A DNA stretch of 33,585 bases from a bacterium. GTDB lineage: Bacteria > Campylobacterota > Campylobacteria > Campylobacterales > Sulfurovaceae. How positions within the stretch are numbered: position 1 is the first letter of the stretch; each line of letters begins with the position of its first letter. Below the pieces are notes generated by a model that did no database searches, was not told the DNA's origin, and saw only the letters and a list, made by a program, of their open reading frames with translations. Shown in pieces: positions 1 to 33,585 of this stretch. The position numbers were made by a program, and so were the translations under genes. The stretch covers positions 1-33,585 of the forward strand of contig JAHJJU010000029.1 in the NCBI GenBank assembly GCA_018822805.1, written 5' to 3'.

Positions 1-1
1 A

Positions 2-463
2 CTTAGAGTTCATGGACAATCAAAACGTTACCATCATCAATACATTGGAATGGGTGGAAGAATGGATACGATTCAGTGTGCCGTCGTAAATGTTAAACTC
101 AAACATTATGAGAAAGATTTGGCTTTACGTCAAGAAGTAGCAGAGAAATATAATTCAAAATTAAACATTCAAAATTCAAAATTAATAATACCTTTTGTAG
201 ATGAAAATGCTACTTCTGCTTGGGCTCAATATTCGGTGAGGGTTCAAAATAGAGATAGCGTTCAAGCGAAGTTAAAAGAGAAAGGGATTCCTACAGCTGT
301 GCATTATCCTATGCCTTTACATTTACAAGAGTGTTTTGCTTATTTGGGATATAAAAAAGGGGATTTTCCTATTGCTGAATTGGTTTCTAGTGAGATCATG
401 TCTTTGCCTATGAATTCTTATCTGAGGGATGATGAGATAGGGTATATTTGTGAGAATCTATAA
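2..463 (+). CDS. DegT/DnrJ/EryC1/StrS sugar aminotransferase, C-terminal part (cut by left edge)
   Basis: This is the C-terminal end of a PLP-dependent nucleotide-sugar aminotransferase; the frame is open to the left edge, so the true start lies outside the window. The segment RVHGQSKRYHHQYIGMGGR (bases 5-61), followed by MDTIQCAVV, is the post-lysine region typical of the DegT/WbpE family, where the sugar and PLP phosphate are bound. The active-site lysine lies upstream and is not visible. The family transfers an amino group from glutamate to a keto-sugar nucleotide in the cytoplasm. The stop codon directly abuts the TTG start of the flippase, so it is the first visible gene of the glycan operon. 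It carries a 21-base in-frame duplication giving NSKLNIQ/NSKLIIP. The family call is firm; the substrate is unknown. Confidence 0.85.
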   Translation, partial: LRVHGQSKRYHHQYIGMGGRMDTIQCAVVNVKLKHYEKDLALRQEVAEKYNSKLNIQNSKLIIPFVDENATSAWAQYSVRVQNRDSVQAKLKEKGIPTAVHYPMPLHLQECFAYLGYKKGDFPIAELVSSEIMSLPMNSYLRDDEIGYICENL

Positions 464-1816
464 TTGTTAAAAAAACTCAAACCAAAATCTGAATTTTCTC
501 GTAATGTTTTAACGTTGATGACGGGAACGACTATTGCACAAGCTATTCCTATTGCTATTAGTCCTATTTTAACACGGATTTATACTCCTGAAGATTTTGG
601 TTTATTTGCATTATATATAAGTATAGCTGCTATCATTTCAGTGGTTGCTACAGGGCGATATGAACTAGCTATAATGCTTCCTAAGAAGGATGGAGATGCT
701 GCTAATATTGTTGTTTTATCATTTTTACTGTCATTTTTAGTAAGTTTTATATCTTTTTTAATAGTTTTTATTTTTAATACACAACTTGCTAATTTACTTG
801 GAAATCCTGAAATATCTTCTTGGCTATATTTTATTCCTATTACCGTGTTATTAACGGGAGTTTATCAAAGTTTTAATTATTGGAGCAATAGAAAAAAACA
901 ATATAAAAGATTGGCTACAAGTCGAGTGGTTCAAAGTGGAGTAACAGCTACAACTAATCTTGGTATGGGATTTAATGGTTTTGGTAGTAGTGGACTTCTT
1001 ATTGGGACAATTGCTGGTCAAATGATTGCCACAACAGTTTTGGCTAAGATGGTGATAAAAGAAGATATTACGATATTTAAAAAAGTTAAAAAGATTAAGA
1101 TATTTGCTTTGGCAAGAAGATATGTTAAGTTTCCGAAGTTTGATATATGGTCAGCTCTTTTTAATACATCTTCATCTAGTTCACCTATTATTTTGTTAGG
1201 GATATTTTTTAATAGTGCTGTTGTAGGGTTTTATTCATTGTCGTATCGAATTTTAAGTTTACCAATAGCATTTATTAGTAGTTCGATAGCACAAGTCTTT
1301 TTAGAAGAATCATCAAAAGTTAGAAATAATAAAGAAAAATTACATAATTTAACACAATTGACTTTTAAAAAGCTTTTTTATCTTGGATTATTTCCAATGA
1401 TTTTGATAGGTGTGTATGGTGACTATGCATTTTATTTTATATTTGGAGAAAAGTGGAAAATTGCTGGAGAATATGCACAAGTTCTATCTATATGGCTTTT
1501 TTTTGTATTTCTAATTTCACCACTTTCAACTATTTTGATTACACTTGAGAAACAAAAAGAAGCATTGTATTTTAATATATTAATGTTGACATCTCGGATA
1601 TTGGCTCTTTGTTTGGGGTATTATATTTTTAATGATGCATTTAAGACAATTATATTATTTACTTGTGTGGGAACATTCTTTTGGATAGGAATGATGTTAT
1701 ATATTTTTAAACTTGTTAATATTAAATTACAAGAATTATACTTTTTGAGTTTTTTAGCTATTATATCAATTGTATTTTTTAGTATAATTAGAAGAATTAT
1801 ACTAGGAGAAGGATGA
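464..1816 (+). CDS. Wzx-type oligosaccharide flippase
   Basis: A 450-residue, strongly hydrophobic protein with about 12 predicted membrane segments, the size and layout of the polysaccharide-biosynthesis flippase family (MOP superfamily, Wzx/RfbX). These proteins move undecaprenyl-linked repeat units across the inner membrane. The N-terminus reads SEFSRNVLTLMTGTTIAQ followed by SPILTRIYTPEDFGLF, a hallmark of this family's first helices. The start is a TTG immediately after the preceding stop codon; it is preferred because the conserved N-terminus begins there and no ATG lies upstream in frame. The next gene starts inside its last codons (ATGA at 1813-1816), implying translational coupling. 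The substrate glycan cannot be read from sequence. Confidence 0.88.
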   Translation: MLKKLKPKSEFSRNVLTLMTGTTIAQAIPIAISPILTRIYTPEDFGLFALYISIAAIISVVATGRYELAIMLPKKDGDAANIVVLSFLLSFLVSFISFLIVFIFNTQLANLLGNPEISSWLYFIPITVLLTGVYQSFNYWSNRKKQYKRLATSRVVQSGVTATTNLGMGFNGFGSSGLLIGTIAGQMIATTVLAKMVIKEDITIFKKVKKIKIFALARRYVKFPKFDIWSALFNTSSSSSPIILLGIFFNSAVVGFYSLSYRILSLPIAFISSSIAQVFLEESSKVRNNKEKLHNLTQLTFKKLFYLGLFPMILIGVYGDYAFYFIFGEKWKIAGEYAQVLSIWLFFVFLISPLSTILITLEKQKEALYFNILMLTSRILALCLGYYIFNDAFKTIILFTCVGTFFWIGMMLYIFKLVNIKLQELYFLSFLAIISIVFFSIIRRIILGEG

Positions 1817-3156
1817 TAATGTTATTAATATATAGATTAAAGTTTTATTTTGGCTTAAGTATTATAAATTTTGGTATTCTAAAAGCATACTATTCTTTGA
1901 CAAAAACCAATAAACTAACGTTAAAAGAATTAGAAGAACTTCAAAATAACAAACTTAGACAAATTATAAATTATAGTTATTATAATATTCCTTATTATAA
2001 AAAAACATTTGATAGTAAAAATATAAAGCCATCAGACATATATACAGTAAAAGATTTATATAAATTACCTATTTTAACTAAAAGTGACATTCGTAAAAAT
2101 ATTGATGATTTTTATCCTATTCATAAAAATAATATTCAGTATTCTAATGCATCAACAGGAGGTTCTACAGGTGAACCTTTAAAATACAGAGTAAGTAAAT
2201 TTAGTTCAGAAATGAGTTTTGCTATATTATTGAGAGGATGGGGATTAGGTGGCTATAAATTAGGGGATAAAGTAGTGATTATTGCTGGTGGTTCTCTTGT
2301 TGGGAGAGATATATCTTTAAAAAGTAAAATTGTAGATTATGTATTAAATTTTAGATCATATTCATCTTATGGTGTCAATGATACTTTGTTAAAGCAATAT
2401 ACAGATGATATGATTGAGTGGAATCCTAAATATATAAGAGGTTATGCATCAGCCATATTTTTATTAGCTGAATATGTATATAAAAATAATTTAGAATCGA
2501 AATTTAATATTAAAGGTGTGTTTACTACTTCTGAAATGCTTTTGGATAAACAAAGAGAATTTATATCGAAAGTTTTTACTTCAGATGTATTTGATACTTA
2601 TGGTTTAAATGATGGAGCTATAACTGCATTTGAATGTCAGACTCATCAAGGTAAACATATTGATATGGAAAGAGGTCTTTTGGAAGTTGTTGATGATGAT
2701 GGACACTGTATTTATAATCAAGAAGGTTATATTTTAGCAACGACATTAATGGAATATTCAATGCCATTAATTCGGTATGATACTGGAGATATTGGTATCC
2801 TTTCTGATGAAAAATGTTCTTGTTCTATAGAAAGACCTTTATTAAAAGAATTAAAAGGTAGAGTTACTGATACGTTGAAATTAAATGGTATATTAATTGC
2901 AAGTCCTATTATAACAGTTCTTATGGGAAAAACTAATGTATTACAATATCAATTTATTCAAATAGAGCATAACAAATTAAAAATCAAGATATTAAAATCT
3001 AAAAATTATACTGATGAAGATGAAGTATTTATTATAGAGTCCTTGACTAGTCATGTTGGTAATATTGTAATAGAATTTGAATATGTTAATATGTTTTCTA
3101 TCGAGGATGATAAAAAACATAAATTTATCATAAATATGATTGATGAAAAATGTTAG
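1813..3156 (+). CDS. CapK/PaaK-like AMP-forming ligase (phenylacetate-CoA ligase family) of a glycan locus
   Basis: A 447-residue ANL-superfamily adenylating enzyme of the CapK type. Visible motifs in order: the nucleotide-binding loop ASTGGSTGEP at about residues 113-122, the adenine-side motif YGLND at 263-267, the RYDTGD ribose-binding motif at 321-326, and the hinge region LKGRVTDTLKLNG after residue 346. A CSC pair sits at 335-337, where this family often has a Cys motif. Family members activate a carboxylic acid as its adenylate; in polysaccharide loci the acid and acceptor are generally unknown. It overlaps the flippase by 4 bases and the polymerase by 7. An ATG at 1819 is an alternative start. 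Inference: it may activate an acyl group placed on a sugar by the GNAT-like protein at 5394. Confidence 0.82.
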   Translation: MIMLLIYRLKFYFGLSIINFGILKAYYSLTKTNKLTLKELEELQNNKLRQIINYSYYNIPYYKKTFDSKNIKPSDIYTVKDLYKLPILTKSDIRKNIDDFYPIHKNNIQYSNASTGGSTGEPLKYRVSKFSSEMSFAILLRGWGLGGYKLGDKVVIIAGGSLVGRDISLKSKIVDYVLNFRSYSSYGVNDTLLKQYTDDMIEWNPKYIRGYASAIFLLAEYVYKNNLESKFNIKGVFTTSEMLLDKQREFISKVFTSDVFDTYGLNDGAITAFECQTHQGKHIDMERGLLEVVDDDGHCIYNQEGYILATTLMEYSMPLIRYDTGDIGILSDEKCSCSIERPLLKELKGRVTDTLKLNGILIASPIITVLMGKTNVLQYQFIQIEHNKLKIKILKSKNYTDEDEVFIIESLTSHVGNIVIEFEYVNMFSIEDDKKHKFIINMIDEKC

Positions 3157-4280
3157 AAAAAAATACTAAATATGGAATATTTACACCATTTATTATCTTA
3201 TATATATTATTTAATGGTATTAGTATTACCCTTAATATATCATCCGTTCTTAATTATTATATCTTTTTAGTTTTTGTTATATTATTAATATCATTTACAG
3301 TTGCAAATAAATTTGATTATTATAAGGTAGACTTCTCTTTTTTACAAGATAATAAAGTTGTTAATAGAATTTTTTTATTTACTTCTTTGATTATAATAAT
3401 ATTTGCATTGATAAATAAAAACCATATATTTGATATATTAAATTATAAAAATCTTTTATTAGATAAGTATGATATTCGGCTTAATGGAATTGATGTTCCT
3501 CAGTATAGTGTATTTTTTGTTAATATTGTGATTTTACATTTAGCACTAACTTGTGTATTCTTGGTACAAAGAAATAAATATAGATATATTTTTGCTTCAG
3601 CTTTATATATATTATTCTATATGTATTCTTTGCAAAAAGCTCCGATAGTAACTATGTTTGTAATTCATTTTTTATTATATATTCACTTTTTTAAAATAAA
3701 TTTAAAATTTATTTTACTCTCATTAAGCTTTTTAGCTATAGTGATGATGTTTTTTTTCTTTACAGTATTTGGTAGTTTTGATATTAATAATCTTACTTTA
3801 TTAACTTCTGCTATTATACATAGAATTACTTTAGCAGGTGATTTGGTTCTTGCTACATATAATTATTTTGATGAGGCACCTTTATTGAATGGGGCATCAT
3901 TCCCTATATTCTTTGGTGTAATAGATTTAAATGTATTTGAAGGAGATAGTATTAGTTTAACTTCTCTGATGATGTCGATTTATTATGGTCAAAGCTTTGG
4001 AGGAGCAAATAGTTCTTTTATTACAGATGGATTTGCAAATTTTGGATATGGATTTGATATATTAATGATTTTTATAGTTATTTTCTACCTTTATATCATG
4101 ATTTATTTATCAAAAATATTACTAGATAATGTCTTTCAGCAACTCTATAAATTAATGATACTTTTAACTATTATCAATCTTGTGCATATTCAATTTTGGA
4201 GTTTTCTGGAGTCATTGGTTTTTTTTCTTTTAATATTAAAAAGTATAAATATGCTAACAAGGATAAGAGTTGAAAAATAA
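3150..4280 (+). CDS. Wzy-like O-antigen/oligosaccharide repeat-unit polymerase
   Basis: A 376-residue protein made almost entirely of hydrophobic segments (roughly ten), with a longer non-membrane stretch around residues 225-285 that would be the large periplasmic loop typical of Wzy polymerases. Wzy proteins join lipid-linked repeat units at the periplasmic face of the inner membrane; they share little sequence and are recognised by topology and position. Position supports the call: it lies in an operon with a flippase and glycosyltransferases, and a Wzz-like regulator is nearby. It overlaps the neighbours on both sides. Base composition is extremely AT-rich (11 G/C in the 60 bases 3421-3480). 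It could instead be another polytopic glycan enzyme such as an acyltransferase, though no acyltransferase motif is seen. Confidence 0.7.
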   Translation: MLEKNTKYGIFTPFIILYILFNGISITLNISSVLNYYIFLVFVILLISFTVANKFDYYKVDFSFLQDNKVVNRIFLFTSLIIIIFALINKNHIFDILNYKNLLLDKYDIRLNGIDVPQYSVFFVNIVILHLALTCVFLVQRNKYRYIFASALYILFYMYSLQKAPIVTMFVIHFLLYIHFFKINLKFILLSLSFLAIVMMFFFFTVFGSFDINNLTLLTSAIIHRITLAGDLVLATYNYFDEAPLLNGASFPIFFGVIDLNVFEGDSISLTSLMMSIYYGQSFGGANSSFITDGFANFGYGFDILMIFIVIFYLYIMIYLSKILLDNVFQQLYKLMILLTIINLVHIQFWSFLESLVFFLLILKSINMLTRIRVEK

Positions 4281-5397
4281 AGTAACATCAATAGTATTAA
4301 ATAATTTTAAAAATGATAGTAGAGTTTTAAAAGAAAATATATCATTACAAAATGCAGGATATAAGGTGTTGATTGTGGCTCTTCATGAAGAACCATTAGA
4401 CGAATTTGACAAAGTTCAAGGTGTTGATGTTCATAGAATCAAATTAAAAAGTATCACTTGGTCTAAAAATTTATTTATGAGTATGTTAAAATATATGGAG
4501 TGGTCTTATAGAATAATTAAACTTTATAGAAAAAGTGATATTGTTCACTGTAACGATTTAAGTGCATTACCTGTAGGTGTAGCAATAAAATATTTTAATA
4601 AAAATGTAAAAATAGTTTATGATGCACATGAATATGAGACAGAAGTAGATGGTTTAAATGGTATGAGGAAGACATTAACAAAATTTTTTGAGAAATTTTT
4701 GATTAAGTATGTAGATAAAACAATAACTGTGAGTAATGCTATTGCAAATGAATATGTTCGATTATATAACATACCTAAACCCTCATTAGTTTTAAATACA
4801 CCTCCTTATAAAGAGATAGAAAAAAAAGATATATTTAGAGAAGCACTAAATATACAAAAAGATAAAACAATTTTCTTATATCAAGGTGGATTAAGTGGAG
4901 GTAGAGGGATTGAGATACTTCTTGATACATTTAAATTAATAAATGATGAAAAAAGTGTAATAGTATTTATGGGATATGGTCCTTTAGAAAATCTAATTCA
5001 AGAAGCTTCTAAAAGGTATAAAAATATTTATTTTCATAAGGCAGTGACTCCAGATGTATTATTAGATTATACATGTAGTGCAGATTTTGGAATACTTTTT
5101 TATGAAAATAGTTGTTTAAATCATTATTATTGTTCTCCTAATAAAATGTTTGAGTATTTGATGGCAGAAATACCTGTCATTGTATCTAGCCTTTATGAAA
5201 TGAAAAGGTTAGTTGAGGATTATAATATAGGAGAAGTTGCTTTTGAAAATACATCTAGAGGGTTGAAAAAAGCTATTGAAAAAGCTAGTAATTTAGATCA
5301 AGAAGAGTTACATAAAAACATACAAAAAGTAAAAGAAGTTTATAATTGGGAAGAGCAAGAAAAATTTTTACTTGAAGTTTATGGAGAGTTAAAGTGA
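4270..5397 (+). CDS. GT4-family glycosyltransferase (copy 1 of a paralogous pair)
   Basis: A 375-residue GT-B fold glycosyltransferase. The N-terminal domain has HCND at residues 93-96 and YDAHEYETE at 117-125. The C-terminal nucleotide-sugar domain starts with LYQGGLSGGRG near 203 and contains SPNKMFEYLMAE at 289-300, the GT4 donor-binding helix with its conserved glutamate. Such enzymes add one sugar from an NDP-sugar to the growing lipid-linked oligosaccharide at the cytoplasmic face. The start is TTG, 11 bases inside the polymerase gene; no better start is seen. The protein is clearly paralogous to the 375-residue protein at 6880-8007: HCND, DAHEYETE, VLNTP.YKE, LYQGG and YNWEEQE are shared at matching positions. 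Donor and acceptor are unknown. Confidence 0.88.
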   Translation: MKNKVTSIVLNNFKNDSRVLKENISLQNAGYKVLIVALHEEPLDEFDKVQGVDVHRIKLKSITWSKNLFMSMLKYMEWSYRIIKLYRKSDIVHCNDLSALPVGVAIKYFNKNVKIVYDAHEYETEVDGLNGMRKTLTKFFEKFLIKYVDKTITVSNAIANEYVRLYNIPKPSLVLNTPPYKEIEKKDIFREALNIQKDKTIFLYQGGLSGGRGIEILLDTFKLINDEKSVIVFMGYGPLENLIQEASKRYKNIYFHKAVTPDVLLDYTCSADFGILFYENSCLNHYYCSPNKMFEYLMAEIPVIVSSLYEMKRLVEDYNIGEVAFENTSRGLKKAIEKASNLDQEELHKNIQKVKEVYNWEEQEKFLLEVYGELK

Positions 5398-6110
5398 TAA
5401 ATAAAGTTTCCAATTTTATTATAAAAATAAAAGAAATTCTGCAGTTACCTAAAGTAGGTATAAAATTTTGTAATTCCAATTATGATACAGTTGAAAAATA
5501 TGAAAAAACATATCAATACTTTACACAGCTACATAGATTAAAATTATTTCAAAATAAGACTGTAGGGGTAGCATTAGTTGATTTAAATTTATATGAAAAT
5601 TTTGATGTATATTATAAATCAATAAATGGTAAAAATTCTGCAGCATATTACAGTAGAAAAGCCATAAAACGAGAATACCACTTTATTGAGATTGATAGAA
5701 ATAATTATGTTGATGATATATATGATATAAATACTTCTACACAAATAAGACAAGGTCAAATGATGACAGAGAATTATTTAAGTAAAATAAATAGTTATAA
5801 AAATGAAACAAATCATAATTCTTATGGTGTTGTAAATAAAGACAAGAAATTATTAGCTTATTGCAATATTGGATTTTATGGTGAATTTGCTTTGGTTGTA
5901 ACTTTACTTGGACATAAAAAATATTTAAATGATGGAATTATGTATCTTATGATGATAGAGGTCAATAAGATTATGTTTGAAAAATATAGAAATCGGGGAT
6001 ATTCGTATATCATGTATGATACATTCCTTGGTGCAAGTACAGGGCTTAAAAAGTTTAAAGAAAAACTGGGATATAAACCATATAAGGTAAAATGGTTATG
6101 GGAAAATTAA
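5394..6110 (+). CDS. GNAT-like acyltransferase-fold protein of the glycan cluster
   Basis: A 238-residue soluble protein, not firmly recognised. The C-terminal half looks like an acyl-CoA N-acyltransferase (GNAT) fold: YGVVNKDKKLLAYC at about residues 144-157 would be beta strands, LLGHKKYLNDGIMYLMMIEV (171-190) would correspond to the acyl-CoA-binding turn and helix, and FLGASTGLKKFKEKLGYKP (211-229) matches the usual GNAT ending, where a Gly-x-Lys-x-F helix is followed by a GY/GF strand. The N-terminal 110 residues have no visible motif. The start is GTG overlapping the previous stop (GTGA at 5394-5397). It sits between a glycosyltransferase and a deacetylase-like gene, so acylation of an amino sugar is a plausible role. 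That role is inference. Confidence 0.55.
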   Translation: MINKVSNFIIKIKEILQLPKVGIKFCNSNYDTVEKYEKTYQYFTQLHRLKLFQNKTVGVALVDLNLYENFDVYYKSINGKNSAAYYSRKAIKREYHFIEIDRNNYVDDIYDINTSTQIRQGQMMTENYLSKINSYKNETNHNSYGVVNKDKKLLAYCNIGFYGEFALVVTLLGHKKYLNDGIMYLMMIEVNKIMFEKYRNRGYSYIMYDTFLGASTGLKKFKEKLGYKPYKVKWLWEN

Positions 6111-6886
6111 CGATAGTTAAAAATAGAGTTTATGCAGATTATTTAATGCCATCACGTATGGAAGAGTATGAAGATATATTAAAAAGTACACTTGATTCGG
6201 GATATGAATATATAACAGTTAGAGATTATTATGATAAGTTATCGCAAAATAAATTAGAAAATAAAAAATATTTTGTTAATAGGCATGACATTGATACAGA
6301 TAAAAAGATGGCAAGAATCTTTTTTGAAATAGAAAAAAAATATAATGTAAGAGCAACTTATTATTTTAGACTTTCTACATTAGATATAGAGTTAATGAAA
6401 GAGATAGAAGCTTATGGAAGTGAAGCAAGTTATCATTTTGAAGAGATTGCAACTTATTGCAAACAACATCATCTGAAATCACAAAAAAACGTATTTGAGA
6501 ATATGGAAAATATACAAAAATTATTTAAAAAAAATTTTAGAATGATAGAAAATGCACTAGGTTCAAAACTTCAAACAGTTTGCAGTCATGGGGATTTCGT
6601 TAACAGGAAACTTGCTCTAACTAATGTTGCGATTATTAAATCACAAGGACTTCGAGAAGAGTTAGGTATTGTTTGTGAAACTTATGATAAAATTTTTAAA
6701 GATAGTTTTGATATTTATGTTGCTGATAGACCTTATCCGCTTTATTATACGCCAGAAAACATATTTAAATGTATAGGAAAATATGATAAAATTTATATGC
6801 TCTCTCATCCTAGACAATGGAGAAGTAATATAATTGTAAATACAATTGAGAATTTAAAAAGAGTATATGAGGATATTAAATGGTAA
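6092..6886 (+). CDS. Polysaccharide deacetylase-like (NodB-homology) protein
   Basis: A 264-residue protein with signs of the NodB/CE4 deacetylase fold: RHDIDTD at residues 64-70 (the Asp and metal-site motif of the family, here D-x-D), ATYYFRL at 88-94, YHFEE at 114-118, SHGD at 165-168 and LSHPRQW at 237-243, the last giving the terminal catalytic-type His. No signal peptide is seen, so it should act in the cytoplasm, unlike peptidoglycan deacetylases. This family removes N- or O-acetyl groups, and divergent cytoplasmic members are common in glycan loci. The canonical HxxxH metal-binding pair is not evident, so catalytic competence is uncertain. It overlaps the GNAT-like gene by 19 bases; ATG at 6098 is an alternative start. 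Confidence 0.7.
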   Translation: MVMGKLTIVKNRVYADYLMPSRMEEYEDILKSTLDSGYEYITVRDYYDKLSQNKLENKKYFVNRHDIDTDKKMARIFFEIEKKYNVRATYYFRLSTLDIELMKEIEAYGSEASYHFEEIATYCKQHHLKSQKNVFENMENIQKLFKKNFRMIENALGSKLQTVCSHGDFVNRKLALTNVAIIKSQGLREELGIVCETYDKIFKDSFDIYVADRPYPLYYTPENIFKCIGKYDKIYMLSHPRQWRSNIIVNTIENLKRVYEDIKW

Positions 6887-8007
6887 AGGTAGCAAATTTT
6901 GTATTTAACTCTTTTATTAATGATAGTAGGGTATTAAAAGAGTCTTTATCTCTATCTCATAATGGTTATGAAGTAACTATCATTGCACATCTTGATAAAA
7001 ATTTAAAAGTAGAAGAAGAAATAGAAAAAGTTTCTATTCGAAGAGTTGCTTATCTTGATAGAACTGTTACAAAAGGGAAGATAGGTAAATTAAGAGCTTA
7101 TTTAAAGTATATAAGAGAAAGTATTGTCTATGCTAAAACTTTTGATATCTTACATTGTAATGATATTAATACACTTCCTATAGGTATAATAATAAAAAAA
7201 TTTTACAATAATAATGCAAAAATAATTTATGATGCTCATGAGTATGAAACCGAAACTTATGCTCTTTATGGTATTCAGAAACATATTGTAAAGTGGACAG
7301 AAAAATTTCTTATTAAGCATTGTGATAAAATCATTACTGTTAGTGATTCTATTGCTCATGAATATGTAAAATTATATGGCATAAAAAAGCCAGCACTGGT
7401 TTTAAATACACCCTCATATAAAGAAGTTGAAAAATATGATAAGTTTAGAGAAGCATTTGGGATAGAGGGGAAAACCATATTTTTGTATCAGGGTGGGTTG
7501 AGTAGAAACAGAGGTCTTGAATTACTTATAGAAGTTTTTAAAACTATTAATGATACTGGCAATGTAATAATTTTTATGGGCTATGGTGACTTAGAAGAAC
7601 TTATTGTAACAGCTGCAAAAGAAAATAGTAATATTTATTTCCATAAGGCTGTATCTCCAAATGTATTATTGGAGTATACTGTATCGGCTGACTTTGGGAT
7701 TTCAACCATAGAAGATAGTTGTTTAAGTTATCGTTATTGTCTTCCTAATAAATTGTTTGAATATATGATGGTTGAGGTACCAGTGATTGTGTCAAATCTT
7801 CCTGAAATGAGTAAGGTGGTGAAAGACAACGGTATAGGTGTAGTTGTAGAAGAAGAGAATGTACAAGGGATTATAAAAGCTATAAAACAAGCACTAGCTT
7901 TAAATAAGAAAGAGATAAATGAAAATCTTAAAAAAGCAAAAGAGATTTATAATTGGGAAGAGCAGGAGAGAGTTTTGTTAGAAGTATATAAGGAGTTAAA
8001 TTTATGA
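6880..8007 (+). CDS. GT4-family glycosyltransferase (copy 2 of a paralogous pair)
   Basis: A 375-residue GT-B glycosyltransferase with the same motif order as the gene at 4270: NDSRVLKES near the N-terminus, HCND in the first domain, YDAHEYETE, LYQGGLSRNRG opening the second domain, and LPNKLFEYMMVE in the donor-binding helix. Its length equals copy 1, and residues match over most of the protein, most closely in the C-terminal domain, so the pair arose by duplication. The N-terminal acceptor domain has diverged more, which would fit different acceptors with a similar donor. Start ATG at 6880 overlaps the deacetylase-like stop by 7 bases; the stop overlaps the wecB start. It likely adds one sugar to the lipid-linked intermediate; specificity is unknown. 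Confidence 0.88.
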   Translation: MVKVANFVFNSFINDSRVLKESLSLSHNGYEVTIIAHLDKNLKVEEEIEKVSIRRVAYLDRTVTKGKIGKLRAYLKYIRESIVYAKTFDILHCNDINTLPIGIIIKKFYNNNAKIIYDAHEYETETYALYGIQKHIVKWTEKFLIKHCDKIITVSDSIAHEYVKLYGIKKPALVLNTPSYKEVEKYDKFREAFGIEGKTIFLYQGGLSRNRGLELLIEVFKTINDTGNVIIFMGYGDLEELIVTAAKENSNIYFHKAVSPNVLLEYTVSADFGISTIEDSCLSYRYCLPNKLFEYMMVEVPVIVSNLPEMSKVVKDNGIGVVVEEENVQGIIKAIKQALALNKKEINENLKKAKEIYNWEEQERVLLEVYKELNL

Positions 8008-9065
8008 AAATAGTAACCATACTAGGGGCAAGACCACAGTTTATAAAAGCAGGAACAGTGAGTCGAGAAATAATGAAATATGATGAGATAGAAGAAGTTA
8101 TAGTGCATACAGGACAACATTATGATGCCAATATGTCAGATATATTTTTTGAAGAGATGCAGATACCAAAACCTGATTATAATCTGGATATTAATGGTTT
8201 AGGGCATGGTGCCATGACAGGACAGATGCTTGAAAAAATAGAAGAGGTTCTTTTAAAAGAAAAACCTGACTGTGTAGTAGTTTATGGTGATACAAATTCA
8301 ACAATTGCAGGAGCTTTGGCTGCGTCTAAACTACATATAAAAGTGGTTCATGTAGAAGCAGGACTACGTTCTTTTAACATGAATATGCCTGAAGAAGTTA
8401 ATCGTATTTTGACCGATAGAATAAGTAATATTTTATTTTGTCCAACACAAAGTGCTATAGACAATTTGGAGAATGAAGGTTATAATAATTTGGACATCAA
8501 AATAGTGAAAAATGGTGATGTAATGCAAGATGGAGCGATTTTTTATAAAGATTTAGCTGTAAAACCAAAAGTAGAATTGGAATATGAATATATATTGTCG
8601 ACTATTCATAGGGCTGAAAATACAGATGACTTAGAACGACTAAAAGGGATAGTAGATGCTCTTAATGAAATAGCTAAAGAGATTCAAATAGTATTACCTC
8701 TTCATCCTAGAACAAAAGCAATACTTGAACAGAATAATATGAAAGCAAATTTTACTATTATAGAGCCAGTGGGATACTTGGAAATGGTTTATTTAATAAA
8801 AAATTCAAAACTCGTTATGACAGATAGTGGAGGACTCCAAAAAGAAGCATTTTTCTTTGAAAAGCCTTGTATTACATTACGTGATGAGACTGAGTGGATA
8901 GAACTCACAGATAATGGTTTTAATATCTTGGTTGGATCAGACAAAGAGAAAATACTAGAGACTTATAAAAATTATTCGTCATTGTTTACTATGGATTATT
9001 CATTAAATCTCTATGGTGATGGAAACGCAAGTGAAAAGATAATAAAAGAGTTGATTAATGCGTAA
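8004..9065 (+). CDS. wecB: UDP-N-acetylglucosamine 2-epimerase (non-hydrolysing)
   Basis: A 353-residue cytoplasmic enzyme interconverting UDP-GlcNAc and UDP-ManNAc (WecB/MnaA family). Family signatures: GARPQFIKAG at residues 8-17, HTGQHYD at 35-41, YGDTNST at 94-100 (D96), HVEAGLRSFN at 116-125 (E118), PEEVNR at 129-134 (E131) and STIHRAEN at 199-206 (H202). D96, E118, E131 and H202 match the catalytic residues known for the E. coli enzyme, so it should be active. Length fits the family (about 370). It lies between two glycosyltransferase genes with ATGA overlap upstream and an 8-base overlap downstream. The product UDP-ManNAc, or a derivative of it, is a likely building block of the glycan. 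No ManNAc dehydrogenase (WecC type) is visible in the window. Confidence 0.93.
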   Translation: MKIVTILGARPQFIKAGTVSREIMKYDEIEEVIVHTGQHYDANMSDIFFEEMQIPKPDYNLDINGLGHGAMTGQMLEKIEEVLLKEKPDCVVVYGDTNSTIAGALAASKLHIKVVHVEAGLRSFNMNMPEEVNRILTDRISNILFCPTQSAIDNLENEGYNNLDIKIVKNGDVMQDGAIFYKDLAVKPKVELEYEYILSTIHRAENTDDLERLKGIVDALNEIAKEIQIVLPLHPRTKAILEQNNMKANFTIIEPVGYLEMVYLIKNSKLVMTDSGGLQKEAFFFEKPCITLRDETEWIELTDNGFNILVGSDKEKILETYKNYSSLFTMDYSLNLYGDGNASEKIIKELINA

Positions 9066-10281
9066 AACCATTTGGTTCTTCAATGATTATGCAGGTTCAA
9101 AGTATCATGGAATGGAATTTAGAAATTATTATGTCGCTCGTGAGTTGCTGAAGCTTGGGCACAAGGTGATAATCGTTTCTGCATCGTATATGCATCTTTT
9201 TAAAAAATTACCTAAAATAGATGGCGAGTATACTTTTGAAAATATAGATGGCATAGAGTATATTTGGATAGATGTTCCTCATTATACAACGTCTACTGAT
9301 AAAAAGAGAGTATGGAAATGGTTTGTCTTTGTAAAAAAACTTTATGGTTTACCTGTAGATAAAATGGGAAAGCCTGATTATGTGATAGCCAGTCCTATGG
9401 CACCATTTTTAATTAAACCAGCATATCATTTTGCAAAGAAATTTAATGCAAAACTTATTTATGAAGTAAAAGATATTTGGCCTTTATCGTTGATGGAACT
9501 TGGGGGCTATAGTAAACATCATCCTTTTATATTTTTAATGCAAAAATTTGCAAACTATGCTTATGAAAAATCTGATTTAACCATTACGGTTTTATCCAAT
9601 GCTTTTAATTATATGCAAAAACATGGTTTAGTGGCTGAAAAATTTAAATACATACCCAATGGTATTTCACTTGAAGATATGGAAGAGAATAAAAAGCTCA
9701 ACAGTATAACATTAGCGAGTTTACCTAAAGAGAGTTTTTTAGTTGGTTATACAGGGACAATTGGAATTGCTAATGCATTAGACTCTTTTGTTGAATCAGC
9801 AGAATATTTAAAAGATTATCCTTCTATTAAACTTCTTCTGATCGGGGAGGGGAAAGAGAAAATAAAACTAAAATCCATTGTACTTGAAAAACAATTAACA
9901 AATGTTTGTTTTATCGATGAAATTCCTAAAAATGAAGTTCAAAGTTTACTTTGTTTTTTGGATGTTTGTTATATTGGTTTACAGAAAAAACTAATCTTTG
10001 AGTATGGTGTTTCTCCTAATAAGTTATTTGACTATCTTTATGCTTCTAAACCCATTTTATATGGTGTAAATGATAAAAAAAGTATTGTTGAGAAATCTCA
10101 ATCAGGTGTGACTGTATTCTCTGATAATCCTAAAAGTATAGCAGATGGGATAATAAAATTATATAAGTTAAATGAAGAGGAACGAACACAGATGGGTAAA
10201 AATGGAAAAAAGTATGTTTTAAAACATCATACCTATGAAAATATAGCCAAAGAATTTATAAAAACATTAGAGGAGTTATAA
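9058..10281 (+). CDS. GT4-family glycosyltransferase (WbuB-like)
   Basis: A 407-residue GT-B glycosyltransferase of a different lineage from the 375-residue pair. The N-terminus reads IWFFNDYAGSKYHGMEFRNY, the pattern of WbuB-type amino-sugar transferases, followed by ASPMAPFLIKPAYHFAKKF and YEVKDIWPLSLMELG in the acceptor domain. The C-terminal domain has VGYTGTIGIANALDSFVE, LLLIGEGKEK and SPNKLFDYLYASKPI, the GT4 donor site. It probably transfers an N-acetylated deoxy-hexosamine or hexosamine to the lipid-linked chain. It overlaps wecB by 8 bases and is followed after 2 bases by the second aminotransferase, so it belongs to the same operon. The family is sure; the sugar specificity is a guess from resemblance only. 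Confidence 0.87.
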   Translation: MRKTIWFFNDYAGSKYHGMEFRNYYVARELLKLGHKVIIVSASYMHLFKKLPKIDGEYTFENIDGIEYIWIDVPHYTTSTDKKRVWKWFVFVKKLYGLPVDKMGKPDYVIASPMAPFLIKPAYHFAKKFNAKLIYEVKDIWPLSLMELGGYSKHHPFIFLMQKFANYAYEKSDLTITVLSNAFNYMQKHGLVAEKFKYIPNGISLEDMEENKKLNSITLASLPKESFLVGYTGTIGIANALDSFVESAEYLKDYPSIKLLLIGEGKEKIKLKSIVLEKQLTNVCFIDEIPKNEVQSLLCFLDVCYIGLQKKLIFEYGVSPNKLFDYLYASKPILYGVNDKKSIVEKSQSGVTVFSDNPKSIADGIIKLYKLNEEERTQMGKNGKKYVLKHHTYENIAKEFIKTLEEL

Positions 10282-10283
10282 AA

Positions 10284-11417
10284 ATGTGGAAAGTAGAACT
10301 ATTTGCACCAAACTATGATGAGAGAGAGTCTCAAGCTGTAAATGAAGTGCTTGATAGTCGTTGGTTAACTATGGGTGAAAAGACAAAGACATTTGAGAGT
10401 AATTTTTCAGAGATGTTAGGAGAAAATGTAAAATGTACAGCTCTTTCTTCAGCAACTGCAGCATTACATATTTCACTTATGGCCTTAGATATAGGAGAAG
10501 GTGATGAGGTTATCATTCCAGCATTAACATTTGTCGCTGATATTAATGTGGTGCGTATAGTTGGTGCGACACCAGTCTTAGCTGATTGTAGCAGTTATAG
10601 TGATTGGAATGTATCTGCAGAAACAATAGAAAGGCAGATTTCAGAGAAAACAAAAGCAGTAATTATTGTACATTTTGCTGGATATCCTTGTCAAATGGAT
10701 GAGATAGTAGAGCTTTGTAATGATAGAGGTATAGCACTTATAGAAGATGTTGCTCATGCACCTGGAGCAACATATAAAGGTCAAAAATGTGGTACATTTG
10801 GTGATTATGGTTGTTTTAGTTTTTTTACTAATAAGAATCTTTCTGTAGGTGAGGGAGGAATGCTTAGTAGTAAATCTGAGAAACTTGATCAGCAAGGGAA
10901 ATATTTTAGAAGTCATGGAATGACAGCTTTAACGTTAGATAGACATAAAGGTCGAGCTATTACTTATGATATCGCTCAATCAGGTTTAAATTATCGCATA
11001 GATGAGATTCGTTCGAGTTTGGGATTAGTACAGTTGGATAAACTTTCTCTTGCTAATAAGAGTAGAAAAGTATTAGTAGAACGTTATATTTTAAACTTAA
11101 AAGATGTAAAAGGGATAACAATACCTTTTTTAGAATTAAAAAATATTGAATCTGTTTATCATATCTTTCCTCTCTTATTGAGTGAAAGTATAGATAGGGT
11201 GGATTTAATCGGTAAATTAAAAGTAGAAGGTATTCAATCATCTATTCATTATCCTGCATTTAAAGATTTTACAGCATTTAAAGATATAGGTTTAAATAGT
11301 GCATCTATCGCAGAAGATATTGCTATGCGTGAGTTGACATTACCACTTTATCCTACAATGGGTTTGGAACAAGTAGATTTTGTTTGTAATGGGTTGAAAA
11401 AATCTTTAGGAAATTGA
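10284..11417 (+). CDS. DegT/DnrJ/EryC1/StrS nucleotide-sugar aminotransferase
   Basis: A full-length 377-residue PLP enzyme. The fold-type I pattern is complete: LSSATAALHISLMAL at about 54-68 (phosphate-binding turn), IPALTFVADINVV near 78-90, IEDVAHAPGATYKG at 152-165 (Asp contacting the pyridine nitrogen) and FSFFTNKNLSVGEGGM at 178-193, with K184 as the Schiff-base lysine. It would aminate a keto-sugar nucleotide, presumably one made by a dehydratase such as that at 11547. AGGAG at 10271-10275 gives a good ribosome site for the ATG. It is the last gene of the long operon; a 129-base gap with a promoter follows. The sequence differs from the partial aminotransferase at the left edge, so the locus encodes at least two. 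Confidence 0.92.
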   Translation: MWKVELFAPNYDERESQAVNEVLDSRWLTMGEKTKTFESNFSEMLGENVKCTALSSATAALHISLMALDIGEGDEVIIPALTFVADINVVRIVGATPVLADCSSYSDWNVSAETIERQISEKTKAVIIVHFAGYPCQMDEIVELCNDRGIALIEDVAHAPGATYKGQKCGTFGDYGCFSFFTNKNLSVGEGGMLSSKSEKLDQQGKYFRSHGMTALTLDRHKGRAITYDIAQSGLNYRIDEIRSSLGLVQLDKLSLANKSRKVLVERYILNLKDVKGITIPFLELKNIESVYHIFPLLLSESIDRVDLIGKLKVEGIQSSIHYPAFKDFTAFKDIGLNSASIAEDIAMRELTLPLYPTMGLEQVDFVCNGLKKSLGN

Positions 11418-11518
11418 GAATAAAATTTATTTTAAGATTAATTTAAATAACTATAAAAAACAAATATAAACTATATTTTTTAATTTTGTCCAAAGTTTTG
11501 TTAAAAGCTTGAATTTGC

Positions 11519-11524
11519 TATAAT
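11519..11524 (+). promoter_or_regulatory. Sigma-70 -10 box for the dehydratase/phosphoglycosyl transferase pair
   Basis: A perfect TATAAT, preceded by TTTGC, lies 22 bases before the ATG at 11547. The upstream 80 bases are A/T-rich with no clear -35, as is common in Campylobacterota. It sits in the only sizeable gap in the + strand part of the glycan locus, so the last two genes are probably transcribed separately from the long operon. Confidence 0.65.
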
Positions 11525-11546
11525 ACCCCAAATAAAGGGATATAGA

Positions 11547-12734
11547 ATGAATATATTAAAACTTATTGGAAGAAATTCTGAATTATTTGAAGAGGATATG
11601 AGACGTTATGAAAATGAACTCTTTACAATAGTGTCAAGCTCTTCATTTTTGGTCATAGGAGGAGCTGGATCAATTGGTCAAGCTGTGACTAAGGAAATAT
11701 TTAAACGTAATCCTGAAAAGTTACATGTTGTAGATATTAGTGAAAATAATATGGTTGAGTTGGTACGAGATATTAGAAGTTCATTAGGATATATAGATGG
11801 AGATTTTCAAACTTTTGCTTTAGATATTGGTTCTATTGAATATGATGCTTTTATTCAAAGTGATGGAAAATATGATTATATTTTGAACCTTTCTGCACTG
11901 AAACATGTACGCAGTGAAAAAGATCCTTTTACGCTTATGCGTATGATAGATGTAAATATTTTTAATACGGAAAAAACATTAAAACAATCTATAGCTAATG
12001 GAACAAAAAAATATTTTTGTGTTTCTACTGATAAAGCTGCTAATCCCGTTAATATGATGGGAGCTTCTAAACGTATAATGGAGATGTTTTTAATGCGTAG
12101 AAGTCTTGATATTTCAATATCTACAGCAAGGTTTGCAAATGTAGCTTTTTCTGATGGTTCATTGCTTCACGGTTTTAATCAACGTATTCAGAAAAATCAA
12201 CCTATTGCTGCACCAAAAGATATAAAAAGATATTTTGTAACACCAAAAGAGTCAGGTGAACTTTGTCTTATGTCATGTATATTTGGTGAAAATCGGGATA
12301 TATTTTTTCCTAAGTTAAGTGAGAAGCTTCATCTTATGACTTTTGCAGATATTGCTGTTAGTTATTTAGAAAATATAGGGTATAAACCTTATTTATGTGA
12401 GAGTGAAGAAGAGGCACGTGAATTGGTGAAAAGTCTACCAGAGCAAGGACAGTGGCCTTGTTTGTTTTTTGAAAGTGATACTACGGGTGAAAAAGATTTT
12501 GAAGAGTTTTTTACTGATAATGAAACTTTAGATATGGAGAGATTTAATAATCTCGGCATTATTAAGAATAAAGCAGAATTTGATGAAAAGAATTTAAAGA
12601 TTTTCGAAGAGACTATATCTTTATTAAAAGTTAAAAAAGAGTGGGGCAAAGAAGAAATTGTAAAGTTGTTTTTTAAAATGATACCAGATTTTGGACATAG
12701 AGAAACAGGAAAATATTTAGATGGGAGAATGTAA
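11547..12734 (+). CDS. FlaA1/CapD-type nucleotide-sugar 4,6-dehydratase (UDP-GlcNAc type)
   Basis: A 395-residue short-chain dehydrogenase-fold protein of the polysaccharide biosynthesis group. GGAGSIG at residues 38-44 binds NAD(P); STDKAANPVNMMGASK at 160-175 is the active-site block, with the S-T-D-K order that replaces the usual Tyr-x3-Lys in 4,6-dehydratases of the FlaA1/PglF type. NVAFSDGSLLHGF (198-210) and RYFVTPKESGELCL follow. It lacks the N-terminal membrane helices of PglF/WbpM and has a 35-residue N-terminal extension plus a longer C-terminus (about residues 290-395) than PseB-type enzymes. It likely converts UDP-GlcNAc to a 4-keto-6-deoxy sugar for the aminotransferase. It is 2 bases from the phosphoglycosyl transferase. 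An epimerase role (CapD type) cannot be excluded. Confidence 0.82.
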   Translation: MNILKLIGRNSELFEEDMRRYENELFTIVSSSSFLVIGGAGSIGQAVTKEIFKRNPEKLHVVDISENNMVELVRDIRSSLGYIDGDFQTFALDIGSIEYDAFIQSDGKYDYILNLSALKHVRSEKDPFTLMRMIDVNIFNTEKTLKQSIANGTKKYFCVSTDKAANPVNMMGASKRIMEMFLMRRSLDISISTARFANVAFSDGSLLHGFNQRIQKNQPIAAPKDIKRYFVTPKESGELCLMSCIFGENRDIFFPKLSEKLHLMTFADIAVSYLENIGYKPYLCESEEEARELVKSLPEQGQWPCLFFESDTTGEKDFEEFFTDNETLDMERFNNLGIIKNKAEFDEKNLKIFEETISLLKVKKEWGKEEIVKLFFKMIPDFGHRETGKYLDGRM

Positions 12735-12736
12735 AG

Positions 12737-13408
12737 ATGCAGAGATTTTTTGATATGCTTTTTTCAGCTTTAGCAATTATATTATTGTCTCCTATTTTAG
12801 TTATTGTTTCATTACTTTTAAAAATTACAGGTAATAATGTTTTATATATGCAGAAAAGAGTTGGGTTAAATAGTCAAATTTTTGATGTTTATAAATTTAC
12901 TACTATGGTGAAGAATAGTGAAAATATGGGGGCTGGAACACTTACGATGAAAAATGATTCACGGGTATTACCTATTGGAAAATTTTTAAGAAAGAGTAAG
13001 CTTAATGAATTGCCACAGCTTTTTAATATTTTAAAAGGTGATATGAGTATTATTGGACCAAGACCACAAGATATAGAGGGGTTTAATGCTTTTAATAAAG
13101 AAGAGCAAGGTATCATTGTAAAAGTAAGGCCAGGACTTTCAGGAATAGGTCCTATATTTTTTAGAAATGAAGATGAAATTATGGATAGATCAGAAGTTAA
13201 AGATAAGAAATTGTTTTATAAGGAGTATATAGCTCCTTACAAGGGTGAAATTGAAGCTTGGTATGTAAAAAATAAAAATTTATATCTTTATTTTACATTA
13301 ATTATTATGACACTTTATGTTGTTTTATGCCCTAAAAGAAAAATTAATTATTTAGGAACATTTAGAGGTTTTCCTCTTCCCCCGAAAGGATTATCTGAAC
13401 TATTATAA
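12737..13408 (+). CDS. Initiating sugar-phosphate (phosphoglycosyl) transferase, PglC/WcaJ type
   Basis: A 223-residue monotopic phosphoglycosyl transferase that would attach the first sugar-1-phosphate to undecaprenyl phosphate at the cytoplasmic face. Residues 4-30 form the re-entrant membrane helix (FDMLFSALAIILLSPI). The family core follows: QKRVGLN at 39-45, KLNELPQLFNILKGDMS at 88-104, GPRPQ at 107-111, and RPGLSGIGPIFFRNEDEI after residue 130. Two oddities: the Asp of the usual Asp-Glu dyad (LDELPQL) is Asn (N90-E91), and there is a hydrophobic segment near 180-200 (LYFTLIIMTLYVVLC). The RPGLSGIG ending with FRNEDE marks a distinct subfamily. It follows the dehydratase directly; its last 6 bases overlap the 3' end of the opposite-strand nucleotidyltransferase gene. 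Confidence 0.87.
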   Translation: MQRFFDMLFSALAIILLSPILVIVSLLLKITGNNVLYMQKRVGLNSQIFDVYKFTTMVKNSENMGAGTLTMKNDSRVLPIGKFLRKSKLNELPQLFNILKGDMSIIGPRPQDIEGFNAFNKEEQGIIVKVRPGLSGIGPIFFRNEDEIMDRSEVKDKKLFYKEYIAPYKGEIEAWYVKNKNLYLYFTLIIMTLYVVLCPKRKINYLGTFRGFPLPPKGLSELL

Positions 13409-14485
13409 AGAAATAGGGGTAGAAGAGTATTTAGCAAGAGTATTGGTATACTCTTTCCATTGTCCTATATCATGCCAAGATTTTTCAGGGATTGGGAAAA
13501 CTCCCACTTTTCCTTTTTTATTAATTTCTTCTATTAGCTCAGTAATATGATAGAATTTATTATCTGGGATCTCTTTAATGATATGTGGTTCTAATATATA
13601 CATCCCTGTATTGATTTGAAAAGTATATTCAGGTTTTTCGGTCATTCCTATAAGGCTTCCTCCTACATCGGTTTCCATAACTCCATAAGGAATCTCTACA
13701 TGTTTAATTGCAGATACTACAGTGATATCATTATTGTTTTCTTTATGATATTTATATATATCATAATAGTCTTCTTCTATAATAATGTCACAGTTCGAGA
13801 CAAAAATAGTTTTGTTGAGTTGTTTTTTAATAAGATACAAACTACCTATAGTTCCTAGTGGTTTATCTTCAGTAAAGTATGTTAATTTACATTTGCTCGA
13901 TTCTTTATTATGTAAATAGTCTTCTATCATTTTTGCTTTATAGTTAACTGAGATGTAAAAGTTAGAAACTTGATGTTTCATAAAGTTGTCAATAATGATT
14001 TCAATAATAGGTTTCTCACCAACTGGAATTAATGGTTTAGGAATAATATTGGTAATAGGTTTAAGTCTGGTTCCAAAACCTCCAGCCATAATAACAACAT
14101 CAACATCTATTTTTTCTAAGACTTTTTTTTCAGAAAAAATTTCATCCCAATAATGAATCTCTTGCAAATTATTAAACTCATCTACTACGGGCATACAAAC
14201 AATTCTATCTTCAAGCATAATTCCTTTAATAAACCCCATAGAGTCCTCAGTATGGGCTACAAGAATATCGTCTCTCATAATTTTTTTAATATAGGTTGTA
14301 TTCATGTCAATATTATTAAGAATAGCTCTTCGAATATCTCCTATACTTAGAAGTCCTATAAATTTTGTTTCATCAACAATGACTAAAAGATTAATACTAC
14401 TCTTGTTCATGATTTTTAATGCATCAATAATGGTTGTATTGATGTCTATAATATTTTGATATTTTTTATTTATTTGCTGAATCAT
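13403..14485 (-). CDS. CBS-domain nucleotidyltransferase (sugar-1-phosphate nucleotidyltransferase, PtmE-like)
   Basis: A 360-residue fusion. Residues about 1-120 form two CBS motifs (FIGLLSIGDIRRAIL at 42-56 marks the first); residues 127-350 are a nucleotidyltransferase domain with MAGGFGTRLKP at 133-143, K150 in PKPLIPVGEKP, VSNCDIII at 229-236 (metal-binding Asp) and MTEKP further on. This architecture matches PtmE of Campylobacter jejuni, a GlcN-1-P guanylyltransferase that feeds GDP-linked legionaminic acid synthesis; CBS pairs often sense adenine nucleotides. No other legionaminic acid gene is seen here, so mannose- or another hexose-phosphate substrate is equally possible. It is the last gene of the - strand export operon, 2 bases after the co-polymerase, and convergent with the phosphoglycosyl transferase. 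Confidence 0.82.
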   Translation of the reverse strand: MIQQINKKYQNIIDINTTIIDALKIMNKSSINLLVIVDETKFIGLLSIGDIRRAILNNIDMNTTYIKKIMRDDILVAHTEDSMGFIKGIMLEDRIVCMPVVDEFNNLQEIHYWDEIFSEKKVLEKIDVDVVIMAGGFGTRLKPITNIIPKPLIPVGEKPIIEIIIDNFMKHQVSNFYISVNYKAKMIEDYLHNKESSKCKLTYFTEDKPLGTIGSLYLIKKQLNKTIFVSNCDIIIEEDYYDIYKYHKENNNDITVVSAIKHVEIPYGVMETDVGGSLIGMTEKPEYTFQINTGMYILEPHIIKEIPDNKFYHITELIEEINKKGKVGVFPIPEKSWHDIGQWKEYTNTLAKYSSTPISL

Positions 14486-14487
14486 TT

Positions 14488-16056
14488 TTATCCTTTCTTA
14501 ATAAAATTTCTGAAAAATGCTAGAGATATAGATAGAATGAGAGCTGTAATGAAGCTAACGATAACAATAAGTGCTTTTTTAGGTTTAATAGCTTGATTAG
14601 CCGTATAGATAGACTCTATAATTTTTAAGCGAGAGAGTGCTTTATTTAGTTTTAACTCAGCTGCTGAACGTTCTTGCATAAGATAAGTATACATTTTTTG
14701 GTTGATTTCATAATCCCTAGAAAATGAGATAAGTTCTTGTTCTTGCTTTGGAGCTGATTTTAATTTTTTAGTATAGTTCTCTTCCATTTTTTTAAGTGAT
14801 TTGGTTTTGTTTATTAAGGTTGTTTGCAAGTTTTTTAAGTTTGAGAGAACTTTCTTTTGTAATGAAAAAATTTGTTTTTGTTCATTGTTAATGGCTGGGT
14901 GGTCACTTTTATATTTGAGATAAAGCGTAGCAAGTTCTAGTTGTTTTTCTTGTATTATCTTAATTAACGAGATGGTTGGTTCATCTTGTAGTTCTATGAG
15001 TGAAGGTGCAATTGCATCAATGTTTTTGTGTTGTTGAACAAAAGTTATAAGGCTTTTGATTAACTCTTCTTTATAATTATTTTGGGCAATCTCTATGCCT
15101 ACTTTACTAAGTTCTGTTACCAATGCAGTTGATTGTGCCTGAGGTTCTATGATACTGTTGGCTATTTTATAGTTTTCCAGTTTATTTGAACTTTCTTGTA
15201 CACGTGTTTCTATTTTTTTGAGTTGTTGGTCATAAGAGTTTATGACTATAGATGCATCATCTTTTATGTCATTAATGCTTTGTTGGGTGTAAACTTCTAT
15301 AAGATTTTTTAGATACTTCTCTCCTCTAAGAGGTAAGGTATCGAGATAAGAAAGGGTTAAAAAAGGAGAAGTCTTATCAGCTTCAATGTTTAAGTTTTTG
15401 GCAATAATATTTTCATAAACATAACGCTTTGTTCCAGAAAGTTCAATGGTGTAAAGTTGTTTAAATGTTGTTTTTTTATGAACCATTAAAGAGAAATCAT
15501 CCGTTTGAATTATTTCACTGTAATGATAGGTTCCTATTAAGGTATTGCTAAAACGTCCTGGAAATAGTAGTTTGTATTGGGTATCATTTAGTGGTTCAAC
15601 AATAATACGCATTCCATAGTTTTTAAAGTTATTAATCTTTACATCGGTTATCTCTATAGAGATATTATTGTCCAGTTCAATTTCTTTATATTTTTTATCG
15701 GTAATAAAATAACGAACCATATAATCATCGACCTTGTCAAGTACTTTTTCATTGGTTCTAAAAGTTTTAAGTAAAGTAATGTCTTTTTCTAAATCTGTTG
15801 AACCTCCAGCACTTCCTCCTAAAAGAAGGGAGGCAGCTCCTCCCATTGAGAAACCTTGACTTTGGTCATCTTCAGGTTTAACTTCGATGGTAACTGTTGA
15901 TTGATAATACTTGGGCATAAAGTAAACTTTTATAGCAACAGCCATAGTAATGAGAACAGTTAAAAATATTATAGACCATTTATATCGACCAATAGTAGCG
16001 AAAAGTTCTCTTAGGTCAATTTCATTTTTTTGTATGAGTTGAGGGTTATTTTGCAT
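14488..16056 (-). CDS. Wzz/GumC-like polysaccharide co-polymerase without kinase domain
   Basis: A 522-residue inner-membrane protein that controls chain length and bridges polymerase and outer-membrane exporter. An N-terminal Wzz motif region (IDLRELFATIGRYKW) precedes a membrane helix at about 27-46; the PKYYQSTVTIEV segment after it is typical. A long periplasmic part follows, with coiled coils around 265-330 and 375-450, then a second helix at about 493-515 (ALIVIVSFITALILSISLAF). A Gly/Ser-rich insert (residues 70-88, MGGAASLLLGGSAGG) is characteristic of GumC/exosortase-type co-polymerases. There is no Walker A motif or Tyr-rich tail, so the Wzc kinase is absent, and no separate kinase is visible. 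It lies 9 bases after the Wza-like gene. Confidence 0.88.
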   Translation of the reverse strand: MQNNPQLIQKNEIDLRELFATIGRYKWSIIFLTVLITMAVAIKVYFMPKYYQSTVTIEVKPEDDQSQGFSMGGAASLLLGGSAGGSTDLEKDITLLKTFRTNEKVLDKVDDYMVRYFITDKKYKEIELDNNISIEITDVKINNFKNYGMRIIVEPLNDTQYKLLFPGRFSNTLIGTYHYSEIIQTDDFSLMVHKKTTFKQLYTIELSGTKRYVYENIIAKNLNIEADKTSPFLTLSYLDTLPLRGEKYLKNLIEVYTQQSINDIKDDASIVINSYDQQLKKIETRVQESSNKLENYKIANSIIEPQAQSTALVTELSKVGIEIAQNNYKEELIKSLITFVQQHKNIDAIAPSLIELQDEPTISLIKIIQEKQLELATLYLKYKSDHPAINNEQKQIFSLQKKVLSNLKNLQTTLINKTKSLKKMEENYTKKLKSAPKQEQELISFSRDYEINQKMYTYLMQERSAAELKLNKALSRLKIIESIYTANQAIKPKKALIVIVSFITALILSISLAFFRNFIKKG

Positions 16057-16065
16057 AGAGAACCT

Positions 16066-16821
16066 TTAGTTGTTTTTCAAGTAAGTGTATGAGACAAACG
16101 GTGAAAGAATATTGGCTATAAGTTGGAACACAGGGTTAATGGAACCAATATTTGCATTAATCGCTTTCATACTAGTTGGTAAAATATAGACAATATCATT
16201 GGGTTTAATCATAAGTGTAGCATGGGTAATGGAGTTAACATCTGTAAGGTCAATCATTTTTGTTTCAGCACCATTTTGTAATGCACGAATAATGAGAATC
16301 TGTTGACGATTGGCTGTATCGGTAAAGTCTCCTGCTTGTGCAATGGCTTGAAGAAGGGTTAGTTGCTCATTTTCTAAGGCAAATTCACCTGGTTTTAGAA
16401 CTTCTCCAATAACATAAGCACGTTTATTTAGGACTTCTAATCGGACTTTTGAATATTGAAGATATTTGTCATAACCTTGTTCTATTTTATGGGCTGCTTC
16501 TTTTTGTGTCAATCCCGCAATATGAATATCTTCAAGTAATGGAAGAGAGATAATTCCATCACTGTCCACGAGTATACCTTTTTCTTGAGCTGCCGAGAGA
16601 GGGTTTGTGGTACTTAGATCAGGATGCTGATAAACAATAAGTGAAATCCTATCATGTGGAACAATTTTGTATTCAAATTTAACATTTTTATGTACAGTGG
16701 ATGTGGGTGCTATACTTTCAGTTAATGTATTACTTTGACTAAATAGAACATAGTCTTCTTTTAAACTACAACCTTGAAAAAATAGGGTTAGAAAAAATAG
16801 AGTGGAAAAAGTTTGTTTCAA
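16066..16821 (-). CDS. Wza-like polysaccharide export outer-membrane lipoprotein
   Basis: A 251-residue exported lipoprotein. The first 17 residues form a signal peptide ending in FFQG with lipidated C18. A polysaccharide-export domain runs from about residue 50 (YKIVPHDRISLIVYQHPDLS) to 125, and one SLBB domain starts at AYVIGEVLKPGEFAL, near 130. The C-terminus (residues 215-251) is a possible amphipathic membrane helix, INPVFQLIANILSPFVSYTY. It is shorter than E. coli Wza (about 380 residues), with one SLBB repeat fewer. It would form the outer-membrane pore for the glycan together with the co-polymerase. The TTG start is chosen because AGGA (bases 16828-16831) lies 6 bases upstream and the signal peptide begins exactly there. 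Confidence 0.87.
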   Translation of the reverse strand: MKQTFSTLFFLTLFFQGCSLKEDYVLFSQSNTLTESIAPTSTVHKNVKFEYKIVPHDRISLIVYQHPDLSTTNPLSAAQEKGILVDSDGIISLPLLEDIHIAGLTQKEAAHKIEQGYDKYLQYSKVRLEVLNKRAYVIGEVLKPGEFALENEQLTLLQAIAQAGDFTDTANRQQILIIRALQNGAETKMIDLTDVNSITHATLMIKPNDIVYILPTSMKAINANIGSINPVFQLIANILSPFVSYTYLKNN

Positions 16822-16844
16822 ATATAATCCTAATAATGTTGATT

Positions 16845-16850
16845 TTTATA
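16845..16850 (-). promoter_or_regulatory. Possible -10 box for the export operon
   Basis: On the - strand this reads TATAAA, 23 bases before the TTG start at 16821 and just upstream of the AGGA ribosome site. The -35 region is not recognisable. It is the best candidate for the promoter of the Wza/Wzz/nucleotidyltransferase operon in this divergent gap. Confidence 0.35.
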
Positions 16851-16917
16851 GAATGACCAATATTTTACACAATGTTGTTTAAATAAGCGTTAATTCGAGG
16901 GATACTAATGTTATATT

Positions 16918-17010
16918 GTGAAAAATATCAACTTTTTTAAAAAAGAGTTGTTGTTCATAGTTTTATTATGTTTTTTTATTATGATAATATATGTATTGCG
17001 AAGTTCATAA
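16918..17010 (+). CDS. Possible 30-residue single-pass membrane peptide
   Basis: A GTG-started frame of 30 codons lies in the divergent gap between the export operon and gltX. Its product would have a charged N-terminus (NINFFKKE), about 16 hydrophobic residues (LLFIVLLCFFIMIIYV) and a short basic end (LRSS). That is the shape of a small membrane protein, but any A/T-rich stretch can give hydrophobic codons by chance. GAGGGA at 16897-16902 is too far from the GTG; it is better spaced for an ATG at 16908 that opens a 10-codon leader-like frame overlapping this one. Real coding status is unproven. Confidence 0.22.
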   Translation: MKNINFFKKELLFIVLLCFFIMIIYVLRSS

Positions 17011-17043
17011 TAAAGTATAAGCCATTAAAATTTATGAGTTCGC

Positions 17044-17049
17044 TATAAT
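17044..17049 (+). promoter_or_regulatory. -10 box of gltX
   Basis: TATAAT, preceded by TTCGC, lies 28 bases before the gltX ATG. A GAAGG ribosome site at 17066-17070 lies 6 bases before the start. There is no clear -35. Confidence 0.6.
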
Positions 17050-17076
17050 TCTTTATTAATTTATTGAAGGTTAACT

Positions 17077-18474
17077 ATGACAACAACACGTTTTGCACCC
17101 TCACCGACAGGGTATTTACATATAGGGGGGCTACGAACAGCACTATTCTCATGGCTTTGGGCTAAAAAAAACCAAGGAGAATTTCTACTTCGTATTGAAG
17201 ATACCGATTTGGCTCGTAACTCTGAAGAGGCACTTGAAGCGATTTTAAAAGCGTTTGAGTGGGTAGGAATGTCTTATGATGGGGAAGCACTCTATCAGTC
17301 GAAACGATTTGATATTTACAACAAATATGTTGACCAACTGTTGGCAGAGGGGAAAGCTTATAAGTGTTACATGACCAAAGAGGAACTAACGGCTTTGCGA
17401 GAAGAGCAGATGGCAAAAGGGGAACGAACACGGTACGATGGACGTTATCGTGATTTTAAAGGAATACCACCTGAAGGTGTAGAACCTGTTATTCGTATTA
17501 AAGCACCAACCGAGGGAAATATTGTTTTTTATGACGGGGTTAAGGGTGAAATTTGTATTGCCTCGAGTGAAGTAGATGATTTTGTGATTGCCAGAGCAGG
17601 TGGGGTTCCGACCTATAATTTTGTGGTGGCTATTGATGATGCCTTGATGGGGATGACCGATGTGATTCGTGGCGATGACCATCTTTATAATACGCCAAAA
17701 CAGATTGTGGTGTATGAGGCATTGGGGTTTAAACTTCCAAACTTCTATCATGTGGCCATGATTAACAATGAGCAGGGGAAAAAACTTTCAAAACGTGATG
17801 GAGCAACGGATGTTATGGAGTATAAAGCATTAGGCTATCTGCCTGAAGCATTGTTAAACTTTTTGGTACGTTTGGGCTGGAGTCATGGTGACCAAGAGAT
17901 ATTTTCTGTTGAGGAGATGATAGCTCTGTTTGACCCTAAAAATATTAATAAAAGCTCTTCTAATTATAACCTTGATAAACTTTTATGGCTGAATGCCCAT
18001 TATATTAAAAATATGCCCAATGCAAAGTTGGCGCTGTTGCTGAAAGAGTATGGGGTGCATATTGAGGGGCATGATAAAGTAGAATTATTGCTTGATGCCA
18101 CCAAAGAGCGTGGGAAAACATTGGTGGAGTTAGCCAATCAGATTAATTTGATTTTAAGCACTCCAAATGCGTATGATGCAAAAGCTTCTAAAAAAGCATT
18201 TAAAGGGGATGCGAATGAGATTTTAAGTGATTTTGCAAGCGTGTTACAAACGTGGGAGACGCCTCTGCATACACCACCTGAATATCATGCTGTTATTGAA
18301 AAGTTTGTAGCCGATAAAGCGATAGGTTTTGGAAAAATAGGACAACCCTTACGTATCAGTCTTTTGGGTTCCATGACAGGCTCGGGACTCGATGAAATTA
18401 TGGCAATTTTAGGGGTTGATGAGACGATTGTAAGAATTCAAAAAGCCATTGTTCATTACAGCCAAGAGGTATAA
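17077..18474 (+). CDS. gltX: Glutamyl-tRNA synthetase (GluRS1 type)
   Basis: A 465-residue class I aminoacyl-tRNA synthetase that charges tRNA-Glu in the cytoplasm. The ATP-binding signature PSPTGYLHIGGLR spans residues 8-20 (HIGG is the HIGH equivalent) and KLSKR at 236-240 is the KMSKS loop. IRGDDHLYNTPKQ and LNFLVRLGWSHGDQE are further class signatures. Length is normal. Many Campylobacterota carry two GluRS genes, a discriminating GluRS1 and a GluRS2 that makes Glu-tRNA-Gln; the overall pattern here is that of GluRS1, but specificity cannot be proved from sequence alone. It has its own promoter and is followed by pgi after 109 bases. Confidence 0.96.
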   Translation: MTTTRFAPSPTGYLHIGGLRTALFSWLWAKKNQGEFLLRIEDTDLARNSEEALEAILKAFEWVGMSYDGEALYQSKRFDIYNKYVDQLLAEGKAYKCYMTKEELTALREEQMAKGERTRYDGRYRDFKGIPPEGVEPVIRIKAPTEGNIVFYDGVKGEICIASSEVDDFVIARAGGVPTYNFVVAIDDALMGMTDVIRGDDHLYNTPKQIVVYEALGFKLPNFYHVAMINNEQGKKLSKRDGATDVMEYKALGYLPEALLNFLVRLGWSHGDQEIFSVEEMIALFDPKNINKSSSNYNLDKLLWLNAHYIKNMPNAKLALLLKEYGVHIEGHDKVELLLDATKERGKTLVELANQINLILSTPNAYDAKASKKAFKGDANEILSDFASVLQTWETPLHTPPEYHAVIEKFVADKAIGFGKIGQPLRISLLGSMTGSGLDEIMAILGVDETIVRIQKAIVHYSQEV

Positions 18475-18524
18475 AAAGTTCCAAATTTAATCATTTTTTC
18501 TAGGGGATTTCATCTAAAAATAAG

Positions 18525-18530
18525 TATAAT
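18525..18530 (+). promoter_or_regulatory. -10 box of pgi-galU
   Basis: TATAAT lies 53 bases before the pgi ATG. The 5' leader that follows holds a short inverted repeat (AATGC and GCATT, 18554-18567) and an AGGA ribosome site at 18571-18574. There is no clear -35. Confidence 0.55.
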
Positions 18531-18583
18531 GAAGGGATATAAAATTAATTGTTAATGCTAAAGCATTGTTAGGATAAGAGAAG

Positions 18584-19822
18584 ATGAAAAACAAAATCCA
18601 CTTTAATATTTGTGAACGACAATTGGAACAAAAAACGAAACTTTTTTCTGCAATAAAAGAGGAACGTTTAGAAATTGGGTATTATAATTTACCTGAGCAG
18701 AATATTGATCCTATTTTAGAGTATGCTCAGAGTTTTGATGCGCGTATTGAAAACATTGTGGTTTTAGGAATTGGGGGAAGTTCATTGGGTGCCAAAGCTA
18801 TTTATGAGTTTTTAAAACCAGTGAAAACACCAAAGAGAAAGCTTTACTTCTTTGAAAGTACCGATCCTTTGAACATTATGGATTTACTTTCAAAAATTGA
18901 TATTGAAAAATCACACTTTTTGGTCATTAGCAAATCGGGAACGACGGTTGAGACCATCTCTATTTTTAAATATCTTTATGCGAAGCATCGAGATGCTAAA
19001 AATTATACTTTCATTACCGATGAAGCATCGGCATTGGATAAGTTTGCTAGAGAAATAGAGGCAAAAATCTTTTATCTTCCAGCCGAAGTTGGTGGACGTT
19101 TTTCGGTTCTCTCAGTGGTAGGTTTGCTGCCTTTGGCACTGTGTGGGGTAAATATAGCTGAACTTTTAAAAGGAGCCAATTTGGTTAAAGAGAGTTTCTT
19201 TAATGATGGCTATTTGAAAGAGGCTCTTTTGGACAAAGCCATTTTCTATGCCAAATATCATACGACGTACAATATCAATTGTGTTTTTGCTTATTCTGAA
19301 ACACTGCAATATTTCTCTGAGTGGTATGTACAGCTTTGGGGTGAGAGTTTGGGTAAAAAACAACGTCATTCAGCGTTCCATGTGGGGGTAACGCCGATTG
19401 GATTGATTGGTCCTAAAGATCAACACTCTTTTCTTCAATTGATTATGGAAGGAACACGTGATAAATCGGTTACCTTTATTAAAATAGAAGATTTTCAAGA
19501 TGAATTGACGGTTCCTGATATTACGCTACCTCATTTGGAGTCGCTTGATGTACTCAATGGTATTGCTTTTCATGATTTGATTACCATGCAGAGTGATTCG
19601 GTTATTGAAGCGTTACAAATGCAAGGGGATATTCCTTTAGATGAAATTATTCTTGAACGTGTGGATGAAGAGAGCATAGGTCAATTAATTTACTATTATG
19701 AGTTGTTAACTTCTTTGGTGGGGCAATTGATTAATATTAATACCTATAATCAACCGGGTGTTGAGTCCGGAAAGATTATTTTAAAAGATAAATTAAAAAA
19801 TATAAAAAGTAGAAAAGGATAG
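18584..19822 (+). CDS. pgi: Glucose-6-phosphate isomerase
   Basis: A 412-residue enzyme interconverting glucose-6-P and fructose-6-P. VLGIGGSSLGAKAIYEF begins the sugar-isomerase (SIS) domain near residue 58; VISKSGTTVETISIFKYL binds the phosphate; VGGRFSVLSVVGLLPLAL is the first PGI signature; WGESLGKK and DQHSFLQLIMEG carry conserved catalytic-region residues. It is shorter than the roughly 550-residue enterobacterial enzyme, as is usual in Campylobacterota and Firmicutes. galU follows after 3 bases. Together the pair links central metabolism to UDP-glucose, the precursor pool for the glycan locus at its left. Confidence 0.95.
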   Translation: MKNKIHFNICERQLEQKTKLFSAIKEERLEIGYYNLPEQNIDPILEYAQSFDARIENIVVLGIGGSSLGAKAIYEFLKPVKTPKRKLYFFESTDPLNIMDLLSKIDIEKSHFLVISKSGTTVETISIFKYLYAKHRDAKNYTFITDEASALDKFAREIEAKIFYLPAEVGGRFSVLSVVGLLPLALCGVNIAELLKGANLVKESFFNDGYLKEALLDKAIFYAKYHTTYNINCVFAYSETLQYFSEWYVQLWGESLGKKQRHSAFHVGVTPIGLIGPKDQHSFLQLIMEGTRDKSVTFIKIEDFQDELTVPDITLPHLESLDVLNGIAFHDLITMQSDSVIEALQMQGDIPLDEIILERVDEESIGQLIYYYELLTSLVGQLININTYNQPGVESGKIILKDKLKNIKSRKG

Positions 19823-19825
19823 AAA

Positions 19826-20647
19826 ATGATAAAAAAATGTTTGTTTCCTGCTGCAGGATATGGAACACGATTTCTTCCGGCAACCAAAGCGACACCAAAA
19901 GAGATGTTACCCATCTTAACCAAACCATTGATCCAGTATGGTGTTGAAGAAGCTCTATCTGCCAATATTCATACCATGGCAATAGTGAGTGGGCGTGGGA
20001 AACGAGCACTTGAAGATCATTTTGATATTAGCTATGAGTTAGAGCATCAGATTAAAGGTGGGAGTAAAGAATCACTTTTAAATGAAATTCGTACTTTGAT
20101 TACCCAGTGTACGTTTTCCTATACACGACAAGTTGAGATGAAAGGTTTAGGTCATGCCATTTTAACGGGAGAAACATTGATTGGAAATGAACCTTTTGCT
20201 GTTGTGTTGGCTGATGACCTCTGTTACTGTGAAGATCAGGGTGTACTGGAACAGATGACAAAAGTGTATGAGAAGTATCAATGTTCTGTGGTTGCTATAG
20301 AGGAAGTTCCTGTCGATGAAATGTATAAATATGGAGTCATTGCAGGAAAATTGGTGGATGGGTCAGACGATATTTATCGTGTTAGCGATATGGTAGAGAA
20401 ACCTGATCCCAAAGATGCTCCAAGTAATTTAGCCATTATCGGTCGTTATATTTTAACACCTGATATTTTTGATATTTTAAGAGCAACACCACCAGGTAAG
20501 GGTGGTGAGATTCAAATTACCGATGCACTGTTAGAACAAGCAAAAAAAGGTAAAGTGATTGGGTACAAGTTTAAAGGGCAACGTTTTGATTGTGGGAGCG
20601 TAGATGGATTTGTAGAAGCAACCAATTGGTTTTATGATAAGATGTAG
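19826..20647 (+). CDS. galU: UTP--glucose-1-phosphate uridylyltransferase
   Basis: A 273-residue cytoplasmic enzyme making UDP-glucose from glucose-1-P and UTP. AAGYGTRFLPATKATPKEML (residues 8-27) is the nucleotide-binding and catalytic block, VVLADDLCY carries the metal-binding Asp, and MVEKPDPKDAPSNLAIIGRY is the GalU-specific sugar-phosphate block. Length is slightly short of the E. coli enzyme (302). The ribosome site AAAGGA overlaps the pgi stop, so the two are co-translated. The stop codon TAG lies inside the GTAG head of a REP-like hairpin that begins at 20642. Confidence 0.95.
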   Translation: MIKKCLFPAAGYGTRFLPATKATPKEMLPILTKPLIQYGVEEALSANIHTMAIVSGRGKRALEDHFDISYELEHQIKGGSKESLLNEIRTLITQCTFSYTRQVEMKGLGHAILTGETLIGNEPFAVVLADDLCYCEDQGVLEQMTKVYEKYQCSVVAIEEVPVDEMYKYGVIAGKLVDGSDDIYRVSDMVEKPDPKDAPSNLAIIGRYILTPDIFDILRATPPGKGGEIQITDALLEQAKKGKVIGYKFKGQRFDCGSVDGFVEATNWFYDKM

Positions 20648-20713
20648 GGTGCAATTTATTGCACCGATACTTTTTAAAACCATGTTTGTGGTGCAATAAA
20701 TCGCACCCTACAT
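20642..20713. repeat. REP-like hairpin pair (REPIN), outer GTAG heads
   Basis: Two 24-base arms, 20642-20665 and 20690-20713, are inverted copies with a single mismatch (A at 20653 against G in the other arm). Each arm is itself a hairpin: head TGTAG, then GGTGCAA, loop TTTA, TTGCACC. This is the layout of REP units, with a conserved GTAG head and a palindrome. The whole 72 bases can also fold into one long stem with a 24-base loop. It fills the gap between the convergent galU and gyrB genes, supplies the galU stop, and may act as a transcript barrier. No T-tract makes it a standard terminator. Confidence 0.75.
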
Positions 20714-20722
20714 TTATGGATA

Positions 20723-23038
20723 TTAAACATCTAGGTGTTTAACATCTTTGGCATGGGTCTCTATGTACGCTCGTCGTGGTTCAACTTCGTCACCCATAAA
20801 GAGTACAAAGGTATCTGACGCAGTTTCTTCATCATCAATGACCACTTTAAGCAGTCTTCTATCTTCAGGATTCATGGTGGTCTCCCAAAGCTGTTCAGGG
20901 TTCATTTCACCTAGACCTTTGTATCGTTGAATATACGCACCTTTTTTAGCTGAACTCTCAACCACATTTAGAAGTTCTAAAATGTCTTTATTTTTATACT
21001 CATCCGTGATTCTTTCGTTGATTTTTTGATGCATATAAATCGCTTCATTATAGTGAGGGCTGGTAAAGAGGTTGTCATCAATAATTAACTCCTCTAGTCC
21101 ATCATTGGTTTGAACAAAGTATTGAATCATCTCGTCGTTCACGGTTTGACTTAAGATGTTGTAGCCTAACCCGTTGATGTATGCCTCAAGGGTAGTGGCT
21201 AAGGTACTGTTGTCTGTTGAGATAATATCCGGGTTTTCAACCATGTACCGAATTACTTCCGGTAGGGCAAAACGTTTTTCTATTTCTCCTAGCGTCATTT
21301 TATAATAGGCTACCAATTTAAAGAGCTCCGTTAAGTCCTGTTTTCCCATACTTTCAGACTCTAAGACATCAATACCATGTTCGATCAAAAAGTCATTGAG
21401 TGATTTATCATCTTTGAGATACGTTTCATTTTTACCTTTTTTGTATCGGTAGAGAGGGGGTTGTGCCAAGTAAAGGTAACCTTTTTCGATAATAGGTTGT
21501 AAAAATCTAAAGAAGAAGGTCATAAGTAGGGTCTGAATGTGTGAACCATCAACATCGGCATCGGTCATAATGATAACTTTGTGATAACGCAGTTTATCTT
21601 CATTAAACTCATCACCAATACCACAACCCAAAGCTGTAATCATGTTTTTGATTTCATCTGATTTTAAAATCTTCTCCAAACGTGCTTTTTCAACATTTAA
21701 AATTTTACCTTTTAGAGGTAAAATCGCTTGGAAAACTCTATCACGACCTTGTTTTGCCGAACCTCCGGCAGAGTCTCCTTCCACCAGATAAATTTCTGAA
21801 ATTTCAGGGTCTTTACTTTGACAATCGGCGAGTTTTCCCGGAAGGGTACCAATGCTCATGGAGTCTTTACGTTTTACCAAATCTTTGGCACGTTTCGCAG
21901 CGTCACGCCCCCTGGCAGCTAAAAGTACTTGACCCATAATGGCTTTGGCTTCCAATGGGGTCTCTTCAAGGTATTTATTAAAATTTTCAGAGAAGAATTT
22001 TTGAACCAATGGACGAACATAGCTAGAACCCAGTTTCCCTTTGGTTTGACCTTCAAATTGAGGTTCAGGAACACGTACGGAGACAATGGCGATTAAACCC
22101 TCTTTACAGTCGTCTCCCGTAATTTTGGTACCTTTTTCTTTGGCATTGGCATTTTTAGCAATGTAGGTTGCCATAGAACGGGTGAGTCCTGCTCTAAATC
22201 CTGCTTCATGGGTACCACCATCGGCTGTTTTAATGTTGTTAACAAATGAGAGAGATTTTTCAGTGTCTGCGTCACAGTACATTAAAGCAATGTCAATCTC
22301 AATGTCGTCGGCTTTACCTTGAAAAAATTGTGCAGAGGAAAGAGGGTCTTTGGTGTTCATGTCTTCAACAAACTGCTGAATCCCACCTTCAAAATGGTAA
22401 AGTTCTTTGGTTCCATCTCGTTCATCGCTAAAGTCAATGGTAATTTTTGGGTTCAAGTAAGCAAGTTCCTTGAACCGTTTCATTAAAATCTCTTTTTGGA
22501 AGGTCGTACCTTCTGTAAAGATGGTCTCATCAGCCCAAAACTCTATTTTGGTACCTTTTTTACGGGTGCTTCCTGTCACTTCTAAAATCTCTTGAGGGAT
22601 ACCTGCTTTAAAAGATTGCTCGTGAATACTTCCATCACGATTAATGGTGAGTTTTAAATCTTTAGAGAGGGCATTGACAACAGAAACCCCAACTCCATGC
22701 AAACCACCGGAAACTTTATAGGTGTCTTTGTCAAACTTACCACCGGCGTGAAGTACGGTTAAAACAACGGTTGCTGCAGAAATTTTTTCAGTAGGGTGAA
22801 GGGCAACAGGAATACCACGACCATTATCTTCGACAATTGCCGAACCTTCTTTCGTTAAGGTGACTTTAATGGTGTCACAAAAGCCTGCCATCGCTTCATC
22901 TATTGAGTTGTCAACAACTTCATATACTAGATGGTGAAGACCTTTAATTGAGGTGTCACCGATATACATTCCTGGTCTTTTTCTAACTGCTTCCAACCCT
23001 TTAAGGACTTTAATATTACTAGCACCATATTCTGCCAT
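20723..23038 (-). CDS. gyrB: DNA gyrase subunit B
   Basis: A 771-residue type IIA topoisomerase subunit; with GyrA it introduces negative supercoils using ATP. The GHKL ATPase domain shows YEVVDNSIDEA (catalytic E40), VEDNGRGIP at 69-77 and GGLHGVGVSVVNALS at 111-125. The TOPRIM domain has EGDSAGGSA from 420 and DADVDGSH at 493-500, the metal-binding acidic cluster. The C-terminal RYKGLGEMNPEQLWETTM is the GyrA-contact block. GGAG (23045-23048 on the + strand as CTCC) precedes the ATG by 6 bases. It is not beside dnaA/dnaN/recF as in many bacteria. A REP-like pair separates it from tsaD upstream; the promoter is not clear. Confidence 0.97.
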   Translation of the reverse strand: MAEYGASNIKVLKGLEAVRKRPGMYIGDTSIKGLHHLVYEVVDNSIDEAMAGFCDTIKVTLTKEGSAIVEDNGRGIPVALHPTEKISAATVVLTVLHAGGKFDKDTYKVSGGLHGVGVSVVNALSKDLKLTINRDGSIHEQSFKAGIPQEILEVTGSTRKKGTKIEFWADETIFTEGTTFQKEILMKRFKELAYLNPKITIDFSDERDGTKELYHFEGGIQQFVEDMNTKDPLSSAQFFQGKADDIEIDIALMYCDADTEKSLSFVNNIKTADGGTHEAGFRAGLTRSMATYIAKNANAKEKGTKITGDDCKEGLIAIVSVRVPEPQFEGQTKGKLGSSYVRPLVQKFFSENFNKYLEETPLEAKAIMGQVLLAARGRDAAKRAKDLVKRKDSMSIGTLPGKLADCQSKDPEISEIYLVEGDSAGGSAKQGRDRVFQAILPLKGKILNVEKARLEKILKSDEIKNMITALGCGIGDEFNEDKLRYHKVIIMTDADVDGSHIQTLLMTFFFRFLQPIIEKGYLYLAQPPLYRYKKGKNETYLKDDKSLNDFLIEHGIDVLESESMGKQDLTELFKLVAYYKMTLGEIEKRFALPEVIRYMVENPDIISTDNSTLATTLEAYINGLGYNILSQTVNDEMIQYFVQTNDGLEELIIDDNLFTSPHYNEAIYMHQKINERITDEYKNKDILELLNVVESSAKKGAYIQRYKGLGEMNPEQLWETTMNPEDRRLLKVVIDDEETASDTFVLFMGDEVEPRRAYIETHAKDVKHLDV

Positions 23039-23140
23039 TGATTACTCCATATATAAGATAATTTATTTTCTATAATAACCTTTTATTTTATCTAAAATTT
23101 GGTTAAAAAGTGTTAATGGATTTTGAGGGATTGGAACAAA

Positions 23141-23233
23141 GGGTTGAGACATGGCTCAACCCCTACATATTGCATAGCCTAAACACATTTTTTAACCTAT
23201 TGAACCTGTAGGGGCAGAGCCATGTCTCTGCCC
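23141..23233. repeat. REP-like hairpin pair (REPIN), inner GTAG heads
   Basis: Two 27-base units: 23141-23167 (- orientation) and 23207-23233 (+ orientation), separated by 39 bases. Read from their heads, both are TGTAG followed by an 8-base-pair stem and the same loop CCATGT. The stems are GGGTTGAG/CTCAACCC and GGGCAGAG/CTCTGCCC: the two differing pairs changed on both sides, keeping full pairing. Heads face each other, the opposite arrangement to the pair at 20642. It lies in the 222-base gap between tsaD and gyrB, which otherwise holds only A/T-rich gyrB leader sequence. Confidence 0.78.
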
Positions 23234-23260
23234 TTTATTCGCATAAATAAATATTCATTA

Positions 23261-24274
23261 TTACAATAACATCCCAGATTGTTGCTTCTTAGTCCTAAGA
23301 ATATCAATCTCATAAGGCTCAACAAAAAGCTCTTTTTTATAGGCTTCAACAGCATAACGACCAATCATGGCAGCATTGTCTGAACAGAACTCTAACGGTG
23401 CTGTATGAAGTTTTTTGCCATACTCATTACAGAGCTTTTCATAGGCTTCTCGAATGTAAATATTGGCTGAGGCACCACCTACAATGGCGAAATCTTTTAT
23501 CTTCTCTTGGGCAAAGAGTTTTTTACTTTTTTGAATCAGATGCAGTTTTACAGCTTTTTGAAATGAGGCTGCTACATCACATTTGTCTTGCTTCTGCATA
23601 TTCTCTGCACCACCCAAACTCTCTATGGCTAAACGCACAGCATTTTTAAGCCCTGAGAGAGAGAAGGCAATGAGTTTAGCGTTACGCAGTGGTATAGGGA
23701 AATCAAAACGGTTCTCGTCACCTTCAAGGGCTAATTTTTCGATAATGGGACCACCGGGGTAACCCAGATTCATCATTTTGGCTGTTTTATCAAAACTTTC
23801 ACCGACTGAGTCATCGATACTGGTGGCAAGAATGGTCATCTTTTCTAAACTTTTCACTCGAATAATTTGTGTATGTCCACCTGAGATAAGCAAGACCAAT
23901 AGTGGGAGTATTGCTTCTTTTTCGATAAATAAAGAGTAGATATGCCCTTTGAGATGATGTACAGCGAGTAGGGGAATATCTTTTGTTACGGCAATGGTTT
24001 TAGCCATGGCAATACCTTCTAAAAGTGTTACACCCAATCCGGGTTGATTGGTAACAGCGACTGCTTTTAGCTTGTCAAAATAAGGTTTACACTCTTCCAA
24101 GATATTGGGTAAGTCTATGGCATGAAGTCGTGATGCCAATTCAGGAACCACCCCACCATAACAGGCATGTTCTTTCTCTTGTGAGATTTTTTTATGAAAC
24201 AATAATTTATTATCAGCTATTGAAGTTATAGCTATGGAGCTGTCATCACAGCTGCTTTCTATGCTGAGTATCAT
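23261..24274 (-). CDS. tsaD: tRNA N6-adenosine threonylcarbamoyltransferase
   Basis: A 337-residue ASKHA-fold enzyme that, with TsaB and TsaE, transfers the threonylcarbamoyl group to A37 of ANN-decoding tRNAs (t6A). [16 protein letters not shown] is the family's N-terminus; HHLKGH gives the metal-binding H107 and H111; [24 protein letters not shown] and the C-terminal [12 protein letters not shown] are further signatures. The frame is open 12 codons further upstream, but the ATG at 24274 is chosen: it overlaps the previous stop as ATGA and places the family's conserved start first. It is the last gene of the NFACT-cdsA-dxr-hydrolase-tsaD run. Its partners TsaB, TsaC and TsaE are not in the window. 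Confidence 0.94.
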
Positions 24275-24807
24275 TGTGTTCCCATAAGAAAATCTTCTAT
24301 CAGTTCCCATTTTCCAAACCCACTATCAGCATTAATATGTCCTGCATTTTCAATAATGGTGAGGGATGCGTGAATGCTTTTAGCCATACTCTTTGCCTCT
24401 TCTACTTCTATGTAGGGATCATTGTCTGAGACAATCATCTCTATCTTTTTTGCATATAAATGTTGAGGTATTTCACAAGGAAAAAAAGTTTTAATGGTTT
24501 CAACATTGGTGTTTAAAGAAGGAGGTGAAACCATGATGAGTCGTTCAATTTCAGCGATATCTTCTTGACAGAGCCAAAACCATAAGGTATTTGCCAAGGA
24601 GTGACAGACTACGGTATTGGGTTTAAACTCTTTGAGTATCTTTTTGACTTGTTTCACCCAACGATTTTTAGAGGGGAAGTGGCAGTTGTCAAGTAAGGGG
24701 AAAGAGACGGTTCCATAATTTTTGGCGATTTCTGATGCCAATTCGGCTTGCCAGTGTGGGGCATCCGATCCTCCCCATCCGTGTAAAATAAGAACCCTAT
24801 TGGACAT
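24271..24807 (-). CDS. RBBP9/YdeN-family serine hydrolase
   Basis: A 178-residue alpha/beta hydrolase. [17 protein letters not shown] (residues 4-20) is the opening strand and oxyanion region of the RBBP9/YdeN family. The triad is visible: S70 in VVCHSLANT (nucleophile elbow C-H-S-L-A), D130 in SDNDPY and H157 in [14 protein letters not shown]. No signal peptide is present, so it is cytoplasmic. Substrates of this family are generally unknown; small esters are hydrolysed by some members. It overlaps dxr by 11 bases upstream and tsaD by 4 downstream, so it is tightly embedded in a housekeeping operon. The family call is firm, the role unknown. Confidence 0.85.
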
Positions 24808-25870
24808 AGGCTCTGACCTCTCTGTCTATCTCTATAATTTCAGCAATATTTTGTGCTTTGATGGTGTCAAACTTGGCATAGGCATCTAAAACCATTTTGC
24901 TCATTCCAAAGAAATCACATTGACCTTGTTCAAATTTTGTAATTGCCTCTTCGTTGGCTGCATTGACCACCACACCCAAATGAGGGTTGTTCAGAATATG
25001 CTCTTTTATTTCCCAAATCGGGTAACGTTCAGAGGTGATGGGTAAAAACTCTACAGCACCCATTTTAAGTAAATCGATAGGAGGTAAAATTTCTTCTTCT
25101 ACTTTTCCTCGTAAGGCAAAGGCGATAGGCAATTTCATGTCTACTCCTGCAAAGTGTGCCGTAGTCGAACCATCTTTAAACTCAGTCAAAGCATGAATGA
25201 TGGATTTTTTTTCAATGACGGCGTCAATGTTACTGGTGCCAAAAAGCCATTTGGCTTCTAAAAGTTCAAAGAGTTTGTTGGTCATGGTGGCAGAGTCAAT
25301 GGTGATTTTAGCACCCATTGACCAGTTGGGGTGTTTGAGTGCTTGAGAGAAGGTGGCTTTTTGCATCTCTTCTACTTTCCAGTCACGAAAAGCTCCACCT
25401 GAAGCTGTTACATAAAGTTTAGAGAATGGTCGTTCACCCATGAGATACCAGAGTCCAAAGTGTTCAGAATCGATAGGAACAATTTTACTCATATCAATAA
25501 ACGCACCGGCAACCACCAAAGATTCTTTGTTGGCTAAAGCAACTTTTCGACCTAATTCTATGGCTTTAAGTGTTGGAGCCAATCCAGCATAGCCTACCAG
25601 GGCATTGACGATGGTTGGGCTAGAAGTGAGTTCTAGTAGTTCAAGAATTCCTTCTGCTCCACAAAAGACATGAGGATGATTAATTTTAGCTCTGTCTGCT
25701 TCATTGGCAATGGCAATATATTTAGGACTACACTGGGCAATCTGTTGGTTCAGTAGGTCAATGTTACGTCCTGCAACCAACGCTTCAATCTTTAGGTTGT
25801 AACGCTCTGCGATGATTAAGGTATTGACTCCAATAGAGCCTGTTGAACCCAAGAGTACGATAGAAGGCAT
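24797..25870 (-). CDS. dxr: 1-deoxy-D-xylulose 5-phosphate reductoisomerase
   Basis: A 357-residue NADPH enzyme making MEP, the committed step of non-mevalonate isoprenoid synthesis. LLGSTGSIGVNTL (from residue 6) binds NADPH; PIDSEHFGLWYLMGE carries the metal-binding Asp and Glu; TASGGAFRDW is the flexible catalytic loop region; HPNWSMGAKITIDSATMTNK and the later NAANEEAITKF complete the active site. Its product ultimately feeds undecaprenyl phosphate, the carrier used by the glycan locus. It lies 2 bases after cdsA, an order also seen in many bacteria, where both belong to envelope-precursor synthesis. Confidence 0.96.
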   Translation of the reverse strand: MPSIVLLGSTGSIGVNTLIIAERYNLKIEALVAGRNIDLLNQQIAQCSPKYIAIANEADRAKINHPHVFCGAEGILELLELTSSPTIVNALVGYAGLAPTLKAIELGRKVALANKESLVVAGAFIDMSKIVPIDSEHFGLWYLMGERPFSKLYVTASGGAFRDWKVEEMQKATFSQALKHPNWSMGAKITIDSATMTNKLFELLEAKWLFGTSNIDAVIEKKSIIHALTEFKDGSTTAHFAGVDMKLPIAFALRGKVEEEILPPIDLLKMGAVEFLPITSERYPIWEIKEHILNNPHLGVVVNAANEEAITKFEQGQCDFFGMSKMVLDAYAKFDTIKAQNIAEIIEIDREVRAYVQ

Positions 25871-25872
25871 GT

Positions 25873-26637
25873 TTATAAAAAAGCTCTAAGTGTAATCAGC
25901 ATAACAATGGATCCAAAGAGATACCCATCAAGTCTGTCAAGGACACCACCATGTCCCGGAAGAATGTCTCCACTGTCTTTTACTCCTGCTTCACGTTTAA
26001 TATAACTCTCAAAGAGGTCACCAAAAACTGCAGCTACAGCTGTTGACAATGAGACAATAAATGCTACAAAAAATGGTACCAATTCTAAGAAATACCCCAT
26101 AATGGTTCCGGCAACGGTAGCAAAGGCAACACCACCGATAACCCCCTCTAACGTTTTGTTAGGAGAGGTTGGTGAGAATTGAGTCTTACCAACACTTTTC
26201 CCCACAAAAAAGGCACCGGTATCGGCAAGTACCACAATAACAAGAAGCCAAAGCATCCATGTAATACCAAAGTCACGGTAAAGAACAAGCATAAAAAGAA
26301 ATCCACTAACCGGATAGAGAAAAGGTATAAGAAGTTTTTTCTTAATATGCTCTTGGGTATAGGCCAATTTCGCACCAAAGAAGATCGCCATTACAAAAAA
26401 TAGGTCATCCGGATTGGGGTAAAAGTAAGCAACAATCCAGATAATAGTTGCGTAAAGGTAAGGTGATTTTCGTCGGATACCAAACAGCTTAATGGCTTCA
26501 TCAAATGCCACAAAATAGAATGCTCCTAAATATATCCACATCAATGTTGGGTTGTCAATAAGCCCAATAATTACTGTAACAGTTAACAGTACTACCCCTG
26601 TAATCCAACGTTCTACATTATTTGTAATAAATTTCAT
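25873..26637 (-). CDS. cdsA: Phosphatidate cytidylyltransferase
   Basis: A 254-residue inner-membrane enzyme that makes CDP-diacylglycerol from phosphatidic acid and CTP. Several hydrophobic segments cover most of the protein. The C-terminal signature is complete: GDLFESYIKREAGVKDSGDI followed by LPGHGGVLDRLDGYLFGS, with the Asp residues that bind Mg-CTP. DTGAFFVGKSVGKTQFSPTS earlier is also conserved. AAGGGA (26645-26650 on the + strand as TCCCTT) lies 7 bases before the ATG. It is followed by dxr after 2 bases, and upstream is the NFACT gene, 47 bases away in the same direction. Confidence 0.95.
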   Translation of the reverse strand: MKFITNNVERWITGVVLLTVTVIIGLIDNPTLMWIYLGAFYFVAFDEAIKLFGIRRKSPYLYATIIWIVAYFYPNPDDLFFVMAIFFGAKLAYTQEHIKKKLLIPFLYPVSGFLFMLVLYRDFGITWMLWLLVIVVLADTGAFFVGKSVGKTQFSPTSPNKTLEGVIGGVAFATVAGTIMGYFLELVPFFVAFIVSLSTAVAAVFGDLFESYIKREAGVKDSGDILPGHGGVLDRLDGYLFGSIVMLITLRAFL

Positions 26638-26684
26638 GTTTAAATCCCTTGTTTTTAAGAATTTAGATTATATCATTATTGGGC

Positions 26685-28028
26685 TTATTCTCTTATTTCT
26701 ATACCTTCCTTACGTACACGGACGGTTTTATATTTGTCATACTCTACGTTAGAGCCCTCTTGTATTTTAACAAAACGTCGTTTGGTATAATCTACTTCAT
26801 AGTCACCGGCTTGAGTTAAGGAGAAGTCAACACAAAGCTTTGCAGCTTTTTCTATAACTGAATCGGGTAGGTTTTGTTTGTCGGTTTTAATGATGAGGTG
26901 TGAGGAAGGAATGTCTCGTATGTGCATCCAGATGTCATTTGATTTTGCCAGTTTTAGCAGGGCTTGGTTCTCTTTACTGTTTCGACCAATAAGTACTTTA
27001 TGGTCGTCTATCCAAAAGAGTTCACACTCTTTAATTTTCTCTTTTTTACGTTGAGATTTTCCTCTTTTTGGTACCAAAAGTTCTAACTCTTGACTCTCTT
27101 TTGCTTGTTTTATGGCGTAATACATATTGGCATAAAAATCAACTTTTGTTGAAAGATTTTCTTTTTCTATATGGATATTTTTTGCTTTTTTTCGACTACG
27201 TTTGGCTTGGTTGAAAAAGTATTCACTCATTCGATTGGGTAGAATATCTTTAGGTAGCTTAATGGTAATAGCATTACCTTCAAAATCATAGGTTTCAAGT
27301 TTGCTGTCATAGGGTTTTATTTGATAGAGATTGGCTAAAAGGATATTGCCTTGTTTTTGATGGTTTTGTTCATCTAATACCAGTGTTTCAGGATCGGGAA
27401 GTTTCTCTAAAAGTTTTTGAAGTTTCTCTTTTTTCTTCGCAATCATATGAAGCTTTTGTTTTTTGAGACCCTGCATTCGTTTGGCTTCAAAGTCGAAATA
27501 TTTTTGACTTAAATGGTCGTCAATGTTATCAATATTTTCTACCTCTTCTTCTCGTTCAAAAGGAGGAATGGTCAAAAGTTCCACCCCTGGTCGAATAACT
27601 CTAAAAGAGCTATCGGCATCAATATGTCGTAGTGCTTCAATGACCACTTCATTTTCATTTAAAAGTATGGCATTGGTATGTCGACCTGTAAATTCAAACT
27701 GTAGAGCAATTTGTTTTTCTTTATAGGAACTTTTTGGGGCTAAAGTAAAACGAATAATTCGCTCATTATCAGGAACTTCTATAGCAATAATTTTTGAGGC
27801 TGAAACTAAGGAGTGGAGTAGGGCATCAAAAGGTGCATTATAGCTTTGAAGAGGTCGTTTTGAACTGTTTTTATAAATAAAGCTCTCCCCTCTTGTCATA
27901 TGAAAAAAGTAGCTCTGATCACGATCAAACATTAACTCAATGGTATTGTCTTCGATTCTTCTTGCACGACTAATATAGGTAAATTTTGAAAGATGTGCAC
28001 AAACGGCATTAAGCTCATAATGTTTGAT
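26685..28028 (-). CDS. NFACT-family protein (RqcH/FbpA-like), apparent ATC start
   Basis: A ribosome quality-control-type protein, about 447 residues from the proposed start. The NFACT-N domain comes first, with FTGRHTNAILL as its core motif; then a coiled coil (FEAKRMQGLKKQKLHMIAKK); then NFACT-R near the C-terminus (LIGRNSKENQALLKLA, DIWMHIRDIPSSHLIIK). Bacterial RqcH recruits tRNA-Ala to stalled 50S subunits and adds C-terminal Ala tails. The first ATG in frame (27932) would remove 32 residues that match the family: KHYELNAVCAHLSKF, then SRARRIEDNTIEL. These begin at ATC 28026-28028, 5 bases after AAGGGAG (28034-28040). No ATG, GTG or TTG occurs in that frame before a TAA. The start is therefore non-standard or the base is a sequence error. 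Confidence 0.82.
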   Translation of the reverse strand: MKHYELNAVCAHLSKFTYISRARRIEDNTIELMFDRDQSYFFHMTRGESFIYKNSSKRPLQSYNAPFDALLHSLVSASKIIAIEVPDNERIIRFTLAPKSSYKEKQIALQFEFTGRHTNAILLNENEVVIEALRHIDADSSFRVIRPGVELLTIPPFEREEEVENIDNIDDHLSQKYFDFEAKRMQGLKKQKLHMIAKKKEKLQKLLEKLPDPETLVLDEQNHQKQGNILLANLYQIKPYDSKLETYDFEGNAITIKLPKDILPNRMSEYFFNQAKRSRKKAKNIHIEKENLSTKVDFYANMYYAIKQAKESQELELLVPKRGKSQRKKEKIKECELFWIDDHKVLIGRNSKENQALLKLAKSNDIWMHIRDIPSSHLIIKTDKQNLPDSVIEKAAKLCVDFSLTQAGDYEVDYTKRRFVKIQEGSNVEYDKYKTVRVRKEGIEIRE

Positions 28029-28096
28029 AGAAACTCCCTTAATGGTTTAATTTAAATAAAATAAAATTCTCAAGTGGAATATTAACCAAATTTTCC

Positions 28097-28102
28097 TATA
28101 AT
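28097..28102 (+). promoter_or_regulatory. -10 box of the OmpA-family gene
   Basis: TATAAT lies 32 bases before the ATG at 28134 in the divergent gap with the NFACT gene. A strong GGAGG ribosome site follows at 28120-28124. Confidence 0.6.
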
Positions 28103-28133
28103 GAAAAGAAAAAATTGACGGAGGATATAGATC

Positions 28134-29729
28134 ATGCTACATACGGCAATTATTGCTTTTACATTAATTGGAATTATGTTTCTTTTTACCAAGTGTGAAA
28201 ATGGAGATCAAAATGAAATTATGAAAAGGGAACTGGACAAGGATAGTATTCCTAAATATGTCACCGAACAGAGTAAAGATATCTCATATGCAGCAAGAGA
28301 TAAAGAGATAGCTTTAGCTTCATATCGTGAAGATCAACCTAGTATAAGTTCTTCTACTAAATCTAATAAAAATGAAGTTCCTGAAAAGAAGTCTGTTGTT
28401 AAAGAGACATTGCTGCCAACAGTTGTAGATTCAGTTAAGGTAAAAGAGGTAAAAACTGTTCAGCCTGTAGATACTGAGAACGTTTCTCAGCCTATATCTG
28501 TTGTTGAAGTTCCCAAGGTAAATGAGATAGAAGTTCCTGAAGTAGAAACTCCGGTAGAGGTTAATGTATCTGTTGAAAATGCAGTGACTCCTATAGAAGT
28601 TAATACGACTACTTTACAAACATTTAAGCTTCCTACGATTCCTATTGTACCTGAAGTTAATATTACAATTCCAACAGCTTTAAAGTCAAAAAGTATGGAA
28701 GAGTTTGCATCAAACAGTAAAATGCAGGATGAATTGAATTTTGAAAGAAGAGCGAAAGATGAAGTTCTTACAAAAAACAAACTTTTAGAGAAACAACTGA
28801 TTGAAGAAACAGAGGCTAGAGAAGTAGCTGAAGTAAAAGTTAAAGAAGAAAAACTGGCATATAAGAAAGCCATAGCTGAAGCAGAAAAGATGGCTACGCA
28901 GTTAGCATTATTAAAAAAACTGGCTGAAGAGAGTGAACTTAAAGCACGAGCAGGAGAGGAACAATTAGTAAAAGAGAAAGCAGAGCGTATTGCCAAAGAA
29001 AAAGCTGAGGCAGAACGTATTGCAACTGAAAAAGCAGCAGCTGAGGCGAAAGCTAAAGAAGAAGCTGAAGCAAAAATTTTTTTAGAAGAACAGTTAGAAG
29101 CCCAAAGAGTTGCTAAAGAGAAAGCTGAAGCAGAAAAAGCTGAAATCGCAGCACAACTGGCTTTGGTTAAAAAGATGGCAGAAGAGAATGAACTTAAAGC
29201 ACGAGCTGAAGAGGAGCGTTTGGCTAAAGAGAAGGCAGAAGCAGAACGCATTGCAGCTGAAAAAGCAGCAGTTGAAGCAAAAGCCAAAGAAGAGGCAGAA
29301 GTCAAACGATTGGCAGAAGAGAAAGCAGCAGCTGAGAAGTTGGCACAGGAACAAGCTGAAGCCCAAAAAGTTGCTGAGCAGAAATTGCTAAAAGCATTCT
29401 CTTTAACAAAAGTTGAGTTTAAATTTAACAGCATGGAGTTGACTGATGAGAGTAAGGCTCTGTTAAATAAAACAGCTGAAGTGATAAATGAGTATAGTGA
29501 TTTTCACTATAACATTCAAGGACATACCGACAGCAGTGGTCGAGAAGCGTATAATGTAAAATTAAGTGGAGAACGTGCCGATACAGTCAAAGAGTACTTG
29601 ATGTCACGAGGGGTAGATGGTACTTTATTGTCTACTAAGGGGTTTGGTTCATCAAAGCCAATAGCCAGTAATGAGACAAAAGCAGGAAAATTAGAAAATC
29701 GTCGTGTTGTTTTTGAAATTGTAAAATAG
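28134..29729 (+). CDS. OmpA-family peptidoglycan-binding protein with long Ala/Glu/Lys coiled coil
   Basis: A 531-residue envelope protein. Residues 3-19 form one hydrophobic segment (HTAIIAFTLIGIMFLF), followed by TKCENGD, which is not a good lipobox, so it is probably an inner-membrane anchor. A Val/Glu/Pro/Thr-rich linker runs to about 195, then an alpha-helical coiled coil at about 195-425, and a C-terminal OmpA domain (about 425-531) with GHTDSSGREAYNVKLSGERAD, whose Asp and Arg bind diaminopimelate in this family. The coil contains an 85-residue tandem duplication: QLALLKKLAEESELKARA at 256 and QLALVKKMAEENELKARA at 341. The layout suggests a TolA- or MotB-like span from inner membrane to peptidoglycan. 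It stands alone with its own promoter. Exact role unknown. Confidence 0.82.
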   Translation: MLHTAIIAFTLIGIMFLFTKCENGDQNEIMKRELDKDSIPKYVTEQSKDISYAARDKEIALASYREDQPSISSSTKSNKNEVPEKKSVVKETLLPTVVDSVKVKEVKTVQPVDTENVSQPISVVEVPKVNEIEVPEVETPVEVNVSVENAVTPIEVNTTTLQTFKLPTIPIVPEVNITIPTALKSKSMEEFASNSKMQDELNFERRAKDEVLTKNKLLEKQLIEETEAREVAEVKVKEEKLAYKKAIAEAEKMATQLALLKKLAEESELKARAGEEQLVKEKAERIAKEKAEAERIATEKAAAEAKAKEEAEAKIFLEEQLEAQRVAKEKAEAEKAEIAAQLALVKKMAEENELKARAEEERLAKEKAEAERIAAEKAAVEAKAKEEAEVKRLAEEKAAAEKLAQEQAEAQKVAEQKLLKAFSLTKVEFKFNSMELTDESKALLNKTAEVINEYSDFHYNIQGHTDSSGREAYNVKLSGERADTVKEYLMSRGVDGTLLSTKGFGSSKPIASNETKAGKLENRRVVFEIVK

Positions 29730-29749
29730 TCTACTATCTTCTTCATTAA

Positions 29750-29780
29750 TAGAGGTTAGAGTTAGAACTCTAGCCTCTAC
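29750..29780. repeat. Hairpin with GTAG head, possibly a third REP-like unit
   Basis: Arms 29750-29763 and 29766-29779 pair over 14 positions with one T.G wobble and a 2-base loop. Read on the - strand it opens with GTAG (29777-29780) followed by AGGCTAGAGTT, as do the units at 20642 and 23141, but the stem sequence is unrelated and there is no partner copy. It sits 21 bases after the OmpA-family stop and may stabilise or end that transcript; there is no T-tract. Confidence 0.45.
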
Positions 29781-29798
29781 GGGTTAAAAAACTTCTGA

Positions 29799-29804
29799 TA
29801 TAAT
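29799..29804 (+). promoter_or_regulatory. -10 box of leuC
   Basis: TATAAT, preceded by TCTGA, lies 43 bases before the chosen leuC ATG. AAGGA at 29835-29839 is the ribosome site, 7 bases before the start. Confidence 0.55.
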
Positions 29805-29846
29805 TCGCATAATTAAATGACTACATTATACTATAAGGACAGAAAA

Positions 29847-31124
29847 ATGGGACAAACCATTACTGAAAAAATTTTCTCTGAACACGCAGGTCGTGAAGTA
29901 AAAGCCGGAGAGATTGTTAGAGTTGATATTGATATGATTATTGGGAATGACATTACAACACCTATTTCGATTCGTGCATTTGAAGAGAGTGGGGCTGAAA
30001 AATTGGCACGACCGGATAATTTTTGTATTGTAATGGATCACTACATTCCTGCAAAAGATATTGCTTCAGCCAATCAAGCAAAAATCTCAAGAGAGTTTGC
30101 CTACAAGCATGACATGAAACACTTTTTTGATGAGAAAGACATGGGAATCGAACATGCCTTACTTCCTGAAAAAGGGTTGGTGGTACCGGGTGACGTGATT
30201 ATTGGGGCTGATAGCCATACTTGTACGCATGGTGCATTGGGTGCTTTCTCTACGGGTATGGGCAGTACCGATTTATCGTTTGGTATGATTACGGGAGGAA
30301 ACTGGTTTAAAGTGCCAGAGACCATTAAAGTAGAGTTGTCCGGAAAACCGGGTCAGCACATTTATGGTAAAGATATTATTTTAGAGCTTATTCGTCTTAT
30401 TGGTGTGGATGGTGCATTGTATAAAGCCATCGAGTTTACAGGTGATACCATTCCTCATTTGGGTATGGCAGACCGATTTTCTATTGCGAACATGGTTATT
30501 GAAGCAGGGGCAAAAAATGGAATCTTTGCTGTTGATGAAGTAACTAAAGCATACCTTGCAGATAGAGCCAAAGCCAATGGTGGACTTCGTTCTGAGCCAA
30601 AGATTCACTATTCAGATGACGATGCCAACTACTGTCAAGTGATTAAAATAGATGTTGCCAATCTTTCACCTGTCATTGCTTATCCATTTTTACCATCAAA
30701 CGGTAAGAGCATGGAAGAGGCTGCAAAAGATCATTTAAAAATTGATCAAGTAATGATTGGTTCATGTACCAATGGTCGTATAGAAGATCTTAGAATCGCA
30801 GCCAAGATTATGAAAGGTCAAAAAGTTGCACGTCATACACGTATGATTGTCACTCCTGCGACACAGAAGATTTTACTTCAAGCTCAAAAAGAGGGATTGA
30901 TGGAGATTTTAATTAATGCTGGTGCTGTTGTTTCTAACCCTACTTGTGGAGCGTGTTTAGGTGGATACATGGGGATTCTTGGTGATGGTGAGCGATGTGT
31001 TGCCACCACCAACCGTAATTTTGTAGGTCGTATGGGTGCTCGAACTTCAGAAATTTACTTGGCAAACTCTGCTGTAGCAGCTGCTTCAGCGATTGCCGGG
31101 TATTTGGTTGACCCTAGAGTTTAA
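29847..31124 (+). CDS. leuC: 3-isopropylmalate dehydratase large subunit
   Basis: A 425-residue aconitase-superfamily protein that isomerises 2- to 3-isopropylmalate in leucine synthesis, as a complex with LeuD. GADSHTCTHGALGAFSTGMG is at residues 120-139. The 4Fe-4S ligands are visible: C307 in GSCTNGR, C367 and C370 in NPTCGACLGG. Length places it in the shorter LeuC/HacA-type group rather than the roughly 466-residue E. coli type; homoaconitase-like activity is a lesser possibility. The frame is open from an ATG at 29817, but the ATG at 29847 is chosen because AAGGA lies 7 bases upstream and MGQTITEKIF is the family start. No leuD follows; the downstream genes are unrelated. Confidence 0.93.
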   Translation: MGQTITEKIFSEHAGREVKAGEIVRVDIDMIIGNDITTPISIRAFEESGAEKLARPDNFCIVMDHYIPAKDIASANQAKISREFAYKHDMKHFFDEKDMGIEHALLPEKGLVVPGDVIIGADSHTCTHGALGAFSTGMGSTDLSFGMITGGNWFKVPETIKVELSGKPGQHIYGKDIILELIRLIGVDGALYKAIEFTGDTIPHLGMADRFSIANMVIEAGAKNGIFAVDEVTKAYLADRAKANGGLRSEPKIHYSDDDANYCQVIKIDVANLSPVIAYPFLPSNGKSMEEAAKDHLKIDQVMIGSCTNGRIEDLRIAAKIMKGQKVARHTRMIVTPATQKILLQAQKEGLMEILINAGAVVSNPTCGACLGGYMGILGDGERCVATTNRNFVGRMGARTSEIYLANSAVAAASAIAGYLVDPRV

Positions 31125-31134
31125 TTTTTTTTCA

Positions 31135-31159
31135 TGAGGTGGCTACCTTATCCACCTCA
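31135..31159 (+). terminator. Probable leuC terminator hairpin
   Basis: TGAGGTGG (31135-31142) and CCACCTCA (31152-31159) form an 8-base-pair stem with a 9-base loop, 11 bases after the leuC stop. The following sequence is T/C-rich, with a T6 run starting 11 bases later, so it is not a perfect intrinsic terminator but is the best in this gap. Confidence 0.5.
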
Positions 31160-31249
31160 AAACTCTCTCTTTTTTCTTTTAACTTCTCTTTTTTACTTCA
31201 TTTAAAATCTAAAGCCTTTAAATACACAATTATTAAATGGTGCATATGT

Positions 31250-31255
31250 TATGAT
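31250..31255 (+). promoter_or_regulatory. -10 box of the SPOR-like gene
   Basis: TATGAT lies 33 bases before the ATG at 31288. AAGGAG at 31277-31282 is a strong ribosome site 5 bases before the start. Confidence 0.45.
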
Positions 31256-31287
31256 AAAGGTCTATTTTACCGAAAGAAGGAGAAGAG

Positions 31288-32244
31288 ATGCTTCGATTAA
31301 TATTGGGATTCGTGTTGATGTTTCAGATGGCTCATGCAAAAGATAAATACTTTATACAATTGGGAAGTTTTAAACAGCTAAATGTCTTAGAGAAAAGTAT
31401 TGCGAAGTTACCAAATACCTTACGCTCGCATGTGGTGATTATACGTTCAAGTAACTGGTATATACCATTTGCTTACTATACGGACAGTAAAAATGTACTT
31501 CATGCAGAAGTCCCAAAATATAAACGTTATTTTCCTGATGCCTATATTAATCACTCTTCAAATATGATGCAATATCCTATGGTACGTAACTATACACAAG
31601 CTTCAACGGTAAAAAGAACAGTTGCACCCCCACCTCCGGTAGTTAAACCGAAGGTTGTTATTCGTCCCAAACCAGTTGTTCAGAAACCTATGGAACGCTA
31701 TCAAAATGTTGCCATTTCAGAAGAGGACAACACCTTGAATCTTCCTGTTCGAGCTGTGGTTGCACCCAAGGTTCAAGTAGCAGAAGCAAAGCGTATACCA
31801 ACGCCAACTGTTACAAACGTGGTGCATAAAAAGTATAAACATTTTAGTAAGAAAATGTTAAGTGGACATTTTTACTATCTTGCCTATAAATCCACCAATG
31901 ATAGTCCTAATTTATTGATCAAAGTTAGTTTTGGAAATCATCGTGTGACCTATCAACCTGTTATGGGGGACATGACCATGACCCAAGCCAATTACCTTGT
32001 AGAAAACAATCGACTCTATATGTTTGCTGACAGTTTTACCAAAGATGGTGCCTACTCCATTTTAGATGAACATCGAACAGATCACTTTTTAGTCTCCAGT
32101 TGGACAAATGGAAAAAAATTGAATACCTTACGTTACTACTATCGTCTAAATGATGCCAAAGAGTATTTAGGTTTAGAGACTTCAAAAGGTTTAGCCACAA
32201 CCCTAGAAGAGGGGAGTTTTGACGAATTCTTTTTGGAGGAATAA
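31288..32244 (+). CDS. Exported SPOR-like protein with unassigned C-terminal domain
   Basis: A 318-residue protein with a signal peptide cut after AHA (residue 17). Residues 19-90 look like a SPOR-type fold: YFIQLGSFKQLNVLEKSIAKL, then HVVIIRSSNWYIPFAYY, ending in YFPDAYIN; the family binds denuded septal peptidoglycan glycan strands. A Pro/Val-rich linker follows (APPPPVVKPKVVIRPKPVV, 113-131). The C-terminal part, about 180-318, is predicted beta-rich (SGHFYYLAYK, LLIKVSFGNHRVTYQPVMG, LRYYYRLND) and is not recognised. No membrane anchor beyond the signal peptide and no lipobox are seen, so it is periplasmic or surface-located. It has its own promoter and no operon partner. Function unknown. 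Confidence 0.7.
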   Translation: MLRLILGFVLMFQMAHAKDKYFIQLGSFKQLNVLEKSIAKLPNTLRSHVVIIRSSNWYIPFAYYTDSKNVLHAEVPKYKRYFPDAYINHSSNMMQYPMVRNYTQASTVKRTVAPPPPVVKPKVVIRPKPVVQKPMERYQNVAISEEDNTLNLPVRAVVAPKVQVAEAKRIPTPTVTNVVHKKYKHFSKKMLSGHFYYLAYKSTNDSPNLLIKVSFGNHRVTYQPVMGDMTMTQANYLVENNRLYMFADSFTKDGAYSILDEHRTDHFLVSSWTNGKKLNTLRYYYRLNDAKEYLGLETSKGLATTLEEGSFDEFFLEE

Positions 32245-32388
32245 TATTTTTTAACATAAGCATTTTACTGTTGGTTTCTTTCTGTTTTTTTATAAATTCA
32301 TCTATTTAAAAGAGAAATCAATGGTGTTTTTTTACTTCAAAAACTACCCTTTTTCACGATTATTTTACAATTTTAATAAAGCAAATAT

Positions 32389-32416
32389 TTAATATTAAAT
32401 ATAATGTTAATATTAA
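32389..32416 (+). promoter_or_regulatory. Promoter with two flanking palindromes (possible operator)
   Basis: The -10 box TATAAT is at 32400-32405, 33 bases before the ATG at 32439. It is flanked by two identical palindromic decamers, TTAATATTAA, at 32389-32398 and 32407-32416, 18 bases apart. The first lies within a 14-base perfect palindrome (32387-32400). Such an arrangement around a -10 box fits a dimeric regulator, but the sequence is pure A/T and may be chance. Confidence 0.4.
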
Positions 32417-32438
32417 AAGAAAATTAAAGGAGTGGAAA

Positions 32439-32726
32439 ATGTATTTTTTAAGAACGAAAAAAAATATGGTATTAAAAGTATTAAGTTTATTATTTATTTT
32501 TCATACAACACTGCTTGCAGGGAACACCTATGACCAAGGATCCAAGCATATGAGTAGTGGCTGTGCAAGTGAGCTAATGGGTGAAGATGGTAGTGTAGGA
32601 ACACAAGAGCAGGCAGAGATTGTAATGAACTGTTTTGGAGGTATGAGTATGACAATTATGCTACTATTGACTTCACTTTTAGGTGCTTTTTTTATACGTG
32701 ATGAGTTTGCAAGTTTGTTAGAGTAA
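32439..32726 (+). CDS. Small exported or membrane protein, unknown function
   Basis: A 95-residue protein, not recognised. The N-terminus is a signal sequence with basic start (RTKKN) and a hydrophobic core, with a likely cut after LLA (residue 27). A short extracytoplasmic part holds two cysteines, C42 (SSGCASEL) and C65 (VMNCFGG), which could form a disulphide or bind a ligand. A membrane helix spans about 69-86 (MSMTIMLLLTSLLGAFFI), ending with RDEFASLLE. AAGGAG at 32427-32432 gives a good ribosome site. It converges on a DsbA-family gene whose stop is 8 bases away. The coding call rests on the ribosome site, the promoter and the signal-plus-helix layout. Confidence 0.72.
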   Translation: MYFLRTKKNMVLKVLSLLFIFHTTLLAGNTYDQGSKHMSSGCASELMGEDGSVGTQEQAEIVMNCFGGMSMTIMLLLTSLLGAFFIRDEFASLLE

Positions 32727-32734
32727 GTTTCTCT

Positions 32735-33379
32735 CTAGCATTCTAAAATCTCTTCTATAGATCTATAGCCACTCTGACACATCATATGATCATCTTTATC
32801 TATCTTGACGACCGATGGAAAAGCGTTGGCACCCATTGAACGGGCTTTGGCAAAATCATGTTGCATTAAAATTTCGGCACGTTTGCTGTTGTAAAATTTT
32901 AAAAATGCTTCTTTTTTTTGTTTCTGTTGTTCTTTTGCAGAAAGGGCATCGGACAAGCACGGGGGCGTTGTCCCTACATAGTACAACAATGTTTCTAACG
33001 ACGTTATATCTTCTCCTTTTGTATAAAATGCCTCTTGAATTTTTCCTAAGTATTTAAAAGAAGCCTCATCACCCCACAGCTCTCTAATGGTTACGACAGC
33101 TTTACAGGCAGGGTAAGTGTCATAGTCAAAATGTGTTCTGTTTAATGTTGAAAAATTAAAAGCTTGCTTGGTTTTAACATGAACAGCATTCCAGTTCTGA
33201 GCAAGGTACTGTTTACTCTCTGCATTCCAAGCCATTTGCCCTTTGGTTCTAAGCCCACCTACAACCAAAGAGAATTCAAACGTATCGGAGTGTTTGGCTC
33301 GTAGCTCTTCCATAACAGGGTGAAAACCCCAGCACCATGAACACATGGGGTCTATGACGAAGATGAGGTGGGTTTTCAT
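32735..33379 (-). CDS. DsbA-family (FrnE-like) thioredoxin-fold protein
   Basis: A 214-residue thioredoxin-fold protein of the DsbA/FrnE branch. The redox motif CSWC is at residues 13-16 within IDPMCSWCWGFHPVM. The inserted helical domain covers the middle, and the cis-proline loop is NAFPSVVKI near 182-190. No signal peptide is present, so it is cytoplasmic; FrnE-like members act as disulphide oxidoreductases or isomerases, sometimes in oxidative stress. The D-P-x-C-x-W-C pattern at the start is typical of this branch. AAGG (33387-33390 on the + strand as CCTT) lies 7 bases before the ATG, and a GATAAT-like -10 is possible at 33407-33412. It stands alone; its role here is unknown. Confidence 0.85.
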   Translation of the reverse strand: MKTHLIFVIDPMCSWCWGFHPVMEELRAKHSDTFEFSLVVGGLRTKGQMAWNAESKQYLAQNWNAVHVKTKQAFNFSTLNRTHFDYDTYPACKAVVTIRELWGDEASFKYLGKIQEAFYTKGEDITSLETLLYYVGTTPPCLSDALSAKEQQKQKKEAFLKFYNSKRAEILMQHDFAKARSMGANAFPSVVKIDKDDHMMCQSGYRSIEEILEC

Positions 33380-33449
33380 ATTGATACCTTTTGTTTTTTT
33401 TCGTATATTATCATAGTAACCTGAGTTCGACGGAATACCATAGACACAA

Positions 33450-33544
33450 TTTTACGAGGTTTTTCATAGGCAACGGCACATTTTTGCAGGACTAACAGGT
33501 TAATTCAAAAAAATGTGTCTAAGCCTATGGGAAACCTCGTAAAA
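33450..33544. repeat. Large imperfect inverted repeat at right edge
   Basis: Arms 33450-33485 and 33509-33544 (36 bases each) pair with only a short interior mismatch; several of the differences are G.T wobbles. The loop is 23 bases (33486-33508). Outer stem TTTTACGAGG/CCTCGTAAAA and inner CATAGG/CCTATG and CACATTTTT/AAAAATGTG are exact. Two smaller hairpins follow: CCCAAAGGG (33545-33553) and GCCTA/TAGGC (33556-33569). No gene covers it. It may be a mobile-element end, a MITE or a structured RNA; it is not identified. Confidence 0.65.
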
Positions 33545-33585
33545 CCCAAAGGGAAGCCTAAAAATAGGCAATCTTTCCTAAATAA

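Follow-up and report, generated by a model that had tools for sequence, protein, structure and literature searches.

Which enzymes modify the surface glycan of this Campylobacterales bacterium, and with what acyl donor? The window (the whole stretch of 33,585 nucleotides analysed here) carries a Wzx/Wzy-type glycan locus in which an AMP-forming ligase, a GNAT-like protein of 238 residues and a NodB-type protein are encoded in a single overlapping gene run. The original prediction took these three genes for one module, in which the deacetylase would free a sugar amine, the ligase would activate an unusual acid and the GNAT-like protein would place it. We have compared the locus with related loci and analysed the three products by profile, structure and motif comparisons.

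Gene organization of the glycan locus

The three genes were found at the predicted coordinates and in one overlapping run (Table 1); actually, from 464 to 10281 every ORF overlaps its successor. The two GT4 glycosyltransferases that flank the transferase and NodB-like genes share 53.8% identity over 372 aa (blastp). A glycosyltransferase gene lies directly upstream of the pair in loci L032, L033 and L034 as well, a position kept in all intact loci, and a gene of the epimerase family encoded at 8004..9065 is also found directly 3' of the pair in L033. Full-length relatives of the truncated aminotransferase come after WlbA/WlbB-like genes for 2,3-diamino uronic acid. WlbA occurs in 45 of 200 genomes of the order, however, and the linkage of the pair to the Wlb pathway is no more than suggestive. 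The genome contains only two acyl-carrier genes, both unlinked.

Table 1 Features of the glycan locus around the transferase–deacetylase pair
Position	Strand	Product	Evidence and remarks
2..463	+	3' end of DegT-type aminotransferase gene	74% identical to G049 gene
464..1816	+	Wzx-type flippase	Pfam Polysacc_synt_3, 4e-34
1813..3156	+	PaaK/CapK-like ANL ligase	NCBIfam and PDB matches, motifs; probably outside the conserved pair
3150..4280	+	Wzy-like polymerase candidate	Weak TIGR04370 match; many hydrophobic segments
4270..5397	+	GT4 glycosyltransferase, 5' of pair	Pfam GT4/GT1
5394..6110	+	FemX-like GNAT-fold transferase, 238 aa, core of pair	AF2, Foldseek, hhalign, FK dyad
6092..6886	+	NodB/CE4-like deacetylase (putative), 264 aa	Weak-model fold match, invariant residues; 19 bp overlap with 5394..6110
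6880..8007	+	GT4 glycosyltransferase, 3' flank of pair	Pfam; paralogue of 4270..5397
8004..9065	+	Non-hydrolysing UDP-GlcNAc 2-epimerase family (WecB/WbpI type)	TIGR00236, 2e-102

A conserved pair and its neighbouring ligase

The transferase and NodB-like genes are adjacent, in the same order and with an overlap of 19–20 bp, in all four intact loci, three of them in Campylobacterota (the window, Campylobacter gastrosuis and a Sulfuricurvum MAG) and one in a Flavobacteriales MAG. In a fifth locus the NodB gene is directly preceded by what is left of the transferase gene, its 3' part. Only these five loci (four intact, one remnant) are known, a small number that counts against the model proposed below. 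The two genes form a conserved unit and the triad of CapK, GNAT and NodB does not. Genomes G049 (remnant) and G216 (stand-alone) retain NodB homologues but no intact transferase, as if the NodB protein alone mattered, giving free amines in the glycan, with the transferase accessory or acting on something else. Given that the transferase adjoins NodB in every intact locus, and that the same coupling is found in unrelated FemAB–CE4 pairs (see below), we regard this as very unlikely. Relatives of the transferase were absent from the plasmids searched, and relatives of either protein from the viral contigs searched. One ORF of L034 (12592-13437), considered as a possible paralogue, showed no similarity.

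The ligase is of the predicted type, resembling PaaK/CapK-like ANL ligases in both sequence and motifs. It matches the NCBIfam DVU_1553 family (E 1e-38, below the family cut-off) and PaaK structures in the PDB (E 5e-22), and the ANL core motifs are intact (STGGSTGEP at residue 114, RYDTGD at 321 and GRVTD at 349), although its best relatives within the order are only 25–32% identical. A CapK-like ligase was absent from L005, L032 (a short contig), L033 and L034; for the last two the sequence covered amounts to about 20 kb surrounding the pair. The original prediction had expected the three families to recur together in glycan loci, naming their failure to do so as grounds for its rejection, and this expectation did not hold. 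As CapK is missing from the other GNAT–NodB loci over the sequence available, the pair works without the ligase there, and the ligase is probably an operon neighbour and not a required part of the pair. What survives of the acyl-modification module is a putative cytoplasmic deacetylase with a GNAT-fold transferase that would re-acylate the freed amine; the ligase drops out.

It could still be argued that an unusual acid is converted by the ligase into its acyl-CoA or acyl-AMP, and that the GNAT protein places the activated acyl group on the amine which the deacetylase has freed. The three genes share one overlapping run, the ligase motifs are intact and the window has no other obvious acyltransferase for the ligase product. 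Furthermore, in L074 and L087 a ligase gene is found together with FemAB-like and deacetylase genes, all of other subfamilies, and a CapK-like gene lies directly 5' of a CE4-like gene in L069–L072. We find this route improbable, given the loci without CapK and a transferase that has a FemX dyad and no CoA P-loop signature.

The transferase has a FemX-like GNAT fold

The 238-aa protein had no match in Pfam or NCBIfam, including FemAB (PF02388), the NCBIfam FemAB models and any GNAT family. Its predicted structure (AF2, pLDDT 80.5) bears out the proposed GNAT fold, with the full topology in residues 96-235. The model has one complete GNAT domain and a partial N-terminal layer, compared with two domains in FemABX. 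In a Foldseek search the best 17 matches were aminoacyl-tRNA-dependent transferases or C-terminal domains of such proteins, with Sbb17/Sba18, FemX and L-PGS/A-PGS/MprF at the top (E 4e-8 to 3e-5), and the first acetyl-CoA GNAT appeared at E 5e-5. By model and ranking the protein thus has a FemX-like GNAT fold arrangement, although the TM-scores of these matches are moderate (0.5-0.56), which counts against a FemX-like reading.

Profile comparisons point in the same direction. With four FemAB-like proteins a first profile comparison fell short of significance; with eight Pfam FemAB-matching proteins hhalign gave a significant result (P=6e-6, 85-88%, score 46-48), against a maximum score of 20 for shuffled-column controls and a score of 16 for acetyl-CoA GNATs (six from the same genome and one relative). 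No profile similarity linked the protein to these acetyl-CoA GNATs, and they were discarded as relatives. A weak local match to adenylate kinase (E 0.005) had no support from the fold and was rejected. The basic isoelectric point was dropped as a sign of tRNA binding, because the acetyl-CoA GNATs of the genome are equally basic.

The residues F221-K222 are invariant and coincide in the alignment with the FK of FemAB proteins. This FK in turn aligns to F304-K305 of FemX, both essential in that enzyme (PMC4964394). The CoA P-loop of GNATs has the consensus Q/R-x-x-G-x-G/A (PMC4964394); this signature is absent before helix alpha3 of the 238-aa protein, which has L178-N179-D180-G181-I182-M183 instead. 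The donor originally proposed, a ligase-activated acid on CoA or a carrier, is therefore less likely than an aminoacyl-tRNA, given the FemX/MprF/Sbb17-like fold, the retained F304-K305 dyad and the missing P-loop signature. An ordinary acetyl- or acyl-CoA of central metabolism might also serve the pair, with an acetyl or acyl group moved or swapped and no amino acid involved: the GNAT fold is usually CoA-dependent, and atypical P-loops do exist in CoA-dependent GNATs such as MtAAC(2')-Ic (PMC4964394). The F-K dyad and the FemX-like ranking in both Foldseek and hhalign make this doubtful.

The NodB-like protein is a putative cytoplasmic deacetylase

No Pfam match was found for the NodB-like protein, PF01522 and PF22537 included. 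The best fold matches of a weak model (pLDDT 67) were CE4 deacetylases, with TM-scores of about 0.33-0.40. The putative active-site residues H65, D66, H115, H166, D212 and H239 are invariant in 11 of 11 divergent relatives and D68 is kept in 10 of the 11. The Asp pair of CE4 motif 1 (D66, D68) and the His of motif 5 (H239) could be recognized, but the canonical H-x3-H of motif 2 is incomplete: H115 is kept, the second metal-binding His is replaced and the clade has E or D at H+2 after the motif 2 His. As predicted, there is no signal peptide, nor any membrane segment. We take the protein for a putative cytoplasmic deacetylase of CE4 type.

FemAB–CE4 coupling and comparison with known systems

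Among 249 genomes of the phylum, all seven Pfam-FemAB loci have a CE4-type gene fused to them or within about 1.5 kb, against a background of 0-4 Pfam-detectable CE4 genes per genome, and in L084/L086 the two are fused. In addition, distant relatives of the NodB-like protein are located beside or near FemAB/Acetyltransf_6 genes (L015, L016) or formyltransferase genes (L018, L019), neighbours that are consistent with deacetylation followed by re-acylation. A PF22537 member, one of the CE4-like WbmS-like polysaccharide deacetylases that take their name from a Bordetella gene in the O-antigen locus, was found near a FemAB-like gene in L089.

By analogy, HfsH and HfsK may be taken as a precedent for this pairing. 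In the holdfast of Caulobacter crescentus, a surface polysaccharide, a putative polysaccharide deacetylase (HfsH) is found with a FemX-like GNAT-fold protein (HfsK), and it was proposed that amines exposed by HfsH might be acylated by HfsK (PMC5362036). In HfsK there are two GNAT domains, and the protein binds c-di-GMP. The window protein differs in its single complete GNAT domain, in the lack of a detectable HMM match and in its setting, a Wzx/Wzy heteropolysaccharide locus. No donor is proven for FemAB-like proteins of Gram-negative glycan loci such as HfsK, which counts against an aminoacyl-tRNA model for the pair. The XrtA/PEP-CTERM FemAB (TIGR03019) and the XrtA polysaccharide deacetylase (TIGR03006) are likewise a FemAB-like and a CE4 protein named as components of one exopolysaccharide system; the window proteins match neither model, and several FemAB-like proteins of the phylum have TIGR03019 matches that fall short of its cut-off. 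FemX and Sbb17/Sba18 share the GNAT fold and the F-K dyad with the window transferase, which differs in having a single full GNAT domain where they have two, in being about 12-14% identical and in its acceptor, which would be a glycan precursor. The Sbb17 and Sba18 structures matched were solved with streptothrisamine, a compound that the related Orf11 glycylates using Gly-tRNA (PMC12945691).

A possible route to N-aminoacyl sugars

In the model that we propose, the NodB-like enzyme would strip the N-acetyl group from an amino sugar of the nascent repeat unit or of a nucleotide sugar, and the co-translated transferase would then form an amide on the freed amine, most likely with the amino acid of an aminoacyl-tRNA rather than with an acyl-CoA. 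With such a donor neither ligase nor carrier is needed. This would give the surface glycan an N-aminoacyl sugar, and the residue so modified may be a 2,3-diamino uronic acid. Taken as a whole, this model could well go either way. Its most specific form, in which a single-domain FemX-like enzyme uses aminoacyl-tRNA to load a deacetylated sugar in an O-antigen-type glycan with an amino acid, is a tentative suggestion.

N-linked amino acids on amino sugars occur in bacterial glycans (PMC10609480). The pair is a compact unit of two genes that has a FemX-like catalytic dyad and is echoed by unrelated FemAB–CE4 pairs and one fusion protein, and it makes the question of their origin testable. To our knowledge, the enzymes that attach N-linked amino acids to bacterial glycan sugars are largely unassigned. 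If the single-domain, aminoacyl-tRNA form of the model is true, a deacetylase plus a FemX-like protein would be a general means of making the N-aminoacyl sugars that glycan chemistry has described, and the charged tRNAs of translation would be tied to the diversity of surface glycans.

Gene content of the glycan locus

The window covers part of a glycan locus of the Wzx/Wzy type in a Campylobacterales bacterium, and the coordinates and gene descriptions originally predicted proved correct. Behind a DegT aminotransferase gene follow those for a flippase, the CapK-like ligase, a Wzy-like polymerase, a GT4, the 238-residue protein, the NodB-like protein and a second GT4, and then a UDP-GlcNAc 2-epimerase, another GT4, an aminotransferase, a CapD-like protein and a sugar transferase; beyond this, on the opposite strand, lie nucleotidyltransferase, Wzz and Wza genes. 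From 464 to 10281 every gene overlaps its successor. The two GT4 genes bracketing the transferase-deacetylase pair share 54% identity, as if the pair had been inserted between duplicates. Since the contig starts inside the aminotransferase gene and contig C75 of this genome (G000) has a WlbA fragment at its end, the two contigs are probably chromosomal neighbours.

Features of the window and of the compared loci (L, loci; G, genomes)
Feature	Location	Remarks
DegT aminotransferase	window 1-463	entered mid-way by contig start
CapK-like ligase	window 1813-3156 (+)	PaaK/CapK-like ANL protein, nucleotide motifs intact
GT4 genes	window 4270-5397, 6880-8007	
238-residue protein	window 5394-6110 (+)	
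NodB protein	window 6092-6886 (+)	264 aa
WlbA fragment	G000:C75:1-705	
Intact 238-residue homologue	L032	Flavobacteriales MAG
Intact 238-residue homologue	L033	Campylobacter gastrosuis
Intact 238-residue homologue	L034	Sulfuricurvum MAG, genome identical to G494
Degraded transferase 3' end	G049, L005 about 10550-10676	intact NodB gene behind
Solitary NodB homologue	L014:8399-9184 (G216)	50% identity, behind rplS-like gene
N-acetyl sugar amidotransferase	L033:7735-8850	WbuX, TIGR03573
CapK-like ligase, then TLDYELF-type CE4-like gene directly	L069:676-3062, L070:6307-8594, L071:46-2403, L072:7815-10102	
FemAB-CE4 fusion, 645 aa	L084:466-2403, same protein as L086:8347-10284 (minus)	PF13480 and PF01522 above cut-off
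FemAB, CE4-type neighbours	L088, L090	overlapping
FemAB, CE4-like gene	L087	one gene between
FemAB, formyltransferase-like gene, WbmS-like protein	L089:6253-11149	PF22537, E 1e-60
FemAB, TFDIDW-type CE4 genes	L083, L085	resemble CE4 gene of L089

A putative FemX-like transferase

No Pfam or NCBIfam model matched the 238-residue protein. Its AlphaFold2 model, built from four sequences (pLDDT 80.5), contains at residues 96-235 the complete GNAT order b-a-a-b-b-b-a-b-a-b. The best seventeen PDB fold matches were all aminoacyl-tRNA-dependent transferases or their C-terminal domains (Sbb17/Sba18, FemX, L-PGS, A-PGS, MprF), with the first acetyl-CoA GNAT ranking below them. Profile-profile comparison with eight phylum proteins matching Pfam FemAB gave probabilities of 85-88% and scores of 46-48, against a maximum of 20.5 for 60 column-shuffled controls and 14 for the reversed alignment; acetyl-CoA GNATs (six from the same genome, one from a relative) scored 16. 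The invariant F221 and K222 align with F-K of the Pfam-FemAB proteins; by position counts in the alignment, that F-K corresponds in turn to F304-K305 in the FemX chain, two residues essential for FemX (PMC4964394), as Lys329 at the equivalent position is for DhpH-C (PMC12945691). The CoA P-loop consensus (PMC4964394) was not found in the protein. Because it has one complete GNAT domain instead of two, we call it FemX-like and not a FemABX member.

A conserved pair, but not a triad

The transferase is rare, with three intact homologues beyond the window and one 3' remnant. The NodB gene comes next at every locus, its start overlapping the transferase end by 19-20 bp, and the remnant keeps the same junction. 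Identities to the window proteins run in parallel in the three intact homologues (55, 54 and 46% for the transferase; 56, 57 and 50% for NodB), as expected if both genes move together. The remnant is a natural knock-out of the transferase, and the glycan of G049 could show a free amine. The solitary NodB homologue of G216 has no glycan genes nearby in the sequence examined. Given its WbuX gene, C. gastrosuis probably has an acetamidino sugar in its glycan as well.

The NodB protein model was weak (pLDDT 67), with CE4 enzymes as best fold matches. H65, D66, H115, H166, D212 and H239 did not vary across 11 divergent relatives and D68 varied once, conservation that argues for a working metal hydrolase. 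All members of the clade lack the second histidine of the canonical motif 2 and have an acidic residue two positions past H115. No signal peptide was found, so the expected site of action is the cytoplasm, ahead of export.

The original prediction had also included the ligase, activating an unusual acid for the GNAT protein to place. Under the co-occurrence condition set with that prediction, this triad did not hold as a conserved unit, though the pair did: no CapK-like gene was found in the other pair loci, where the sequence covered was about 20 kb at each of L033 and L034 and just 5 kb at L032. Across 299 genomes of the order, ligase relatives reach about 31% identity at best. Their contexts vary among the loci read; several lie directly 5' of a gene for another CE4-like protein (L069-L072), and those of L074 and L087 share their locus with FemAB-like and CE4-like genes. 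The L069-L072 arrangement, a second ligase-deacetylase pairing, belongs to several genomes of one family and lies outside glycan loci in the sequence examined.

FemAB-CE4 coupling in the phylum

A CE4-type gene was within about 1.5 kb or fused at all seven Pfam-FemAB loci in 249 phylum genomes, its Pfam match being below cut-off in L087 and L088, and three of the seven loci coming from one genus, so that not all are independent. With no more than four Pfam-detectable CE4 genes in any of these genomes (range 0-4), such closeness would be expected by chance at the percent level. In the fusion protein, FemAB/Acetyltransf_6 and TFDYELF-type CE4 deacetylase domains are joined. Among distant relatives of the window's NodB protein, those in L015 and L016 have FemAB/Acetyltransf_6 genes beside or near them, and those in L018 and L019 formyltransferase genes. 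In one genus (L083, L085, L089) FemAB-like, formyltransferase-like and CE4/WbmS-like genes occur together, which suggests that one exposed amine could receive different acyl groups.

The closest published case is Caulobacter HfsH/HfsK, whose authors had already suggested a possible role for HfsK in acylating the amines that HfsH exposes (PMC5362036); for the XrtA system NCBIfam likewise names FemAB and deacetylase parts. This kind of pairing is thus known; new in the window pair are the smaller size, the lack of a family-model match and the heteropolysaccharide locus.

Proposed function

Ahead of the pair, L005, L033 and L034 have genes that we take, from their order and the known pathway, to be WlbA/B/E-like, and the window itself begins in the corresponding aminotransferase. 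A 2,3-diamino uronic acid is therefore a possible acceptor, but the link is weak because 45 of 200 genomes from the order have WlbA. The analysis shows a conserved gene pair, a GNAT fold in the predicted structure, the F-K dyad and the FemAB-CE4 coupling. Beyond this we infer that NodB would deacetylate an N-acetyl amino sugar, after which the FemX-like enzyme would form a new amide at the freed position. The FemX-type catalytic site, and the other loci being without ligase or carrier genes, make an aminoacyl-tRNA donor more likely; read strictly, this donor is still rather doubtful, and the full scheme with an aminoacyl donor favoured but not fixed is evenly balanced. It seems fairly likely that the two enzymes together de- and re-acylate a sugar amine.
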